A stretch of DNA of 64,000 nt from Fimbriimonas sp. (lineage in GTDB: Bacteria; Armatimonadota; Fimbriimonadia; Fimbriimonadales; Fimbriimonadaceae), in NCBI GenBank assembly GCA_031292555.1, contig JARLGV010000022.1, forward strand, positions 62,001 to 126,000, read 5' to 3'. Shown one piece after another: positions 1-64,000 of the stretch. A model generated the notes under the pieces. The model had not been told where the DNA came from, did not search any database, and saw only the letters and a program-made list of their open reading frames with translations. Both the position numbers and the translations under genes were made by a program. Numbering within the stretch: position 1 is the first letter of the stretch; every line of letters starts with the position of its first letter.

Positions 1-89
1 GAGAGAGTAGCCGCCTGAATCTGGGTGCCCATCGCGCCGTCGTAGACGAGAACGTGTTCGGCAAGCGCTTCAAGCAGTTGAGATTGCAT
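1..89 (-). CDS. metH: Methionine synthase MetH, N-terminal fragment (cut by window edge)
   Basis: Reading the minus strand from the ATG at 89-87 gives 29 codons that run off the left edge. The peptide contains VLVYDGAMGTQIQ, which matches the start of the homocysteine S-methyltransferase (TIM barrel) domain of cobalamin-dependent methionine synthase, where an LDGxMGTxIQ motif follows a short N-terminal helix. The family transfers a methyl group from methyltetrahydrofolate to homocysteine through B12. Only the first domain start is visible, so a stand-alone homocysteine or betaine-homocysteine methyltransferase cannot be excluded. The gene is divergent from the ABC transporter at 282, with about 190 bp between them. 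I saw no clear B12 or SAM riboswitch in that gap. Confidence 0.75.
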   Translation of the reverse strand, partial: MQSQLLEALAEHVLVYDGAMGTQIQAATL

Positions 90-281
90 CGAGTGACATT
101 ATGGAGCTTCTGATAGGGGAAGGGAGACCTCAAAGCATGCCGCCCAAATGATCGAAGCATTAGGGGCGTGGCCCCGAAACATCCTTAGCGGTTCGAATGG
201 AATGGCGGGCCCGGTTCGATTTGGGGCATTGCCGGCCCAAATCGTGATTCACCGATTCGTTGCATCACGGTATCTTAAGCA

Positions 282-2126
282 GTGCGATCGTTTCGCCGCA
301 CCCTGGGTTTCCTGCGCCCGTATCGAGGACGTGTATTGCTTGCGGTGGTGATGACGCTGGTTGTCACGCTCCTGCAGATTTTGCCGCCTCGTCTCTATCA
401 GGTTGCCATCGACGGATCGATCCGCCCTGCGATTTCGGCCAAAGCCGAACTCGGCAAACTGGCCAAGCAAAAACCCACTCCTGCCGTCGAAGCTCGCACT
501 AGAGCGCTTCATAAAGTTGCAGATCAGAGTGCGCCCAGAATTCTCCTCTTTGCATCGGTCGCACTCGTGCTTGTGGTTGCGCTTAGAAACCTCTTCAGCT
601 ATGCGAACTCCTACACGGTGACGTGGATTGGACACCGTTTCGTGTTCGACCTGCGATTCGCGACTTGGCGGCATCTACAGCGTCTGAGCCTTGCCTTCCA
701 TAACCAGACCCAAACCGGCAAGATAATGGCGCGCGTCACCGCCGATATCGAACTCATTCAGGGCTTGATTCAGGGCCAACTTGTGACGTTCATCAGCGAC
801 GTGGTCACATTGGTCGCCGTTCTCGCAATGCTGTTTTTCCTGGAATGGCGACTCGCGACGATCATTCTCGTGTTGACGCCTTTCTACGTCGTCAGTTACC
901 TTCTGTTTCTCAAGAAGATTCGAGAAACCAGCAACGAACAGCGCCGTTTGTACGATGAGATGCTTGGCACGCTCGCGGAGAAGATCGCCGGCATTGCGGT
1001 CGTCAAGGCATTTGTCCGAGAGAATCATGAGAGGTCGACTTTCATGGGCCAGGTCCGCGCGAAATTCGCGGTAGACATGACCCAGGTCCATCTCAACCGC
1101 CGATTGGGACTTGTCTCTGCAATAGTCAGCGCATTGGGCACTGGCGCGATCTACGCATACGGCGGGTGGCTCGTGCAACATGACCAGATGACGACTGGAA
1201 AGCTCGTCGCCATGACGTTCTACATCGGCTTTGTTTTCAACCCGGCCGTGCGCGTCGCCGACTTCAACACGGCTATGCAATGGGCGGTATCAGCTATGGA
1301 CCGCGTTTTCGAAACCCTTGATACTCGGCCAGAGATCGAAGACAAGACAAACGCCTTGCCTCTTCCCTCGATCAAAGGTCGCGTCCAATTTGACAACGTT
1401 ACGTTTGGCTATATCGACGGGCAACCAATCATAAAGTCGGTCAACTTGGATATCAAGGCAGGCGAAGTGATCGCCCTGGTTGGTCATAGCGGAGCAGGGA
1501 AGACCACGATCATGAACCTGCTGATGCGATTTTACGATCCGACCGCGGGACGAGTCCTTGTCGACGGTTTCGACCTTCGCGACGTACGACTGGAAACCCT
1601 GCGCAGGCAAGTGAGCATGGTGGCTCAGGAGAACGTCCTTTTCAGCGTCACCCTGATGGAGAACATCAAGTACGGCAACCGCGACGCGACCGACCACCAG
1701 GCGATAGCATCAGCCAAGGCGGCCGACCTTCACGAGTTCGTAATGAGCCTGCCGGACGGTTATCAGACGATGATCGGCGAGGACGGTATCAAGCTAAGCG
1801 GAGGGCAGAAGCAGCGGTTGGCGCTGGCGCGCGCCCTCGTGACCGACCCCAAGATCCTGATTCTGGACGATGTGACGAGCGCCTTGGACGGCGAGACAGA
1901 GGCTCGGGTGCAAGACGCGCTAGATGAGGTGATGAAGGGGCGTACGACGTTTGTTATCGCGCACCGGCTTTCCTCAGTCGTTCATGCCGATCGAATCGTT
2001 GTATTGGAAGCCGGCGAGATCGCCGATATCGGAACCCACGAGGAGCTTTCGGTGCGCGAGGGGATCTATAGGGATCTCTACGAAGAGCAGTTCCGGAGCG
2101 CACTGCAACCGGCTAGCCATGCGTGA
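282..2126 (+). CDS. ABC exporter, fused membrane and ATPase domains
   Basis: This is a 614-residue half-transporter of the ABCB/MsbA type. The first ~330 residues form the type-1 exporter membrane domain, with hydrophobic segments near residues 17-40, 90-110, 165-200 and 265-310. An unusual charged, Lys/Ala-rich insert lies between the first two helices (residues ~50-85). The C-terminal ~250 residues are the ATPase: Walker A GHSGAGKTT near 401-409, signature LSGGQKQR near 505, Walker B ILILDD near 527, and the H-loop in IAHRLSS. It probably works as a homodimer exporting a lipid, peptide or drug, but the substrate cannot be read from sequence. The start is a GTG at 282; no strong Shine-Dalgarno sequence is evident. 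It stands alone, ahead of the dcw cluster. Confidence 0.88.
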   Translation: MRSFRRTLGFLRPYRGRVLLAVVMTLVVTLLQILPPRLYQVAIDGSIRPAISAKAELGKLAKQKPTPAVEARTRALHKVADQSAPRILLFASVALVLVVALRNLFSYANSYTVTWIGHRFVFDLRFATWRHLQRLSLAFHNQTQTGKIMARVTADIELIQGLIQGQLVTFISDVVTLVAVLAMLFFLEWRLATIILVLTPFYVVSYLLFLKKIRETSNEQRRLYDEMLGTLAEKIAGIAVVKAFVRENHERSTFMGQVRAKFAVDMTQVHLNRRLGLVSAIVSALGTGAIYAYGGWLVQHDQMTTGKLVAMTFYIGFVFNPAVRVADFNTAMQWAVSAMDRVFETLDTRPEIEDKTNALPLPSIKGRVQFDNVTFGYIDGQPIIKSVNLDIKAGEVIALVGHSGAGKTTIMNLLMRFYDPTAGRVLVDGFDLRDVRLETLRRQVSMVAQENVLFSVTLMENIKYGNRDATDHQAIASAKAADLHEFVMSLPDGYQTMIGEDGIKLSGGQKQRLALARALVTDPKILILDDVTSALDGETEARVQDALDEVMKGRTTFVIAHRLSSVVHADRIVVLEAGEIADIGTHEELSVREGIYRDLYEEQFRSALQPASHA

Positions 2127-2275
2127 CAGTCGTTTTGGGCCCTTTGCTCCTGGCGTTTTCGTACGGTTCCGCCTATGCTGGGCAAGTATTAGCTAATTCC
2201 TTTCCGAATTCAGTAAACATGTGTCTATCTTCGGGCAGAATCACGATGCGAATTCCCATATTTCACCTAATTTCT

Positions 2276-2316
2276 GCCCATGAAATGCCCGATTTTGCCC
2301 ACGGTCGCCCTATAAT
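2276..2316 (+). promoter_or_regulatory. Putative mraZ promoter with MraZ-box-like direct repeats
   Basis: Four GCCC motifs start at 2276, 2287, 2297 and 2307, so they recur every 10-11 bp (one helical turn). On the opposite strand they read GGGC, three of them as GGGCA. A perfect -10 hexamer TATAAT (2311-2316) follows directly. MraZ proteins are known to bind three or four short G-rich direct repeats with 5-nt spacers upstream of their own operon, and mraZ begins 144 bp downstream. The repeats and the hexamer are seen in the sequence. Their role as an autoregulatory operator is inferred. No good -35 hexamer is visible at normal spacing, which fits a regulated promoter. Confidence 0.55.
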
Positions 2317-2459
2317 AAACCCACGAATGAGACGAATTGCCATGGACGGTGATGAGAATCTTCGTTTTGGGGCGGAACCGATAAGGTTCAGTGAGGGGCC
2401 GAGTACACGGATGGACCGGCCTTTCACATCTCTCCAAATCTCGCCGCGGGTTTTGGAAG

Positions 2460-2942
2460 ATGGCCGAAGATGCGCTTCTCGATACGGACTTCCGGGAAAT
2501 TCTCGGCACCGATGAAGCGACCATCGATAACCGCGGGCGCATTCTTCTGAGCAAGAAAAAGCGCGACCGGCTTGGCGATTCCTTCGCAATGGCGCTCGGT
2601 GAGGTCGGCTGCATCTGTGCCTATCCTGAGGCGCGATGGCGCGCCCGTATGAAGGAGATTAACGGATATCCCCCGAACAATCAAGGGAAGCTCAAGTACA
2701 CTCGCCTCCTCTTGGCCGGCGCCGACGACGAACTGAGCTGCGACCCACAGGGCCGAGTTGTCATTCCCAAGAAGCTCCAGGAAATGGGCAAGCTGAAGGA
2801 GAAGGTGCTAATCGTCGGTTGTGGCGACCGCATCGAGATCTGGGACCCGGAAGAGTATGTCAAGTACGAAGCCGCGCCCGATGAGTACAACAAAGAGCGG
2901 AGGCTGCAGATGGTAAGCGCCTATAACGAAATGAAAGGCTGA
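2460..2942 (+). CDS. mraZ: MraZ, transcriptional regulator of the dcw cluster
   Basis: This is a 160-residue protein with two AbrB-like swapped-hairpin repeats. The first contains IDNRGRILLSKKKRDRLG (about 24-41) and the second CDPQGRVVIPKKLQEMG (about 97-113), each with the D-x-x-G-R signature of MraZ. The family forms ring oligomers that bind repeats upstream of mraZ and tune the division operon. The frame stays open upstream to 2391, but the ATG at 2460 gives a family-like length and N-terminus. It is slightly longer than usual because of a charged C-terminal tail. It is the first gene of the cluster and lies about 145 bp downstream of the putative operator. Confidence 0.9.
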   Translation: MAEDALLDTDFREILGTDEATIDNRGRILLSKKKRDRLGDSFAMALGEVGCICAYPEARWRARMKEINGYPPNNQGKLKYTRLLLAGADDELSCDPQGRVVIPKKLQEMGKLKEKVLIVGCGDRIEIWDPEEYVKYEAAPDEYNKERRLQMVSAYNEMKG

Positions 2943-3015
2943 GCCGAAAATGGCGGTCCGCACAAAACAATCGCGAGTTCGGTCGGCATCCCAATGATGT
3001 AGGCGACAATTACCG

Positions 3016-3936
3016 ATGATGCCAATCCGTCCGTCTCAGGGAGATCCTCGCCACGACCCCGTTATGTTGCGAGAAGTGTTAAGCGCCTTGGCACTTAATG
3101 CCGGCGATACCGTCGTGGACGGCACTTTGGGCCTTTCCGGTCACGCTCGTGCTTTTGCTGAGGCGATAAGTCCAGGCGGGACATTGCTTGGTATCGACTG
3201 GGACCAAGAAATGCTTGAAATTGGGCGGCAAAGGCTTTCGGAGGTGGAGGATGTGGAGAAACACTTCTGCCATAGCGACTACCGACAGATCGCCGAGATC
3301 GTGCGCCGACACAAACTCGTGCCGAATGGCATCCTCCTCGATCTGGGTTTGAACAGCGCTCAAATCGACGATCCCAGCCGCGGGATCGCATTCTCCAAAG
3401 ACGGTCCACTCGATATGCGAATGGATCGAAGTAGGGGCGAGCCGGCGTCAGCGTTGCTGAATCGGCTTGGGCCGACGGAGATCGAGAACATCTTGTTCAA
3501 GTACGGCGATGAACGTTGGGGTAAGGCGATCGGCAAGAAGATCGTGGAGATCCGCAAAGCTCATCCACTTCGGACGACGCATGACCTGGTGGAAGCGGTC
3601 TTGGCCGCCGTTCCTCCCGGCGCGCGCGACAAACGGATTCACCCGGCGACTCGCACGTTCCAGGCGGTTAGGATCGCCGTGAACTCGGAATTGGAGGGAA
3701 TCGACGACACGCTCATGGAGGCGGCACGGTGCCTGGCTCCCGGGGGAACGCTTGTGGTGCTTAGTTATCATTCGGGCGAAGACCGCCAAGCTAAACACGC
3801 CTTTCGGGAACTCGCCGACTCTGGCGGGTATCTTGACCTATTCAAAAAGCCCTTGCAGCCAACTCCGGACGAAATATCTAGGAATCCTAGAAGTAGAAGT
3901 GCAAAACTTAGGGCAATTCGGAGATTTTTAACTTAA
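3016..3936 (+). CDS. rsmH: 16S rRNA (cytosine1402-N4)-methyltransferase RsmH
   Basis: RsmH (MraW) uses S-adenosylmethionine to methylate N4 of cytosine 1402 in the ribosomal P-site. The 306-residue length is normal. The N-terminal HDPVMLREVL and the SAM-binding VVDGTLGLSGHA (about 34-45) are typical. The ILLDLGLNSAQIDDPSRG block and the late YHSGEDR motif are also family hallmarks. Two ATG codons lie in tandem at 3016 and 3019 without a strong ribosome-binding site. It follows mraZ by about 70 bp, the usual dcw order, and precedes the ftsL-like gene. Confidence 0.95.
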   Translation: MMPIRPSQGDPRHDPVMLREVLSALALNAGDTVVDGTLGLSGHARAFAEAISPGGTLLGIDWDQEMLEIGRQRLSEVEDVEKHFCHSDYRQIAEIVRRHKLVPNGILLDLGLNSAQIDDPSRGIAFSKDGPLDMRMDRSRGEPASALLNRLGPTEIENILFKYGDERWGKAIGKKIVEIRKAHPLRTTHDLVEAVLAAVPPGARDKRIHPATRTFQAVRIAVNSELEGIDDTLMEAARCLAPGGTLVVLSYHSGEDRQAKHAFRELADSGGYLDLFKKPLQPTPDEISRNPRSRSAKLRAIRRFLT

Positions 3937-3989
3937 TATAGAAGGAACCCGAGATGCATGATGTGTCTCGGTGACTAATGGAGCTTAGG

Positions 3990-4433
3990 ATGAGCGCATT
4001 ACTTGATAGACCAGTCACTCGTACGTCGTCGACGCTAGTCGATGTTCCCGTTATTCTTCACCCCCGTACTCCGGTGGAGCCGGTTCGCCAACCGGTCATC
4101 GAAGTCCCGATATCGACGCCAAGCCAGGCGCCCGCCAAATCCAAATCCGGCGTCGGTATCCGCATTGCTCGCTTTGTCGTCACCAAGACCTTCCTCTTTG
4201 GCTTAGTGTTTGCCTCAACTTACGTGGGCAGTACGCTTTCTGGGCAGTTTCTTGTCGAACAAAGCCGAACCCAGGGCATCGATGCCCAGAAGCGCTCAGA
4301 AACCGCGATAGCGGAGGAGCGGGCGATTCAGCTTCGGTTGGATTCTCTTCGCCGGGCGGCGGCGATAGAAGAATGGGCTCTTTCCCACGGATTTCGTCCA
4401 GCGGATGGGCTAGGTCAAACGTCTAAGGCTTAA
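3990..4433 (+). CDS. FtsL-like single-pass division protein
   Basis: This is a 147-residue protein. A proline-rich cytoplasmic part of about 55 residues leads to one hydrophobic segment near residues 63-83 (LFGLVFASTYVGSTLSGQFL). A charged helical region of about 50 residues follows, with the heptad-like spacing expected of the FtsL/FtsB coiled coil. Its place between rsmH and ftsI is the conserved ftsL position. FtsL joins FtsB and FtsQ in the divisome and helps activate FtsW-FtsI. I chose the ATG at 3990 because GGAG (3980-3983) lies 6 nt upstream; an in-frame ATG at 3978 would add four residues. The assignment rests on position and topology, since FtsL sequences diverge strongly. Confidence 0.7.
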   Translation: MSALLDRPVTRTSSTLVDVPVILHPRTPVEPVRQPVIEVPISTPSQAPAKSKSGVGIRIARFVVTKTFLFGLVFASTYVGSTLSGQFLVEQSRTQGIDAQKRSETAIAEERAIQLRLDSLRRAAAIEEWALSHGFRPADGLGQTSKA

Positions 4434-4438
4434 AGACC

Positions 4439-6205
4439 TTGTCGCAACCTACACATCACCTACCTGGTTTGAACTGGGCTGCCTACGGTATGGGCAGCTT
4501 GTTTCTGGTGACCGCCTTCAGCCAGATCAAGCTGCAGACATGGGAGCGCAGCTCCACTCTAAAACTGGCTCGCAGTTCGAAGCGATACGACCTCCGGTAT
4601 GTGGACGCCGCTCGACGCGGCTCGATCTACACGTCGGACGGCAAGCCGCTTGCGCAAGACGACCAGTCGTATGCATTAACGATCAACTTTGAGCACGTTC
4701 CCCACTCGGATGCGTTCTTTATGGAGTTGTCGCAAGCGACTGGGCTTCCGGCGAGTGACTTCGCCGGATTCGCCAGCGAGCCGAAGCAATCGAAGACCTG
4801 GCTGGAGCCGATTCCAGCAAGCAGATTTCATGACGTCGCGCTTCTCAAGTCCAGATGGCGCGCTGACGGACTATCGCTCAAGAAGTCAGGTCAGCGCACT
4901 TGTCCTCTCGGTGACGCGACGTCCTGCTTGGTGGGCGTAATCAAGGACTACAAAGAGGGGAAGGTCTATACCGGTCTCGAGCGGAGCATGAACACTCAGC
5001 TTGCCGGCAAAGACGGACTCAAGATCGGTCTCACCGACCGAACAGGCGCCTTCCTTCCGATGCGGATGGAAGCCGGGAGTTCGCCTCGGGCAGACGGCCA
5101 GGATGTCGTGCTGACACTCGATAGCGATCTGCAGGTTCTGGCTTCCCAGGCCATTCGGCAGGCAGTGACATCGAACAATGCCGACAACGGCTCTGCCATC
5201 GTGATGGACCCACACACCGGAGAGATCTTGGCAATGGCCAACTGGCCGTCCTTCGATCCATCCGGGGCGGCGGGAAGTCAAGGTTTGTTTGGCTATAACC
5301 CGTCCTATATGGCCGAGTTGGAACCAGGCTCGACCTTTAAAATCCTCACTCTTGCGGAAGCGCTTGACATCGGCAAAGTGTCAATGGACGAGACGATAGA
5401 CTGTGGCGGCGAATGGCGCCCAACGCCGTCGACCAAGATCCATTGCGACAGTCACCACGGTAATCGAGCCCATGGACCGATTAGGCCGAAGGACGCCATA
5501 GCGCGAAGCTGCAACGTCTCTGCTGCGATTTGGGCAACTCGAATCGGCAGAGACAACTTCCTCAAATACCTGGACAAGCTAGGGTTGATTCGAAAGAGCA
5601 CCCTTCATGTTCCTGGCGAGCTACGCGGTCGTGTGAACTTCAAAGAACCGGCGCACTTGCTCCAGTTGGCGACGTTCGGTTTCGGTCAGTCGATTACTTG
5701 TACGCCGGTTGGCTTGATCGGAGCGTTCGCGATGATCGGCAACGGTGGTGTACGGGTCGAGCCACGGCTTCTTAGCAGGGTAGGTTCTCGTAGAGTGGAA
5801 ACCGCACAGGGAACGAGCATCGTCAGGCCTGAAACGGCTCAAAAGGTGCTGGACTGTATGACGGCCGTCATCGAATCGGATGAAGGGACCGGCGCCAAAC
5901 TCCGGATACCCGGCTATAGGTTGGCCGGAAAGACGGGCACCGCGGAAAAGGTCGGTAAAGGTGAGAAGGGATACGTGGCAAACTTCGTCGGGTTTGTTCC
6001 AGCCCAATCACCCAAAGCAGTCATCCTCGTAATGGTTAACAATCCGAAAAATGGTCGTTACTATGGCGCGGAGGTTGCAGGGCCCGTATTCCAACAGATC
6101 GCCAAGGCGGTCATCCGACATTACAACATTGCGCCGACCGAGCCGATCGTGACTCCGAAGGCGCCGACGATCAAGAAAAAGAGCAAAGCAGAGCTAATCG
6201 ATTAA
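4439..6205 (+). CDS. ftsI: Peptidoglycan D,D-transpeptidase FtsI (PBP3)
   Basis: This is a class B penicillin-binding protein of 588 residues that crosslinks septal peptidoglycan. One N-terminal membrane segment (about 12-30) is followed by a pedestal/dimerisation region with RRGSIYTSDGKPLA (about 59-72). The transpeptidase domain has the catalytic SxxK as STFK (298-301), SCN (357-359) and KTGTAEK (498-504). The start is a TTG at 4439, five bases after the ftsL-like stop, with AAGG-type bases upstream. Its stop overlaps the murE start by one base (TAATG). It is expected to pair with FtsW encoded downstream. Confidence 0.95.
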   Translation: MSQPTHHLPGLNWAAYGMGSLFLVTAFSQIKLQTWERSSTLKLARSSKRYDLRYVDAARRGSIYTSDGKPLAQDDQSYALTINFEHVPHSDAFFMELSQATGLPASDFAGFASEPKQSKTWLEPIPASRFHDVALLKSRWRADGLSLKKSGQRTCPLGDATSCLVGVIKDYKEGKVYTGLERSMNTQLAGKDGLKIGLTDRTGAFLPMRMEAGSSPRADGQDVVLTLDSDLQVLASQAIRQAVTSNNADNGSAIVMDPHTGEILAMANWPSFDPSGAAGSQGLFGYNPSYMAELEPGSTFKILTLAEALDIGKVSMDETIDCGGEWRPTPSTKIHCDSHHGNRAHGPIRPKDAIARSCNVSAAIWATRIGRDNFLKYLDKLGLIRKSTLHVPGELRGRVNFKEPAHLLQLATFGFGQSITCTPVGLIGAFAMIGNGGVRVEPRLLSRVGSRRVETAQGTSIVRPETAQKVLDCMTAVIESDEGTGAKLRIPGYRLAGKTGTAEKVGKGEKGYVANFVGFVPAQSPKAVILVMVNNPKNGRYYGAEVAGPVFQQIAKAVIRHYNIAPTEPIVTPKAPTIKKKSKAELID

Positions 6206-7683
6206 TGAAACTGTCCGATCTTCTTGGCAAAGCCGGTGTGACCCCGCTTGGTTCACTGGGAGACGCAGAGATCGATTCCATATCCCTGGACTCGCGTAAG
6301 GTGGGTCCAGGGACTTTGTTTGTCTGTATGCCGAGCCGAAACAGCGACAGTCATTCCTATCTAGCCTCTGCTGCGCAAAATGGAGCGGTAGCTGCGATTG
6401 TTTACGAGGTCCGGGGCATGGGCCTGGCTCAAAAGGCTGGACTAGCCGCGGTCCTGCTTTCGAACGAAGGCTTGGACTATAACGAAGCCTTATGGCAGAT
6501 CTGCCGGGCACTCTTTGACAGCCCGAGTCGAGATATGAAAGTTGTTGGAGTCACCGGCACCAACGGGAAGACTACGACGGCTTGGCTCATTCGAGACATG
6601 TTGGTTGCTCTTGGCGAACGAGCTGCATATCTGGGTACGCTCGGAATCCAACTGCCTGGAGAGGAACGTGAGTTGTCCAACACGACACCGTTTGCCGTGG
6701 AGTTGTACAGCCTACTCGGCGAACTTAGAGCGAAGGATGTAGGGGCGCTTGCCGTGGAGGTAAGCAGTCACGCCCTATCTGAGCGACGATCGGACGGAGT
6801 CGAATTTGACGCCGGAGTTTTTACGAATCTGACGCAAGATCACCTGGATTTCCACGGCACGATGGAGTCCTATGGCAGGGCCAAGCACCGGCTCTTTTCG
6901 CAGCTTCCCAAGCAGACAGAGAAACGATTCGTGGCTGCGTTCAATATCGACGACCCAATTGGCTTGCGCTGGTCGCTCGAGCAAGATGGGCCAACCGTGA
7001 CATACGGCCTTCAAGGAGATGCGGACCTTCGAGGCACCGCGGTTCAGGTTAAGGTTGATCGAATTCGGATGAGGCTCGAGTACCGAGGCGAAATCGAAGT
7101 GGCAATCCCCCTGGGAGGCAACTTCAATGTCTCCAATTGCCTAAGCGCGTCGGCTGGCATGCTCGCGCTCGGATACGATCTAGGGACGATCAAAGAGGCG
7201 CTTCCACAAGTTCGGCCGGTTCCTGGACGCTTTGAGGCAGTGCCGAACAACAAGGGTATCGGCATACTTGTCGATTACGCCCACACCGCCGACGCGCTGG
7301 AGAAGCTACTTGACTCGGTTCGCGAACTTCAGCCCAATCGGATTGTTACCGTTTTTGGCTGTGGCGGCGACCGCGACCGTACGAAGCGGCCGAAAATGGC
7401 CTTGGCGGCCAGCGAGCGATCGGACCTCACCGTCGTGACAAGCGACAATCCTCGAAGCGAGGATCCAGCCGAGATCTTGGCGGAAGTCACCAAGGGAATT
7501 GTGCCGGGTAAGGAATCGGTGGCGATCATCGACAGAAGGGAAGCAATCGAATACGCCGTGCGCGCCGCTCGCCCAGGCGACGTTGTCGTCATCGCGGGGA
7601 AAGGGCATGAGAACTATCAGATCATCGGTCGTACCAAATACCCGATGGACGACCGTCTGATGGCGGCGGAGGCGCTTTCTTGA
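6205..7683 (+). CDS. murE: UDP-MurNAc-tripeptide synthetase MurE (meso-DAP type)
   Basis: MurE adds the third stem residue to UDP-MurNAc-L-Ala-D-Glu in the cytoplasm using ATP. The 492-residue protein has the ATP loop GVTGTNGKTTTAW (about 115-127), SSHALSERR with the substrate-binding serine, and YAHTADALE in the C-terminal half. The specificity motif is DNPR at 414-417, which in characterised MurE enzymes marks meso-diaminopimelate rather than lysine use. The cell wall is therefore predicted to be DAP-type. The ATG overlaps the ftsI stop, and its TGA is embedded in the TTG start of murF (TTGA). Confidence 0.96.
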   Translation: MKLSDLLGKAGVTPLGSLGDAEIDSISLDSRKVGPGTLFVCMPSRNSDSHSYLASAAQNGAVAAIVYEVRGMGLAQKAGLAAVLLSNEGLDYNEALWQICRALFDSPSRDMKVVGVTGTNGKTTTAWLIRDMLVALGERAAYLGTLGIQLPGEERELSNTTPFAVELYSLLGELRAKDVGALAVEVSSHALSERRSDGVEFDAGVFTNLTQDHLDFHGTMESYGRAKHRLFSQLPKQTEKRFVAAFNIDDPIGLRWSLEQDGPTVTYGLQGDADLRGTAVQVKVDRIRMRLEYRGEIEVAIPLGGNFNVSNCLSASAGMLALGYDLGTIKEALPQVRPVPGRFEAVPNNKGIGILVDYAHTADALEKLLDSVRELQPNRIVTVFGCGGDRDRTKRPKMALAASERSDLTVVTSDNPRSEDPAEILAEVTKGIVPGKESVAIIDRREAIEYAVRAARPGDVVVIAGKGHENYQIIGRTKYPMDDRLMAAEALS

Positions 7684-9041
7684 CCCCGGTCAAGGTCGCG
7701 ACGTTCGCTGAGTGGCTGGGTGGCGAAGCTAGGGGCTTCAGCGACAATGACTGCGTTTCCTCGTTTGCCCTTGACAGCAACTCGGTGAGACCTGGTGATC
7801 TGTTTTTGGCGATTCGAGGCGAGCGCGTCGATGGACATACGTTTGTCTCGTCCGCGCTGGGACACGGGGCGTTGGGGTCTATTGCGGAACGACCCGTTGA
7901 GCCGCCCGCCATCGTCGTTCCGAACTTGGTTGAGGCTCTAGCCAAAGCGGCCTTGCTGTATCGCAATAAGTTTGATGGTCCGGTCGTCGGTATTACAGGG
8001 AGCGCGGGCAAAACGACCACGAAGGAGTTCATCGCCGCTGCGCTAACGCCGCTGGGGCCCATCCTCAAGACCGAAGGCAACCGAAATACGGAGTACACCG
8101 CTCCACTCCTCTGGTTCGATCTGGAGCCAATTCACAAAGCGGCTGTTGTGGAGATGTCGATGCGTGGCTTTGGCCAAATTCGGCATCTCGCTTCCTTCTC
8201 CCGGCCGACACTAGGCGTCATCACGAACATCGGTTTCGCCCACATGCTTATGGTGGGCTCTCGATCCGGCATCGCAACCGCAAAAAGTGAGTTGCTTGAG
8301 CTACTTCCAAGCGATGGTACGGCCGTTCTTTGGCACGAAGATGAGTTTTTGGGCGCCTTAAGGTCAAAATCTCCTTCCCATACGGTCACATTTGGCGCCG
8401 ACGAAGGCTCTGACTGTCGGATCCTTTCCTACCGCCCCCTTTCGTGGTATGCCTCGGAGGTGACCGGCTCCTGCCTGGGACGAGAATGGCGAGCCGAAGT
8501 ACCCGCCGTTGGGCGACATATCGCGCTCAACGCGGCCGCAGCCATCCTTGTCGCTACATGTTTGGGCGTCGAGGCGCAGGCTGCTGCCGATCGGCTTGGA
8601 GAAAGCGTGCTGCCACCACTTCGAATGGAGGTTGTGGAACAGAAAGGGGCGACGATCCTCCTCGATACCTATAATGCCAGCCCTCCAAGCATGATCGCAG
8701 CGATCGAGACGTTGGCGGAGCTGCCGGTAGCCGGAAGGCGCTTCGCAGTGATCGGCGAGATGAGGGAGTTGGGTGACTATACGGGAGCGGCCCATCAGGA
8801 GATTGGGAGTGCCTTGGCCCGATCCTCGATCGAACGCGTCCTGTTCTACGGCCTGGCCACGAGAGGTTCACAAGAGGAAGCCGTCCGATTGGGCATGCCG
8901 GAGGATCGCGTGGAGTGGACTGAATCGATCGATGACGTCCGACGTTTCCTATCCCAATTGCTTCCAGGAGATGCATTACTTTTGAAGGGCAGCCGATCTT
9001 TGGAACTGGAAAGGGCACTTGGCAACGGAGGAGAACATTGA
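7680..9041 (+). CDS. murF: UDP-MurNAc-tripeptide:D-Ala-D-Ala ligase MurF
   Basis: MurF attaches D-Ala-D-Ala to the UDP-MurNAc tripeptide. The protein is 453 residues, the normal size. It carries FALDSNSVRPGDLFLAI near 30-46, the ATP loop GITGSAGKTTTKEF near 103-116, EGNRNTEY, and the LLDTYNASPPSM block (about 325-336) typical of MurF. Translation starts at a TTG (7680) whose last two bases form the murE stop, so the two genes overlap by 4 nt. The 3' end overlaps mraY in the same way. The D-Ala-D-Ala substrate would come from the Ddl half of the fusion protein encoded at 14148. Confidence 0.95.
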   Translation: MTPVKVATFAEWLGGEARGFSDNDCVSSFALDSNSVRPGDLFLAIRGERVDGHTFVSSALGHGALGSIAERPVEPPAIVVPNLVEALAKAALLYRNKFDGPVVGITGSAGKTTTKEFIAAALTPLGPILKTEGNRNTEYTAPLLWFDLEPIHKAAVVEMSMRGFGQIRHLASFSRPTLGVITNIGFAHMLMVGSRSGIATAKSELLELLPSDGTAVLWHEDEFLGALRSKSPSHTVTFGADEGSDCRILSYRPLSWYASEVTGSCLGREWRAEVPAVGRHIALNAAAAILVATCLGVEAQAAADRLGESVLPPLRMEVVEQKGATILLDTYNASPPSMIAAIETLAELPVAGRRFAVIGEMRELGDYTGAAHQEIGSALARSSIERVLFYGLATRGSQEEAVRLGMPEDRVEWTESIDDVRRFLSQLLPGDALLLKGSRSLELERALGNGGEH

Positions 9042-10180
9042 TCAACATCCTCACATTTGGAGTTGCGCTAATCGCTGCAGCAATCAACGCCATGCCGATT
9101 TATCGGCTCCTGATTGCTCTGAAATCTAGGCAGACGGTCAGTAAATATGCACCGGAGGCGCATCAGCAGAAGCAAGGCACGCCTACCATGGGCGGGCTAA
9201 TCGTCGCGGTGGGCTTTCTGGCCGGATCGGTTCCGTTCTTGATTGCCAGTATTAGGAATCCGTCAGCATTCAACTCGGTCAAGAGCCTGGCAATTCTGGG
9301 GATTTACGTCGGATTCGCCGTTATCGGCTTTGTTGACGACTATGTCGTACCTAGAGTGGTCACGGGCAAACGTGGGCTTGAGTGGAAGCAGAAGATCCTT
9401 ATGCAGTTCGCCGTGGCGGGCCTAAGTGCATGGTTTTTGACAGAGGGATTTGGTCTCGACTGGTTCGTTTTAGTGTTCCTGATCCTGTTCTTCTCAAATG
9501 CCTACAACTTCTCGGACGGCCTTGACGCTTTGGCGAGCCTGCTCTTGGTCGGCTTGGGAGGCGGACTGATCTTAATTGCCCACATGCGGGACGCCACTAA
9601 CCTGGAGCCGATTCTCTTTGCTCTGCTCGGGGCGATCATTCCGTTCCTTTTCCTAAACAAGCCCAAGGCAAAGATCTTCATGGGGGATGTTGGCTCGCTG
9701 CCTATCGGAGCGGTTCTCGGGGTTGCTTTCGGTGTTCTCTGTTTTCCGAACGAACTCGATTTCATGTATCGGCATACGACCGTCCCAGGATTTGTCCCCG
9801 GACAACCGCCTGCTTACTTCCGGCCCCAGCCTGAATGGCAACTCTACGCCGCGCTTGCCGTGATCGCGGGGATGATGATCGTGGAGTTGGTACCAGTGCC
9901 GTTGCAGATTCTCTCCGTGAAAATCCGAAAGAAGAAGCTCTTCAGCTTCACTCCCATCCACCACGCATTCGAACGAATGGGATGGCCCGAGGTCAAGGTC
10001 GTCGTATGGTTTTTTGCCGCACAATTGGCGATGAGCCTTGTGGCGATCTCGATTGTCTCAGCGATGCCGACTCCGATGGTGATCGCGCGTTCGGCCGAGA
10101 ACCAGTACAAAGCGGGGATCCGGTGGCACGATGAGCCGGACAGCGTTGGCGCGCTGCCAACTCCCGGAGTCAATCCTTGA
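9038..10180 (+). CDS. mraY: Phospho-MurNAc-pentapeptide-transferase MraY
   Basis: MraY transfers phospho-MurNAc-pentapeptide to undecaprenyl phosphate at the membrane, making lipid I. This is a multi-span protein of 380 residues, longer than the usual 320-360. The catalytic and Mg2+ motifs are present: DD at 100-101, NFSDGLDALA (about 157-166) and MGDVGSL (215-221). A late PIHHAFERMGW replaces the common P-x-HHHFE-x-x-GW. Extra length comes from a proline-rich stretch at about 237-270 between two late membrane helices. The start is a TTG at 9038 in a TTGA overlap with murF, backed by GGAGGAG just upstream. Confidence 0.94.
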   Translation: MINILTFGVALIAAAINAMPIYRLLIALKSRQTVSKYAPEAHQQKQGTPTMGGLIVAVGFLAGSVPFLIASIRNPSAFNSVKSLAILGIYVGFAVIGFVDDYVVPRVVTGKRGLEWKQKILMQFAVAGLSAWFLTEGFGLDWFVLVFLILFFSNAYNFSDGLDALASLLLVGLGGGLILIAHMRDATNLEPILFALLGAIIPFLFLNKPKAKIFMGDVGSLPIGAVLGVAFGVLCFPNELDFMYRHTTVPGFVPGQPPAYFRPQPEWQLYAALAVIAGMMIVELVPVPLQILSVKIRKKKLFSFTPIHHAFERMGWPEVKVVVWFFAAQLAMSLVAISIVSAMPTPMVIARSAENQYKAGIRWHDEPDSVGALPTPGVNP

Positions 10181-11709
10181 CGGGCAAGCGGATCGCCATT
10201 TTTGGTTTGGGGCGATCGGGGCTTGGAGTGGGAAAGGCGGCCCTGCATATCGGGGCCATGCCCCGGGTCTATGACCGCCAATCGGAAGAGGATCTGGGCT
10301 CGAACGAAGTCTATGCACAGGCAAGGGAAGTGGGGCTGCCGCTATTTCTTGGATGGGAAGGCAAGTTCGATCGCGACGAAACCGATCTGATCGTTTCGAA
10401 TCCGGCCGTAGATATGCGTCATCCTGCCTTGGTCCGGGCGGTTGACGACGGAATCGAGGTAATCAGCGAAGTCGAGTTCGCCTACCGCATCAGCAAGGCT
10501 CCTATCGTTGCGATCACGGGGACGAATGGGAAGAGCACCACAACGGTGATGACTTTCTTGTGCCTTCGCGCAAGCGGAGAACAGCCGATTCTCTGTGGAA
10601 ACATCTATGGATCGGGCTATGAAGAGATGACGCTGACGGAGGCTGCCCTCTCGGCATCCCCAAACCAGACGTTGGTAGCTGAGGTCAGCTCCTACCAGCT
10701 GGAATGGGCTAGGCAGTTCAAGCCGGTTAGCGCCGGCATCACGAACATCTGGCCTGACCACCTAGTTCGCTATACAGGCTTTGACGAGTACGCGGCGACC
10801 AAGCAACGGATCTTCGATCGCATGGACGAGGACGGCTTTGCCGTCGTCAAGGCGAACGACCCGGTCGTAGTTCCTCCTGGCGGAAGGACGTCCGGTTACG
10901 TGTCGCGGCGAGGTCGAGGAGCCGTTGAGCGTCAGTCTCGGACACCAAGACCGACTGTTCTTACATTTGGAGCCACGGGAGAACATGCGAGGGTTGAGGA
11001 AACCGGAATACGGATACTTAACCAATTCGTCAAGCTTGAAGACCTTCCGTTCGCTGAACCTCACAACTACGTGAATGCGTGCATGGCGGCACTACTTGCC
11101 TATGGCCTCCTTAAGCACCGCGCAAAAGCGGACCCGGAATCGAATGCCGCCCGGCTTATCTCAGATGCGGAGAGCAAGGAGCTATCTCGCCTGCGGGCCG
11201 CAAGAAGCGTGTACGACGGTCCGCCGCGTTTGGAAACGCACCTTGCCTTGCCTTCGACGGTGATCGATGGGCTCAAAGCGTTCAAGGGGCTCGCCCATCG
11301 CATGGAGTTGGTGGGGGAACGTGATGGGATCCGGGTCATCAACAACTCGATGTGCACGAACCCCGATGCAGTCATAAAGTCGGCTCAAAGCGTTCGAGAT
11401 CCGGCACATCTGCTGATCGGAGGCGTGAACAAAGGGCTTGATTTCAGGCCCGTTCGGCACTACCTTGCGAATCATCGGCACCGCGCCTATCTCTTCGGAA
11501 AAGACGCCCAGGAAATTGACAAAATGCTTGGGGGTGAGTACCCAATCTTTGATACACTGAATGAGGCGTTTGATGCGGCCACGGGAAATGCCGTTGGCGG
11601 CGAAGTGATCATGCTGGCTCCTGGGTGTGCCAGTTTCGATCAGTTTAGCGACTTCCGGGACCGCGGAAACGTCTTCATGGCGATTGCCAAGGAGTGGCTC
11701 CGCAGATGA
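10177..11709 (+). CDS. murD: UDP-MurNAc-L-Ala:D-glutamate ligase MurD
   Basis: MurD adds D-glutamate to UDP-MurNAc-L-Ala. The protein is 510 residues, about 70 longer than typical. Extra residues lie around 230-270 (an Arg/Gly-rich stretch) and 315-350. The ATP loop ITGTNGKSTTTVM (about 112-124) and the carbamylated-lysine region YAATKQRIFDRM are conserved, as is the C-terminal LAPGCASFDQFSDFRDRGN. Two substrate-site motifs are unusual: NNSMCTN (389-395) where most MurD have N-D-S-K-x-T-N, and GGVNKGLDF near 415-423. The TTG start overlaps the mraY stop (TTGA) and the stop overlaps the ftsW ATG. Confidence 0.92.
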   Translation: MTGKRIAIFGLGRSGLGVGKAALHIGAMPRVYDRQSEEDLGSNEVYAQAREVGLPLFLGWEGKFDRDETDLIVSNPAVDMRHPALVRAVDDGIEVISEVEFAYRISKAPIVAITGTNGKSTTTVMTFLCLRASGEQPILCGNIYGSGYEEMTLTEAALSASPNQTLVAEVSSYQLEWARQFKPVSAGITNIWPDHLVRYTGFDEYAATKQRIFDRMDEDGFAVVKANDPVVVPPGGRTSGYVSRRGRGAVERQSRTPRPTVLTFGATGEHARVEETGIRILNQFVKLEDLPFAEPHNYVNACMAALLAYGLLKHRAKADPESNAARLISDAESKELSRLRAARSVYDGPPRLETHLALPSTVIDGLKAFKGLAHRMELVGERDGIRVINNSMCTNPDAVIKSAQSVRDPAHLLIGGVNKGLDFRPVRHYLANHRHRAYLFGKDAQEIDKMLGGEYPIFDTLNEAFDAATGNAVGGEVIMLAPGCASFDQFSDFRDRGNVFMAIAKEWLRR

Positions 11710-12962
11710 TTCGTATTATTCGGACTTACGATCCATGGATTTTGTCGTTTGCACTTGCAGCGACCTTTTTGGGCCTGATCTTCATCTTCGACGCCGGGTA
11801 TGCCCGTGCGCTGAAAACCGACCACAACAGTCTTCCGCCTGAGTTCAAGTCTCAGCTTCTCTTTCTAGTTGCTGCTGCCATTACGACGATCCTGACGTCG
11901 GCCATTCGGGTCGAGTTCTTTAGGAAGTGGTCAAAATTGGTGTGGCTCGTCAATATCGGCGCATTGGTCGCGGTCATGATCTTCGGCCAACGTTTGAACA
12001 GCGCCACCCGTTGGTTTGGCATCGGTCAATTCACGATTCAGCCGGGTGAATTTGCCAAACTAGCGGTTGTTATTTACCTCGCCGGCTACTTCGCTCATCG
12101 AAAGGCGTGGCCCGACAAAATCAAGCCTCAGCCCACATGGGTTCTGACGGTCGACAATATCTGGATTCCCAAGCTAAAGCGCATCATGCCTGCCGTGTGG
12201 GTGCTATGCGCGGCCGTTCTCGTCGAGGTTGAGCCGGACCTAGGCACGGCAGCGGTGATTGCGGTCACTGGCTTCGCGATGTTTCTGCCGGGAGGCGTGT
12301 CTCGAAAGTCGCTCGTGGCAGCTGTGCTGATCGCCATTCTTGGAGCAGGGCTGGCAACCATCAAGGAGCCGTATCGCGTTCAGCGCTTCCTCGACCATCC
12401 CAACCGATGGACTACTCGGAATATCGACGACACGGAGTACCAAACGGTCCAAGCCGAATTGGCGATCGCATCCGGCGGAGCCAAGGGCGTCGGCCTAGGC
12501 ATCGGACGCGGCAAGCAGGTGCTGCCGGCGACAACCACCGACTTCATCATGGCGACAGTTGGCGAGGAGACGGGCCTCTGGGGCTCGCTGGGAGTCCTTC
12601 TCGTGCTGGGTGGATTGGTATTTCGGCTGTTCTACTTGGCCAAGCGCGCTCCGACCCAGTTCGGAATGTTGGTCCTGTATGGCGTCGGCATGTGGATCGG
12701 TGTTCAGACCTGTGTGAACATGATGATGGCGAATGCGTTCCTGCCCGCTATCGGCATTCCGATTCCCTTCATTTCTTCGGGCGGATCCAGTCTCGTGGCG
12801 CTTTGGATGGCCATAGGAGTCTGCCAAGCCGCGTTGCGTCCCGAGCCGGTGAAGGAACCGGCTCCCGTCGTGGCGGGGAACCAGGAACTGAAGGACAATT
12901 GGGCTCGAGGCGGACGCTCGGTACCGGTCCTGTCCACCAACTATCGGGGTCGCTTGCTGTAA
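11706..12962 (+). CDS. ftsW: Septal peptidoglycan glycosyltransferase FtsW (SEDS family)
   Basis: FtsW polymerises lipid II at the septum together with FtsI. The 418-residue polytopic protein has the SEDS block ATRWFGIGQFTIQPGEFAKLA (the sequence around residues 99-119) and a large extracellular loop with GLGIGRGKQVLP and TDFIMATVGEETGLWG. A late IPFISSGGSSLVALW is also typical. I chose the ATG at 11706, which overlaps the murD stop as ATGA; a GTG at 11694 is also in frame. Its place between murD and murG identifies it as FtsW rather than RodA. About 125 bp separate it from murG, the widest gap inside this part of the cluster. Confidence 0.94.
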   Translation: MIRIIRTYDPWILSFALAATFLGLIFIFDAGYARALKTDHNSLPPEFKSQLLFLVAAAITTILTSAIRVEFFRKWSKLVWLVNIGALVAVMIFGQRLNSATRWFGIGQFTIQPGEFAKLAVVIYLAGYFAHRKAWPDKIKPQPTWVLTVDNIWIPKLKRIMPAVWVLCAAVLVEVEPDLGTAAVIAVTGFAMFLPGGVSRKSLVAAVLIAILGAGLATIKEPYRVQRFLDHPNRWTTRNIDDTEYQTVQAELAIASGGAKGVGLGIGRGKQVLPATTTDFIMATVGEETGLWGSLGVLLVLGGLVFRLFYLAKRAPTQFGMLVLYGVGMWIGVQTCVNMMMANAFLPAIGIPIPFISSGGSSLVALWMAIGVCQAALRPEPVKEPAPVVAGNQELKDNWARGGRSVPVLSTNYRGRLL

Positions 12963-13086
12963 TGCTCTCTGCTTCACATTGTCCGGGCGGTTGGAAGACC
13001 GGCGGTCATCTATCGTATAGAAGGTGTGACTTCGAATTCGGAAAACGAGATCTTCGGCGGCGGGACCTCATTGTGAGGCTGGCGTC

Positions 13087-14151
13087 ATGCGTCTTGTAAT
13101 TACCGGAGGCGGGACGGGCGGCCATATTTATCCGGCAATCGAGGTAGGCAAGTTTGCCAACGAGCGTGGCGCTGATTTGCTTTATTTCGGTTCGCTACGT
13201 GGACAAGAGTCGCGAATCTGTGAGCGGGAAGGAATTCCGTTTACTGGGTTTGCGTCCGAGCCACTGATGAGCATGAAGACGCTAAAAGGCCTGCGGTCTT
13301 TGGTGCGACTCCAGAAGGCACGTTCCAGCGCCCGCCGGGCGCTGAAATCACTGGCGCCCGACGTCGTGTTTTCTACCGGAGGGTATAGCGCCGGACCTGT
13401 CGTGGCGGCCGCACGTGATGTAAAGATCCCCTATACGATACACACAGCCGATAGCGTGCCGGCTCGCTCGTCAAGCATGTTCGCCAAGGAGTCGTTCGCC
13501 TTCACATGCACATTCAGATCGACGGTCGAATTTATGACTGAGGTTTCAGTCATCCGAACAGGGCAACCGATTCGCCGGGAATTGCGCCAAGCGGCCAAGG
13601 GGATGGAAGAGATTGAGCCGCTCGTTCTAGTGCTTGGGGGCTCTCAGGGGTCGCAATTCCTGAACCAGACGGTGCCGCAGGCGGCTGCCCTTGGCGAATT
13701 CGAGGAACCTGTCTTGCACGTAGCCGGGCCGAAGAACCTCGACTCGACATTGGAGACGGTCAGAAAACTGGGTTTAGAGAGTCGGTATCGGGTGGTCGCC
13801 TTCTTGGAGGGAGTTGACATGGGCGCCGCGTATCGCAGGGCGAGCCTTGTCGTCGCGAGGAGTGGTGGAACCCTTGCCGAACTGGCTCTTTTCGGGCTCC
13901 CCAGCGTACTGGTTCCTCTGCCAACCTCAGCGAACAACCATCAGCTTCATAATGCAGTTGAGTTCGTCAATATGCATGCAGCAACGCTGTTGGCACAAGC
14001 CGAGTGCACGGCAGAGAAACTAAGTGCCGCTACCTCAGGGTGGTTGAGACACTCTGACCGAAGAGAGACGGCGAGACGGAACTTAATGCGTTGGGACGTC
14101 CCGGATGCGACGGATCGAATCGTGACCCTGATTGAAGAGGCAGCAAAATGA
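13087..14151 (+). CDS. murG: MurG, lipid II-forming GlcNAc transferase
   Basis: MurG adds GlcNAc from UDP-GlcNAc to lipid I at the cytoplasmic membrane face. The 354-residue GT28 protein starts with VITGGGTGGHIYPAIEV, the glycine-rich N-terminal loop. VFSTGGYSAGPV (about 96-107) and VLGGSQGSQFLN (about 182-193) are further family motifs. RSGGTLAELALFGLPSVLVPLP is the C-terminal UDP-GlcNAc-binding block. The TGA stop overlaps the ATG of the following murC-ddl gene. A small gap upstream (12963-13086) could hold a secondary promoter, but no clear one is visible. Confidence 0.96.
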   Translation: MRLVITGGGTGGHIYPAIEVGKFANERGADLLYFGSLRGQESRICEREGIPFTGFASEPLMSMKTLKGLRSLVRLQKARSSARRALKSLAPDVVFSTGGYSAGPVVAAARDVKIPYTIHTADSVPARSSSMFAKESFAFTCTFRSTVEFMTEVSVIRTGQPIRRELRQAAKGMEEIEPLVLVLGGSQGSQFLNQTVPQAAALGEFEEPVLHVAGPKNLDSTLETVRKLGLESRYRVVAFLEGVDMGAAYRRASLVVARSGGTLAELALFGLPSVLVPLPTSANNHQLHNAVEFVNMHAATLLAQAECTAEKLSAATSGWLRHSDRRETARRNLMRWDVPDATDRIVTLIEEAAK

Positions 14152-16505
14152 GAAAGCAAGGAGAGATCAGCACGTCGTTTTCCGATCGGGACTCGCTTGA
14201 CGGTCGCGAATCATTCTATTTGGTAGGCATTGGCGGCGCCGGCATGAGTGCGCTGGCTCGGATGTTCCATCACCGCGGCCTTTCAGTTAGGGGCGCCGAT
14301 TCAACTGAATCCGTCGAGACTGGACGATTGAGAAGCGATGGGATCGCGGTGACGATCGGCCATCGGGCCGACGGCATCGAAGCGCGCGATGCACTCGTTG
14401 TTTCGGATGCTATCGACCTGGAAGTGTCCCCGGAGTATCAGCGAGCAATTGAGTTGGGGATTCCGGTCGTCAGGCGGTCGCAGGCGTTGGCCTGGATGCT
14501 CAAGGGCTATAGAGTGATCGCCGTAACGGGAACTCACGGAAAGACGACGACCACGGGCATGCTCGGAGCCGGGTTGATCGAAGCCGGCGAAGAACCTCTG
14601 GTTGTCGTGGGGGCCAATATCCCTCAGTTTGGCGGACCGGTATGGGAAGGAAACGGAGCCTGGGCCATTGTTGAGGCATGTGAGGCGTACGACAGTTTTC
14701 ACGACCTCGATCCGCAGATTGTTCTTTTGACCAACCTCGAACTCGACCATGTCGACTTCCACGGAAACTACGAGAACCTTCGAAACAGCGTGCTCCGATT
14801 CGTTGCCAAATTGCCTGAAGACGGATGTTTGGTCTATTGCAGTGGCGACGAAGGTGCTTGCGAGATCGCCAAAATGTCGAGTTGCCGATCTTTTGGCTAC
14901 GCCGCTGCCGACTTTGCACGGCTCAGCGCCAAGGACTCCGGAGATGTCGTAACCATGCCAGTCCAGCGCGGTCAGCATAACCTTTCCAATGCGGCCGGCG
15001 CCCTGTCGGTTTCAGAGTTGATTGGGACTTCGGTTTCGGCAGCCGCAAAGGGAATTGCCGGGTTTGCCGGGGCCGAACGACGGCAGCAGATAGTGTGGGC
15101 CGATCCTTCTGGGATGGGCTTTACCGTAATAGACGACTACGGCCACCACCCGACCGAGGTTCGTGAGAGTCTTCGAGCCATCCGAGACGCGTACATCACT
15201 GGTACTTTGCCGAGGCGGCGACTCATCGTCGTCTTTCAGCCCCACTTGTATTCGCGTACCCAAGACTTCATCGACGAGTTCGCCGATGCTTTGAACATCG
15301 CCGACGAGGTGGTCCTTACCGACATCTATCCGGCGCGAGAAGCTCCGATCGCCGGCATTAGTTCAGCCCGCATTGCGGAGAAGGTCAAGAAGCCTGTGCA
15401 CTACATCCCGTCCCGTCACCTGTTGCCGATGAAAGTGGCAGGCATGATGAGGGCAGGGGATGTTGTAGTGGGAATGGGGGCGGGGAACATTTCGGAATTC
15501 GCTCCCGCGCTTGTCAAGGAACTGGGGCGGGTTTACGATCTGGATCGAACGCGAGAGGCAGCCTCTCCTGTCCGGTCCACTAGACCGCTTCAAATCGTGG
15601 TGATTTACGGAGGAGACAGCGCCGAGCGGGAGGTGAGCATTCACTCCGGGCGCGAGATTCATTCTGCCTTATTGCGTCTGGGGCATCAAAGCCGATTGGT
15701 GGATATGACCGAGGTTTTCTTCCGAGGCGCGGACCTCGGACGGTTCGTGGGACCCGAGCGTCCTGATCTCGCATTCCTCGCAGTTCATGGAACCCACGCG
15801 GAAGATGGCGCTATTCAGGGATTGCTCGAACTCCTGCACATTCCGTATACCGGGTCTGGCATTCAAGCGAGCGCCATCGCGATGGACAAGGCCCTCACGA
15901 AGCAGATTCTGGCGCAGCACGGAATTCGCGTGCCTAAAGGCGCCTTGCTGCATGAGCCGGAACCTCCCTACGATATCGCACCGCCCCTAATCGTCAAACC
16001 GAACGCACAGGGATCTACGGTCGGATTGACGTTCGTCGAGACAAACAGCCAAATCTGTCCCGCCCTGGCCAATGCTTTCGCCTATGACGATTCGGTCCTT
16101 GTGGAGGAGTGGATCCAGGGCATAGAGATCTCCACTCCCGTTCTGAATGGCCAGGCGCTTCTACCGGTAGAGATCGCTCCGATCAGCGGCCGGTACGACT
16201 TTGAGAGCAAGTACACGCCCGGTGCCACCATTGAAATCGTGCCTGCCAGGCTCTCCGACAAGTTGTTGGAAGAATCGCGAAGTCTGGCGGTCAAAGCGCA
16301 CAACGCATTACGATGCTCGGGGGCCACGCGGACCGACATGATCGTCCGCGGCGACGAGATATTCGTCCTTGAAGTCAACACTTTGCCGGGAATGACCCGA
16401 ACCTCGCTCCTTCCAAACAGCGCAGCGGGGATGGGGATCGCTTTCGATCAACTTTGTCAAATGCTCGTGGAGGAAGCCCTTGGCCCGGAAAAAACACAGT
16501 TCTAG
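14148..16505 (+). CDS. murC-ddl: MurC-Ddl fusion: UDP-MurNAc:L-alanine ligase joined to D-Ala-D-Ala ligase
   Basis: One uninterrupted frame of 785 residues carries two enzymes. Residues ~20-465 are MurC: GIGGAGMSALARMF near 27-40, ATP loop VTGTHGKTTT near 126-135, LDHVDFHGNYENL, and DDYGHHPTEV near 329-338. A short linker leads to Ddl from ~481 to the end: VVIYGGDSAEREVSIHSG, YTGSGIQASAIAMDK, and the C-terminal RTDMIVRGDEIFVLEVNTLPGM with metal and ATP ligands. The MurC half starts stem peptide synthesis; the Ddl half makes the D-Ala-D-Ala dipeptide used by MurF. The same fusion order is known in Chlamydia. The ATG overlaps the murG stop (ATGA). There is no internal stop or frameshift. Confidence 0.95.
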   Translation: MRKQGEISTSFSDRDSLDGRESFYLVGIGGAGMSALARMFHHRGLSVRGADSTESVETGRLRSDGIAVTIGHRADGIEARDALVVSDAIDLEVSPEYQRAIELGIPVVRRSQALAWMLKGYRVIAVTGTHGKTTTTGMLGAGLIEAGEEPLVVVGANIPQFGGPVWEGNGAWAIVEACEAYDSFHDLDPQIVLLTNLELDHVDFHGNYENLRNSVLRFVAKLPEDGCLVYCSGDEGACEIAKMSSCRSFGYAAADFARLSAKDSGDVVTMPVQRGQHNLSNAAGALSVSELIGTSVSAAAKGIAGFAGAERRQQIVWADPSGMGFTVIDDYGHHPTEVRESLRAIRDAYITGTLPRRRLIVVFQPHLYSRTQDFIDEFADALNIADEVVLTDIYPAREAPIAGISSARIAEKVKKPVHYIPSRHLLPMKVAGMMRAGDVVVGMGAGNISEFAPALVKELGRVYDLDRTREAASPVRSTRPLQIVVIYGGDSAEREVSIHSGREIHSALLRLGHQSRLVDMTEVFFRGADLGRFVGPERPDLAFLAVHGTHAEDGAIQGLLELLHIPYTGSGIQASAIAMDKALTKQILAQHGIRVPKGALLHEPEPPYDIAPPLIVKPNAQGSTVGLTFVETNSQICPALANAFAYDDSVLVEEWIQGIEISTPVLNGQALLPVEIAPISGRYDFESKYTPGATIEIVPARLSDKLLEESRSLAVKAHNALRCSGATRTDMIVRGDEIFVLEVNTLPGMTRTSLLPNSAAGMGIAFDQLCQMLVEEALGPEKTQF

Positions 16506-17220
16506 TCGACGCACGTTGCGTCCGGCGCCTGTCCTTTGGTTCTTGCTCGCGATGAACGTGGGGTTCGGTCTCAAGTACAGCTACATAACGAGCATCGTGA
16601 ATACTCGGGCTGACGGCGTGCCTCGCTACGATCATGATCGAGTTGAGGCAATCCTCACCGACATGCACGATAAGCCGTGCCTGAGCATCGATCCGCGGGC
16701 GATCGAGTCGCGGGTCATGGCGCTTCAGGACGTGGATGAAGCCGAATTGACACGTAACGTCTTCGGCAGCGCTCTATTGAAGGTTCGGTACCGCGAGCCG
16801 GTTGCCCGCCTGGCGGACCGGCCCCAAGTAGCTCTAAGCACGGACGGAGTTCTTTACCGTTCCAGCCTCGACCTATCGGCCCTTCCAACTCTCAAAATGC
16901 CCTCAAGTGGTCCGCCGATTTTGATCGCCATGATGGGTAGTTGGCAGCCGGCATGTCTGGCCGCATTGGCCGTGTATTCGCGCAAGCACTATCCCACAAG
17001 TGCGGTCGGAATTGAGGTCGATCCTAGAGGCGTAGTATGCTTAAATATAGATTCGGGGAATGTCATCCTCGGCTCGTGCGACGATCTGGACTCGAAGTTG
17101 AAAACGCTTGAATCGAGGCTCCAGAAGAACCCGAATGAGCTGATGGAAGTCAAGTCGATTAACCTGACGCTGCCGTCCGCCCCGACGATTGTGCCTAAAC
17201 CTGGTGAGAAGAAGTCGTGA
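16480..17220 (+). CDS. ftsQ: FtsQ/DivIB-like division protein
   Basis: This is a 246-residue bitopic protein. A basic N-terminus (ARKKHSSSRR) precedes one membrane segment near 18-38. A POTRA-like region follows (about 50-105) with the FtsQ-type pattern of a short helix, SIDPRAIESRVMALQDVDEAEL, and KVRYREPVARLA. In other bacteria FtsQ bridges FtsL/FtsB to late divisome proteins. The start is a TTG at 16480 with GGAGG about 6 nt upstream (16469-16473), inside the last 26 nt of murC-ddl. Sequence conservation in this family is low, so the call leans on topology and on the murC-ddl / ftsA neighbourhood. Confidence 0.8.
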   Translation: MARKKHSSSRRTLRPAPVLWFLLAMNVGFGLKYSYITSIVNTRADGVPRYDHDRVEAILTDMHDKPCLSIDPRAIESRVMALQDVDEAELTRNVFGSALLKVRYREPVARLADRPQVALSTDGVLYRSSLDLSALPTLKMPSSGPPILIAMMGSWQPACLAALAVYSRKHYPTSAVGIEVDPRGVVCLNIDSGNVILGSCDDLDSKLKTLESRLQKNPNELMEVKSINLTLPSAPTIVPKPGEKKS

Positions 17221-17981
17221 ACCCGTTTGTAGCAAAGATCGATAAGCAATCTTGGGTCGTGCCCGTGTCGTGCATGTGCTTGGTGCTCGGATTTATGCTG
17301 TGCATGGCGTGGGTGACTCAATCGACACGTACCAGTCGACAGAACTACCTGCCGGCGGACCAGAAGATTCGGGTTAATGAGAACGTCGACGTCGATGCCT
17401 ATGAGAAGATGTCCGCTGAGGTTGCCAAGCTGCAAGCCGAAAAAACTCGACTTGAGAAGGCACTATCTAGTCACGATGGCCAAAGCAAGGTGCTCAACGA
17501 CAGTCTTCAGGAACTGAAGGTGTTTGCCGGGATGACGCCGGTTACCGGTCCTGGCGTGGTCGTGACACTGCGCGATAGCCCCAAATACGCGGGTACCGGG
17601 TATGGATCGACCATGATGATCAGTCCGGATGCGACGATCCACGACGTGGACGCCCTGAAGGTTTGCAACGAATTGGTGGCGGCGGGCGCCGAGGCTGTGT
17701 CGGTGAACAACCTGCGGATGGCCGGCAACTCCAGCCTGAGGTGCGTTGGCAACACGATCCTCGTAAACGATGTGAAGATCTCCTCACCTGTTGTCGTCCG
17801 GGCGATTGGCGATCCTGTAACGATCATGGGTGCGATGAACATGCCAGGCGGCGTTCTGGCTGAGATTCGCCAGATGGATCCGAACATGGTTCAGATCGAG
17901 GCGGTGAAGAGCCAAGAACTCCCTGCCTTCGTTGGCAACACCACTCGCAAATTCGCCAAGCCGCCGAAGGAAGGCAAGTGA
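17217..17981 (+). CDS. DUF881 family membrane-anchored protein (YlxW/YlxX-like)
   Basis: This 254-residue protein has one N-terminal membrane helix (about 15-36) and a coiled-coil segment at about 60-90. The DUF881 domain follows, with VTGPGVVVTLRDS and a late NNLRMAGNSSLRCVGNTILVND. DUF881 genes sit next to ftsQ/divIB and sbp in Bacillus and other Gram-positive bacteria and are linked to division, but their biochemical role is not established. The GTG start (17217) overlaps the ftsQ stop and the gene ends in a GTGA overlap with the next start. It is likely part of the divisome operon. Confidence 0.82.
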   Translation: MNPFVAKIDKQSWVVPVSCMCLVLGFMLCMAWVTQSTRTSRQNYLPADQKIRVNENVDVDAYEKMSAEVAKLQAEKTRLEKALSSHDGQSKVLNDSLQELKVFAGMTPVTGPGVVVTLRDSPKYAGTGYGSTMMISPDATIHDVDALKVCNELVAAGAEAVSVNNLRMAGNSSLRCVGNTILVNDVKISSPVVVRAIGDPVTIMGAMNMPGGVLAEIRQMDPNMVQIEAVKSQELPAFVGNTTRKFAKPPKEGK

Positions 17982-18391
17982 TACTTCTTCCGATAGTCGC
18001 TTTGATACTGGGCGCCGCCGTTGCCTTGGCAATCAAGCTGCCTGCGATTCCAGGCGCTTACGGACAATATTTGGCGGTTGCTTGCCTGGCGGGATTCGAC
18101 ACCATCTGTGGAGGGGTTCGAGCCGGATTGGAAGACAAGTTCCGAGCCGATGTGTTCATTACCGGCTTCGTTTCAAACGTGCTGATCGCTTTTTTTCTTG
18201 CCTGGTTTGGCGATCAGATCTACATAAATCTCTTTCTGGCGGTCGCGCTCGTTCTCGGCGCTCGCATCTTTACCAACTTGAGCCTCATAAGGCGGTATGG
18301 TTTGACAAAGTGGCAGGACAGTAGAACGCGCAAGCGACTTCAGGCCCAGAATCAAGCCGTTGTTTCGGCTCAGCCAAAACCCAATCCATGA
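17978..18391 (+). CDS. DUF1290 small basic membrane protein (Sbp-like)
   Basis: This is a 137-residue protein with three or four hydrophobic segments (about 2-20, 30-45, 60-78, 80-100) and a basic, Gln-rich tail. The GVRAGLEDKFRADVFITGFVSN region matches the small basic protein family, encoded just upstream of ftsA in Bacillus-like clusters. The molecular role of that family is unknown. The gene starts at a GTG embedded in the stop of the DUF881 gene. It ends overlapping the ftsA ATG (ATGA), so its translation is probably coupled to both. Confidence 0.82.
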   Translation: MILLPIVALILGAAVALAIKLPAIPGAYGQYLAVACLAGFDTICGGVRAGLEDKFRADVFITGFVSNVLIAFFLAWFGDQIYINLFLAVALVLGARIFTNLSLIRRYGLTKWQDSRTRKRLQAQNQAVVSAQPKPNP

Positions 18392-19602
18392 ACAGTGATC
18401 TCGTTGCCGTCCTCGACCTTGGTTCAACCAAGGTAACTTGCCTTGCTGCATCCGCAGAAGGAGCAGATGGAATGGCCATCCAAGCGATGGCAACGACACC
18501 CTGCCGAGGCATGCGCAAAGGGCAGGTATCCGATCTCTCGGATGTGACTCGTGCGATTGCAGGAGCCGTCAAGGCGGTTGAGGAACAAGTCGGGCAGGAG
18601 ATTGAGGCGCTGGTGGTTGGCATTACGGGCAGCCACATCGAGGGGATCAACTCCCAGGGAATGAAGCCGATCTTTCCGGCGGGGCGCAAGGTCACCCATC
18701 AAGACGTTCTCGAGGTAATCAACCACAGTCGAGAGATCTCCTTAGGTCCGGATCGAGAACAGATTCAGGCCCTACCGCGTGAATTTCGTGTGGATGGTCA
18801 GAAGAAAGTTCAACGGCCGGTCGGCACTTTCGGCTCGAAGATCGAGGTGTTCACCTATATTGTCAGCGGACAAACGCCGTCCTTGCAGAATATCGAGCGG
18901 GCGATCGGCGATGCCGGCAAGCGCGTTGAACAAATGGTGGTGCAGTCGTTGGCGTCCGGCATTGGAGTCCTGACGCACGAGGAGATGGAGTTGGGTTCTG
19001 CCGTTGTCGATATCGGCGGCCAGACCACCGACGTGGCCATTTTTATCAACGGCTCTATCGCATTCAGCGCCTCGATACCGCTAGGTGGACAGTCCGTCAC
19101 GAGCGACCTGTGCACGCTACTGAAGACATCCCCCGACGAGGCTGAACGGCTCAAGTTGATGTCTGGTCACGCATGTGCCTACATGGTCGACGAGAAGGAG
19201 ACCATCGAGGTACAGCAGTTAGGGCAGCCGGTTGGAAGGCCCATGCAGCGAAGGGTGCTCTGCGAGATCATCGAGAGCCGCATGCGGGAGATCGCCGGTT
19301 TGGTCGGGAAAGAGCTGGACAAGAGTCCATTTGGTACAGCACTGCCAGGTGGGATTGCTCTGACCGGCGGTGGCAGTGCCTTACCAGGCGCCGACAAGTT
19401 GTTTGAGGAGACCCTGGCCCGCCATCGATTCCGGGTCGCAGAGCCGAAGCTCGGATCGAAGTTTGAGGCAAGGCCCGGCATGGCAACCGCTGTCGGTCTA
19501 GCGAGCTTCGCCATTCAGTGCTTCGACGAATTCTCGCCGGCAGAGGGAGTCTTGCCGTGGCGCGAACGGGTTAAGAGCCTTTTCTCACTTCTCAATCGAT
19601 AG
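18388..19602 (+). CDS. ftsA: Cell division protein FtsA
   Basis: FtsA is the actin-like protein that tethers FtsZ filaments to the membrane. The 404-residue sequence has phosphate-1 VLDLGSTKVTCL (about 8-19), the SHIEGINSQG region of the 1C domain, phosphate-2 VVDIGGQTTDVAIF near 206-219, and the adenosine motif ALTGGGSALPG near 325-335. The C-terminus WRERVKSLFSLLNR fits the amphipathic membrane-targeting helix. The ATG overlaps the DUF1290 stop. In most genomes ftsZ follows directly; here dtd follows after 4 nt, so the FtsZ partner must be encoded outside this window. Confidence 0.94.
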   Translation: MNSDLVAVLDLGSTKVTCLAASAEGADGMAIQAMATTPCRGMRKGQVSDLSDVTRAIAGAVKAVEEQVGQEIEALVVGITGSHIEGINSQGMKPIFPAGRKVTHQDVLEVINHSREISLGPDREQIQALPREFRVDGQKKVQRPVGTFGSKIEVFTYIVSGQTPSLQNIERAIGDAGKRVEQMVVQSLASGIGVLTHEEMELGSAVVDIGGQTTDVAIFINGSIAFSASIPLGGQSVTSDLCTLLKTSPDEAERLKLMSGHACAYMVDEKETIEVQQLGQPVGRPMQRRVLCEIIESRMREIAGLVGKELDKSPFGTALPGGIALTGGGSALPGADKLFEETLARHRFRVAEPKLGSKFEARPGMATAVGLASFAIQCFDEFSPAEGVLPWRERVKSLFSLLNR

Positions 19603-19606
19603 TCCG

Positions 19607-20050
19607 ATGCGCGCGATTGTTCAACGAGTGAGTTCGGCATCGGTCGTCGATAAATCGGATGGCTCAGTGGCGTCTATCGGCCCAGGATTCCTGCTTCTTG
19701 TAGGCGTCCATCGAGAGGATTCCGAAGCCCAAGCGAAGAAGCTCGCCGAGAAGATCGCCAACCTTCGAATCTTCAACGATGAAAACGGCAAGATGAACAT
19801 CGCTCTTCAAGATATGGAAGCGCACGACGTCCTTGCCGTGTCGAACTTCACAGTATACGGAGATACTCGCAAGAGTCGCCGTCCCAGCTTTGTTGAGAGT
19901 GCTTCATTCGACCACGGCAGAGCGATCTTCGACAACTTTGTGGAATCGCTGCGGACCTACGGCTTTCGTGTGCCAACTGGCGTCTTTGGCGCCGACATGG
20001 CGGTAACTTTGGTGAACGAAGGGCCTGTCACGTTGATCGTCGACGTCTGA
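19607..20050 (+). CDS. dtd: D-aminoacyl-tRNA deacylase Dtd
   Basis: Dtd hydrolyses D-amino acids mischarged onto tRNA. The 147-residue protein begins MRAIVQRVSSASV, the standard start. It carries SNFTVYGDTRKSRRPSF, a variant of the family's S-Q-F-T-x-Y-G-D block with Asn for Gln. The C-terminal GVFGADMAVTLVNEGPVT contains the N-x-G-P-x-T motif that forms the chiral-proofreading pocket. It follows ftsA by only 4 nt and is probably the last gene of the dcw transcript. A D-amino-acid proofreading gene next to a pathway using D-Ala and D-Glu is suggestive, but it may be chance. It converges on moaA with a 3-nt gap. Confidence 0.93.
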   Translation: MRAIVQRVSSASVVDKSDGSVASIGPGFLLLVGVHREDSEAQAKKLAEKIANLRIFNDENGKMNIALQDMEAHDVLAVSNFTVYGDTRKSRRPSFVESASFDHGRAIFDNFVESLRTYGFRVPTGVFGADMAVTLVNEGPVTLIVDV

Positions 20051-20053
20051 ACT

Positions 20054-21130
20054 CTAGCCACCGATTTGGCTCATGCCCCTGCCAAGCACCTTTTGTCCCT
20101 CCGCAAGGTAGTGCCGTTCCGGTTTGTGGGCCACGACGTGGGCCAGGAGAGCGGCCAAGTCGGAGTCGGAAGCCCCCGCTCGCATCGGAGTGCGAAAATC
20201 CAACTCGCCATCGGACATCAAACAAGGGCGAATGAACCCGTCGGCGGTCAAGCGGAGCCGGTTGCACTTCTCGCAAAGGTCCTTGGAGATCTGACTGATA
20301 AAGCCAATGGTCCCCAAAGCGCCGGCCAACTTGTAAGTACGTGCGGGACCGTTTGTCGTCAGTTCGGCCGGGGCCATCGGTCCATGGACGGCTTCTATAC
20401 TCGCTCTTAACTCTTCAGCCGAAACAAACATCCGACGCATCTGGAGGTCGCTTAGCATCGTTCCATTTGTGGCTTGACGGAGTTGAAGCAGCTCGGAACC
20501 TTGGTGGACGGAGAGCGGATCGAATCCGTCCGTTTCATCCAGGTTCCAGCGGATCGGCATGATCTCGATGAAACGGAAGTGAATTTCCTCTCGAAGCGTC
20601 CATTCAGCAAAGTCTGCTGCTTCGTCGTCGTTCAGCCCTTTCATGGCGACGCAGTTGATCTTGATGGGATTGAGGCCGGCAGCCTTGGCCGCTTCGATAC
20701 CGGCGAGCACGCGGTCAAGGTCTCCCCTGCGCGCCAATTCCCTGAAGCGATCGTGGCGAAGCGTATCCAGACTGATGTTGACCCGTGTCAATCCTGCATC
20801 GGCAAGGGGCTTTGCGAGATCGTTGAGCAGAAAACCGTTGGTCGTAAGGCTCAGATCGCGAATACCAGGAATCGAGCCGACACCGGCTACGATCGAGACC
20901 AGGTCCTTTCGAACGAGGGGCTCTCCTCCCGTCAAGCGAACTTTTGTGATGCCGCAATCCACCGCGATCCGGACGAGCCTCACGATCTCTTCGGCAGTGA
21001 GAAGCTCTTCGGACGGAGCTACCGGAAAGCCGTTCTCTGGCATGCAGTAGACGCACCTGAAGTTGCATCGGTCGGTTACTGACACCCTCAAGTAGTCGAT
21101 TGTCCTGTCAAATGGGTCGATGAGTGGCAT
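20054..21130 (-). CDS. moaA: GTP 3',8-cyclase MoaA (molybdenum cofactor synthesis)
   Basis: MoaA is a radical-SAM enzyme that converts GTP to 3',8-cyclo-H2GTP in the first step of molybdopterin synthesis. The 358-residue protein has the radical-SAM cluster motif CNFRCVYC (Cys22, 26, 29) after RVSVTDR. TGGEPLVRKDL follows, and a second cluster site lies in LCEKCNRLRLTADGFIRPCL. The conserved Gly-Gly C-terminus (IGG) is present. No other moa or moe genes lie nearby. The gene is divergent from the sigma factor operon at 21254 and convergent with dtd. Confidence 0.95.
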   Translation of the reverse strand: MPLIDPFDRTIDYLRVSVTDRCNFRCVYCMPENGFPVAPSEELLTAEEIVRLVRIAVDCGITKVRLTGGEPLVRKDLVSIVAGVGSIPGIRDLSLTTNGFLLNDLAKPLADAGLTRVNISLDTLRHDRFRELARRGDLDRVLAGIEAAKAAGLNPIKINCVAMKGLNDDEAADFAEWTLREEIHFRFIEIMPIRWNLDETDGFDPLSVHQGSELLQLRQATNGTMLSDLQMRRMFVSAEELRASIEAVHGPMAPAELTTNGPARTYKLAGALGTIGFISQISKDLCEKCNRLRLTADGFIRPCLMSDGELDFRTPMRAGASDSDLAALLAHVVAHKPERHYLAEGQKVLGRGMSQIGG

Positions 21131-21144
21131 TGAGTTAACTTGTC

Positions 21145-21172
21145 CTTACGTCGAGACGGCGGCATACGTAAG
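21145..21172. promoter_or_regulatory. Inverted repeat between moaA and sigma factor gene
   Basis: CTTACGT (21145-21151) and ACGTAAG (21166-21172) form a perfect 7-bp inverted repeat with a 14-nt spacer in the 123-bp divergent intergenic region. Such a repeat could bind a dimeric regulator of either gene. The repeat is seen directly; its function is a guess, and one 7-bp palindrome can occur by chance. Confidence 0.3.
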
Positions 21173-21253
21173 TTACTTCTGAGTGCGCCGAGAAACGATG
21201 TTCGAAATTAAACGTCACTTTTACAGAGTGTACGCAATGAAGGGACCGATCTC

Positions 21254-21877
21254 GTGGTAGAAAGCAGAGTTATGGGATACGATGCGTCCCTAAGCGGACG
21301 CATGGAACTGGACACGGACGGTGCGCTAGTTAAGCGAGCGCGTGACGGCGACTATAGTGCTTTTGAGAAGCTCTTCGATCGCCACCGCACGCTCGTCTAC
21401 CGGTTTGCCTACCAGATGACGTCTCGACGGGACGATGCCGAAGATATCGTCCAAGAGGCGTTCGTTCGCGCCTATCAGAATCTGCACCGATACCGGGATG
21501 AGGCCAAGTTCACGACGTGGCTTCTGAGGATCGTCACAAATCTTTGCACAGACCAGGCTCGTATGAGCCAGCGACGTTCGGCACTCGAGCAGCAGGAAGC
21601 TGCCGGAGCACTTGATTGGATGACCTCGGGCGAGACCGAGGACCCAGTTCACAACCTTGAGGCAGATCGGCGGAGTCGGGCACTGAAGAAGGCGCTCAAC
21701 GCCTTGCCGGCGCATCACAAGGCAGTAATCGTATTGAGGGACATCGAGGAAAGGGAATACCCCGATATGGCGGCAATATTGGGCTGTACGGTCGGGGGAG
21801 CAAAGCTCCGCGTACTTCGAGCGCGAAGGGCGCTCAAAGAAAGAATTGCCCCGCTGTTAGGGGAGGAACGGACATGA
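21254..21877 (+). CDS. ECF-type RNA polymerase sigma factor
   Basis: This is a 207-residue sigma-70 family protein of the extracytoplasmic-function group. Region 2 spans about 30-100 with AFEKLFDRHRTLVYRFAYQM, the DAEDIVQEAFVRAYQNLHRY block and FTTWLLRIVTNLC. Region 4 spans about 145-200 with LPAHHKAVIVLRDIEEREYPDMAAILG and GAKLRVLRARRALKE (helix-turn-helix). It should direct transcription of a stress or envelope regulon. The GTG at 21254 is taken as start; ATG codons at 21272 and 21302 are alternatives. The stop overlaps the ATG of the anti-sigma gene, so the two are co-expressed. Confidence 0.92.
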   Translation: MVESRVMGYDASLSGRMELDTDGALVKRARDGDYSAFEKLFDRHRTLVYRFAYQMTSRRDDAEDIVQEAFVRAYQNLHRYRDEAKFTTWLLRIVTNLCTDQARMSQRRSALEQQEAAGALDWMTSGETEDPVHNLEADRRSRALKKALNALPAHHKAVIVLRDIEEREYPDMAAILGCTVGGAKLRVLRARRALKERIAPLLGEERT

Positions 21878-22638
21878 AGGCGAAGTTTGAAGAGAAGCTG
21901 GCCCAACTGGCGTTCGGTGACTTGTCCCCGAGCGACGCAAAGAAGTTGGAGATCGAGGCCCAGAGCCAGCAGGAGGCCCGCGAGACGCTGCGGCTATACC
22001 GGGAGATGCGCGATGGGTTACGCGGCATGGCCGAGGTTCCTGAGGATCAATTCTCAAAAGAGAGGCTGCGAGACGCCATCCTCAAACAAGGTCTCAAACC
22101 CAGACCGGATCGATATGCTTCCAATCGCTCTTGGCTTTGGATGCCCGCCGTCGCCTGTGCACTCGGATTTGGCCTTGTCTATGCTCGACACACGATTCTG
22201 CCGAAGAACGTGAATCCTCAGATTGTAATGAGCAAGAAGTCGCTTATGGCCCCGCCGCTCCTTGCCGTGCATGAGCCGATTCGCGTGGCAGACAACACCC
22301 CTTCCCCTGCGAACAGCTTTATTGGCCCGATTCAGAGCCCCCTTCGGAAGACAAGGACATTCGGGTATCGACATCGCCCGCGACATCACCTGGAGCCAAA
22401 CGAAGTGTCGCCCAATATCCTCGCCGTCAAGCTGGATGGAGACGATCTCAATCCGGACTTTGGTGGAGCCAATTCGACTATTCCAACGTCGCCAAGTGCA
22501 TCGGACGTGCCTCCGATGGTAGCGACGGCAGCCAGCACAGGCCCGATCGTTTTCATCGATCAGGACAAGGACGAGCAGACCGGCGCTCAAAAAGCCACGG
22601 AGGTTGGCAACGCAAGCAATGTACTGGTTGGCGGCTAG
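21874..22638 (+). CDS. Putative membrane-bound anti-sigma factor
   Basis: This 254-residue protein begins with a helical, charged domain (about 1-75) in the position of an anti-sigma domain. KLAQLAFGDLSPSDAKKLE and a run of helices resemble the zinc-finger anti-sigma fold, but the zinc-binding His/Cys motif is absent. One membrane helix follows at about 86-104. A long Pro/Ser/Asn-rich exported region without recognisable domain completes the protein. The ATG overlaps the sigma factor stop (ATGA), the classic arrangement for a sigma/anti-sigma pair. The function is inferred from operon position and topology. Its 3' end overlaps the next gene by about 20 nt. Confidence 0.7.
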   Translation: MKAKFEEKLAQLAFGDLSPSDAKKLEIEAQSQQEARETLRLYREMRDGLRGMAEVPEDQFSKERLRDAILKQGLKPRPDRYASNRSWLWMPAVACALGFGLVYARHTILPKNVNPQIVMSKKSLMAPPLLAVHEPIRVADNTPSPANSFIGPIQSPLRKTRTFGYRHRPRHHLEPNEVSPNILAVKLDGDDLNPDFGGANSTIPTSPSASDVPPMVATAASTGPIVFIDQDKDEQTGAQKATEVGNASNVLVGG

Positions 22639-23644
22639 ACTAGCAATCGCTCTGATGGTCGGTACTGTCCAGGCAGACAGGCTGTCGCCTCGCGAAAAGG
22701 CGGTTTGGAATCAGGTCAAGCCTTCCGTCGTGACGCTGTTCGAAAACGATCGACCATGCGGCGTGGCGGCTCTGATCGACGATTCCGGCTATTTTGTGGC
22801 TCACAGCAGCGGCGTCTCGAGTGCAGTGCCGGCTGGCAAGTCGTTCGGGGGGAAGGAAGTTTCCTTTTCCGTCGTTTCGCGCGATCCTTTGACCCAGTTA
22901 GTTCTGCTTAAGGCGACAGACTGGGTAAGTGGGACAGCCAAGCCCTTCCGAATCCCTAACGAAGAGGAAACCGACGGAGGGGTCATTCTTGCCGTGCTCC
23001 CAACGGGACCGATTCGCGCTGCCTATGTATCCAAACATCAGCCGGGCGTGCTTAAGCCGTCACGTCGCTTGGTCACCCTTACGGAAATTCGGTTCGAAGC
23101 ACCGACGCAGGCAGTAGGCGGAGCATTGATTCTTTCCGAGTCGGGAGAGTTGATAGGCACGCTAAATGCGACGTTGGATCGCCCAGAGGGCCTGACTCAG
23201 AATCAGACTATGAATCAGAACTCGCTTGGGCAGAACCAGACTGCCCGAGGACCTTCGATTCGGATCCAGAATCAGATTCTGAATGCGGGACCCGGCGAAA
23301 TGACGGTCGCGTATGCAGTCGGCCCCGAAGTCGTGCAGCACACTCTTCAGGGCTTCCTGTCTTCCAAGCACGAAGCCGAATATGCGATGCTAGGTATCTT
23401 TTGCACGAATGCGATCGGTGGAGGAGCCTACATCCAAAGCGTTTCGCCCAACTCCCCCGCTCAAAAGGCCGGCCTTCGACCAGGCGATATTCTGCTAAGC
23501 ATCGGCTACAACCAGATCGCGGATCAGGTTGCCTTCGCAACCGTCATGCTTCAACAGAAGGTGGGTAAGAAGATTACGCTGATGATCAAGCGAGGCAGGG
23601 GCAGCCTGCTTATAGATGCCGTCCCGTCGAAGTCGACTGAATGA
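22619..23644 (+). CDS. Exported HtrA-like protein with PDZ domain; catalytic serine missing
   Basis: The 341-residue protein has a signal peptide (MYWLAARLAIALMVGTVQA). A trypsin-like region follows at about 25-190, then an Asn/Gln-rich linker near 192-220, then a PDZ domain at about 255-335 (VSPNSPAQKAGLRPGDILLSIG). In active HtrA proteases the serine sits in G-N-S-G-G; here the matching site reads TQAVGGAL, with Val in place of Ser (about residue 166). The fold is likely kept but not peptidase activity, so it may sense or bind envelope ligands. I chose the ATG at 22619; an in-frame TTG at 22604 would abut GGAGG with no spacing. It is the third gene of the sigma/anti-sigma operon. Confidence 0.72.
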   Translation: MYWLAARLAIALMVGTVQADRLSPREKAVWNQVKPSVVTLFENDRPCGVAALIDDSGYFVAHSSGVSSAVPAGKSFGGKEVSFSVVSRDPLTQLVLLKATDWVSGTAKPFRIPNEEETDGGVILAVLPTGPIRAAYVSKHQPGVLKPSRRLVTLTEIRFEAPTQAVGGALILSESGELIGTLNATLDRPEGLTQNQTMNQNSLGQNQTARGPSIRIQNQILNAGPGEMTVAYAVGPEVVQHTLQGFLSSKHEAEYAMLGIFCTNAIGGGAYIQSVSPNSPAQKAGLRPGDILLSIGYNQIADQVAFATVMLQQKVGKKITLMIKRGRGSLLIDAVPSKSTE

Positions 23645-23660
23645 AGTCCGAGTAACGGCG

Positions 23661-25388
23661 TCATGAGGACTGGAAGTCCTTGACTTGCCAATTAAGCGAG
23701 CGGGCGCCTTTCCACTCGTTTACAGATGCCTGGAACAGCATGTCGCCAACTGCTCCTGAACCCATCTGAGTCAGGCGCTCGCCGATCCCGAATGCAATCC
23801 CAACCGCCGAAACTCCATGCGGGCTTCGGAGCATAAGTCGAACGTGGGCCGGGTTCTTTGTGGGCTGGATCTGAGCAAGGGCCATTTGGCGGGCAACGAA
23901 GACCGGTTCTGGGTTGGCAAATCCGAAGGGCTCGAGCCTCGTTAACGACTCGGCCGCTTCCAGGGTTACCTCGCGGGATTCCACTTCCATGTCGACTCTC
24001 ACACTCGGCATGAAATCTTCCGGAGTCAGTCGCTCTCCCGCGTATGTGTCCAATGCGTCAGTCGCACGCACAAGGTCTTCGATCTTTATTGAGCAACCTG
24101 CCGCCATCGCATGCCCTCCTCCCGTCATTAGGTCCGGATGGGCGCGTATCGCGTCGGCAAGATGAAAATTCGGGATGGTGCGAGCGGATCCCTTGCAAAG
24201 CCCGGATGCCCGGTCGATCGTAAGCACGAAGGTCGGACGGAAGAACTGCTCGACGAGGCGACCTGCTACGATACCGATGATTCCGGAATGCCAACCTTCC
24301 TTGGCAACGACAATGACGTTCCGGTTTTGGCTACCGCTCGAAAGAACCATGTCGACTGCTTCATCGGATACACGCTGCTGCTCAGCCTTCCTTTCCGTAT
24401 TCACCGCCTCGATTTGTCTCGCAAGACCCTCTGCCACCACCATGTCATTCTCAAGCAGAAGCCGGAGAGCCATAGCGGCGTCGCTTATGCGGCCGGCAGC
24501 ATTGAGACGGGGGCCCAGTTGAAAACCGACCTGTGAGGCACGCAGGGGCTTTCCGACCTCAACGGAGATCTTCGATGCCTGGATGAGCGCTTTAATTCCT
24601 GCCTTCTTGCTGTCGGCAAGCCGCATCAGGCCGAATTTGGCGATGATCCGGTTCTCGCCGATGAGCGGCATTACGTCCGCGATCGTTCCTAAAGCGGCAA
24701 GGTCGAGGAAACCACGGTAGTAGTTCTGAGGCTCATGTCCGAGTTCCCGCGTCAATCCTTCACAGAGTTTGAATACTACGCCCGCCCCGCTTAGCTCAGT
24801 GAACGGGTAGATCGAATCGCGGCGGTGAGGATTCACGACGGCTTCTGCATTGGGCAACTCGTCAGTGACCGTATGGTGGTCGGTAACCACTACGGTCATG
24901 CCGGCCTCTCGGGCGAGTTCGACTTGCTCGTGTGCACTTATTCCGCAGTCACAAGTCAAAAAGAGCTTTGCGCCGGCCGCCTGGGCAGCGGCGACTGCGC
25001 TCTTGTGGATGCCGTAACCCTCCTTCATTCGATGCGGCACGTGGGTATGTACTTTGCAGCCGATCGCAAGGAGAAAGCGATTAAGGAGGGCGGCGCTCGT
25101 GATGCCATCCACATCGTAGTCGCCGTGAACGAAGATCAGTTCGCCTCGTTCCTTGGCCCCAAGTATGGCGTCGCGCGCCTTCATGTAGTCAGGCAGCAAA
25201 GCCGGATCGTGGAGTCGATCAAGCGACGGATTCAGGAATTCTTCTGCCTTCGCTGGGTCGTCGTAGCCTCTCTGTGCCAAGATCGCCGCGACCAACGAAG
25301 GAACACCCAGTTCTTGTTGTAGGCGCAGCTCAGCCTTTTTGTTGCGAGCAGAGATCAGCCATCTAGCGTGCGGTGCGGCAGAGTCCAT
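23661..25388 (-). CDS. recJ: Single-stranded-DNA-specific exonuclease RecJ
   Basis: RecJ degrades single-stranded DNA 5' to 3' in recombination and mismatch repair. The 575-residue protein has the DHH phosphoesterase motifs: FVHGDYDVDGITSAALL (about 84-100), LFLTCDCGIS, and VVVTDHHTV (the DHH motif, about 170). GFQLGPRLNAAGRISDA and the DHHA1-type GGGHAMAAGCSIK block follow. The length and motif order are normal. It is convergent with the HtrA-like gene and lies downstream of nusG, but the terminator at 25435-25467 separates them, so it probably has its own promoter in the short gap. Confidence 0.95.
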   Translation of the reverse strand: MDSAAPHARWLISARNKKAELRLQQELGVPSLVAAILAQRGYDDPAKAEEFLNPSLDRLHDPALLPDYMKARDAILGAKERGELIFVHGDYDVDGITSAALLNRFLLAIGCKVHTHVPHRMKEGYGIHKSAVAAAQAAGAKLFLTCDCGISAHEQVELAREAGMTVVVTDHHTVTDELPNAEAVVNPHRRDSIYPFTELSGAGVVFKLCEGLTRELGHEPQNYYRGFLDLAALGTIADVMPLIGENRIIAKFGLMRLADSKKAGIKALIQASKISVEVGKPLRASQVGFQLGPRLNAAGRISDAAMALRLLLENDMVVAEGLARQIEAVNTERKAEQQRVSDEAVDMVLSSGSQNRNVIVVAKEGWHSGIIGIVAGRLVEQFFRPTFVLTIDRASGLCKGSARTIPNFHLADAIRAHPDLMTGGGHAMAAGCSIKIEDLVRATDALDTYAGERLTPEDFMPSVRVDMEVESREVTLEAAESLTRLEPFGFANPEPVFVARQMALAQIQPTKNPAHVRLMLRSPHGVSAVGIAFGIGERLTQMGSGAVGDMLFQASVNEWKGARSLNWQVKDFQSS

Positions 25389-25434
25389 TTTTTCCCGTTA
25401 TACGGACGTATCGACAGGGCACATCAGCAGTAGG

Positions 25435-25467
25435 AAAAACGGGCCGCCAATTTTGTTAAGGCGGCCC
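25435..25467 (-). terminator. Rho-independent terminator downstream of nusG
   Basis: On the minus strand an 8-bp perfect GC stem, GGGCCGCC/GGCGGCCC with an 11-nt AT-rich loop, is followed directly by GTTTTT. It lies about 40 bp after the nusG stop and before recJ. This is a textbook intrinsic terminator for the secE-nusG transcript. Confidence 0.85.
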
Positions 25468-25509
25468 GGCCAAATATATCCCGGGGAAATACTCCGGATG
25501 TACGTCGAA

Positions 25510-26037
25510 CTACAGTTTTTCGACTTGACTGAATTCAAGTTCGACCGGCGTGTCTCGTCCGAAAATGTTGATAAGCACTTTGAGCTTTTCTTTGTCTGGA
25601 CTGACCTCTTCGATTTTTCCGCTGAAGTCGCTGAATGGTCCTTCCACGACGCGGATGGCGTCGCCCTTCGCCCAAGAGACCTTCGGCGCCTCCTTGCTTG
25701 CCTCAAGGTTCGTCATGATGCGACTGACCTCATATTCCTCGAGGGGGACTGGTTTATTCCCGCTTTGTACGAATCCAGTGACGCCACTGGTCGACTTTAC
25801 GAGTTTGTACGTATCGTCCGTAAGCGACATCTGAACCAAGATATAGCCCGGAAAAACTTTCTTGTCTCGAAGATAGCGTTTTCCGTTTCGGGTCTGAAGC
25901 TCTTGCTCAGTGGGAATGAGGATCTGGAAGATATCCAAGTCCCAAACCCCTTCGACGATGGCTCGCCGGGTGAGAACGTCCTTAACCTTGTTTTCGTGCC
26001 CGGCGATCGTGTGGACCGCATACCAAGCCTTAGGCAT
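25510..26037 (-). CDS. nusG: Transcription termination/antitermination protein NusG
   Basis: NusG binds RNA polymerase and couples it to Rho or the ribosome. The mature 175-residue frame begins MPKAWYAVHTIAGHENKV, the usual NGN domain start. FPGYILVQMSLTDDTYKLV and VTGFVQSG are conserved, and a KOW domain lies at the C-terminus (KGDAIRVVEGPFSDFSG). The ATG at 26037 overlaps the secE stop (TAATG). An upstream in-frame start would only add 28 residues lying inside secE. Normally nusG is followed by rplK and rplA; here a terminator ends the transcript. Confidence 0.95.
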   Translation of the reverse strand: MPKAWYAVHTIAGHENKVKDVLTRRAIVEGVWDLDIFQILIPTEQELQTRNGKRYLRDKKVFPGYILVQMSLTDDTYKLVKSTSGVTGFVQSGNKPVPLEEYEVSRIMTNLEASKEAPKVSWAKGDAIRVVEGPFSDFSGKIEEVSPDKEKLKVLINIFGRDTPVELEFSQVEKL

Positions 26038-26291
26038 TAATGCCACCCTTTCGTCAAGACATTGACCAAATTGGAAAAGATGACGCTCATTGACGTGAAG
26101 AGCACAACTAGGCCGGCGCAAACAGCCAGCACTACGAAGGTGAGGCGGTTGGTTTCCGCTCTAGTCGGCCAACTGACCTTTCTCATCTCGCGCTGTACTT
26201 CGTTGAGGAAGCCCTTTAGGCCTCGTTTGGACTTTGGAATAGGTACTGAGCCCCGCGTCTTACCGGGTTCATCCTGATTGGTGTTAGACAT
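26037..26291 (-). CDS. secE: Preprotein translocase subunit SecE
   Basis: SecE clamps SecY in the protein translocation channel. The 84-residue form has FLNEVQREMRKVSWPTRAETNRL, the conserved amphipathic helix with the KVSWP motif, followed by one membrane helix (LTFVVLAVCAGLVVLFTSMSV region). I set the start at the ATG at 26291; in-frame ATGs at 26306 and 26351 are possible and none has a clear ribosome-binding site. It directly precedes nusG with a 1-nt overlap. I saw no rpmG or tRNA-Trp gene upstream, although these often accompany it. The gene upstream on the other strand is a PadR regulator. Confidence 0.92.
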   Translation of the reverse strand: MSNTNQDEPGKTRGSVPIPKSKRGLKGFLNEVQREMRKVSWPTRAETNRLTFVVLAVCAGLVVLFTSMSVIFSNLVNVLTKGWH

Positions 26292-26524
26292 CGATGTAAG
26301 TGCCATTGACGTTGGAGCCCGTGCTTCAAATGCAGGGGAATGCTCTATCATACCGCGCTGGCTGGGTGAGGTTGCACTTTTGCGAGTAGCCTCGATTCAT
26401 ATTCATATTCGATCTATTGCGCAAAAAAAAACGAGCACTTGCCGAATTCGGGAAATCCGGTTACAGTAGAACTACCTTTATTTGGCGCGATTCAACTCAC
26501 GCCCCTATTGCTTGCCTAAACACT

Positions 26525-27115
26525 ATGGGAACCTCCGGCCCTTACAGCGAACTCGAATATTTGATCTTGGCGATGGTTGGCGAAGGAATCAACTCCGGCT
26601 ATGCCATGCGCAAGGAGATGAATAAAATGCGTGGCGGCCGTTGGAGTGCGGAAAGCGGTTCGGTCTACCGCGTGCTGAGACGACTCGAGAGCGACGGACT
26701 CCTTTGTGAGGCAAGGAAAGTCGGAGTCCCGAATCGCGAACGCACTGAGTACGATCTTTCGCGGACAGGGGAAGCGCTTCTACACAGTTGGTTGACGTTT
26801 CCGCCCGATCGCGGCGAGATGGCTTTTCTAGTTGACCCGCTACGAACCCGATGCTACTTCTTGAATCGTCTCAAGCCGAATGAGCGAGTGAGAGTCGTTA
26901 AGGCGTGGTTACAGGAGAGCAAGCACTTTATCGCAGACCTCCAGCGGGACTTGAGTGCGAGCGCTACTGCGGATCCTATCCGCAATCTGGCATACTACAA
27001 TCTTTTGTACTTGGCCCAGGCTCGGCACGAGTGGCTCAAGCGCCTACTTGTCCAGATGAAACCGGCAAGCGCCCTGCAACCGGTCACCATCGGTGCTGAC
27101 GAACAAGACGATTAG
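26525..27115 (+). CDS. PadR family transcriptional regulator
   Basis: This 196-residue protein has an N-terminal winged helix: ELEYLILAMVGEGINSGYAMRKEM, then GSVYRVLRRLESDGLLCEARK, then ERTEYDLSRTGEALL. These are the three typical PadR segments (helix, recognition helix, wing). The C-terminal ~100 residues are helical and resemble the dimerisation domain of longer PadR proteins. Such regulators usually repress detoxification or transport genes in response to small molecules. No obvious target lies adjacent. I chose the ATG at 26525, since residues encoded upstream of it do not fit the family. It is divergent from secE. Confidence 0.85.
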   Translation: MGTSGPYSELEYLILAMVGEGINSGYAMRKEMNKMRGGRWSAESGSVYRVLRRLESDGLLCEARKVGVPNRERTEYDLSRTGEALLHSWLTFPPDRGEMAFLVDPLRTRCYFLNRLKPNERVRVVKAWLQESKHFIADLQRDLSASATADPIRNLAYYNLLYLAQARHEWLKRLLVQMKPASALQPVTIGADEQDD

Positions 27116-27242
27116 CTACATCGGCCCTATGAATTGGGCCCCTTATCTAGAGCCGAATACCTCAAAATGGGCAGTTCCGATTTGCTTCAGGCAGCGGCTA
27201 GCCATGGACTAATGAGCAGCTCTTTTTGAAGCTATAATGCGA

Positions 27243-27746
27243 CTATCTCTCGATCTTAATGATCTTGTAGCGTTTTTTGCCTTCAGGTGCTTCGAATAGG
27301 ACCTCATCGCCGGGCGAATGACCATACAACGCCGTGCCCATCGGCGATTCGTTGCTGATCAGGTCCTGCGTAGGATCGGACTCGATGCTGGAGACCACAC
27401 GGATTTCGAACTCGTCGTCGTACTGTAGATCCAGAACAGTCACCAAAGAGCCGAAGCCCACGCGATCCACGGGAATTTGGTCCTCTTCGAGAACGTGAGC
27501 ATTACCAAAAATCGTTTTTAGCTCGGCGATGCGATTCTCTACCATCGCTTGTTCGAACTTGACCTCGTCTAGTTCGCTATTGTCTTCGCTAAACTCCCCA
27601 TGCTGCTGGCTCTCTCGGATTCGATCGGCGATTTCTGGGCGCTTCACGACAGTGAGATGCTCCAACTCAACCTGTAGCGCACGGTAGCCCTTGGGCGTCA
27701 ATAGGATTCCGCCTACCGGCTCATTCAATAGTTCGACTTCATTCAT
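27243..27746 (-). CDS. greA: Transcription elongation factor GreA
   Basis: GreA rescues backtracked RNA polymerase by stimulating transcript cleavage through the secondary channel. The 167-residue protein has LLTPKGYRALQVELEHL at the start of the coiled coil. The tip region HGEFSEDNSELDEVKFEQ carries the acidic residues that coordinate catalytic Mg2+. The C-terminal FKBP-like domain includes SPMGTALYGHSPGDEVLFEAPEG. It is slightly longer than usual at the N-terminus. A TATAAT-like hexamer lies on the minus strand about 40 nt upstream (27782-27787), a possible -10 box. Confidence 0.93.
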   Translation of the reverse strand: MNEVELLNEPVGGILLTPKGYRALQVELEHLTVVKRPEIADRIRESQQHGEFSEDNSELDEVKFEQAMVENRIAELKTIFGNAHVLEEDQIPVDRVGFGSLVTVLDLQYDDEFEIRVVSSIESDPTQDLISNESPMGTALYGHSPGDEVLFEAPEGKKRYKIIKIER

Positions 27747-28022
27747 AGGGTTAACAAGGTCTCCGAGGGTTGCGACCAGCCATTATAGCCTCTACCTCCT
27801 AGCAACCTACGACCAAAAGGCACCGAATGTTCTAGAAATCGCGATTTGATTATGGTTTTTTGGCTGGTACGCAGAATTCCTGTATATGACGCAGCCAATG
27901 CCCCAAAGGTGCAGGGCCTTTTGCCCGTTTCTGCAGTTTTTTCGAGCGAACTTTGTGGCCTTTTCGGCACGTCCATTCGAATGCCAGTGGCTGGAACCGA
28001 TTGTTGTGTAAATTGTATTCCG

Positions 28023-28751
28023 ATGCGCTTAGCCTCCATCCTGCTCGTTCTAGGTTTCCTGCAGGTGTCAACTGCCCAATCCGGATCGAACAGCCTTTTT
28101 AACACGGTCGTTCCCGACGCGACTGTTCACGTGTACAAGGAGCAGAATGGTGCGGACCTTGTCGAGATCACGATGCGAGCCGAAGCATATCCGGCCGACT
28201 TATTGCGCACGCAAATCGAATCGCTGGTACGATTTCTAGGCTCCAAGCCTCGTGGCATTGATGTTGGCTCGTATGCTCCCGATCCGGCAAAGCCTCAGAT
28301 GACCTTCACGAAGGGCTTTTTTGCCGTGGATGGTGTTATCGACCATGTGAACGGCACCCTTCGAATCAACCCGCTTATCCAAGCCCTCGCCGGCGCACCA
28401 AAGCCTTGGACGATCACTGGCGTGGAGATAGAATTCCAGGGGGAGCATCCTACAAGTGCGATGCCCAAGAGGTGGTCGAGCCGCTATGTGCCAGGTGAGG
28501 GCCGATTCGAGGGAGCGAAGGATCAGAGGTTGACGGGAGTCGAATACCGCATTACACTACTCTCGCAGGATCCGACGAAATTCGATATTCCAGAGCCTGG
28601 CCAGAAACAGGCTCCAGAGGCGACGAAAACGACACAGTCGCCTAGTACCGACTGGGTAGTTATCGGAGTGTTCGTCGTGGCTGCCGGGGCAGTAGGGGCG
28701 TTGGTATACTCGCTCTTGCTTGGCGGTAGACAAAAAAAAGTAAATAGATAG
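28023..28751 (+). CDS. Membrane-anchored exported protein of unknown function
   Basis: The 242-residue protein has a signal peptide (MRLASILLVLGFLQVSTAQS), an exported domain of about 160 residues without a recognised family, and a proline/threonine-rich linker. A single membrane helix near the C-terminus (VVIGVFVVAAGAVGALVYSLLL) precedes a short basic tail, which suggests type I topology. The first ATG of the open frame lies further upstream, but the ATG at 28023 gives a clean signal peptide. It sits 27 bp before the first pilT gene on the same strand, which suggests a surface or pilus-related role. That link is inferred from position only. Confidence 0.65.
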   Translation: MRLASILLVLGFLQVSTAQSGSNSLFNTVVPDATVHVYKEQNGADLVEITMRAEAYPADLLRTQIESLVRFLGSKPRGIDVGSYAPDPAKPQMTFTKGFFAVDGVIDHVNGTLRINPLIQALAGAPKPWTITGVEIEFQGEHPTSAMPKRWSSRYVPGEGRFEGAKDQRLTGVEYRITLLSQDPTKFDIPEPGQKQAPEATKTTQSPSTDWVVIGVFVVAAGAVGALVYSLLLGGRQKKVNR

Positions 28752-28778
28752 CAATAATAGGAGACCCTTTCTTTTCTT

Positions 28779-29858
28779 ATGGTAACAATCGAATCTTTGA
28801 CCCTGCATCACCTCATTGAGATGGCCGCCGCCGCCAACGCTTCGGACTTGATGATCAAGGCCAATCAGGTGCCGATGACAAAGAAGTACGATACGGTACG
28901 ACCTCTAAGCCCTGATCTCCCGGTCCTCGATGCCGCAACGGTCTCCCGAATGCTTCTAAGTTTGATGACAGACCGGCAGCGCCACATCTTTGATGAGACC
29001 TTGGAAATGGACCTTGGCTTCACTGTTCCAGGCGTCTGTCGCGTGCGCTGCAACGTTTACTGGCAAAAGGGCACGATGGCCAGCGTCTGCCGCGTCGTTC
29101 CGCTCCGGATCAAAACGTTGGAGGAGCTTGGTCTCCCTCCGATCCTTGGTGAAATCACCAAGGCAGGCAATGGCCTCGTCCTCGTCACCGGGCCCACTGG
29201 CTGCGGCAAGACCACGACCCTTGCTGCCATGTTGGATATCATCAACCAAGAAGATCCTTGCAACATGGTGACGATCGAGGATCCGCTCGAGTTTATTCAC
29301 GAAGACAAGAAGGCCTACGTCACGCAACGCGAAGTCGGTATCGATACCTACGACTTCCAGCCTGCCTTGAGAGCCTCTCTTCGCCAAGCACCCGACGTCA
29401 TCCTTATTGGTGAAATGCGCGACACCACGACCATGGGCATCGCGCTTCAGGCCGGTGAAACCGGACACTTGGTCTTCTCGACCGTTCACACGTCGAGCGC
29501 CTATGAGACGATGGACCGCGTCACGAACATGTTTCCCCCTCATGAGAAGGGACATATCTGTCAGCGCATGTCAAACGCGTTGCGTGCGATCGTTGCTCAG
29601 AAACTCGTGGCCCGCGACGACGGCGAGGGCCGTGTCGCCGCTTTGGAAATCCTTATCTGCACTCCAACCGTCAGTAAGGCAATTGAAGACGGACACTTCA
29701 GTGATTTGTATCACCTGATTAATGAAGGAGCCTTCTGGGGCATGCAAACAATGAACCAGAGCCTAGTGCGGTATGTCAAAGCAGGTGTAATCAGCGAAGC
29801 GACGGCGATGAAACACGCCGGAGTAGCGTCCGAGTTGAAACAGATGCTTCGAAGATAG
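28779..29858 (+). CDS. PilT-type twitching ATPase, paralog 1
   Basis: This is a 359-residue PilT/PilU family hexameric ATPase that would drive type IV pilus retraction. It has Walker A GPTGCGKTTT near 136-145 (Cys replaces the usual Ser), the Asp box TIEDPLEFIHEDK, Walker B DVILIGEMRD, and the His box GHLVFSTVHTSSA. Its C-terminal part retains MQTMNQSL. GGAG lies upstream of the ATG. It is the first of three tandem paralogs and is clearly divergent from the other two. Which paralog is the true retraction motor cannot be decided from sequence. Confidence 0.9.
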   Translation: MVTIESLTLHHLIEMAAAANASDLMIKANQVPMTKKYDTVRPLSPDLPVLDAATVSRMLLSLMTDRQRHIFDETLEMDLGFTVPGVCRVRCNVYWQKGTMASVCRVVPLRIKTLEELGLPPILGEITKAGNGLVLVTGPTGCGKTTTLAAMLDIINQEDPCNMVTIEDPLEFIHEDKKAYVTQREVGIDTYDFQPALRASLRQAPDVILIGEMRDTTTMGIALQAGETGHLVFSTVHTSSAYETMDRVTNMFPPHEKGHICQRMSNALRAIVAQKLVARDDGEGRVAALEILICTPTVSKAIEDGHFSDLYHLINEGAFWGMQTMNQSLVRYVKAGVISEATAMKHAGVASELKQMLRR

Positions 29859-29964
29859 GTCTGTAAGTTAGTGATGCTTCATTCGGCTGCAATCGGAACG
29901 GCGGACGGGGCGGGAACCAAAGTGGGCCCGCCGATGTCGGCAACCGATAAGGGTTAGGCTTGGC

Positions 29965-31062
29965 ATGGCAACGACGATCGATGAACTTCTAACGGCGCTG
30001 GTAGAGAGAGACGCAAGTGATCTTCACCTGAAGGCAGGGCAACCTCCCGTAATGCGGGTCCGGGGGGAGTTGATTCGAGTGCCTGAATTCACGCTTTCAG
30101 CCGAGGAGCACTTGGCGATGCTGTTGGGAATTCTCAACGAAGAGCGCCGTGCCCGTCTGGACGATATCAAGGAAGTCGACCTTAGCTATAACCTGGAGGG
30201 CGTCTCCCGATTCCGCGTCAACATGTTCTGGCAGCAGGGCAAAATCGGGGCGGTCTTCAGAGCCATCCCATTCCGGATTCGAACGATCGATCAGTTGGGC
30301 ATGCCGGCGATCTGCAAGAAGATCGCCATGATGCCCCGCGGGCTTATCTTGGTGACCGGCCCTACCGGCTCCGGCAAGTCGACGTCGCTTGCCGCCATGA
30401 TCGACCACATCAACACGCACAAGCGTGCCCATGTGCTGACGATCGAGGACCCGATCGAGTTCGTTCACCAAGACCGGATTTCGATCATCAACCAGCGCGA
30501 ATTGGCGACGGACACGCACTCGTTTGCTGACGCGCTCCGCCACGTCATGAGGCAGAACCCGGACATCATCCTGGTGGGCGAAATGAGGGACCTGGAGACG
30601 ACGATGCTTGCCATTACGGCGGCAGAAACTGGGCACCTCGTCCTTTCCACGCTTCACACGGTGGATGCGGCACAGACGATCGACCGAATTGTCGACCAGT
30701 TTCCTCAGGAGCAGCAAGCACAGATCCGAACGCAGCTATCGGTAACTCTACTTGCGGTTATCTCCCAAACGCTGATCCCGACTCAGGATGGAAAGGGGCG
30801 GGTCGCCGCCTTCGAAGTGTTGATGGCGACACCATCGATTAGGACCCTGATACGAGACGGCAAGACGCACCAGATGTACCTGGACATCCAGACTGGCGCG
30901 GATGTGGGCATGCAGACCCTCGATGGGAGTCTGCTCAAATTGCTGAAGGACAGGGTAATCGATTACGAGCATGCGCTGGCAAAATGCTCGAGCCCGTTAG
31001 ACTTTCAGAGGCGTGCGATGAACGCAGGTTTGGTAGAGGTGGCGGCAAGTGGAATCCATTGA
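29965..31062 (+). CDS. pilT: PilT-type twitching ATPase, paralog 2
   Basis: The 365-residue protein has all PilT blocks: N-terminal DLHLKAGQPPVMRVRGEL, Walker A GPTGSGKST near 134-142, Asp box LTIEDPIEFVHQD, Walker B DIILVGEMRD, and His box GHLVLSTLHTVDAAQ. The late MQTLDGSL is also typical. Of the three tandem copies it is closest to canonical PilT by these motifs. It starts at an ATG about 105 bp after paralog 1 and its stop overlaps the GTG start of paralog 3 by 14 nt, so 2 and 3 are co-translated. Confidence 0.93.
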   Translation: MATTIDELLTALVERDASDLHLKAGQPPVMRVRGELIRVPEFTLSAEEHLAMLLGILNEERRARLDDIKEVDLSYNLEGVSRFRVNMFWQQGKIGAVFRAIPFRIRTIDQLGMPAICKKIAMMPRGLILVTGPTGSGKSTSLAAMIDHINTHKRAHVLTIEDPIEFVHQDRISIINQRELATDTHSFADALRHVMRQNPDIILVGEMRDLETTMLAITAAETGHLVLSTLHTVDAAQTIDRIVDQFPQEQQAQIRTQLSVTLLAVISQTLIPTQDGKGRVAAFEVLMATPSIRTLIRDGKTHQMYLDIQTGADVGMQTLDGSLLKLLKDRVIDYEHALAKCSSPLDFQRRAMNAGLVEVAASGIH

Positions 31063-32299
31063 TTTCTTCCTCCGTAGATGCGTCGTAATCGACGGTTCCG
31101 ACCTTCACTTCAAGACGGACACCGGCCGGGCATACATTCGCGTCCACGGCGACCTTCACGAGGTCGAGGCGCCTGAATTCACTCAGGACGAGTTTCGGCA
31201 AGCCTTATTTCAAATCCTGTCTCGCCACCAAGTTGAGCGGTTCGAACGCGACCTTGAGCTTGACTTTGCTTACGAAGTGAAGGGTGTCTCTCGCTTCAGA
31301 GGCAACGTGTATCAGCAGCGCGGCAACGTTCAAGCGGCGTTCCGCGTGATCCCCTACGATATCCAATCGATGGCGGATCTTCACCTGCCACCGGCATGCT
31401 ACGACTTCATCGAACGTCCCCGTGGATTGGTACTGGTTACCGGGCCGTCAGGTTCGGGAAAGACAACGACGCTGGCCGCGATGGTCGACCAGATCAACCG
31501 GACTCAGCCGGTTCATATCGTAACCGTCGAAGACCCCGTCGAGTTCATACACGAGGATCGGCTCGCGCTCATCAATCAGCGCGAGGTTGACGTCGATACT
31601 CTGTCGTTTGCCAACGCCCTCAAGTTCGTACTCCGCCAAGACCCCGATGTCATTCTTGTAGGCGAGATGCGCGACTTGGACACGATGCAATTGGCAATCA
31701 CCGCCGCTGAAACGGGGCACCTCGTTTTCGGGACGTTGCATACAAGCGATGCGATTCAAACAGTCGATCGCGTCATCGACGTGTTTCCGACTCATCAGCA
31801 GCAACAGATACGCATGCAACTGTCGGTGAACCTCGTCGGCGTCGTTTCGCAGACTCTTGTCAAACGCAAGGATGGCAGAGGACGCGTAGCCGCCCACGAA
31901 GTGATGGTAGCTACGAGCGCAGTCCGCAACTTGATTCGCGAGAACAAGAGCTACCAGATAGGATCGCTGATCCAGACCGGCTCACGTCAGAAGATGAACA
32001 CGCTCGATCAGGCCCTGGCAAGTCTCGTCGACCGTAGCTTGGTTGCAAAAGAGGATGCACGTCAACGCGCGAAGGACCCCGCCGAGTTCGATAGGCTTCT
32101 TTCGCTTGATGCTTCGCAACGTCCTCAGGTCGGTCCTCGGCCCGCGCCGTTGCACCACCCGCTTCATCAGCCTTCGATAGCTCCGACCACGGCGGCGATA
32201 CCGCCTGCTCCGGACGCATCGGCTGACGGAGGAGTGAAGCCGCCGCCCGTCGCAGGTGTGAGAGGGCAGCCCAACCGTCCCCAGTTCAAGCGCGAATAG
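31049..32299 (+). CDS. PilT-type twitching ATPase, paralog 3 with proline-rich tail
   Basis: This 416-residue PilT/PilU-like ATPase has DLHFKTDTGRAYIRVHGDL at the N-terminus, Walker A GPSGSGKTTT near 131-140, Asp box TVEDPVEFIHED, Walker B DVILVGEMRD and His box GHLVFGTLHTSDA. Beyond the usual end it carries about 60 extra residues rich in Pro, Ala and His, probably disordered. The start is a GTG at 31049 within paralog 2. A perfect hairpin at 32311-32328 follows but has no T-run, so it is not a clear terminator. Confidence 0.9.
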   Translation: MESIDFFLRRCVVIDGSDLHFKTDTGRAYIRVHGDLHEVEAPEFTQDEFRQALFQILSRHQVERFERDLELDFAYEVKGVSRFRGNVYQQRGNVQAAFRVIPYDIQSMADLHLPPACYDFIERPRGLVLVTGPSGSGKTTTLAAMVDQINRTQPVHIVTVEDPVEFIHEDRLALINQREVDVDTLSFANALKFVLRQDPDVILVGEMRDLDTMQLAITAAETGHLVFGTLHTSDAIQTVDRVIDVFPTHQQQQIRMQLSVNLVGVVSQTLVKRKDGRGRVAAHEVMVATSAVRNLIRENKSYQIGSLIQTGSRQKMNTLDQALASLVDRSLVAKEDARQRAKDPAEFDRLLSLDASQRPQVGPRPAPLHHPLHQPSIAPTTAAIPPAPDASADGGVKPPPVAGVRGQPNRPQFKRE

Positions 32300-32356
32300 C
32301 CATCGACCAAGGCGCCATCGGTGGCGCCCGATTCATGCAGCAGGTACGCTTTTCGG

Positions 32357-33442
32357 GTGCAAATTGACTCTGCGCTGTTCCAAGAGAATGAGCGTACCGC
32401 CCCTATCGCGGACGAACGAAGCTTCATCGATGTAGGCGAGTTAGCCTGTGAAGCCGGCGGAAACCTGCCTGCGGTGACCGTTGCGTATGAAACTTGGGGC
32501 GAACTGAATGCTAACAAAAGCAATGCGATCTTGGTTTGCCATGCTCTGACCGGTGACTCACATGCGGTCGGATGGTGGGACAGGCTAATCGGTCCAGGTA
32601 AGCCAATGGATACGGACAAGTTCTTTGTGATCGGGACGAATTCTCTTGGCGGCTGCCAGGGGACTACTGGCCCTGCATCGCTCCATCCCGACGGCAAGCC
32701 GTATCGCCTTCGCTACCCGATGATCACGGTGGGGGATATGGTGGAGATTCAGGCTCGCGTCGTGGAACGATTGGGCATTTCCAGCCTACTTGGCGTCGCG
32801 GGCGGCAGCATGGGTGGGATGCAGGCACTCGAATGGACGGTCAGGTTTCCGGGACGGGTCCGCAAGGCATTTATTACCGCAAGCTGCGCCGCGCACTCGG
32901 CGATGCAGATCGGCTTCAACGAGACGGCACGTCAAGCCGTCATGCGAGACCCAACCTGGAACGGCGGCGATTACGCAGAGGGGAGCCAGCCAGAAGGGGG
33001 CCTTGCCGTATCGAGGATGATCGGTCATTTGTCGTTCTTGAGCGATGCCGCATTCACGGCGAAATTTGGACGGCGTCTCCAGGGAAAGCCCCAGTTCGAC
33101 TACGGTCTGGACGTCGAATTTGAGGTTGAGAGCTACCTCCGGCATCAGGGCCAGAAGTTCACAAAGAGGTTCGATGCGAATAGCCTGCTTTACGTAACTC
33201 GCGCCATAGACTACTTTGAGAGGACCTCTCTTGCAGGATCATCTTCGGAATATTTGTTCGTTAGTTTCACCTCCGATTGGCTCTACCCCACGTATCAAAG
33301 CCGCCAAATGCACGAGCTAGCCCTGCAAGCAGGTTGCGTAAGCAGGCACGAGGTGATCGACCTTCCTTATGGTCACGATGCCTTTCTGCTCGACGGGGAT
33401 TTGCAGGGCGAGTGGGTCAAGAGGCTATTCGGCTCCGTCTAG
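32357..33442 (+). CDS. metX: Homoserine O-acyltransferase MetX
   Basis: MetX acylates homoserine with acetyl-CoA (or succinyl-CoA in some members), feeding methionine synthesis. The 361-residue alpha/beta hydrolase has VAYETWGELNANKSNAILVCHALTG near its start, the nucleophile elbow GGSMGGMQALEW, and FITASCAAHSAMQIGFNE. Near the C-terminus, SDWLYPTYQSRQ and the catalytic His in YGHDAFLLD complete the triad. The frame extends to a GTG at 32321, but that start lies in a GC hairpin; the GTG at 32357 seems more likely. A partial metH is at the other end of the window. The acyl donor cannot be assigned with certainty. Confidence 0.93.
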   Translation: MQIDSALFQENERTAPIADERSFIDVGELACEAGGNLPAVTVAYETWGELNANKSNAILVCHALTGDSHAVGWWDRLIGPGKPMDTDKFFVIGTNSLGGCQGTTGPASLHPDGKPYRLRYPMITVGDMVEIQARVVERLGISSLLGVAGGSMGGMQALEWTVRFPGRVRKAFITASCAAHSAMQIGFNETARQAVMRDPTWNGGDYAEGSQPEGGLAVSRMIGHLSFLSDAAFTAKFGRRLQGKPQFDYGLDVEFEVESYLRHQGQKFTKRFDANSLLYVTRAIDYFERTSLAGSSSEYLFVSFTSDWLYPTYQSRQMHELALQAGCVSRHEVIDLPYGHDAFLLDGDLQGEWVKRLFGSV

Positions 33443-33463
33443 TACAAGGCGGTAGTGATATAT

Positions 33464-33841
33464 ATGAATTACTCTGTGCTGGAAGGCGAATACTGCATCT
33501 ATAAGCAGGACTTCGAAGATCCCATTTTCCCAGTGGGCAGCGGGGGCCTTTGGTCTGTTACACGGTCGGTCGACGAGATCTCCGTGATATGCCGAAAGGA
33601 AGTCGTGCCGGATGGCGTCCGAGTGAACAAAGGCTGGGTCTGCCTAGAGATCGAGGGACCGCTCGATTTTGAGTTGAAGGGTGTACTGCTGACGTTCCTC
33701 GAACCGCTGGCAAAATGTGGAATTAGTGTGCTTACCCTCTCAACGTTTGACACCGATTACGTTATGATTCGAAGACACGATGAGCACTCGGCGTTCGAAG
33801 CCCTTGCCGCGCATGGCCATAAGCTCATCTCCAGCGCCTAA
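33464..33841 (+). CDS. ACT-domain protein (COG3603-like)
   Basis: This is a small protein of 125 residues with two ACT-like halves. GGLWSVTRSVDEISVICRKEVVP and GWVCLEIEGPLDFELKGVLLTFLEPLAKCGISVLTLSTFDTDYVMIRR match the pattern of stand-alone ACT proteins that may sense amino acids. Family members are often of unknown function. It lies 21 bp after metX in the same direction, which suggests a link to methionine or aspartate-family amino acids. I chose the ATG at 33464; a GTG at 33455 is possible. Confidence 0.75.
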   Translation: MNYSVLEGEYCIYKQDFEDPIFPVGSGGLWSVTRSVDEISVICRKEVVPDGVRVNKGWVCLEIEGPLDFELKGVLLTFLEPLAKCGISVLTLSTFDTDYVMIRRHDEHSAFEALAAHGHKLISSA

Positions 33842-34028
33842 TACAAGACCGTTTGGTTCGGCTGGCTGACTTGGGCTTCCAGAAAAGTTACCAAATGTTC
33901 TATATTTCACGTTTTGGAAACGATCCATGTCGGCTAAGCGTCGTCCAATAACGATGGGCAGTACCTCAACTACCAATAGATCCTTTAGACCCGTTTTCGG
34001 AAGATTGAGTTCACCCTATACCAATTAA

Positions 34029-37000
34029 GTGCAAGAAAAATACGATACGTCTGGGGGCTCCTCAAGCGAATATGGAGGTCGGAGAGGCAAGAAGGGACAT
34101 GTCGATGATCCCGAGCGGTTACTTGTGTCCCTGATCGATGCCGTCCAGGATATTCTGGATCTAGATGGCCTGCTCGTTGCGATCGCCGACATGTTTACGG
34201 ACACGTGGGGCTTTGATCAAGCGACCGTCTATTGGTACGATCCCGCCGGTAAGGGAATGCATGCGGCAGGCCGTCTAGAATCGATGCTCAAGGGTGCGGG
34301 TTCGGAGCCGTCCTTAGCGAACCGATTAAGCGACTGCACGGGTTGGCAGGATGCCGAAGCATCTGAGGTTGGTTACATTCTTGGACTTCGGGATCATAGT
34401 CGTTCACATGCGACAGTACAAACATCCAAGTTACCAAACCACGCAGTGTTCCGGCTACGGATGGGCGACGACCTCGTGGGCTGCGTGGCAGTCGATTTCG
34501 CCAGTACGCATCGGTCGATCTCTAGTGATTTGATCGCCGAGGTATTGCCATTCGCCAAACGTGTCGCCTTGGCAGTTCATGTTGCAAGACTACGAGCGGA
34601 GCGCGCGTCAGCAGTCAGGCTGCAGCGCCAACTGACCGACATCGCGATTGCGATCGTCGAGAACGAAGACTCCGATCTTGTGCTGAGACGTGTGAGAGAT
34701 GCGCTTCTCGAAACAGGGTTGGTGGATCGGGTCGGCGTTTGGTTGGTGGAGAACTTTACTGCCATCGGCACCTGGGGCACGGACGAAGCCGGCAAGCCGA
34801 TCGACGAACACGGCCTTAGCTATCCACTCGATGTGTTCGCTCAGGAGCATCGCGCCTTCTGGTCTGGTTCGGAGCCCTATGTTATCTTTCCACACCATGT
34901 GGTCCACCTTTCGGACGGGACGAAAAAGACCGATGTTTCCTACGGTGTAATGGCTCTCAAAGCAGGCGAAGAGCTTGTAGGACTCGTGACCGTCGACATG
35001 GCTCTGTCGGGACGGAGCCTGAGCCCAGAAGTATTCGATCTCTTATTGCCGATTGCGAAGCAGGCTGGTGTTGTAGTACACAACTCGCGGCTTCGTGCTG
35101 GGCGCGAAGCGGTGATACGTGAGCAGCAAAAGCTCATGGAAATCGCGGTTGCGATCACCGCAAACGAGGACACCGATGCAGTACTTCGGATGGTGAGGGA
35201 CGCCATCATCGAAATCGGCTCGATCGATCGAGTGGGAGTGTGGCTAATAGACGATGACGTCGCGCGGGGCACATGGGGTACCGACGACAAGGGGCGCTTG
35301 GCTGACGAACATCAATCTCACTTCGAGCTTGATGGTTTCCGGGATTACTTTGCCGAATGCATGAAGCGCGGCAAACCATACGCGATTAGCATCCCGGAGC
35401 GCATCCCACTCAACGACGGCACTTTCGCCTATAACGTTCCTTGTGCGGTCGTGCCACTCCGCACCGGGGAAAACGTCGTCGGTCTGGTCACTGTCGATAC
35501 GCTCTTGACCCGGCGTCCCATCAGGCCCGAGCAGCTTGAGGTACTTTTGCCCCTCACCAAACAGGCGGCGATCGTCGTGCAGAATCACAGGCTATTGCTG
35601 GCGGCCAACCAAGAGATCGAGCGCCGCAAAGCGGCCGAAGATTTGCTGACGAAACAGGCCGAAGAACTCACTATAGCCAGAGATGAAGCACTGGCTGGTA
35701 CGCAGGCCAAGAGCGAATTCCTGGCGAATATGAGTCACGAGATCCGTACTCCGATGAACGGGGTGACGGGAATGATTTCGATGTTGCTTCAGACGGCGTT
35801 GACATCAGAGCAGCGCGACTATGCCCGGAGCGTCCAGAAGAGCGCTGAAGCCCTCCTATCCGTGATCAACGACATACTCGTGTTCTCGAAGCTTGAGGCT
35901 GGGATGACGCGCATCGAAGCTCATCCATTCAGCCTAAGAACGTGCGTCCAAGACGTTGCGGAAATGCTTGCCGCGCAAGTGAAGCGCGACTCGGTCGAGT
36001 TGAACTGCTTTGTTCCAACCGATTTTCCAGACGACTTGATTGGAGATACGGACCGACTCCGCCAGGTTATAACCAATCTCGTTGGCAATGCGGTGAAGTT
36101 CACATCCAAAGGTGAAGTATTTGTTAAGGCAACCTGTGTGAGCGAAACTCGGTCAAGTGCAACCGTTCGCATCGATGTCATCGACACGGGAATCGGCATT
36201 GCCGAGAATCGAATGGAGACGATCTTCGATCCGTTCACCCAGGTTGACGGGAGCCTAACGCGGAGGCGAGGGGGAACCGGGCTGGGCCTGACGATCACGA
36301 AGCGCATCGTGGACTTGATGGGTGGCTCGATCGGCCTGGAAACCAGGCTCGGATCGGGAAGCGCGTTCTGGGTCCAGCTCGAGTTCCCGAAGAACGTCGA
36401 GTCACCCTCGTCACTTGCCGAGACAGGACCCATAGTCGGCAAGACCGTACTTGTTGTGTCTTCCAGCGCCTACGTGTCGTTCATTCTTGGCGAATATGTT
36501 CGCGGTCTAGGCGGAAGCGTCCACCCAGTTCATGCCCTTGCAGAGCTAAGTGAGATTGACCTGACTACAAACGGGGCACTTCAATTCGACATCGTGCTGA
36601 TCGATCAACGGCTTCCCCAGATGGACGGGATCGAAGCTCTACACGTGCTCAGGGGCACTCTCGCGGCTGCAAATGCGAAGTTCATCGTGATCGCCTCGCT
36701 CCAAGACCGGATGCAAGAATCGGCATCACGGTTCGGCGCCTTCGACGGGGTGGTAAACAAGCCGATCAGGTTGACGCACCTGCGAAGCATCCTGAGTCGG
36801 GCGGTCCGGTCCGAACCGGTCGATGGCCCATCGACGCCTCAAACCTCCTCAGATAAGCCGCTTGCCGGACTCAGGCTGCTGCTTGCCGAGGACAACCTCG
36901 TCAACGCGACAGTTGCAACCGGGCGCTTGGGTATGTGGGGATGCCGGTGTGATCTTGCCGAAAATGGGGTCGAAGCAGTGCAGGCTGCCCAATCCGGGCA

Positions 37001-37268
37001 TTACGATGCGATATTGATGGACGTTTCGATGCCTGAGATGGATGGTATACAGGCGACGACCGAAATCAGGAAACGAGAGGGCGATTTGGGAGTTCATGTC
37101 CCCATCATCGCGATGACCGCCTACGCACTTGAAGGCGATCGAGAGAAGTGCCTGGCCGCCGGAATGGACGATTACGTATCGAAGCCAGTGGACTTCGACG
37201 AACTCCTGAGGAAGCTGCATTTTTGGGTGAAGGGAAGTCCTGACGTTTCAGCTGCCCCTCACCCGTAA
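34029..37268 (+). CDS. Soluble hybrid histidine kinase with three GAF domains and two receiver domains
   Basis: This is a 1079-residue signalling protein with no membrane segment. Three GAF-like sensor domains lie at about 25-190, 195-355 and 365-535; the second and third share repeated motifs such as AIVENEDSDLVLRRVRDALLETG and AITANEDTDAVLRMVRDAIIEIG. A short coiled coil precedes HisKA with the phosphorylated His in FLANMSHEIRTPMNG (His570) and an HATPase with GTGLGLTITKRIVDLMGG. Receiver 1 (about 790-920) keeps an Asp in VLIDQRLP (859) but lacks the N-terminal acidic pair. Receiver 2 (about 940-1065) is intact, with Asp998 in ILMDVSMPEMDG. It presumably senses a cytoplasmic ligand. The GTG start at 34029 lacks a strong ribosome-binding site. 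Confidence 0.9.
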   Translation: MQEKYDTSGGSSSEYGGRRGKKGHVDDPERLLVSLIDAVQDILDLDGLLVAIADMFTDTWGFDQATVYWYDPAGKGMHAAGRLESMLKGAGSEPSLANRLSDCTGWQDAEASEVGYILGLRDHSRSHATVQTSKLPNHAVFRLRMGDDLVGCVAVDFASTHRSISSDLIAEVLPFAKRVALAVHVARLRAERASAVRLQRQLTDIAIAIVENEDSDLVLRRVRDALLETGLVDRVGVWLVENFTAIGTWGTDEAGKPIDEHGLSYPLDVFAQEHRAFWSGSEPYVIFPHHVVHLSDGTKKTDVSYGVMALKAGEELVGLVTVDMALSGRSLSPEVFDLLLPIAKQAGVVVHNSRLRAGREAVIREQQKLMEIAVAITANEDTDAVLRMVRDAIIEIGSIDRVGVWLIDDDVARGTWGTDDKGRLADEHQSHFELDGFRDYFAECMKRGKPYAISIPERIPLNDGTFAYNVPCAVVPLRTGENVVGLVTVDTLLTRRPIRPEQLEVLLPLTKQAAIVVQNHRLLLAANQEIERRKAAEDLLTKQAEELTIARDEALAGTQAKSEFLANMSHEIRTPMNGVTGMISMLLQTALTSEQRDYARSVQKSAEALLSVINDILVFSKLEAGMTRIEAHPFSLRTCVQDVAEMLAAQVKRDSVELNCFVPTDFPDDLIGDTDRLRQVITNLVGNAVKFTSKGEVFVKATCVSETRSSATVRIDVIDTGIGIAENRMETIFDPFTQVDGSLTRRRGGTGLGLTITKRIVDLMGGSIGLETRLGSGSAFWVQLEFPKNVESPSSLAETGPIVGKTVLVVSSSAYVSFILGEYVRGLGGSVHPVHALAELSEIDLTTNGALQFDIVLIDQRLPQMDGIEALHVLRGTLAAANAKFIVIASLQDRMQESASRFGAFDGVVNKPIRLTHLRSILSRAVRSEPVDGPSTPQTSSDKPLAGLRLLLAEDNLVNATVATGRLGMWGCRCDLAENGVEAVQAAQSGHYDAILMDVSMPEMDGIQATTEIRKREGDLGVHVPIIAMTAYALEGDREKCLAAGMDDYVSKPVDFDELLRKLHFWVKGSPDVSAAPHP

Positions 37269-37277
37269 GGCGTCTGT

Positions 37278-38669
37278 CTACTTGAAGCCGGGCAGGAACT
37301 CCTCTTCGGCCCTGAACAGGCGATCGACCATTTCGACGATCTCCGCAGGGCAACATACGGCCGACGTGAGAGGATCGAACATGAGCGCCCAGGTCGCCAG
37401 CTCTTTCGAACGATGGATCGCTGCATCGGCGGCCAGATCGAACATCCTCATGTTAGAATCGCAGATTGCGGCCATCTGCTTGGGTAGCCTTCCGAACCGG
37501 ATCGGCTGTATCCCGTTATGGTTCACAAGGCAAGCCACTTCGATGCATCCGTCGGCAGGAAGGTTCTCTATACAGCCACTGTTTAAAACATTGCCGTGAA
37601 TCTTGAATGGCTGGTTCTTCTCGATAGCTTCGATAATCCATGCGCCGTACTCCCAGCTTCGTTCGGTCTTAATCGGGTCCTCGCCGGAAAGTTGGCGAGC
37701 TCGACTCTCGTCTTGGCCCTTCCGCCAGGTTGGCCAGTTGTCCGCGTAGAAGCTCTCTTGACCTCTATACCCGGTGTCGGTGTACTTGTCGAGAAGGTCC
37801 TTGCGCTTTCGGTAGTAGGGCAGATACTCGCTCAAGTGACCGCTCGACTCTGTGATAAACGCACCAAAGTGGAGCATCATGTCGCTCCTAACCGGCTCAT
37901 TCTTGGCGAATTCGCTCGACCGGTCGCGGGCCTTTTCCATGAGGATGGGATAAAGGCTCTCGCCGCTAATGTGGTTGAACTCGGTGAACCAGGCCAGATG
38001 GTTGATTCCTGCACACTTCCACTGGACCTCATCGTACGGCGTCTCGGCGTATTCGGCGAGCATGTGAGATGTCCCTTGCACCGAATGACAAAGGCCGACA
38101 GTGTGAAGGCTCGATGTTCGAGCAGCGGCCAGGCACATCATGTTCATTGGGTTGGTGTAGTTCAACACTACTGCCTTGGGGCAAAGTCGCTCGGCGTCCT
38201 TCAAAATCTGTAGATAGACGGGAATCGTGCGCATGGCCTTCATGAGTCCGCCTGGCCCGATTGTGTCGCCGATGTTTTGGCTCACACCGAACTCGAGTGG
38301 GATGTCGTTGTCGAACCGAACGCATGCGACTCCACTGACTTCGATCGCGTTGACTATGTAGTCGGTTCCGGGCAAAAGGTCCTCGCGGTTTGTGCTTGCG
38401 CGCACCGTCCATGTTTTCGAATCGCTCAATTCGTCGACGATTTTTCGCATGAGTTTCTCGGCGAGCGCAAGCCGCTCGCCGTCAATATCAATCAGCCGAA
38501 GCTCGCCGCCGATGTTGTCCGGCGTAAGGATCACGTCCTTCAGAATCGAATTGGTGAAAAAGCTGCCGGCTCCCATCATCGTCACGTTGATCTTTCTGGG
38601 CATTTTCCCGGGTAGACCAAGGCGGTTGTCGGCTTTCGTGTGGTCGGCGTGAGAAGTAGCGGAAGGCAT
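37278..38669 (-). CDS. Glycoside hydrolase family 4 enzyme (alpha-galactosidase/alpha-glucosidase type)
   Basis: This 463-residue protein belongs to GH4, whose members use NAD+ and Mn2+ to cleave glycosides by a redox-elimination mechanism. The nucleotide-binding start is VTMMGAGSFFTNSILKDVIL, followed by LRLIDIDGERL. The metal/cofactor motif is VGLCHSVQGT, and AGINHLAWF and NIGDTIGPGG are also typical. The C-H-S motif resembles the MelA/AglA branch acting on alpha-glucosides or galactosides rather than phospho-beta-glucosidases, but substrate assignment is tentative. The start at 38669 includes 22 extra residues before MPRKINVTMMGAG (ATG at 38603), which may be the true start. It converges with the histidine kinase gene. 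Confidence 0.87.
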   Translation of the reverse strand: MPSATSHADHTKADNRLGLPGKMPRKINVTMMGAGSFFTNSILKDVILTPDNIGGELRLIDIDGERLALAEKLMRKIVDELSDSKTWTVRASTNREDLLPGTDYIVNAIEVSGVACVRFDNDIPLEFGVSQNIGDTIGPGGLMKAMRTIPVYLQILKDAERLCPKAVVLNYTNPMNMMCLAAARTSSLHTVGLCHSVQGTSHMLAEYAETPYDEVQWKCAGINHLAWFTEFNHISGESLYPILMEKARDRSSEFAKNEPVRSDMMLHFGAFITESSGHLSEYLPYYRKRKDLLDKYTDTGYRGQESFYADNWPTWRKGQDESRARQLSGEDPIKTERSWEYGAWIIEAIEKNQPFKIHGNVLNSGCIENLPADGCIEVACLVNHNGIQPIRFGRLPKQMAAICDSNMRMFDLAADAAIHRSKELATWALMFDPLTSAVCCPAEIVEMVDRLFRAEEEFLPGFK

Positions 38670-38854
38670 GCCTTGAACTTAGCAGATGGGGGCGATGGCC
38701 CGCCACCGTGTCGTCAAATCCTTCCGACAATGGAGCATAAAACGTGTTTGGCCAGTACTTGAATATAATCAAGAACCAGGCATTCCATGCGCCCATCAGC
38801 AAGAACGAGTGAGCGGATGATCTAAGCTGGGATACAGTAGGAGACCCTCAAGCG

Positions 38855-39328
38855 ATGTCCAAGGTACAAGGCCCCGGCTTCGAAAGCAAATTGATCCTTT
38901 TGATTGAGGACAATATCGACGACGAGCGGCTGACCCTTCGTGCCCTTCGCCGGAACAACATCATGAACGAGGTTGTTGTCGCTTGTGACGGGCAAGAAGC
39001 GATCGACTACCTCTTTGGAACCGGCAGTTATCGAGGAAGGGATACATCGATGCTTCCGGCAGTAGTCATTCTCGACTTGAAGCTTCCACGGCTAAGCGGA
39101 TTGGAGGTCTTGGAGCGCATTAGGAATAACGACGCGACAAAGCGCGTCCCGGTCGTCGTGCTTACGGCATCGGAGGACCAGGGCCAGGTCCAAGAGAGCT
39201 ATCGACTGGGAGCGAATTCCTTCATCCAGAAACCATCCGACCCGGCCGACTTCTCCGAGATGATCCTACAGGTGGCGATGTACTGGCTCCTGCTCAACCG
39301 CACGATGCCAGAGCGCATGCTCGCCTGA
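38855..39328 (+). CDS. Single-domain response regulator (Rcp1-like)
   Basis: This 157-residue receiver has the acidic pair in LLIEDNIDDERLTLRAL, the phosphoacceptor Asp in VVILDLKLPRLSG, the Thr in VVVLTASED, and the Lys in SFIQKPSDPADF. The IDYLFGTGSYRGRD insertion between helix 2 and strand 3 is typical of Rcp1-type regulators that partner with phytochrome-like or GAF-containing kinases. There is no output domain. A TATAAT-like hexamer at 38764-38769 lies about 85 bp upstream. The nearby GAF-containing kinase (34029) is a candidate partner, though GH4 lies between them on the other strand. Confidence 0.9.
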   Translation: MSKVQGPGFESKLILLIEDNIDDERLTLRALRRNNIMNEVVVACDGQEAIDYLFGTGSYRGRDTSMLPAVVILDLKLPRLSGLEVLERIRNNDATKRVPVVVLTASEDQGQVQESYRLGANSFIQKPSDPADFSEMILQVAMYWLLLNRTMPERMLA

Positions 39329-39346
39329 CGACGGTCCAACATTTTG

Positions 39347-40816
39347 TCAGCAAAGCTGAGCTTCTGGCGAGGAGAATAAGACTTTGTTGATGCGCCTCAT
39401 TGCGTTGCCGGCTTGATTCACGGTTGCGAAGGCCTTTGCCGGACCTCCTAGCCGATCCAACTCCTGCACGAGTACGGCCTGCTTCTCCGTCGAGAGGGCT
39501 ACGTCGAAGATGTCCAACACGTAGGCGATCGCCTGCTGCGAGTTACCGGTCCTGTGGTTGTCCACCAATTTCTGGAGAATCAACTTGGCCGGCGCTCCGT
39601 TCTTTCCCCTAGGGGCGAAGAGAAAGTCCTGCCACCGGATTCGTTCCATCATGGTTGCCGTGGTCAGCCATGCCTCACCCCACTTCCAGCCGCTAACATC
39701 AAACGGGAATAGCAGGTCGAGGCCCTGATTCCGCATTGTGCGGGCCAACTGGTTGATCTCGTCGCCTGCGATCGGCCACATCGACTGTGTCGGCAACGCG
39801 TGCGGATCTCTTCGTGCGGCCATAGCGCTGGATGCGCCGACCTGACGTAGCTGTCCAATGCAAAAATCGACCGGACTCTTGACACGAGTGCGAATGCAGC
39901 GTTCGCTCCAGAATTCTTTGGAGTGCGCCAATGCGTCCAACAGAGGCTTGATGTGCAGGTCGTTCTTGTACCAGATTCGCACGAACTTCTCGATGGTCTC
40001 GGGCTCTGGGTTCTCGTATGCGAAATGGGAGAGGATTTTCCCGACGATGCGTTTGGCAGTTACCGGATGATATGCCAGCATCTTCATGAATCCCTCGGCA
40101 TCGTAGGCTGCCGTCTTTCCCAAGATCGTCTTGTGTCCCAGATCGCGCATTTCCGGAGAAAAGCTCGAGGCCACCAGGGGCCAGCCATACTCGATCGCGC
40201 CCTGGATTTTCGCGTTTTGGTCGCCTCCAAGGCGTTCGTATATCGGATATCTCAGACTCCAGCCGAGAAGGCAGCGTGCAGCTTCCTGAACGTCCTTTTC
40301 GGTGTAGTTGCCGATGCCCAAGGTGAAGAGTTCCATGACTTCGCGGGCAAAATTCTCATTTGGGTGACCGGGGACGCTTTGATCGGTATCGAGCCACCTC
40401 AACATGGCCGGAGTCTTGCTCACTTCGAAGAGCAGTGAGTAGAAACTCCCGCTTCCGTGCTCTCTCATCACGTCGACGTACGCATGCATCATCGGGCCGA
40501 AGTCGCACTTCGATCCGCTGATCGCGAAATGGTTGTGCCAGAAGAGCGTCAGCTTCTCTTCGAGAGGACGATCGGTCGTGACCATGCGGTACTGCCACCA
40601 CGCCCGAGTTCTATATGGGTCCAAGCTGTATTTCCCGTCGGGCTGCACGTACCACTCCCAGACCTGTGGAGTTGCCTGGTTGGGGAGTCTTTCGAAGTTG
40701 ATCAGGCGATCAATCGTCCCGTCGACTCCGAGGCGAACGTACTTGTCGAGTTCAAGGCGACCGGCGCCAAGACCGAACCGGCGAAGAAGATGGGCGACCT
40801 TCTGCTCAACTATCAT
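39347..40816 (-). CDS. DUF1800 family protein
   Basis: This 489-residue protein matches DUF1800. KVAHLLRRFGLGAGRLELDKYV at the start, EKLTLFWHNHFAIS (about 89-102), PNENFAREVMELFTLGIGNYTEKDVQEAARCLLGW, and a late DVSGWKWGEAWL are hallmark motifs. The family is common in Planctomycetes and related bacteria, often next to a DUF1501 gene; that partner is absent here. No signal peptide is visible at the chosen start. The biochemical role of the family is unknown. It converges with the response regulator gene with about 20 bp between stops. Confidence 0.87.
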   Translation of the reverse strand: MIVEQKVAHLLRRFGLGAGRLELDKYVRLGVDGTIDRLINFERLPNQATPQVWEWYVQPDGKYSLDPYRTRAWWQYRMVTTDRPLEEKLTLFWHNHFAISGSKCDFGPMMHAYVDVMREHGSGSFYSLLFEVSKTPAMLRWLDTDQSVPGHPNENFAREVMELFTLGIGNYTEKDVQEAARCLLGWSLRYPIYERLGGDQNAKIQGAIEYGWPLVASSFSPEMRDLGHKTILGKTAAYDAEGFMKMLAYHPVTAKRIVGKILSHFAYENPEPETIEKFVRIWYKNDLHIKPLLDALAHSKEFWSERCIRTRVKSPVDFCIGQLRQVGASSAMAARRDPHALPTQSMWPIAGDEINQLARTMRNQGLDLLFPFDVSGWKWGEAWLTTATMMERIRWQDFLFAPRGKNGAPAKLILQKLVDNHRTGNSQQAIAYVLDIFDVALSTEKQAVLVQELDRLGGPAKAFATVNQAGNAMRRINKVLFSSPEAQLC

Positions 40817-41168
40817 TTGTGAACCTTAGTTGTTCGGCCAAGCGCGGGACCGCTTGTCGTCCGAGGATAGGTTATTGTACGACCACCGGCTTGTCATTAG
40901 GCGAGGATTCGGCTGGGCTAGTCGATGTTCTCCGTCGACCCGCTTTGTCTGGAGACGGGCTTCGCATCGCCGACGAAACATCGCGTGCCAGATCGGGACC
41001 TCCGCCTTCTCAAAACGCTTTTGAACCTCGTTCGGGGGCGGTCACCCTTTTCCATGACAAACTTGTCTGCTCGTTTGAACGCAATTTCCTTTTTTGCCGA
41101 TGCTAACCCTTTCCGAAGAACGTTAAGGAGGTTAATAATCTCTCACGATTCTGGGCATTTGAGAAGGA
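40817..41168. other. 352-bp intergenic region without a supported gene
   Basis: This stretch separates the divergent DUF1800 and small-protein genes. Short open frames exist on the plus strand (for example 40819-41106), but their peptides are Arg/Ser/Cys-rich without any recognisable pattern, and their codon use looks random. I see no tRNA, terminator or clear promoter pair. It probably holds promoters for both flanking genes. Confidence 0.5.
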
Positions 41169-41477
41169 ATGAACCAAACGCAAACGACATCTCTAATGGG
41201 TCTCGACGATCTTTTTCCCGAGTTCCTTTACGTGTTGCACCACCCCGCAAGCAACCGATACGGTTGTTTCCAGTACGAGGGTATCCACGGTTTGGCTTGC
41301 TTTAGCAATGAGGCTGCCGCAGTTCGATTCGCCGAGTGGATCGATCTTTCGGGGATGACGACCAACGAAGTGACTTTCGATCAAGCCCGTGAAGTCGCCA
41401 AGGATCGTCCACTTCCAGTCGTGTCCCTGATGCTTCTCGACACAATCAATAATCCGAAGATTCACTTCGTGCGCTGA
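41169..41477 (+). CDS. Small hypothetical protein
   Basis: This is a 102-residue acidic protein with a good ribosome-binding site (GAGAAGGA directly before the ATG). MGLDDLFPEFLYVLHHPASNRYGCFQYEGIHGLACFS looks like a compact beta-strand start, and VTFDQAREVAKDRPLPVVSLMLLD like a helix-strand end. There is no signal peptide or membrane helix. I do not recognise the family. Codon use and a plausible hydrophobic pattern support it as real. It lies upstream of the groESL promoter and is not obviously part of that operon. Confidence 0.6.
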   Translation: MNQTQTTSLMGLDDLFPEFLYVLHHPASNRYGCFQYEGIHGLACFSNEAAAVRFAEWIDLSGMTTNEVTFDQAREVAKDRPLPVVSLMLLDTINNPKIHFVR

Positions 41478-41701
41478 TCTCGCCTCACTTTCGATTCGGC
41501 AATCCGTTGATATTGGCGGAGCATTTTGGCGCCCGTTCGCACGCCTATTGGCTTTCGAAGCGCTTTCCGGGAGAAAGGCATTTTTGCTGCCATCTTTGGA
41601 CAAACTCCACGATGAGATTGATGACTGTGATTTCGGCCATCAATGGTGTTGAGCGTTCGGTGGCTGTTTTGGCACTCTCCGTCATATTTTGCTAATTTGG
41701 G

Positions 41702-41732
41702 TTGACGAAAAGGGACTCCCGGCAAGTAGACT
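41702..41732 (+). promoter_or_regulatory. groESL promoter
   Basis: TTGACG (41702-41707) matches a vegetative -35 box and TAGACT (41727-41732) is a plausible -10 with a longer than ideal 19-bp spacer. The CIRCE-like repeat starts right after the -10, so the expected transcription start falls in the operator. The rest of the 41478-41795 gap shows nothing else I can interpret. Confidence 0.5.
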
Positions 41733-41759
41733 TTAGCAGTCGAGGCTTGCGACTGCTAG
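41733..41759. promoter_or_regulatory. CIRCE-like operator (HrcA site) for groESL
   Basis: TTAGCAGTC, a 9-nt spacer and GACTGCTAG form an inverted repeat. The classic CIRCE element is TTAGCACTC-N9-GAGTGCTAA; here the C/G in the seventh position of each arm is swapped in a compensating way, and the last base of the right arm is G. The exact 9-nt spacing and position between promoter and groES support heat-shock repression by HrcA. No hrcA gene is in the window. Confidence 0.8.
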
Positions 41760-41795
41760 CCTCAATATCAGTTTGAGAGTTCTGGAGGAAGGAAT

Positions 41796-42086
41796 ATGGC
41801 AAATCTAAAGCCACTCGGCGATAAGGTCGTCGTTCAGCTTGTCGAACAGGAGGAGAAGACGGCGTCTGGCATCTATCTCCCGGACAGCGCAAAGAAAAAG
41901 CCCCAGGAGGGCAAGATCATCGCCGTCGGCGGAGGTCGAGTGCTCGACAACGGCGAGCGCAACACCCTCAGCGTGAAGGTTGGAGACCGCGTGCTCTTCA
42001 GCAAGTACGGCGGAAACGAAGTCACTGTCGACGGGGAAGACTACACGATTCTCGACGAGGATCAGATCTACGCGATTCTCAGCTAA
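41796..42086 (+). CDS. groES: Co-chaperonin GroES
   Basis: GroES caps the GroEL cavity during protein folding. The 96-residue protein has [38 protein letters not shown] with the typical start and mobile-loop segment, then [17 protein letters not shown] and a C-terminal DQIYAIL. The ribosome-binding site GGAGGAAGG lies upstream of the ATG. It is first in the groESL operon behind a CIRCE-like operator. Confidence 0.97.
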
Positions 42087-42159
42087 GGAATAGGCAAGGC
42101 GGCTTCACCAAACAGGTTCCGCCGAGTTTCGCATATAAGTTTCTAAAGGAGCAAATTAA

Positions 42160-43797
<1,638 letters not shown>

Positions 43798-43820
43798 TCC
43801 AGACCAAACGGTTTGGTCTC

Positions 43821-43854
43821 GCGCCTCGAAGCAATCGCTTCGAGGCGCTTTTTT
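43821..43854 (+). terminator. Rho-independent terminator of groESL
   Basis: GCGCCTCGAAGC and GCTTCGAGGCGC form a perfect 12-bp stem with a 4-nt loop, followed by six T. A second smaller palindrome (AGACCAAAC/GTTTGGTCT, about 43801-43819) lies just upstream, overlapping the end of the groEL transcript. Together they should end the transcript efficiently. Confidence 0.92.
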
Positions 43855-43904
43855 ATGGCTACCTCCTGACTCAGGCATTCGGGCAAACCGGGTAAAAGGG
43901 GATC

Positions 43905-45149
43905 ATGTCTGCTTATTCTCTCGCCAAAGACGTATACGCCGGGCTCGGAGTAGACGCCGATGCTGCGATCGAACAAGCTCTTGCGATTCCTATTTCGATT
44001 CATTGCTGGCAAGCCGATGACGTGTCCGGATTCGAAATGCATGAAGGCACGACGGACTCGGGAGGAATCATGGCTACGGGCAACTACCCGGGCCAGGCAA
44101 AGAACGCCAATCAGGTGCGGCAAGACCTCGAAAGAGTTCTGAGCCTCGTGCCGGGGGTACACCGTGCCAATCTCCATGCGATCTATGCGGAGACAAATGG
44201 AAAGTCTGTCGGGCGAGACGAGCTTGAGGTCGAGCACTTTGCCAACTGGATCGGTTGGGCAAAGGACATGGGCATCAAGTTGGACTTCAATCCAACATAT
44301 TTCGCTCATCCGATGGCCTCATCCGGCTACACGCTTTCGAGCGGAGAGCCGGAGGTCCGATCCTTCTGGATTCGGCACGGCATTGTATGCCGGAACATTG
44401 CCGCCGGCATGGCCAAAGCTCTTGGAAGTGAGTGCGTCCACAACCATTGGATTCCAGATGGAGGGAAGGACGCAACCGTGGATCGCTGGGGCCCACGCAA
44501 GCGCCTGATCGAAGCATACGACGAGATTCTCAACGAGTCATTGCCTGGTTGCACCGATGCGGTGGAAAGCAAGCTCTTCGGCTTGGGCTCTGAAGACTAC
44601 GTCGTCGGTTCATTCGAGTTCTACATGAACTATTCGCTGACGCGTAAAGTTATTCTCTGCCTCGATATGGGCCATTTCCATCCGACGGAGTCGGTGGCAG
44701 ACAAGCTATCGGCGATCTTGCAGTTCCACGACCGGGTCCTGCTCCATACGAGCCGGCCGATGCGCTGGGACAGCGACCACGTGGTCGTCTACAACGATGA
44801 ACTAAGACACACGTTTGCTGAGTTGGCGCGTGGTGGGGCCCTTTCAAGGGCGATCGTTGCATTGGACTTTTTCGATGCGAGCATCAACCGGATCGGCGCC
44901 TACGTCGTCGGTATTCGAGCAACGAGAAAGGCGATTCTGAATGCCCTGCTGGAGCCCACTTCGATGATTCAGCGGTGTGAATTCCATGGCAAGAACGCAC
45001 AGAAATTAGCGATCATGGAGGAACTCAAGACCATGCCATTCGGCGCTGTTTGGGATGAATTGTGCTCGCGCGCCGCTGTACCAGTGGGAATGGATTGGAT
45101 TCGTGATATGGAAGCGTACGAAAAGACGGTCCTTTGTGCCCGCACCTAA
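43905..45149 (+). CDS. rhaA: L-rhamnose isomerase RhaA
   Basis: This enzyme converts L-rhamnose to L-rhamnulose. The 414-residue protein aligns along its length with the family: SIHCWQADDVSGFE near 31-44, GGIMATGNYPGQAKNA, NLHAIYAET, LDFNPTYFAHP, NHWIPDGGKDATVDR, VGSFEFYMNYS, CLDMGHFHPTES, and ALDFFDASINRI. These blocks include the metal ligands of the xylose-isomerase fold. The ATG at 43905 is preceded by AAAGGGG. No rhamnulokinase or aldolase is adjacent; the next gene is a small unknown. Confidence 0.95.
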   Translation: MSAYSLAKDVYAGLGVDADAAIEQALAIPISIHCWQADDVSGFEMHEGTTDSGGIMATGNYPGQAKNANQVRQDLERVLSLVPGVHRANLHAIYAETNGKSVGRDELEVEHFANWIGWAKDMGIKLDFNPTYFAHPMASSGYTLSSGEPEVRSFWIRHGIVCRNIAAGMAKALGSECVHNHWIPDGGKDATVDRWGPRKRLIEAYDEILNESLPGCTDAVESKLFGLGSEDYVVGSFEFYMNYSLTRKVILCLDMGHFHPTESVADKLSAILQFHDRVLLHTSRPMRWDSDHVVVYNDELRHTFAELARGGALSRAIVALDFFDASINRIGAYVVGIRATRKAILNALLEPTSMIQRCEFHGKNAQKLAIMEELKTMPFGAVWDELCSRAAVPVGMDWIRDMEAYEKTVLCART

Positions 45150-45159
45150 CGGCAAGACG

Positions 45160-45405
45160 ATGTCTCCCAACTATCCGAGTGCATCCCAGGCAATTCGAAA
45201 CATCGCCGACCTTAAGGTCGCATACGCGGTCGTGCATACCGATGGGCGCTTTCGGGTTTTTCAATTTGAGGCGCCATACGTGAACGGAAGTGAGTTCTGG
45301 GTCGTAAACGAAAAGGGCTTTCTGTGGGAGGCGGCCGTTGATTTGGCAGGCGCCTTCGGTTATCTGAGTTCCGACGAAGCAGTGGAATATCAGCAGGGCT
45401 CCTGA
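45160..45405 (+). CDS. Small hypothetical protein
   Basis: This 81-residue frame follows rhaA by 10 nt. MSPNYPSASQAIRNIADLKVAYAVVHTDGRFRVFQFEAPYVNG has an alternating hydrophobic pattern suggesting beta strands, and the rest is mildly acidic. There is no signal peptide. I do not recognise the family. The frame extends upstream inside rhaA, so the ATG at 45160 was chosen to avoid that overlap. It may be translated with rhaA. Confidence 0.5.
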   Translation: MSPNYPSASQAIRNIADLKVAYAVVHTDGRFRVFQFEAPYVNGSEFWVVNEKGFLWEAAVDLAGAFGYLSSDEAVEYQQGS

Positions 45406-45447
45406 CGGCGATCGGGCCGTAGCACGCAGAAAGAAGGTTCGAGCTAA

Positions 45448-47193
45448 ATGACTACTATGGCGCCTATGCTTGCCGTCCTGGCCTTTATCGTATCGTCCGG
45501 CGTTCCTCAGTATCCGCCTCGTCTGGATCTGCCTGACCGAAAGCAGGATGCTCCGACCGGGTCGATCCTTGCCGGCCAGATTGCCGCTCTTCCACACCGG
45601 CAGCGAGAAGACCGGATTTTCGCGGAAATTGACGCCGGCAATGTACCGTCGTTTATCCGGAAGCTAGCGCCCGTCGCGGTCGCTGCGAAAGTTAACGGCC
45701 AGGAGATCAGCGGGACCGTCTACGTGACACCGGATTATCTCGCTGTCGGTTCTGACGACGACTACTTGTTTGTGCCGATGACGCCGTACACCGCTCAACG
45801 AGTTGCCGATCGCGTGCATTGCGTCCTGCCGACCCCAAAGATCGTCGATGCCGTTTATAGTGCCGCAACCGTGAAGCTGGCGCCGTCGCCGATTCCTCCG
45901 TCGCCGGCGATGACTACGGTGCAAGTGTTCCTGGATCACACGAGAACCGTGCGCGGTCAAAGGGCCGCCGATCCCGCTCCGATGGGGGCCCTCACGGCTG
46001 GTGACAAGAAGGATGTCGTCATTTGCAAAGGCCTGCCGGAAGCCCCCGCGAAGGTTGCGATCTATGGCTGGCATCGGCGGGATGGCAAGCCGATCCAACC
46101 GCTTTACCTTGGCCATACTGCTACCTGGGCGGACTATAGCCACGGGATCAGGCTTGTTTGGGGTGACATGATCGTCGATGGAGTCAGCAAGAAAGTTGTC
46201 GACGTGCTCAAGGATCCGGTCGCCAGTGCGTTGTTGAGCGATGAAGGTCCGATCGTTCAATCATCGTACTCTTTGCACCAGTTTCCCGTGGACAGACCCT
46301 CACCGCTAACGGCAGCGACGGGCGAGCGATTCGACACGTTTGCCCCCATACCCGGCGTAAGGGTAGTTATCGATCGACCTGAAGTGCTATTGCCGAAGGT
46401 GAGGCTAGTGATCTACGCGTTGCCGAACGGAAACACGATCGAACAGACCATTGGGCGGAAGACAACGGCGGATGAAGACTGGCACTATGACATTCAGCAC
46501 ATCGGGGCGCAAACCCGGTTTCTTCGTGCGAGGATGACCGGCGAAAGCTTGGTTGTCGCTTACCTTGAGGCCTCCAACCACAGTTGGCCCGCTTGGCTGC
46601 ACGGTGCAAAGACCGATCCAACGGCGACTACCACCATTTACGGAGCGATCTTGGACAAATTCAAGGGATCAAACATTCATGTAGTGCTTGATTCCCACAG
46701 TGGGGGAGGCGCTTTCATCTTCGATTTTTTGAAAACGGTTGATCGCGTGCCCTATCAGATTGACCGGATCGCGTTTCTCGACTCCGAATACAACTACGAC
46801 CCAGCATTGCACCTCAAGAAGCTGGCGGATTGGCTGAAGGCGGGGGGCCATTACCTCTGCGCGATCGCTTACGACGATGCTTCTGCCCTCTACAATGGCA
46901 AGCCCTTTGTAACGGCAACCGGCGGCACCTGGGGCCGGACCCATGCGATGCTTGCCGATCTCGGCAAGGAATTCGATGTCCGACGAGTCAATAGCTTCGA
47001 TCCGGAACGGTACGTCGGATTGGAGGGAAGGATAACAATGCTGCTCAAGGAGAATCCGACCCACGAGATTTTCCACACTGTCCAGGTCGAAAGGAATGGT
47101 TTCATCGAGAGCATCCTGTCAGGCGAGCCGTCTGAGGAAGACGGCTACAAATATTTCGGCCCAAGGGCCTATACGAAGTACATCCGAGGATAG
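45448..47193 (+). CDS. Secreted protein with a possible alpha/beta-hydrolase C-terminal domain
   Basis: The 581-residue protein starts with a probable signal peptide (MTTMAPMLAVLAFIVSSGVPQ). An N-terminal region (about 60-160) has VYVTPDYLAVGSDDDYLFVPMTPYTAQRVADR and a proline-rich linker. The C-terminal half contains VVLDSHSGGGAFIFDFL (Ser418 as candidate nucleophile) and LDSEYNYD. The SHSGGG elbow resembles the nucleophile turn of serine hydrolases, but the canonical first Gly of G-x-S-x-G is not present. I cannot name a family. It has its own start after rhaA and the small gene, with no clear promoter. Confidence 0.6.
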   Translation: MTTMAPMLAVLAFIVSSGVPQYPPRLDLPDRKQDAPTGSILAGQIAALPHRQREDRIFAEIDAGNVPSFIRKLAPVAVAAKVNGQEISGTVYVTPDYLAVGSDDDYLFVPMTPYTAQRVADRVHCVLPTPKIVDAVYSAATVKLAPSPIPPSPAMTTVQVFLDHTRTVRGQRAADPAPMGALTAGDKKDVVICKGLPEAPAKVAIYGWHRRDGKPIQPLYLGHTATWADYSHGIRLVWGDMIVDGVSKKVVDVLKDPVASALLSDEGPIVQSSYSLHQFPVDRPSPLTAATGERFDTFAPIPGVRVVIDRPEVLLPKVRLVIYALPNGNTIEQTIGRKTTADEDWHYDIQHIGAQTRFLRARMTGESLVVAYLEASNHSWPAWLHGAKTDPTATTTIYGAILDKFKGSNIHVVLDSHSGGGAFIFDFLKTVDRVPYQIDRIAFLDSEYNYDPALHLKKLADWLKAGGHYLCAIAYDDASALYNGKPFVTATGGTWGRTHAMLADLGKEFDVRRVNSFDPERYVGLEGRITMLLKENPTHEIFHTVQVERNGFIESILSGEPSEEDGYKYFGPRAYTKYIRG

Positions 47194-47333
47194 CCAAAGA
47201 CCTTTCGCTGGCGTCGGCGATTCGATCACTCCGCTTAGGCCTGCCTTGTTCTGCGAAGCCGCTTCCTACGCGGCGTGACGTCACCTCGCGCCCACCGTTC
47301 CGCGAGAAAACATGTTATACTTTTATCACGTAT

Positions 47334-48140
47334 TTGAGGATTGTGGAATCGGAAACCGTTTGGCGAGCGTTGGCCAGTCCGCACCGAAGGAGACTTCTTG
47401 ACTTGATGCGCAATGGGCCTCAGACAACCGGCCAGCTAAGTAAGGAGCTGCCGGACCTGAGCCGATTCGCGGTCATGCAGCATTTGGGAGTACTGGAGGA
47501 GGCGGGCCTCGTTCTGTACAGGAAGGAGGGAAGAACGCGTATGAACTACGCCAACCCTGTCCCACTGAGGGAGATCTACGACCGCTGGGTAAACCAGTAC
47601 GCGTCGAGCGCGGCCGAAACGGCCCAACACTTGAGACGATACGCAGAAAACTCTAAGGAGGTGGCTCCAAGAATGGACCACGACGAATTCAGGATCGTTA
47701 GGATCGAAATGGAGATGCGTATCGATGCGCCGTGTGAGCGAGTCTTCGCGGCATTGACATCGGAGTTTGACAACTGGTGGCCTCACCGGTACAAGCCAGA
47801 TTCGACATGCTACTGCGACGCACGGGTCGGAGGATACAGCGGCGAGCGCTTTAAGAACGGTGGCGGAGCGATAACAGGCATGGTCGTCTATATCGACCCT
47901 CCATTTAGGATCGTTTCGAGCTCCCCCAGCTCACTCAGCAACGGCTCGACAGCGTATGCCGTCGACGTGTTGGAGCCGGAAGGTTCTGGTTGCCTTTACA
48001 AGCGCCGCCTGAGCATTTGGGGGGCGGTGCCGGAAGAGATGGAAAAGATGTTCCGGGACGGCTCTCGTCAACTCATGGAGGTTGCACTCAGAGAGTACAT
48101 CGACCATGGGAAGCGCTATGAGCCGGTGGTGGCGTCATGA
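47334..48140 (+). CDS. ArsR-type HTH fused to an SRPBCC (AHSA1-like) domain
   Basis: This 268-residue protein has an ArsR winged helix in the first ~95 residues (VWRALASPHRRRLLDLMRNG, then SRFAVMQHLGVLEEAGLVLYRKEGRTRMNY). The SRPBCC/AHSA1-like fold follows at about 125-255 (EMRIDAPCERVFAALTSEFDNWW, with a hydrophobic-ligand cavity in this family). Such fusions probably couple small-molecule binding to gene regulation. The TTG at 47334 is taken as the start; a GTG at 47343 is an alternative. TTATAC upstream (about 47315) may be a -10 box. It overlaps the next gene by 4 nt (ATGA). Confidence 0.82.
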   Translation: MRIVESETVWRALASPHRRRLLDLMRNGPQTTGQLSKELPDLSRFAVMQHLGVLEEAGLVLYRKEGRTRMNYANPVPLREIYDRWVNQYASSAAETAQHLRRYAENSKEVAPRMDHDEFRIVRIEMEMRIDAPCERVFAALTSEFDNWWPHRYKPDSTCYCDARVGGYSGERFKNGGGAITGMVVYIDPPFRIVSSSPSSLSNGSTAYAVDVLEPEGSGCLYKRRLSIWGAVPEEMEKMFRDGSRQLMEVALREYIDHGKRYEPVVAS

Positions 48141-48625
48141 TCCCGTGGGTGATGGGACTGGGTTTCCTCTCTGTGAGTCCCGCAGTGGGCCTCGACACCA
48201 AGGACGATGTCGCCTTTCAAAAGCTGTCTCAGTTGGTCGGCGGAGTTTGGGAAGGTTCGCTTGGAAAGATGACTGTTCGCTTCACCTACCGCTTTGCTGA
48301 GGGTGGCAAGATGATCGAGGGAATCGGACACTTGACTCAGGGCGAGAAACCGATCTTGAACATGGAAAGCAAGTACGGTTGGGATCCGATCTCGAAGCAG
48401 ACTTACTACATTGACTTCCATGGTTATGATGTCGTCTACAGCGGCCACGTCCTCTGGCAAAAGGAGAAGCTCGTGATCGATTTCAAGGGGCTAATCGGAG
48501 ACATGGGACATTGGATCACGTACGCCACGATGGCGTCGAAGGACCGATTCGCGTTCAATATGTACGAATACAAGGGCAGCAAACTCGTTCCGACTCACGT
48601 CGATATCCAACTGCACCGGCACTAG
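48137..48625 (+). CDS. Small exported protein, DUF1579-like
   Basis: This 162-residue protein begins with a signal-peptide-like segment (MIPWVMGLGFLSVSPAVGL). QKLSQLVGGVWEG starts a predicted beta-barrel: alternating strands with FTYRFAEGGKMIEGIGHL, YGWDPISKQTYYIDFHG and a late WITYATMAS follow. The pattern fits DUF1579/lipocalin-like proteins that estimate or bind small ligands. The ATG overlaps the stop of the ArsR-SRPBCC gene, so the pair are probably co-expressed. The function is not known. Confidence 0.65.
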   Translation: MIPWVMGLGFLSVSPAVGLDTKDDVAFQKLSQLVGGVWEGSLGKMTVRFTYRFAEGGKMIEGIGHLTQGEKPILNMESKYGWDPISKQTYYIDFHGYDVVYSGHVLWQKEKLVIDFKGLIGDMGHWITYATMASKDRFAFNMYEYKGSKLVPTHVDIQLHRH

Positions 48626-48755
48626 CTTCACCTCCTCCGGCAGGCGGCGCGGTGTCAAAAACTCGAAAATAAACTGTTCGATCTCGGGGAATGTGCGTCT
48701 ATAGTTAGAGTAAACGTGACTATTATCAGCGAAGCGATCGACTCGGGGTTTAGGG

Positions 48756-51068
48756 TTGCTTGAGCCACGCTACCTGCTCTTTGGGGTAGCCGGAGCATTT
48801 TTGGGGGCCGCGATGGCGGCTCCTTCATCGTTACAGGCGGCCAAATCGCATAAGCAAGCTGTCACTGGCCAACCAACGTTCTCATCGGCCGTGTATTCGG
48901 TTCTGCAGAAGAACTGCGTAACGTGTCATTTCGGAGCCAAGGCTCCCGCCGGGATCGACCTGACCAAGTTCGGGTTGGCTACAAACGTGGCAACGGACAG
49001 CAGCCTTTGGGATCGCATCGCGAGAAACGTCTCAACTGGGCACATGCCACCCGAAGGTATGCCGAAACCGTCTCCAGCCCAAAGAGAGGCGTTCGTGACG
49101 TACGTCCAGACGACTCTATCTGGAAACTGCAAACTCAAGGATCCGGGGCGAGTGACGATGCGCCGGCTGAACCGGCAGGAGTACAACAACACGGTCCGCG
49201 ACCTTGTCGGGCTGGATCTTCACCTTGCCGACGATTTCCCCTCCGACGACGTGGGCTACGGCTTCGACAACATCGGCGACGTGCTTTCGATCTCGCCGCT
49301 TCTGATGGAGAAGTACCTTAAGGCCGCCGAGACGATTGCCCAGCGTGCGATCGTCGTCCCAGAAAACAAGCCGGCAGTCTTCGAAGCCGATGCAGTGAAG
49401 TTGACATCTGGCGTCTCGGTCTCGGACCAGGACCAGATCTACTTCTATTCGAACGGCCAGGCCTATATCGATCGGTACTTCACGATGGCGGGGGAGTACC
49501 GGCTCAGAGCTCTCGCTTGTGGTCAGCAGGCTGGGCCGGAGCCAGCCAAGATGGCGTTCCTTGTGGACAATAAGCGAGTCCAGACCGTCGACGTGAAAGC
49601 CGTCGAGAGCCATCCAGAGGAGTACGAGATAACGGTGCCGATCGACGCCGGACAGCATCGGATCGCGCTGGAGTTTACGAACGACTACTACAAGCCAGGC
49701 CCACCGGCCGAGGATCGAAACCTGATCGTCAGGCGCCTGGAGCTGTTCAAGCCGCCGATGAAGTCATCAGCTTTGCCCGAATCTCATCGGCGAATCCTGT
49801 TTGTGACGCCGCCGACGGCCGACTGGAAGCCCGCCGCGCGTCAGATCCTGAGCCGTTTCGCTTTTCGTGCCTTTCGGCGTCCCCCAACTCAAACCGAGGT
49901 CGACCGCCTGATGCAACTGGCCGATTACGTCCATAAGGACGGTCAGCCATTCGAGCGATGTATCCAGTTGGGCGTTCAAGCCATCCTGTCGTCGCCAAAC
50001 TTCCTTTTCCGAGTGGAAGCCGACAATCAGTCACCGACTCTCGACGGCTACGAATTGGCTTCAAGACTCTCCTACTTCATTTGGGGTTCGATGCCGGACG
50101 AACAGCTGTTCGGTCTTGCCGCCACTGGCCAAATACAAAAGCCTGCCATTCTGAAGGCCCAGATTCGCCGAATGCTAATGGACTCCCGGGCGGATTCTCT
50201 GGCAGATAACTTTGCCGAGGAATGGTTGAATCTTCGCAAATTGGCGCTAATCAACCCCGACCCAGCCCAATTCACCGACTTCGACGAACGGCTTCGAGCG
50301 GCGATGTTGAAGGAAACGAAGCTCTTTTTCAACGGGGTGGTTCGGAACGATCGAAGCGTAATCGACTTTATCGACGCCAAGTACTCCTATATCAACGAGC
50401 CTTTGGCCAAGCACTACGGAATTGAAGGGGTCACCGGCGACGAGTTTCGCAAGGTATCGCTCGTTGGCACGCCCCGGACCGGCCTTCTCACACAAGGGGC
50501 GATCTTAACTTTGACATCGAACCCAACCCGGACTTCACCGGTTAAGCGAGGGAAGTGGATTTTAGAAGAGATCCTCAACGCGCCACTTCCGCCTCCTCCT
50601 CCCAACGTGGGTGTGTTGCCGGACGACAACAAGCAGGTGGCAGCGGCGACTTTGCGCCAGAAGATGGAGGTCCACCGCCGGAATCCGATGTGCGCCACCT
50701 GCCACAAGAAAATGGATCCGCTTGGTTTCAGTCTTGAGAACTTCGATGCGACCGGTCGCTGGAGAGCGATGGACGGCAAGGACCCGATCGATAACTCCGG
50801 CGTACTGCCCGACGGAACGACGTTCCATGGAGCTCCGGAGCTTTGCAGCATCTTGCTGAAGAAGAAGAACGACTTTGTCGAGGGGCTATCGGAGAAGTTG
50901 CTGACCTATGCGGTTGGTAGAGGCGTCGAACCGTCCGACAAATGCTCCGTCGACGATATCGCTCATTCGTGCGAGTCAAACGGTTATCATTTCTCTGCCT
51001 TGGTCGATGCGATTGTGATGAGCGACCCGTTCCGGAAGAAGCGCGTCGTTGGAGGAAAAGCTAAGTGA
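48756..51068 (+). CDS. Exported cytochrome c / DUF1587-DUF1592-DUF1588-DUF1585 protein
   Basis: The 770-residue protein has a signal peptide (about 1-29) and a Planctomycete-type cytochrome c segment with a heme motif CVTCH (Cys54, Cys57, His58). DUF1587 follows (RRLNRQEYNNTVRDLVGLDLH), then a carbohydrate-binding-like region (about 205-330), DUF1595 (AFRAFRRPPTQTEVDRLM), DUF1592 (LASRLSYFIWGSMPDEQLF), DUF1588 (GLLTQGAILTLTSNPTRTSPVKRG) and DUF1585. A second heme-type CATCH site lies at Cys646-His650. These proteins are typical of Planctomycetes and relatives and are of unknown function. It starts at a TTG (48756). Its end overlaps the GTG start of the DUF1552 gene. Confidence 0.88.
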   Translation: MLEPRYLLFGVAGAFLGAAMAAPSSLQAAKSHKQAVTGQPTFSSAVYSVLQKNCVTCHFGAKAPAGIDLTKFGLATNVATDSSLWDRIARNVSTGHMPPEGMPKPSPAQREAFVTYVQTTLSGNCKLKDPGRVTMRRLNRQEYNNTVRDLVGLDLHLADDFPSDDVGYGFDNIGDVLSISPLLMEKYLKAAETIAQRAIVVPENKPAVFEADAVKLTSGVSVSDQDQIYFYSNGQAYIDRYFTMAGEYRLRALACGQQAGPEPAKMAFLVDNKRVQTVDVKAVESHPEEYEITVPIDAGQHRIALEFTNDYYKPGPPAEDRNLIVRRLELFKPPMKSSALPESHRRILFVTPPTADWKPAARQILSRFAFRAFRRPPTQTEVDRLMQLADYVHKDGQPFERCIQLGVQAILSSPNFLFRVEADNQSPTLDGYELASRLSYFIWGSMPDEQLFGLAATGQIQKPAILKAQIRRMLMDSRADSLADNFAEEWLNLRKLALINPDPAQFTDFDERLRAAMLKETKLFFNGVVRNDRSVIDFIDAKYSYINEPLAKHYGIEGVTGDEFRKVSLVGTPRTGLLTQGAILTLTSNPTRTSPVKRGKWILEEILNAPLPPPPPNVGVLPDDNKQVAAATLRQKMEVHRRNPMCATCHKKMDPLGFSLENFDATGRWRAMDGKDPIDNSGVLPDGTTFHGAPELCSILLKKKNDFVEGLSEKLLTYAVGRGVEPSDKCSVDDIAHSCESNGYHFSALVDAIVMSDPFRKKRVVGGKAK

Positions 51069-52405
51069 GTCAATTAATTCCGCGAAGAAAGTTCCTGAAA
51101 GGACTCGGCACCGTTATGGCCCTTCCACTGTTGGAAGCGATGCTGCCGATAACCGCGCTTGCCTCCTCTATGAAGGTGCGTACGAATCGCATCGCGTTCC
51201 TATTCGTACCGAACGGGATCAGCATGCCTCAGTGGACTCCCCAGGCCGAAGGATATGGCTTCGAACTCCCCGATGTGATCTCCCCGTTGTCCGTAGTGCG
51301 CGGACAGTTTTCGGTGCTAACAGGCTTGGCCCAGCACAATGCCTTTGACCTGGGAGATGGTCCAGGTGACCACGCTCGTTCGGCAGCCGCTTGGCTGACC
51401 GGCGTCCATCCGCGCAAGACCGCCGGCGCCGATATAAAGAACGGGATCTCCGCTGACCAGGTGGCCGCTCTGAGGCTTGGGCACCTGACACCCTTTCCCA
51501 GCTTGGAATTGGGTTGCGAGCGCGGGGCCGAGGCAGGGAATTGCGACTCGGGATATAGTTGTGCATATTCCTCGAACATCTCATGGAGGTCGGAATCGAC
51601 TCCGGTTGCCAAAGAGATCAACCCTCGTCTGGTGTTCGAGCGCCTGTTTGGCAGCGGAGACAAAGGAGAGTCCGCCGAGAGCCGTGTACTCCGGACCCGC
51701 TACAACAAGAGTGTTCTGGATTTTGTCATCGAGGATGCGAGTCAGCTCAAAACCCAGATTGGATCGCGCGACCAGAGAAAGCTCGATGAATACTTCACGG
51801 CCGTTCGGGAGATCGAGGAGCGATTGGCGAAATTCGACCGAGCCAACGTGGCAGCGGGCATAAACGGTGTTCGGATTCCATCGGGCGTTCCGCAGGACTA
51901 CGGCGATCATATTCGGTTGATGGGAGATATGATGATCTTGGCCTTCCAGGCCGACTTGACCCGTGTCGCCACGTTCATGTTTGCCAACGAGGGAAGTAAT
52001 CGAAGTTATCCCATGGTTGGTGTGCCCGAGGGGCACCACGATATGTCGCACCATGGCACCGACCCCATGAAGCTGAAGAAAAAGGAGCAGATCGACAAGT
52101 TCCATGTAACGCAGTTGGCGTACATTCTTCAGAAGATGGCGTCGATCAAGGAGCCCGAGGGCACCTTGCTGGACAATTCGATGGTCGTATACGGCGGTGG
52201 AATCGGCGATGGCGATCGACACAATCATGACGATCTGCCGATCTTGCTCGCCGGTCGCGGGGCAGGCACGTTACGAGCAGGGGCGCACAACGTATACGCG
52301 AGTAACACGCCGCTGAACAACCTGTACCTTTCGCTGTTGGATCGAATGGGCGTGCCGACGGAAACATTAGGTGATAGCACCGGCAAGCTGCAGCACCTCT
52401 TCTAA
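51065..52405 (+). CDS. DUF1552 family Tat-exported protein
   Basis: The 446-residue protein begins with a Tat-like signal (PRRKFLKGLGTVMALPLLEAMLP). It has AFLFVPNGISMPQWTP, GPGDHARSAAAWLTGVHPRKT, FPSLELGCERG, YGGGIGDGDRHNHDDLPILLAGRG and a late PLNNLYLSLLDRMGV, all typical of DUF1552. The family is almost always paired with a DUF1592-type cytochrome gene, as here. The GTG start overlaps the upstream stop by 4 nt. The role of the pair is not established; it may be redox-linked polysaccharide or sugar metabolism, but that is speculation. Confidence 0.88.
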   Translation: MSQLIPRRKFLKGLGTVMALPLLEAMLPITALASSMKVRTNRIAFLFVPNGISMPQWTPQAEGYGFELPDVISPLSVVRGQFSVLTGLAQHNAFDLGDGPGDHARSAAAWLTGVHPRKTAGADIKNGISADQVAALRLGHLTPFPSLELGCERGAEAGNCDSGYSCAYSSNISWRSESTPVAKEINPRLVFERLFGSGDKGESAESRVLRTRYNKSVLDFVIEDASQLKTQIGSRDQRKLDEYFTAVREIEERLAKFDRANVAAGINGVRIPSGVPQDYGDHIRLMGDMMILAFQADLTRVATFMFANEGSNRSYPMVGVPEGHHDMSHHGTDPMKLKKKEQIDKFHVTQLAYILQKMASIKEPEGTLLDNSMVVYGGGIGDGDRHNHDDLPILLAGRGAGTLRAGAHNVYASNTPLNNLYLSLLDRMGVPTETLGDSTGKLQHLF

Positions 52406-52594
52406 TCTCACCGAGTGCGGGGGAGGTCTCTTGGGGAAGGGTAATTATCCCTAATTCGCTGCCAGGTATTCGAGCCGAATGGGCTGTATCGTTTGATACT
52501 CGGTCATGATTGCGTTCAGGGTTAGTCCGTCGGGCGACATGGGACGTACCGCTTGATCCGTACCCGGATATGAATTGACATGACGCCAAGCTAA

Positions 52595-53059
52595 ATGACC
52601 ATGATTGACAGCGTTCCCCTCAAAGATGCGATTCGATTGAACTACTTGACAAAGGGATTCACCGAGGCTGAGTTGGATCGGCTTTATGGAATCGCTGAGC
52701 CAGAGAAGTTCGAGGACGGCGACGAGATCGTCCGGCAGTTCGACACAACACGCGATCTTTTGATTTTGGCCAGTGGGACCGCGCATATCCTGACGACTCA
52801 GGGCGAACCGATCGGGCAGATCATGCCAGGTATGCCCATGGGAGAGGTTTCATTCCTTGATGGCAAGCCCCGATCGGGTACGGCAGTGGCCAGTGGGGAA
52901 TGCGATGTGGTTGTTCTGCCTGCCGACCTCCTTATGCAGATCTTGCGGGAGTCCCCAGAGATGGCAGTTAAGGCGCTTTGGAATATCAGCTCCGTACTTT
53001 GCGCTCGCTTGCGAACGGCAAACGAGAACCTGGCATCCCTCATGCCATTCGAGGAGTAG
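52595..53059 (+). CDS. Cyclic-nucleotide-binding-domain protein
   Basis: This 154-residue protein is a CRP-type cNMP-binding domain without a DNA-binding part. EPEKFEDGDEIVRQFDTTRDLLILASGTAHIL, then GQIMPGMPMGEVSFLDGKPRSGTAVASGECDVVVLPADLL (phosphate-binding cassette-like GEVSFLDGKPRSGTA), and a C-terminal helix pair are the recognisable parts. It may relay a nucleotide signal or bind a partner. It is alone between the DUF1552 gene and the giant protein, with about 190 bp upstream. A Shine-Dalgarno sequence is not evident. Confidence 0.82.
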   Translation: MTMIDSVPLKDAIRLNYLTKGFTEAELDRLYGIAEPEKFEDGDEIVRQFDTTRDLLILASGTAHILTTQGEPIGQIMPGMPMGEVSFLDGKPRSGTAVASGECDVVVLPADLLMQILRESPEMAVKALWNISSVLCARLRTANENLASLMPFEE

Positions 53060-53470
53060 GGCGCCCTTTCGACAGAGATCAATCGGCCGGCCCCTTCAGT
53101 CGATTGACTTCGAAAGGCGTGGCCCGACCACGCAGGCACTAGTGAGTTAGGTCACTGCGAATTCGTAAGTTTTTTTTAGCTTGTCCTTAGGCGTTTCCCG
53201 AGGCCCAAATGACGCCGAAAACGCCCCAAAATGCGTCAAGAAGGACCCTTCGATGGCCCTTTCGCGAGTTTCGGTCTTGAAAGCGCACCATTCAACCTCG
53301 AAAGCCCGTCTAGCCATTGACGTTACTACTGGCCGAATGTGGCTGGATGGTCTATAATGTCCACGCGTTTAATCTGGGAATACTTGACTGAACGAATGGC
53401 AAAGGGCATCCAGAGCCAGTTTTGGTCAAGCGATTTTTGGGGTTCTACTCGTAATAGAGGTGTCGTACTT
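53060..53470 (+). promoter_or_regulatory. Intergenic region with the probable promoter of the giant protein gene
   Basis: A perfect TATAAT lies at 53353-53358. It overlaps an in-frame ATG (53357-53359) of the following frame, so if it is a -10 box then transcription starts about 53365 and that ATG cannot be used. No good -35 is seen at 16-18 bp; TTGACG at 53317 is 30 bp away. A T-rich run at about 53170-53178 might end the previous gene but I see no solid stem. Otherwise I see nothing in this stretch. Confidence 0.4.
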
Positions 53471-56400
53471 GTGCTCTTGATAAGTAATCGCAGTAAATGC
53501 GTGGGCTTGCTGGGCGTCCTGGGACTGCTGGCAGGCGTAGCTTTTGCAGGCGGGCCTCGTGCCAGCGTGCCGAAAGCTCCGCAGCTATCGGTCGCCGACG
53601 CTCAGAAGAAGCTTGATAAGGCTTCGCATCGATTTATTGAAAATGTTGGCCAATGGCCGGATAAAGCATTGTTCTTTGCCCGTGCAGATCACCTGAACTA
53701 CTGGGTGACGAAGCAAGGCTTGACGTTTGACTATTTCTCCGGCAAATCGTCTGGAAAACACCCGACAAAGCAGGGCCAAGTTGTAGGCATGAGCTTTGAC
53801 GGCGCCAAATCCTTCAACCCTCGGGGCGAAGGAAAGCTTGGGTTTGTCACCGACTACTTGAATGGCAAGTTGGTTCGGCGGCATACCGCTCACAGCTTTG
53901 CGGGCGCGGTAGCAAAGGATGTCTATCCCGGCGTCGACTTCCACACGTATTACGATCAGGGCAAGCCCCGGTATGACCTGGTGGTCGCACCGAGCGCCGA
54001 CCCGAGCGTGATCCGGCTTGCGTTTAGCGGAGCCGATGGCACCGCGATCGCAAGCGACACCATCCAGTTGAAGACCCATCTCGGGAACTTGCTGGAAGGC
54101 AAGCTCTTTGCGTATCAGAACGTAACCGGAAAGAAGAGCCCGGTTTCTGCTCGTTTCGTGCAGCTTGGCGCCGATCGGTTCGGCTTCAAACTCGGAGCCT
54201 ATGATCGGTCAAAGGCCCTCGTCATCGACCCACTTGTCTACGGCACGTACTATGGCGGCGACAATGGCATGGATGACGTCAAGTCCGTCACTACCGACAG
54301 CGCTGGCGGCGTCTACATGACCGGTTGGACGATGGCTCCGGACTTCCCGGCGATCTACGGACCCTACGGCTTCAATGTCCACGGCCCGTACGGCGGCACA
54401 CCTTGGCTTGGACGCGACGCGTTCGTTTCAAAGCTTCAAGGCGATGCCTTCAACCACGACTATGCGGCGATCATCGCTGGTTCTCTCGAAGATTACGGCC
54501 AATACATTGGCGTCGATCCGCACGGCGACGTTTGGGTGGCAGGTCGAACCCAGTCTTCGGACTTTCCAGGGAACGAGGTCTATCAGCGGCCGAACGTTCA
54601 GTTCCTCTACATGTCGCAGACCGTTCGCGGTGGTTGGCACGGGGGTTCATTCGCATTAGCGTACGGCTACCAGACAGCATATGAGTCTGACACGGTTGCA
54701 CTCGCTTGGAACGCGTCGACGACGGCGGTTGCAAATGCATTGGATGCAGCGCTCGGTATTGCTAGCGGCGTCACGGTCACCTCTACTGGTGGGACCCTGA
54801 ACCAGGGCGCGACCTATCGCGTTTCCTTGCCGTGGAACTTCCCGCTGCTCATCTCGGTGATTAATAACGAGCTGGGTCCGAACTACATTCTTCAGAAGAA
54901 CCCTAACCCGCCGCTTCCTCGCGGTCAGGTAGTTCAGCTTCAGCCGAACGGCGCCACTACGCCGACCAATGGAACGTATGCCCTTACGATCCACGCCGGC
55001 GCGAACACATACACTACGGCTCCAATCAACTTCGACGCAACCGCTCCTACGGTGCAAACGGCTGTTTCAACGGCGGTTGGCCCTGCGCTTGCCGGCAACG
55101 TCGTTGTCTCATCCGAGTTTGGCGACACACTGCCGCCTTACCTCATCACGTTTAAGAACGCTTGGGGCACAACGCCTCCTACCGTAAGCATCGATAATTC
55201 GCTGTTAGTCGGTGGAACGTACAGCCTCGTCACGATTGATCAGTACCTCTTGTACTGGGATCCGAACACGTCCAAGCCGGTCGGTGGATTCTTCCTGCTG
55301 AGCCTTCTTGGCAACTACATCTTCTTCAACTACAACGACTCGGCAGCGACGGTTCTTGCCGGTCTTCAGTCCGTAGTCGGAGCAACCAATGTGATCGTGA
55401 CCAACCCGGTGGCAGGAAACTTGCCGACGGGCACCTACCAGATCGCGTTCGTTGGATCGGCGGCTGGTGCAGTAAACCTGTCACTTGACGATTCGTTCCT
55501 AAATAATCGCCCGGTCTACGACTTCCAAGCCAAGACGAGCGACCTTTTCGTGATGCGCTTCGAACAGAGCCAGACCACGGTCCTCGACCCGGTCACTCAC
55601 GAGTCGGTGCTCCTCTGGGGCGGGGATGCAGATGAGTATCTCGCTGGATTCTCGATCATGCCGGAGACCAATCCGCAACCGACGGATCCCGTAACATTCG
55701 CCTTCGGCGGAACGGTGGCTCCAGCTGGTTACCAGCAGCTCGTGCCTGTCAGCCCGATCCCATCTGGATTCCCAGGCGGTCAAGCCGGCTTTATCTCGAA
55801 GTACACATTCAACGTAGGGAATCTATCCTTCACGGCTGATCCAGTCATTCCGAGATATGTAGCAGGCGGCGGCAGTGCGGCTCTTGATTCGAACGGACTG
55901 GTGCACGGTGGCTCGAGCAATATCGATCTCACCGGCGTAGCGATGGATCCCCAAGGAACCGTCTACACGGGTGGCACCTGCCACTACAACGGCAACTTCG
56001 ACACCGCGACGATCGTCGGCGGAGCGACGGGACCATTTGTCACGACAAAGGGCGTCTTTGCTGGCGGCCGGCTCCTTCGGAACGACGACTTGTTCGTTCA
56101 GAAGTACACGCCGGACGGAACGATGGCCTATTCGGCCCTCATCGGCGGCAACGACTACGACACGGCAGGCGGTCTTGATTTTGACCTTGATGGCGCAACC
56201 ATTAACGCTGGAAGCAGCATCTGTGTCGATCAGAACTTCGATCTTTACATCACAGGTATTTCGGGATCGTTCAACTTCCCGCGAACTCGCGGCGTCTACG
56301 GCGAGACATTCAATGCCGCCAACAACGTCACGGTTACGAAGATCAGTTCGGATGCATCCAAGCTCCTTTACTCGACGAACTTGAAGACGAACGGCTTGGT

Positions 56401-58963
56401 CCTTCCTGCCGGCGTCGGAGTGGACCCTAGCGGTGACGCATTCGTCACCGGTAACGTTCATGCCGACTGGTACGACTTCCCCGACACGTTCACGGAAGAT
56501 CCGACGACTGCGGCCAACCCGAACCAGCCTAACAGCATGCCGTTAGGCGCAATTCAGGTAACCACACAGGGTGTGAACGGGGCAGTTGAAACAGCTCTCG
56601 TGGGCGCCAATCCTCAGCCGGCTGGCGGAGCATCGGACATCGCCACAACCGAAGGGTTCTTGAACATGTTGAACTCGTCGGCGACGACTCTCCTCTATGG
56701 AACGTATCTCGGCGGCGCGCTGGACGACCGCGTCTACGGACCATTCGTGGATAGCTTCGGCGACGTCTGGGTCTATGGGTGGACTGACTCATTCCGACAG
56801 TACGCCGTTTTCAGCTCAAGCGGCACTCCGACCGTCTACACCGACTATGCTTCGCTTCCTGCGGCGATGATTTCGCCTCTAGCGTTCAAGTCGACTCCGG
56901 ACGCCGGCGGCTACACGACGCTGAACGGAATTCTGTTCGGCGCCCTGTCGCAAACGTATCCGAACTATACGCCGTGGAGCTGGGCTCCGACGACGACCGC
57001 TCCGGGCTATGCCGTGCCCACTATCCAGGCTGCTTATGGCCGAGACGGATGGGTCGACAAGCTCCGAATCAACCTTTCTTCGGTATCGAGTGTAACGTTC
57101 AACCCGAGCACCATCCCTGGTGGACTCGGAGCGAGTACCACCGGTACGATCACGTTGAGCCAAGGAGCTCCCACGGGCGGCGCGAACATCGTTCTGACGC
57201 TCAATAGCACGGCGGCTGCCTCCTTCTCGTCTGACCCGACGAATCCGCTTGGAACGTTGGTTGTGACGATTCCGGCTGGCGCTACCACAGCAACGTTCAC
57301 GGTCTATACCGAGGGCGTCACGCTGAATACGTCGGTCTTGGTTACGGCAACGTATCAAGGCAGCTTCTCGATTGGTCAGTTCACGGTTATCCCGTGGCTC
57401 ACCCAGTTCTCGATCACCCCGACCAGCGTTGTCGGCGGAAACGCCATCAGTGGTAGGGTCACGCTCGCTGCGCTACCTCCGACCGGAAGTGGCGGTATCA
57501 CGGTCAACGTGCTCACCGACAACGTGTCCATCGTGAACTTCGGCGGAAACGCCTCGACGACGGTCACGGTTCCTGAAGGTCAGACGTCGGCTTCGTTCGA
57601 GATCGACACGAGCGGCGTGGGAACTATCTCCTACCCGACAATCACTGCTTCGCTCTTGGGCGTGGGTCTAACCCAGACGCTTGAGGTGACGCTTGCCAAT
57701 CTCGTATCGGTGACGTTCAACGAGAACCCGGTTGCGGGTGGCACGGTTGTTACGGGAACGGTCAACCTAAACGGTCAGGCAACTGGTCCGTTCTACGTAT
57801 ACGTGACGGCAACTTCGGTCCCGGCAAACCCGGTCTTCAAGATCGACACCGGTGACAAGGTGGATCCGAGCCGACTGGCCTTCCCGCAGGGCGCGACGAC
57901 TGAGTCGTTCTCTATCTTCACTCCTTACGAGGGAGCGAATGCGGTAGCGGTCATCTCTGCTCATCGGCCCGCACAAGGCAACTACATCGAACAGACTCTC
58001 CAGAACACGCTCAACGTCCAAGACGACGATCTGACTGGACTGTCGATCCTCCCGACGGAGGTCGCCGGTGGAACGCCATCGGTTGGCACGGTAACGATCG
58101 CCAATGCCGCTCCTGTCGGCGGAGTCGTCGTGAATCTGGCCGTCGTCAATAAGGCGAACCCGGCCGGCGCTTGTGCGACGAGCGTTCCAACTACGGTTAT
58201 CGTTCCGTCAGGCGCCACTAGCGTCAACTTCCCGATCACCACGGCTGTCGTGGGCGTCGGCGAAGTCGACACGGTCACCGCCTCAAGAGGACCGGTATCG
58301 TTCAATCAGTCGGCCGACCTGACGGTTGATGGCGTGACCTTCACGCTGTCGCTGGCTCCGTCGACCGTCATTGGCGGAACGAGCGGTTCTTCGACCGGTA
58401 CGATCACGATCCCGGCTGCTGCGCCTGCAGGAGGTCTCACCTTCTCGCTGGCTGCTCTGGCCTCCTCGGCCTCCTTGCCGTACACCACGAGCACGGACGC
58501 CACGGTTCCGGCGAGCGTAACGATTCCGGAGAAGGCCACTTCGGCGACCTTCACGATTACAACGACTCCTCCTGCAGTTCCGAATGACACGGCCCAGATC
58601 TGGGCCACGATCACCGGCGGAACGCTTGTAACCGGTCCCGGATCGGCCGAGCAGGATCTAACGATCCAGCAGGTTGGCGTTTCGTCGATCCGGTTCATCC
58701 CGAGCGTTCTGTCTGGAAGAGCGCCGCGCAACCGAACGACCTGCATCGTCACATTGAACGGCCCGTCGACTGGAGGAAACATCAGCCTGTCTTCGAGCGT
58801 CGCTTCAATTCTGAATGTGCCGGCCACGGTAGCAATCGCTAAGGGAGCCACGTCGGTGACTTTCACATGCACCGCGAACATGGTATCGAGAACCTTGGCA
58901 ACCGTCGTAACCGCATCTTACGGTGCGGGATCGGCTGCAACCCAGGTTGTCGTCACCCGATAG
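53471..58963 (+). CDS. Giant secreted SBBP-repeat protein with Ig/Calx-beta-like tail
   Basis: About 1830 residues. From the GTG at 53471 the product begins with a good signal peptide (a basic start, then GLLGVLGLLAGVAFAGG). A conserved N-terminal block follows with FIENVGQWPDKALFFA and ALVIDPLVYGTYYGG, which starts an SBBP-type beta-propeller (GGVYMTGWTMAPDFPA, VAGRTQSSDFPGNEVY, VTGNVHADWYDFPDTF). Between propeller repeats, residues ~400-700 hold inserted beta-rich stretches. The last ~630 residues are six Ig- or Calx-beta-like repeats. The open frame extends to 53339, but the TATAAT at 53353 argues against the earlier starts. A membrane or cell-wall anchor is not visible, so it is probably secreted or outer-surface bound. 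Confidence 0.8.
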   Translation: MLLISNRSKCVGLLGVLGLLAGVAFAGGPRASVPKAPQLSVADAQKKLDKASHRFIENVGQWPDKALFFARADHLNYWVTKQGLTFDYFSGKSSGKHPTKQGQVVGMSFDGAKSFNPRGEGKLGFVTDYLNGKLVRRHTAHSFAGAVAKDVYPGVDFHTYYDQGKPRYDLVVAPSADPSVIRLAFSGADGTAIASDTIQLKTHLGNLLEGKLFAYQNVTGKKSPVSARFVQLGADRFGFKLGAYDRSKALVIDPLVYGTYYGGDNGMDDVKSVTTDSAGGVYMTGWTMAPDFPAIYGPYGFNVHGPYGGTPWLGRDAFVSKLQGDAFNHDYAAIIAGSLEDYGQYIGVDPHGDVWVAGRTQSSDFPGNEVYQRPNVQFLYMSQTVRGGWHGGSFALAYGYQTAYESDTVALAWNASTTAVANALDAALGIASGVTVTSTGGTLNQGATYRVSLPWNFPLLISVINNELGPNYILQKNPNPPLPRGQVVQLQPNGATTPTNGTYALTIHAGANTYTTAPINFDATAPTVQTAVSTAVGPALAGNVVVSSEFGDTLPPYLITFKNAWGTTPPTVSIDNSLLVGGTYSLVTIDQYLLYWDPNTSKPVGGFFLLSLLGNYIFFNYNDSAATVLAGLQSVVGATNVIVTNPVAGNLPTGTYQIAFVGSAAGAVNLSLDDSFLNNRPVYDFQAKTSDLFVMRFEQSQTTVLDPVTHESVLLWGGDADEYLAGFSIMPETNPQPTDPVTFAFGGTVAPAGYQQLVPVSPIPSGFPGGQAGFISKYTFNVGNLSFTADPVIPRYVAGGGSAALDSNGLVHGGSSNIDLTGVAMDPQGTVYTGGTCHYNGNFDTATIVGGATGPFVTTKGVFAGGRLLRNDDLFVQKYTPDGTMAYSALIGGNDYDTAGGLDFDLDGATINAGSSICVDQNFDLYITGISGSFNFPRTRGVYGETFNAANNVTVTKISSDASKLLYSTNLKTNGLVLPAGVGVDPSGDAFVTGNVHADWYDFPDTFTEDPTTAANPNQPNSMPLGAIQVTTQGVNGAVETALVGANPQPAGGASDIATTEGFLNMLNSSATTLLYGTYLGGALDDRVYGPFVDSFGDVWVYGWTDSFRQYAVFSSSGTPTVYTDYASLPAAMISPLAFKSTPDAGGYTTLNGILFGALSQTYPNYTPWSWAPTTTAPGYAVPTIQAAYGRDGWVDKLRINLSSVSSVTFNPSTIPGGLGASTTGTITLSQGAPTGGANIVLTLNSTAAASFSSDPTNPLGTLVVTIPAGATTATFTVYTEGVTLNTSVLVTATYQGSFSIGQFTVIPWLTQFSITPTSVVGGNAISGRVTLAALPPTGSGGITVNVLTDNVSIVNFGGNASTTVTVPEGQTSASFEIDTSGVGTISYPTITASLLGVGLTQTLEVTLANLVSVTFNENPVAGGTVVTGTVNLNGQATGPFYVYVTATSVPANPVFKIDTGDKVDPSRLAFPQGATTESFSIFTPYEGANAVAVISAHRPAQGNYIEQTLQNTLNVQDDDLTGLSILPTEVAGGTPSVGTVTIANAAPVGGVVVNLAVVNKANPAGACATSVPTTVIVPSGATSVNFPITTAVVGVGEVDTVTASRGPVSFNQSADLTVDGVTFTLSLAPSTVIGGTSGSSTGTITIPAAAPAGGLTFSLAALASSASLPYTTSTDATVPASVTIPEKATSATFTITTTPPAVPNDTAQIWATITGGTLVTGPGSAEQDLTIQQVGVSSIRFIPSVLSGRAPRNRTTCIVTLNGPSTGGNISLSSSVASILNVPATVAIAKGATSVTFTCTANMVSRTLATVVTASYGAGSAATQVVVTR
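57076..58959 (+). repeat. Six degenerate ~300-350-bp repeats encoding Ig/Calx-beta-like domains
   Basis: Within the giant gene, units begin near 57076, 57400, 57700, 58025, 58327 and 58674. Each encodes a strand rich in V/T, a P-x-x-V-x-GG turn, a G-T-V/I-T-L strand, and a late P-x-G-A-T-x-x-x-F-x-I strand. The units diverge clearly at both DNA and protein level, so this is an old repeat array and not a recent tandem duplication. The reading frame continues through all units. Confidence 0.75.
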
Positions 58964-58975
58964 CCTGAGCTGCAG

Positions 58976-59008
58976 AAAACCCCCGGACCTGTAAGGTCCG
59001 GGGGTTTT
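58976..59008. terminator. Bidirectional intrinsic terminator after the giant gene
   Basis: CCCCCGGACC and GGTCCGGGGG form a perfect 10-bp stem with a 5-nt loop (58980-59004), flanked by AAAA on the left and TTTT on the right. It can terminate transcription in both directions. It lies about 13 bp after the giant protein's stop. Confidence 0.92.
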
Positions 59009-59096
59009 CTTGTTTATGACTGTATTGGCCCGGATGATCTGGTGTGCGAACGGCGTCTTTCAGTTGATCGTGCTCAATCTGGAGGGTAGGCGTATT

Positions 59097-60506
59097 GTGG
59101 GCGTTCTTGTGCGCATAGCTTGGTTACTCGGCGCATCGTTCGTTTCGGGGTGCCTAATCGTTCTCGCCCTTCCTCCGAGTGGTCGTGGAACATTGGCATG
59201 GTTCGCGATGACTCCTGTGTTTCTGGCATCGAGAAGGACGAGATTCGTCGCAGGTTTCGTCTCCGCTCTGGGTGCCTGCGCGGTCGCCTCCATCGCTTCA
59301 GTAACTGGAGTGTTCTATTCGCTTGGGGACTCGAATGGCGTGCCCGAATGGACCTACGTTGGAATGGCGCTGTTTGGATTCGTGTTCGGCACGTTGGCAG
59401 GTTTGAACTCGGAGATCCGCGTTTGGAATTTTAGAACGGTGTTGGGTCTGGCAGCGATTGGTGTTTTGCTGGAGTCGATTCTACTCTGGGTGTTGCCTGC
59501 CCCTTTCGAACTTTCACAGGCAGGGTCAATGATGATGCTTTGGCTTGCCGGAAGCACAGGTATCTGGGGAGTGGGCTTTGCGCTATGGTTCGTGAACCTC
59601 GTTCTCGCAAACTCAGACAAGTCAATTGCGTTCCGGGGAGTGGCGTGCGCGACATTCATAGGCCTGCTATATTTGGTCAATGTGATCGCTCTCAGGACGG
59701 AGCGTCATGCAGACGACATCACGGTGGGAGTTGTGCAATCAAGTTCCACGAGCCTTTCTGAGATGCGCAGTTTGAGTCGGTTAGCCGAAAGCGGTGGGGC
59801 CATTTTGGTCGTGTGGCCGGAGTTTTCTGGAATCATGGATGTCAGAAACGGGGACAGCAAGATCCTCCGTGCGCTAGCACATGAGAAGGGAATGCCTGCC
59901 TTTGTGACAAGTTTCCGGGATGAGCACGAGCCTCTGCCCCACAATGCGGCTTCACTGTTCGATCGAAGCGGCGAATCCAAGCGCTACTTCAAGCGGAAGT
60001 TGTTTGCCGCCGAGAAGCAAATGCACGCTCCCGGAACTCACCCGTTGGCGGTGTCCACGCCTTTCGGACAGTTGGGGCTGAACATTTGCTACGATTCGTG
60101 CTTTCCGGCCGTCATGAGGGACACTGCAAGGGAAGGGGCTGATGTAATCGCGCTGCCAACGATTGACCCAGAATCCCCCTATGGGTTCTTTGCAGCGAAC
60201 CATGCAGCGTTTGGCGCCTTCAGGTCGGCGGAAGAAGGGCTGTCAATCATCCGTTCGGATGGCGGAGCCTACTCAACGATTACGAACAACCAGGGCGTAA
60301 TTGTCGGGCAACTCGGGGCGGTGGCGGATCGTGTCTTGGTCGCCTCGGTTCCAAGCCATTCGAGATGGACGCTTTACAAGTGGGCGGGCGACTGGTTCCT
60401 CTACCTCTGTGGGGCAATAGTCGTGTGGGCGGTTTGGCCATGGCTGGCGAAGGTGGCCAAGGGCCGGTCAAAAGAGGTAGGTTCTTTCGACCGGCTCGGA
60501 TCCTAG
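59097..60506 (+). CDS. lnt: Apolipoprotein N-acyltransferase Lnt
   Basis: Lnt adds the third acyl chain to lipoproteins in the periplasmic leaflet of the inner membrane. From the GTG at 59097 the protein has ~470 residues, with an N-terminal set of hydrophobic helices and a nitrilase-like domain. Candidate catalytic residues are Glu242 in VWPEFSG, Lys301 in FKRKLFAAEKQ and Cys331 in ICYDSCFP. A GGAGG motif (59081-59085) lies 11 nt upstream of that GTG, which favours it over the earlier start at 59010. Its presence implies triacylated lipoproteins and supports a diderm-type envelope, though Lnt also occurs in some actinobacteria. Its stop overlaps gpmA convergently. Confidence 0.88.
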   Translation: MGVLVRIAWLLGASFVSGCLIVLALPPSGRGTLAWFAMTPVFLASRRTRFVAGFVSALGACAVASIASVTGVFYSLGDSNGVPEWTYVGMALFGFVFGTLAGLNSEIRVWNFRTVLGLAAIGVLLESILLWVLPAPFELSQAGSMMMLWLAGSTGIWGVGFALWFVNLVLANSDKSIAFRGVACATFIGLLYLVNVIALRTERHADDITVGVVQSSSTSLSEMRSLSRLAESGGAILVVWPEFSGIMDVRNGDSKILRALAHEKGMPAFVTSFRDEHEPLPHNAASLFDRSGESKRYFKRKLFAAEKQMHAPGTHPLAVSTPFGQLGLNICYDSCFPAVMRDTAREGADVIALPTIDPESPYGFFAANHAAFGAFRSAEEGLSIIRSDGGAYSTITNNQGVIVGQLGAVADRVLVASVPSHSRWTLYKWAGDWFLYLCGAIVVWAVWPWLAKVAKGRSKEVGSFDRLGS

Positions 60507-61105
60507 AGGATCTCTTTGGAAACGACTTTGCCCTCCAGGGTGAAGTCGTAGACGAGAGGTACTCCGGTTGCCAGGTTCAGTTCAAGGACCTCTTCACGCG
60601 AGAGCTTATCCAACTGCATGACGATTGAGCGGTTCGAGTTGCCGTGGGCTACTACCAGAACGTTCTTGCCTTGCGTGATGTCGCCCATGATGCATCGGTC
60701 GAAGAAGGGAAGCGTTCGCGCTGCCGTCATTTCGAGCGACTCGCCGTTGGGGGGCGGAACGTCGTAGCTTCGTCGCCAAATGTGGACTTGCTCTTTGCCG
60801 AATTTTGCGGCCGTCTGAGTTTTGTTGAGACCTTGCAGATCGCCGTAGTGGCGCTCGTTTAGCGCCTCATCGCGGATCGTGGGGATCTCCTTGCCGATTT
60901 CGCCAAGAATGATCGCCAGAGTGTGCTGAGCGCGCGTGAGTGAACTTGTGTACGCCACATCGATGGGAACGTTCAGAAGTTTCTGGCCGGCGCCCTTGGC
61001 TTCATCTCGACCTTTGGGAGTAAGGGGCACGTCGACCCAGCCGGTGAACCGATCCTCTAAATTCCAGAGGGATTGTCCGTGTCGGACAAGAATGAGTTTA
61101 GGCAT
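60503..61105 (-). CDS. gpmA: 2,3-bisphosphoglycerate-dependent phosphoglycerate mutase GpmA
   Basis: GpmA interconverts 3- and 2-phosphoglycerate in glycolysis. The 200-residue form starts MPKLILVRHGQSLWN with the phosphohistidine His9. RFTGWVDVPLTPKG, TSSLTRAQHT and ALNERHYGDLQGLNK carry the conserved active-site residues, and the second His lies in VVAHGNSNR. A longer frame upstream (to 61144) adds 13 residues that do not fit. Its stop codon overlaps the stop of lnt on the opposite strand (CTAG shared). Confidence 0.95.
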   Translation of the reverse strand: MPKLILVRHGQSLWNLEDRFTGWVDVPLTPKGRDEAKGAGQKLLNVPIDVAYTSSLTRAQHTLAIILGEIGKEIPTIRDEALNERHYGDLQGLNKTQTAAKFGKEQVHIWRRSYDVPPPNGESLEMTAARTLPFFDRCIMGDITQGKNVLVVAHGNSNRSIVMQLDKLSREEVLELNLATGVPLVYDFTLEGKVVSKEIL

Positions 61106-61293
61106 GTAACTGGCCCAGTTTACCGGGAAGAGGATTCTTGGCAAGTGCTTCCGGGGCAGTCTACGGGCTCCCGTATGGACCGGTCTGAGCTTTTTCAGAC
61201 CGGCCGTTCAAGGTATGTGAAGCAGAATGATGGCTGAACCACGGCTCTTGATGAGCCTGTCAGCGAGCGGACCTTTAAGATGGAAGTAGTGCA

Positions 61294-61551
61294 TTGAGGA
61301 TCAGGTTTCGGTTGCCCAAGTTCAACTTGCTTGGATGTTCCGCTTGGATCTTTGCGAACGCGGCATTGATGCTGTTTGGCTATAGCCGTTGCGCGCTGTA
61401 TGCCTTCTCTCCGACCGTCACAAAGCAATCGGACTGGCAGATTTGGAGGAAAGTTGTGTTGAGCCCGCCATACACCCTTGTGTGGTTGTGGTTGGGTATG
61501 TCTCTTCTTTGTTTCTGGCCCTTCGACGGGCAGGGACGGGCGCGTGGTTAG
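61294..61551 (+). CDS. Putative small membrane protein
   Basis: An 85-residue frame begins at a TTG (61294) and has two hydrophobic segments (about 12-30 and 57-74) with a basic start (RIRFRLPKF). No family is recognised and no strong ribosome-binding site is visible. It ends at 61551, overlapping the end of the amidohydrolase gene on the other strand by 4 bp. Its reality is uncertain. Confidence 0.4.
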   Translation: MRIRFRLPKFNLLGCSAWIFANAALMLFGYSRCALYAFSPTVTKQSDWQIWRKVVLSPPYTLVWLWLGMSLLCFWPFDGQGRARG

Positions 61552-62873
61552 GTGAAATCTAGCATGCGGCCCGTCGGCGAACCTGCGAGTTGACCCTCGC
61601 GAACGGCAACTCGACCGTTAAGAACTACATGTTCCACCCAGCCGGTTAGCGTCTCACCTTCATAGGGGCTCCATCCGCACTTGCTCTGAACCATGCTGCG
61701 CTCGAAGACTCGCGAGCGCTTGGCGTCCACTAGCGTAAGGTCGGCATCGAAGCCGACTTCGATGCGACCCTTGCCGTGAATCCCATAGATCAGTGCCGGC
61801 GCCTCGCAGGCCATCCTAACAATCGTCTCAATGCCGATTCGTCCTTGAGACGCAAACGTTAGTAGGACTGACAGCATGGTCTGAACGCCTGGCATTCCGC
61901 TTGGACTAGCGGGATAGGGTTGAGACTTTTCAGCAAGCGTGTGGGGGGCGTGGTCACTGCCGAAGACGTCGAAAACCCCCTCGCTAAGAGCTTGCCAGAG
62001 CCCGTCTCGATGTTCGGAAGAGCGAATGGGCGGGTTCATTTGCGCGAGCGATCCCAGCCGGTCGTAGCAGTCGGGAGCGGTGAAGAACAGATGTTGCGGC
62101 GTAACCTCGGCGGTTGTCCCAAGACCCTCGCGTTTTGCCTTGGCGATCATCGGAGATTCCAGTGCTGTCGATACGTGCAGAATGTGGACGGGACGGCCAG
62201 TCTCGTGGGATAGACGCAAGATTCGTTCAGTGGCCAGACGGGCACTCTCCGCATCGCGAAGGAAAGGGTGCTCCCGGGCATGCGCCTCCGAACTGATCAG
62301 GGCCTTGCGTTCGCGGTTTCTTGGCTCATCTTCGGCGTGGATCGGACACCGCTTTCGTCCTGCCAGTAAGACCTGCCTTAGCTCGTCGTCCTGGCCGACA
62401 AGCAATGGGCCGGTGGAGCTTCCCATGAAGATCTTTATTCCTGGAGTGCCGGGCAGCATCTCCAACTCGGGCAGATGCTCTACGTTGTCGGTCGTGGCGC
62501 CTACGAAGAAGCCATAGTGACACCACGCTCTTCCCGCGGCTCGGGAAAGCTTGTCTTCCAATGTCAGTTGGGTAGTCGTCGTCGGATTCGTATTTGGCAT
62601 TTCGAGAATGCTCGTCACGCCGCCGACCAAAGCGGAGCGGGTACCGGACTCCAAATCTTCCTTGTGCTCGAGTCCAGGCTCGCGAAAGTGGACTTGGGTG
62701 TCGATAAGACCAGGGAGCACGATCAAGTGTTCAGCGTCGAGTGTTTCGTTGGCGGTAGCTCCCGACAGATCCCCGATCGCTGTAATCTTGTCTCCGCGAA
62801 TGCCGATGTCTCCTACGCGAGGTTCTTGGGGAGAAAAGAGCGTTCCGTTTCGGACGAGCAAGTCGAAGTGCAC
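61548..62873 (-). CDS. Dihydroorotase-family amidohydrolase
   Basis: This 441-residue amidohydrolase has FREPGLEHKEDLESGTRSALVGGVTSILEMPNTNP, the signature of class I dihydroorotases. GIKIFMGSSTG holds the expected carboxylated lysine, HILHVST and GSDHAPH the metal-site residues, and SGMPGVQTML follows. The first metal motif reads DTQVHF: Gln60 replaces the first His of the usual H-x-H. Dihydroorotase makes dihydroorotate in pyrimidine synthesis, but this subtype could be an inactive paralog or a related ring hydrolase. I chose the GTG at 62873, preceded by AGGA; the frame extends to 62966 and would overlap the divergent xthA. No other pyr genes are adjacent. Confidence 0.85.
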   Translation of the reverse strand: MHFDLLVRNGTLFSPQEPRVGDIGIRGDKITAIGDLSGATANETLDAEHLIVLPGLIDTQVHFREPGLEHKEDLESGTRSALVGGVTSILEMPNTNPTTTTQLTLEDKLSRAAGRAWCHYGFFVGATTDNVEHLPELEMLPGTPGIKIFMGSSTGPLLVGQDDELRQVLLAGRKRCPIHAEDEPRNRERKALISSEAHAREHPFLRDAESARLATERILRLSHETGRPVHILHVSTALESPMIAKAKREGLGTTAEVTPQHLFFTAPDCYDRLGSLAQMNPPIRSSEHRDGLWQALSEGVFDVFGSDHAPHTLAEKSQPYPASPSGMPGVQTMLSVLLTFASQGRIGIETIVRMACEAPALIYGIHGKGRIEVGFDADLTLVDAKRSRVFERSMVQSKCGWSPYEGETLTGWVEHVVLNGRVAVREGQLAGSPTGRMLDFT

Positions 62874-62934
62874 GGTTCCTATTTTGGCGCGACGCCATAG
62901 CCCTCTGGGCCCAAAGAAGAATAAAATCGATCCG

Positions 62935-63708
62935 ATGAAAATCGCCACCTTCAACGCGGCTTCCATACGAGCCAGACTGCCAATTCTTGTCGAGTGGTTG
63001 GCCCAGGTCGAGCCGGACGTTCTTGCGATTCAAGAAACGAAGGTGGAAGACGACAAATTCCCGCTCTCCGATTTCGAGGACCTTGGATATCAAGTCGCTA
63101 TTCACGGGCAGAAGTCTTGGAACGGAGTGGCGATCCTTAGCCGATCCCCGATTTCGTCCGTTCGAACGGGCTTTGGGGACGACCTGTTTCCAACCGATTG
63201 CCGGATCCTTTCCTGTGAGATTGATGGTGTGTCGATCGTGAACACGTATGTCCCTAACGGTAACACCGTAGGAAGCGACAAGTTCCTCTACAAGTTGAGC
63301 TGGATGGAGCGGTTTCGTCAGCTGCTCGACGAGAGATATCGGCCGGACGAACCGGTTATCTGGCTCGGAGACATCAACGTGGCCCCCAAGCCAATCGATG
63401 TATACGATTCAAAGAAAATGTTTGGGGGCGTAGGGCACCATCCGGACGAGTTCGCCCGGCTCGATGCAATTGTCGACTTCGGTCTGATCGACGTCTTCCG
63501 TAAGCATCAGCCGGAAGGCGGGAACTACACATTCTGGGATTTTCAGATTCCGCGAAGTGTCGAACGAAACCTGGGCTGGCGAATCGATCACATCTACGCC
63601 ACCGAAGCCCTCGCCGATCGTTGCCAGTCCTGCGTCATCGACATCGACCCAAGACGGTGGACCCGCCCCTCCGATCACACGTTCGTAGTCGCAGACTTTG
63701 ACATCTAG
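62935..63708 (+). CDS. xthA: Exodeoxyribonuclease III
   Basis: This enzyme cuts at abasic sites and removes 3' blocks in base-excision repair. The 257-residue protein begins MKIATFNAASIRARLP (Asn7) and has the catalytic Glu34 in AIQETKVEDD. WNGVAILSR, LGDINVAPKPIDVYD and a late PSDHTFVVADFD contain the Asp/Asn/His residues of the EEP fold. The ATG at 62935 is the natural family start, although the frame is open upstream. It is divergent from the amidohydrolase, with a 61-bp gap that probably holds both promoters, and its stop is 7 bp before the end of the next minus-strand gene. Confidence 0.95.
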   Translation: MKIATFNAASIRARLPILVEWLAQVEPDVLAIQETKVEDDKFPLSDFEDLGYQVAIHGQKSWNGVAILSRSPISSVRTGFGDDLFPTDCRILSCEIDGVSIVNTYVPNGNTVGSDKFLYKLSWMERFRQLLDERYRPDEPVIWLGDINVAPKPIDVYDSKKMFGGVGHHPDEFARLDAIVDFGLIDVFRKHQPEGGNYTFWDFQIPRSVERNLGWRIDHIYATEALADRCQSCVIDIDPRRWTRPSDHTFVVADFDI

Positions 63709-63715
63709 CGGCTTT

Positions 63716-64000
63716 CTAGGGAGGAGGCGCCGCACCCCCGTCTCCGTTCAAATTGACCTTGCCAAGACTCGATCTCAATCGAGACAATTGTCGATTCACC
63801 TGATCTTGGAAATCTTGGGGAAGGCCCTGGAATGTGGCGGCTGGACCCTGCAGATCGATGAATGGGTCGTCCAAAGATCGTGTAAACGTGACGCGAGGCA
63901 GAAGCTGAAACTCAAAGGTGTAGGTAGATTCCTTTGCGTAATGGAAGATATCGTATTTGGGGGCTTGGCCAAAGGTGGCAAACTCCGGACGTTCGGCCTG
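63716..64000 (-). CDS. C-terminal part of an unknown protein (cut by window edge)
   Basis: On the minus strand an open frame enters at the right edge and runs 94 codons to a TAG at 63718-63716. It has no start within the window. The peptide is rich in aromatic residues and strand-like (FHYAKESTYTFEFQLLPRV), then has a possible helix (DFQDQVNRQLSRLRSS) and a Gly/Pro-rich end. I do not recognise a family. Good codon pattern, lack of stops and convergent position with xthA support it as a real gene. Confidence 0.6.
   Translation of the reverse strand, partial: QAERPEFATFGQAPKYDIFHYAKESTYTFEFQLLPRVTFTRSLDDPFIDLQGPAATFQGLPQDFQDQVNRQLSRLRSSLGKVNLNGDGGAAPPP

Follow-up and report, generated by a model that had tools for sequence, protein, structure and literature searches.

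An HtrA-like PDZ protein without its catalytic triad in a sigma/anti-sigma operon of Fimbriimonadaceae-type Armatimonadota

Three overlapping genes at positions 21254-23644 (+ strand) of the window, i.e. the 64,000-nucleotide stretch of Fimbriimonas sp. DNA analyzed here, encode an ECF sigma factor, a predicted membrane anti-sigma factor and an HtrA-like PDZ protein. The locus resembles the RpoE-RseA-RseB-DegS system of E. coli and the AlgU-MucA-MucB-AlgW system of P. aeruginosa, which comprise an ECF sigma factor, a single-pass anti-sigma factor and an adjacent gene for an exported partner. In these systems, RseB and MucB bind RseA and MucA, thus holding off the site-1 protease (PMC8545111). 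An earlier, sequence-only reading of the window had noticed that the site matching GNSGG of active HtrA proteases reads QAVGG, and had concluded that the third protein should not be a serine protease. It had suggested instead a ligand sensor, or a protector which binds the exported tail of the anti-sigma factor. What, then, does a protease-like protein do beside an anti-sigma factor which it should not be able to cut?

Operon structure, promoter and distribution

The first gene (21254..21877, + strand, GTG start) encodes a sigma factor matching the Pfam models Sigma70_r2 (E 3.2e-21) and Sigma70_r4_2 (E 1e-10). Its score against the NCBIfam model TIGR02937 (sigma70-ECF) is 105 bits at a cut-off of 42.9, which assigns it to the ECF group. 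The context of its start is conserved among relatives, and the sigma factor of one of them (locus L037) is 90% identical to that of the window. The second gene (21874..22638, +), overlapping the first by 4 nt, encodes a predicted single-pass membrane anti-sigma factor. The third (22619..23644, +) encodes a protein of 341 residues with one PDZ domain, which according to AlphaFold, structural matches and Pfam is a putative exported HtrA-like pseudoprotease. Guided by the relatives, its start was corrected from TTG 22604 to ATG 22619; the genes of the anti-sigma factor and the PDZ protein thus overlap by 20 nt (22619..22638, +), and the start codon is found at exactly this place in 58 of 72 loci. 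For the groups f1 and f5, 77 loci were fetched from 84 matching genomes. In 73 of these loci the sigma gene lies upstream of the PDZ gene on the same strand; in the other four the contig ends first. The operon which had been deduced from the overlap of the three genes is real and goes beyond chance.

Of 291 Armatimonadota genomes, 99 gave a match to the PDZ protein in a profile search at E 1e-25 (76 of f1, 8 of f5, 7 of f2 and 8 of f19); this cut-off misses several f2 members found otherwise. The named relatives belong to the Fimbriimonadaceae and to other Armatimonadota; judged by these sequences, Fimbriimonadaceae-type Armatimonadota carry the trio as a fixed cassette. Neither the PDZ gene nor a close sigma gene was found in three f1 genomes that are at least 90% complete (G010, G152 and G153), and this joint absence is as expected of one unit. 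G152 and G153, which belong to the same family and lack the cassette, are small (1.5 Mb). The locus is stable: in 32 of 39 loci, recJ is found on the opposite strand no more than 3 kb downstream. In 17 of the 39 loci, dtd directly precedes the sigma gene in the same orientation, and in six, the window (region 19607-21130) included, moaA intervenes between the two on the other strand.

At 21192..21216 (+), 38 nt before the start of the sigma gene, conservation predicts an ECF-type promoter, GAAACG-N15-CGTC, a motif that we take to be an ECF-type promoter consensus. GWAACG-N15-CGTC occurs upstream of the sigma gene in 13 of 18 chosen loci and with a spacing of 15 only (none at 11-14 or 16-20); mononucleotide shuffles of the same 18 upstream regions gave a mean of 0.008 matches. 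The predicted promoter is likely to be autoregulatory. A genome-wide search for the pattern gave 29 matches, compared to 40 for a reversed control pattern, and no regulon could be drawn from it; only the match before the sigma gene is supported, through its conservation.

The lost catalytic triad of the PDZ protein

The AlphaFold model of the PDZ protein (mean pLDDT 79.5) matches HtrA structures along residues 23-341, with a Foldseek E-value of 1.5e-18. The best structural match is the HtrA protein Rv0983 (Z 24.5, rmsd 3.6, 269 residues), and Rv1223, the HtrA of the M. tuberculosis sigE-rseA-htrA locus, is among the best ones (Z ~24). The gene order of that locus is the same as in the window; unlike the window's protein, however, the HtrA encoded there is reported to be an essential serine protease, and sigE and rseA are reported not to be cotranscribed (PMC10027907). 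The profile of the PDZ-protein family finds DegP, DegQ and DegS. Pfam recognizes the PDZ domain (PDZ_2, E 1.2e-12); its Trypsin_2 model found no match in the window's protein and matched 7 of 17 aligned relatives. On the strength of the model, the protein belongs to the HtrA fold family, which combines a trypsin-like domain with a PDZ domain. A helix at residues 2-20 and its hydrophobicity predict an N-terminal signal peptide or membrane anchor (residues ~1-20; 22619..22678, +).

In the numbering from ATG, the alignment places S64 (22808..22810, +) at the catalytic His site, Q93 (22895..22897, +) at the Asp site and V166 (23114..23116, +) at the Ser site. The motifs flanking the first two sites align clearly, unlike the Ser column, which is ambiguous by one residue (V166 or the next glycine). 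QAVGG does align with GNSGG as stated before, but the loss extends beyond the serine to His and Asp, i.e. to the whole triad.

This holds beyond the window. We aligned 95 relatives (77 of f1/f5, 14 of f2/f3 and 4 of f19; named loci duplicating sequences already present under a G handle were excluded from the counts). None of them has His in the catalytic column, where two rows show a gap (L180, a fragment at a contig end, and L282). Of the 95, 8 retain the Asp and 12 have a Ser no more than one column away from its site, in no case together with His. The loss is conserved in homologous operons, which had been named as a check, and a normal triad occurs in none of them. H, D and S are intact in nine of nine active HtrA controls, among them two, L181 and L182, from the window's genome. 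Because the triad is absent from the window and from every aligned relative, the PDZ protein cannot, by its sequence, be a normal serine protease, and the role of a DegS-type site-1 protease is unlikely for it. The loss is old, as judged from the same alignment. In f19, a group outside the order for which four loci were fetched from eight matched genomes, the dead HtrA (L283-L286) has kept the Ser, carries Asp instead of His and Asn instead of Asp, and may have lost its triad either in the same event as f1 and f2 or in a separate one.

The dead domain shows no decay. Four unsaturated close pairs gave dN/dS values of ~0.03 (L262/L263 and L049/L053), 0.004 (L269/L270) and 0.06 (L257/L258) for the protease-like region, similar to those of the PDZ domain; L252/L253 had not accumulated enough substitutions, and the remaining five pairs were at or near saturation. 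These values show strong purifying selection on the protease-like domain. Within the PDZ domain, the loop AMLGIF (residues 256-261; 23384..23401, +) has kept its glycine in 77 of 77 f1/f5 and 13 of 13 f2 proteins. In PDZ domains in general, a loop of this type binds the carboxylate of the ligand.

The anti-sigma factor and its exported C-terminus

The product of the second gene has no Pfam match and only a weak NCBIfam antisigma match (0.0026), and a profile search of the anti-sigma alignment against the PDB gave no match at E 1. Its prediction as a membrane anti-sigma factor is based on the following features: the gene directly follows that of the sigma factor, and the protein has N-terminal helices and one hydrophobic helix; sigma binding is predicted. 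In the AlphaFold model (mean pLDDT 62.8), helices span residues 3-14, 19-31, 33-53 and 62-72, the N-terminal ones being confident. Helix and hydrophobicity predict a transmembrane segment at residues 90-107 (22141..22194, +), from which the topology is deduced, and a long disordered stretch separates it from a weak C-terminal β-hairpin.

That the protein lacks a zinc motif had been claimed before and is correct for the window, where H-x3-C-x2-C, the ZAS criterion, is absent; some relatives do have it. The motif was found in 3 of 72 f1/f5 anti-sigma factors, in loci of the sister families f2 and f3 and in four f19 loci; the three f1/f5 cases are f5 members which combine it with a GG tail. Alignment by hhalign linked the f1 anti-sigma factors to the zinc-type ones of the same operon in f2/f3 (prob 88, E 3e-6, 57 columns), and because of this link a loss in f1 is the most likely reason for the missing motif. 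A cytoplasmic motif, VPECQLSxERLRxAIL, is conserved at residues ~55-70 (window 21874-22100); it resembles PVPACxLxW of zinc-type relatives and may be part of the sigma-binding site.

What the comparison adds to the previous interpretation is that the predicted exported C-terminus of the anti-sigma factor is conserved, in contrast to the linker that precedes it. The information per column was determined for 72 f1/f5 anti-sigma factors, i.e. the 77 loci minus L250 (no frame found) and L065, L068, L249 and L273 (contig ends, no sigma gene). It is ~0.8-1.8 bits in the linker (residues 111-220), 1.8-2.3 bits at residues 221-250 and 3.05 for the last four residues; over residues 223-254 it ranges from 1.75 to 3.05 bits. 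The conserved tail (residues 223-254; 22540..22635, +) consists of a hairpin, with strands 225-232 and 239-244 modeled at low confidence, followed by NVLVGG-COOH. The last residue is G in 65 of the 72, the second-last G in 67 and the third-last V, I, F or L in 70; 61 end with GG-COOH after three hydrophobic residues. Two anti-sigma factors from related genomes, L061 and L261, end with GGY and AGF, an aromatic end as in f2.

The end of the tail is encoded in the overlap with the PDZ gene. In f1/f5, the +1 frame reads L, S, W, F and Y where the anti-sigma factor keeps V, L, I or F, the third base of the Gly codons is nearly always C or T, as demanded by the +1 frame, and a Ser just after the stop occurs in 50 of 72 loci. 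Both frames are constrained, to judge from these patterns, the one of the anti-sigma factor more strictly; since both show some constraint, an RNA-level contribution to the conservation is possible. In f2, all 11 loci examined, from 10 genomes, end with S-F-COOH (L169 and L180, whose contigs begin or break off close to the gene, were excluded). This end is encoded by differing codons, and the +1 frame varies there (LFS, LFR, RSN, HSN or RFN). The codon patterns thus show conservation of the C-terminus at the protein level, the two frames being cleanly separated in f2. Elsewhere, the anti-sigma factor ends with FIDT in the single f3 locus and with VE (GAVE or GGVE) in four f19 loci.

Co-variation of tail and PDZ groove was considered and rejected, as the residue beside the loop glycine shows no correspondence to the tail in f1/f5. 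This residue is Trp in f2 (12 of 13, with a Phe tail) and mostly small in f1/f5 (with a Gly tail), which is one lineage-level difference and no test of co-variation.

Possible roles of the pseudoprotease and the paralogous operon

The kept PDZ loop, the dead but constrained domain, the conserved free tail and the tight linkage point to a contact between the products of genes 2 and 3. RseB and MucB hold the anti-sigma factor against the site-1 protease, and C-terminal peptides with aromatic ends open the HtrA proteases (WVF for AlgW, YYF for DegS; PMC8545111); for this reason we propose that the tail is held here. In the reading that we prefer, and to which we give an even chance, sigma factor and membrane anti-sigma factor form an autoregulated pair, and the HtrA pseudoprotease docks on the tail and gates the cleavage by another protease. 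We infer the docking and every later step. The tail, i.e. hydrophobic residues followed by GG-COOH or SF-COOH, would dock in the PDZ groove, and the complex would keep a site-1 protease, which may be one of the genome's two active HtrA proteins, away from the anti-sigma factor. Envelope proteins that are misfolded and present their C-termini, or some other ligand, would compete for this groove and expose the anti-sigma factor; the usual two-step cleavage, in which the M50 (RseP-like) protease takes part, would start and free the sigma factor. The role would then be that of RseB and MucB, on a fold like that of DegS and AlgW; the comparison concerns the role alone, as the partner is a dead HtrA fold and not the RseB lipid-binding fold. 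A role on the exported tail would fit its strong conservation, and the previous interpretation is, on the whole, partly supported. If true, an envelope-stress sigma pathway can replace its site-1 protease by a dead copy acting as receptor. No description of this cassette was found in the titles and abstracts listed by searches of the open-licence PMC literature.

We put forward more tentatively, at somewhat less than an even chance, that the operon is a self-ligand envelope sensor. The dead HtrA would hold the anti-sigma factor's own C-terminal PDZ ligand, GG-COOH in one branch and a DegS-activator-like SF-COOH in the sister branch, and competing misfolded ends would set the sigma activity. 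DegS and AlgW read the ends of OMPs or MucE, whereas here the anti-sigma factor itself carries the conserved end. An anti-sigma factor could then bring its own PDZ ligand, and the DegS logic "ligand switches protease on" would become "ligand displaces protector". Several points speak against tail docking: GG-COOH is atypical as the end of a PDZ ligand, the conserved tail could serve another partner, and no correspondence between loop residue and tail class is seen in f1/f5. A shared C-terminus is by itself no proof of PDZ docking, because the anti-sigma factors of active operons from four close relatives also share one (NF-x-PR).

Such an active operon exists in the window's genome as well. 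At L181 (G000:C88, 1865-5256, - strand), the same three-gene order is found, but the anti-sigma factor has H-x3-C-x2-C and a short tail unlike that of the window, a gap of ~380 nt precedes htrA, and the two-PDZ HtrA has H, D and S intact. Because this paralogous operon resides in the same genome, the cassette with the dead HtrA, on sequence grounds, adds a branch to the classical arrangement and does not take its place. Matches to the L181-type HtrA were found in 61 of 61 genomes searched, the triad being checked in a few. The genome also encodes an RseP-like M50 protease and an S41-type PDZ protease.

In the main rival reading, the pseudoprotease is the partner of an active HtrA, like MamO of MamE, and promotes cleavage by forming mixed oligomers or by delivering the anti-sigma factor or other clients. 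MamO has the HtrA fold, has lost its activity, is kept beside an active HtrA and has acquired a new, non-catalytic role; it promotes the proteolysis that depends on MamE, and inactive copies next to active ones have arisen more than once (PMC4794232). It differs from the window's protein in that it acts in biomineralisation, has replaced Ser by Thr while keeping His and Asp, binds metal and is not known to belong to a sigma operon. The L181-type matches in all genomes searched and the intact triads of the genome's own two active HtrA proteins are in line with such a helper, as is the arrangement in two f2 genomes, G059 and G060, where active and dead operons are adjacent on one strand (L186 and L180). 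The active genes are, however, mostly located elsewhere in the genome, this tandem order being limited to the two cases, and the mixed oligomers are hypothetical. We regard it as unlikely, at about half the weight of our preferred reading.

Still less probable is that the tail serves as a degradation signal for the PDZ domain of the true site-1 protease or of a tail-specific protease, while the pseudoprotease senses a ligand, metal, peptidoglycan or lipid. Candidates for the protease are encoded in the genome (both active HtrA proteins and the S41-type protease), and a dead HtrA can turn into a metal binder, as in MamO (PMC4794232); yet tail class and dead-HtrA cassette occur together, and the anti-sigma factor of the paralogous operon has a different, short tail. 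It is very improbable that the PDZ protein has remained a hydrolase by means of a rearranged nucleophile: f1 members commonly have a His two positions ahead of the His site (AHSSG), and Ser lies near its site in the 12 relatives mentioned, but no row combines His, Asp and Ser, and no replacement is consistent across the family.

With respect to the origin of the two operons, a quick sigma tree placed the sigma factors of dead operons (SH-aLRT 98) and of active operons (96) in separate clades; it covers 27 of 73 f1/f5 sigma factors and 20 of 64 outgroup rows, carries a long-branch warning and gives no relation between the two clades. Because the clades are separate, a duplication behind active and dead operons is likely, as far as this tree goes. 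A tandem duplication is suggested by the adjacency in G059 and G060 and, in view of this tree, is not claimed. The sister families look like ordered steps, from active HtrA with zinc anti-sigma factor via dead HtrA with zinc anti-sigma factor to dead HtrA with zinc-free, tailed anti-sigma factor. The transition from protease to regulator would therefore lend itself to direct tests, in a phylum whose signalling has hardly been studied. G059 carries, in addition, a second gene for a dead HtrA, whose anti-sigma factor ends with SF (L168).
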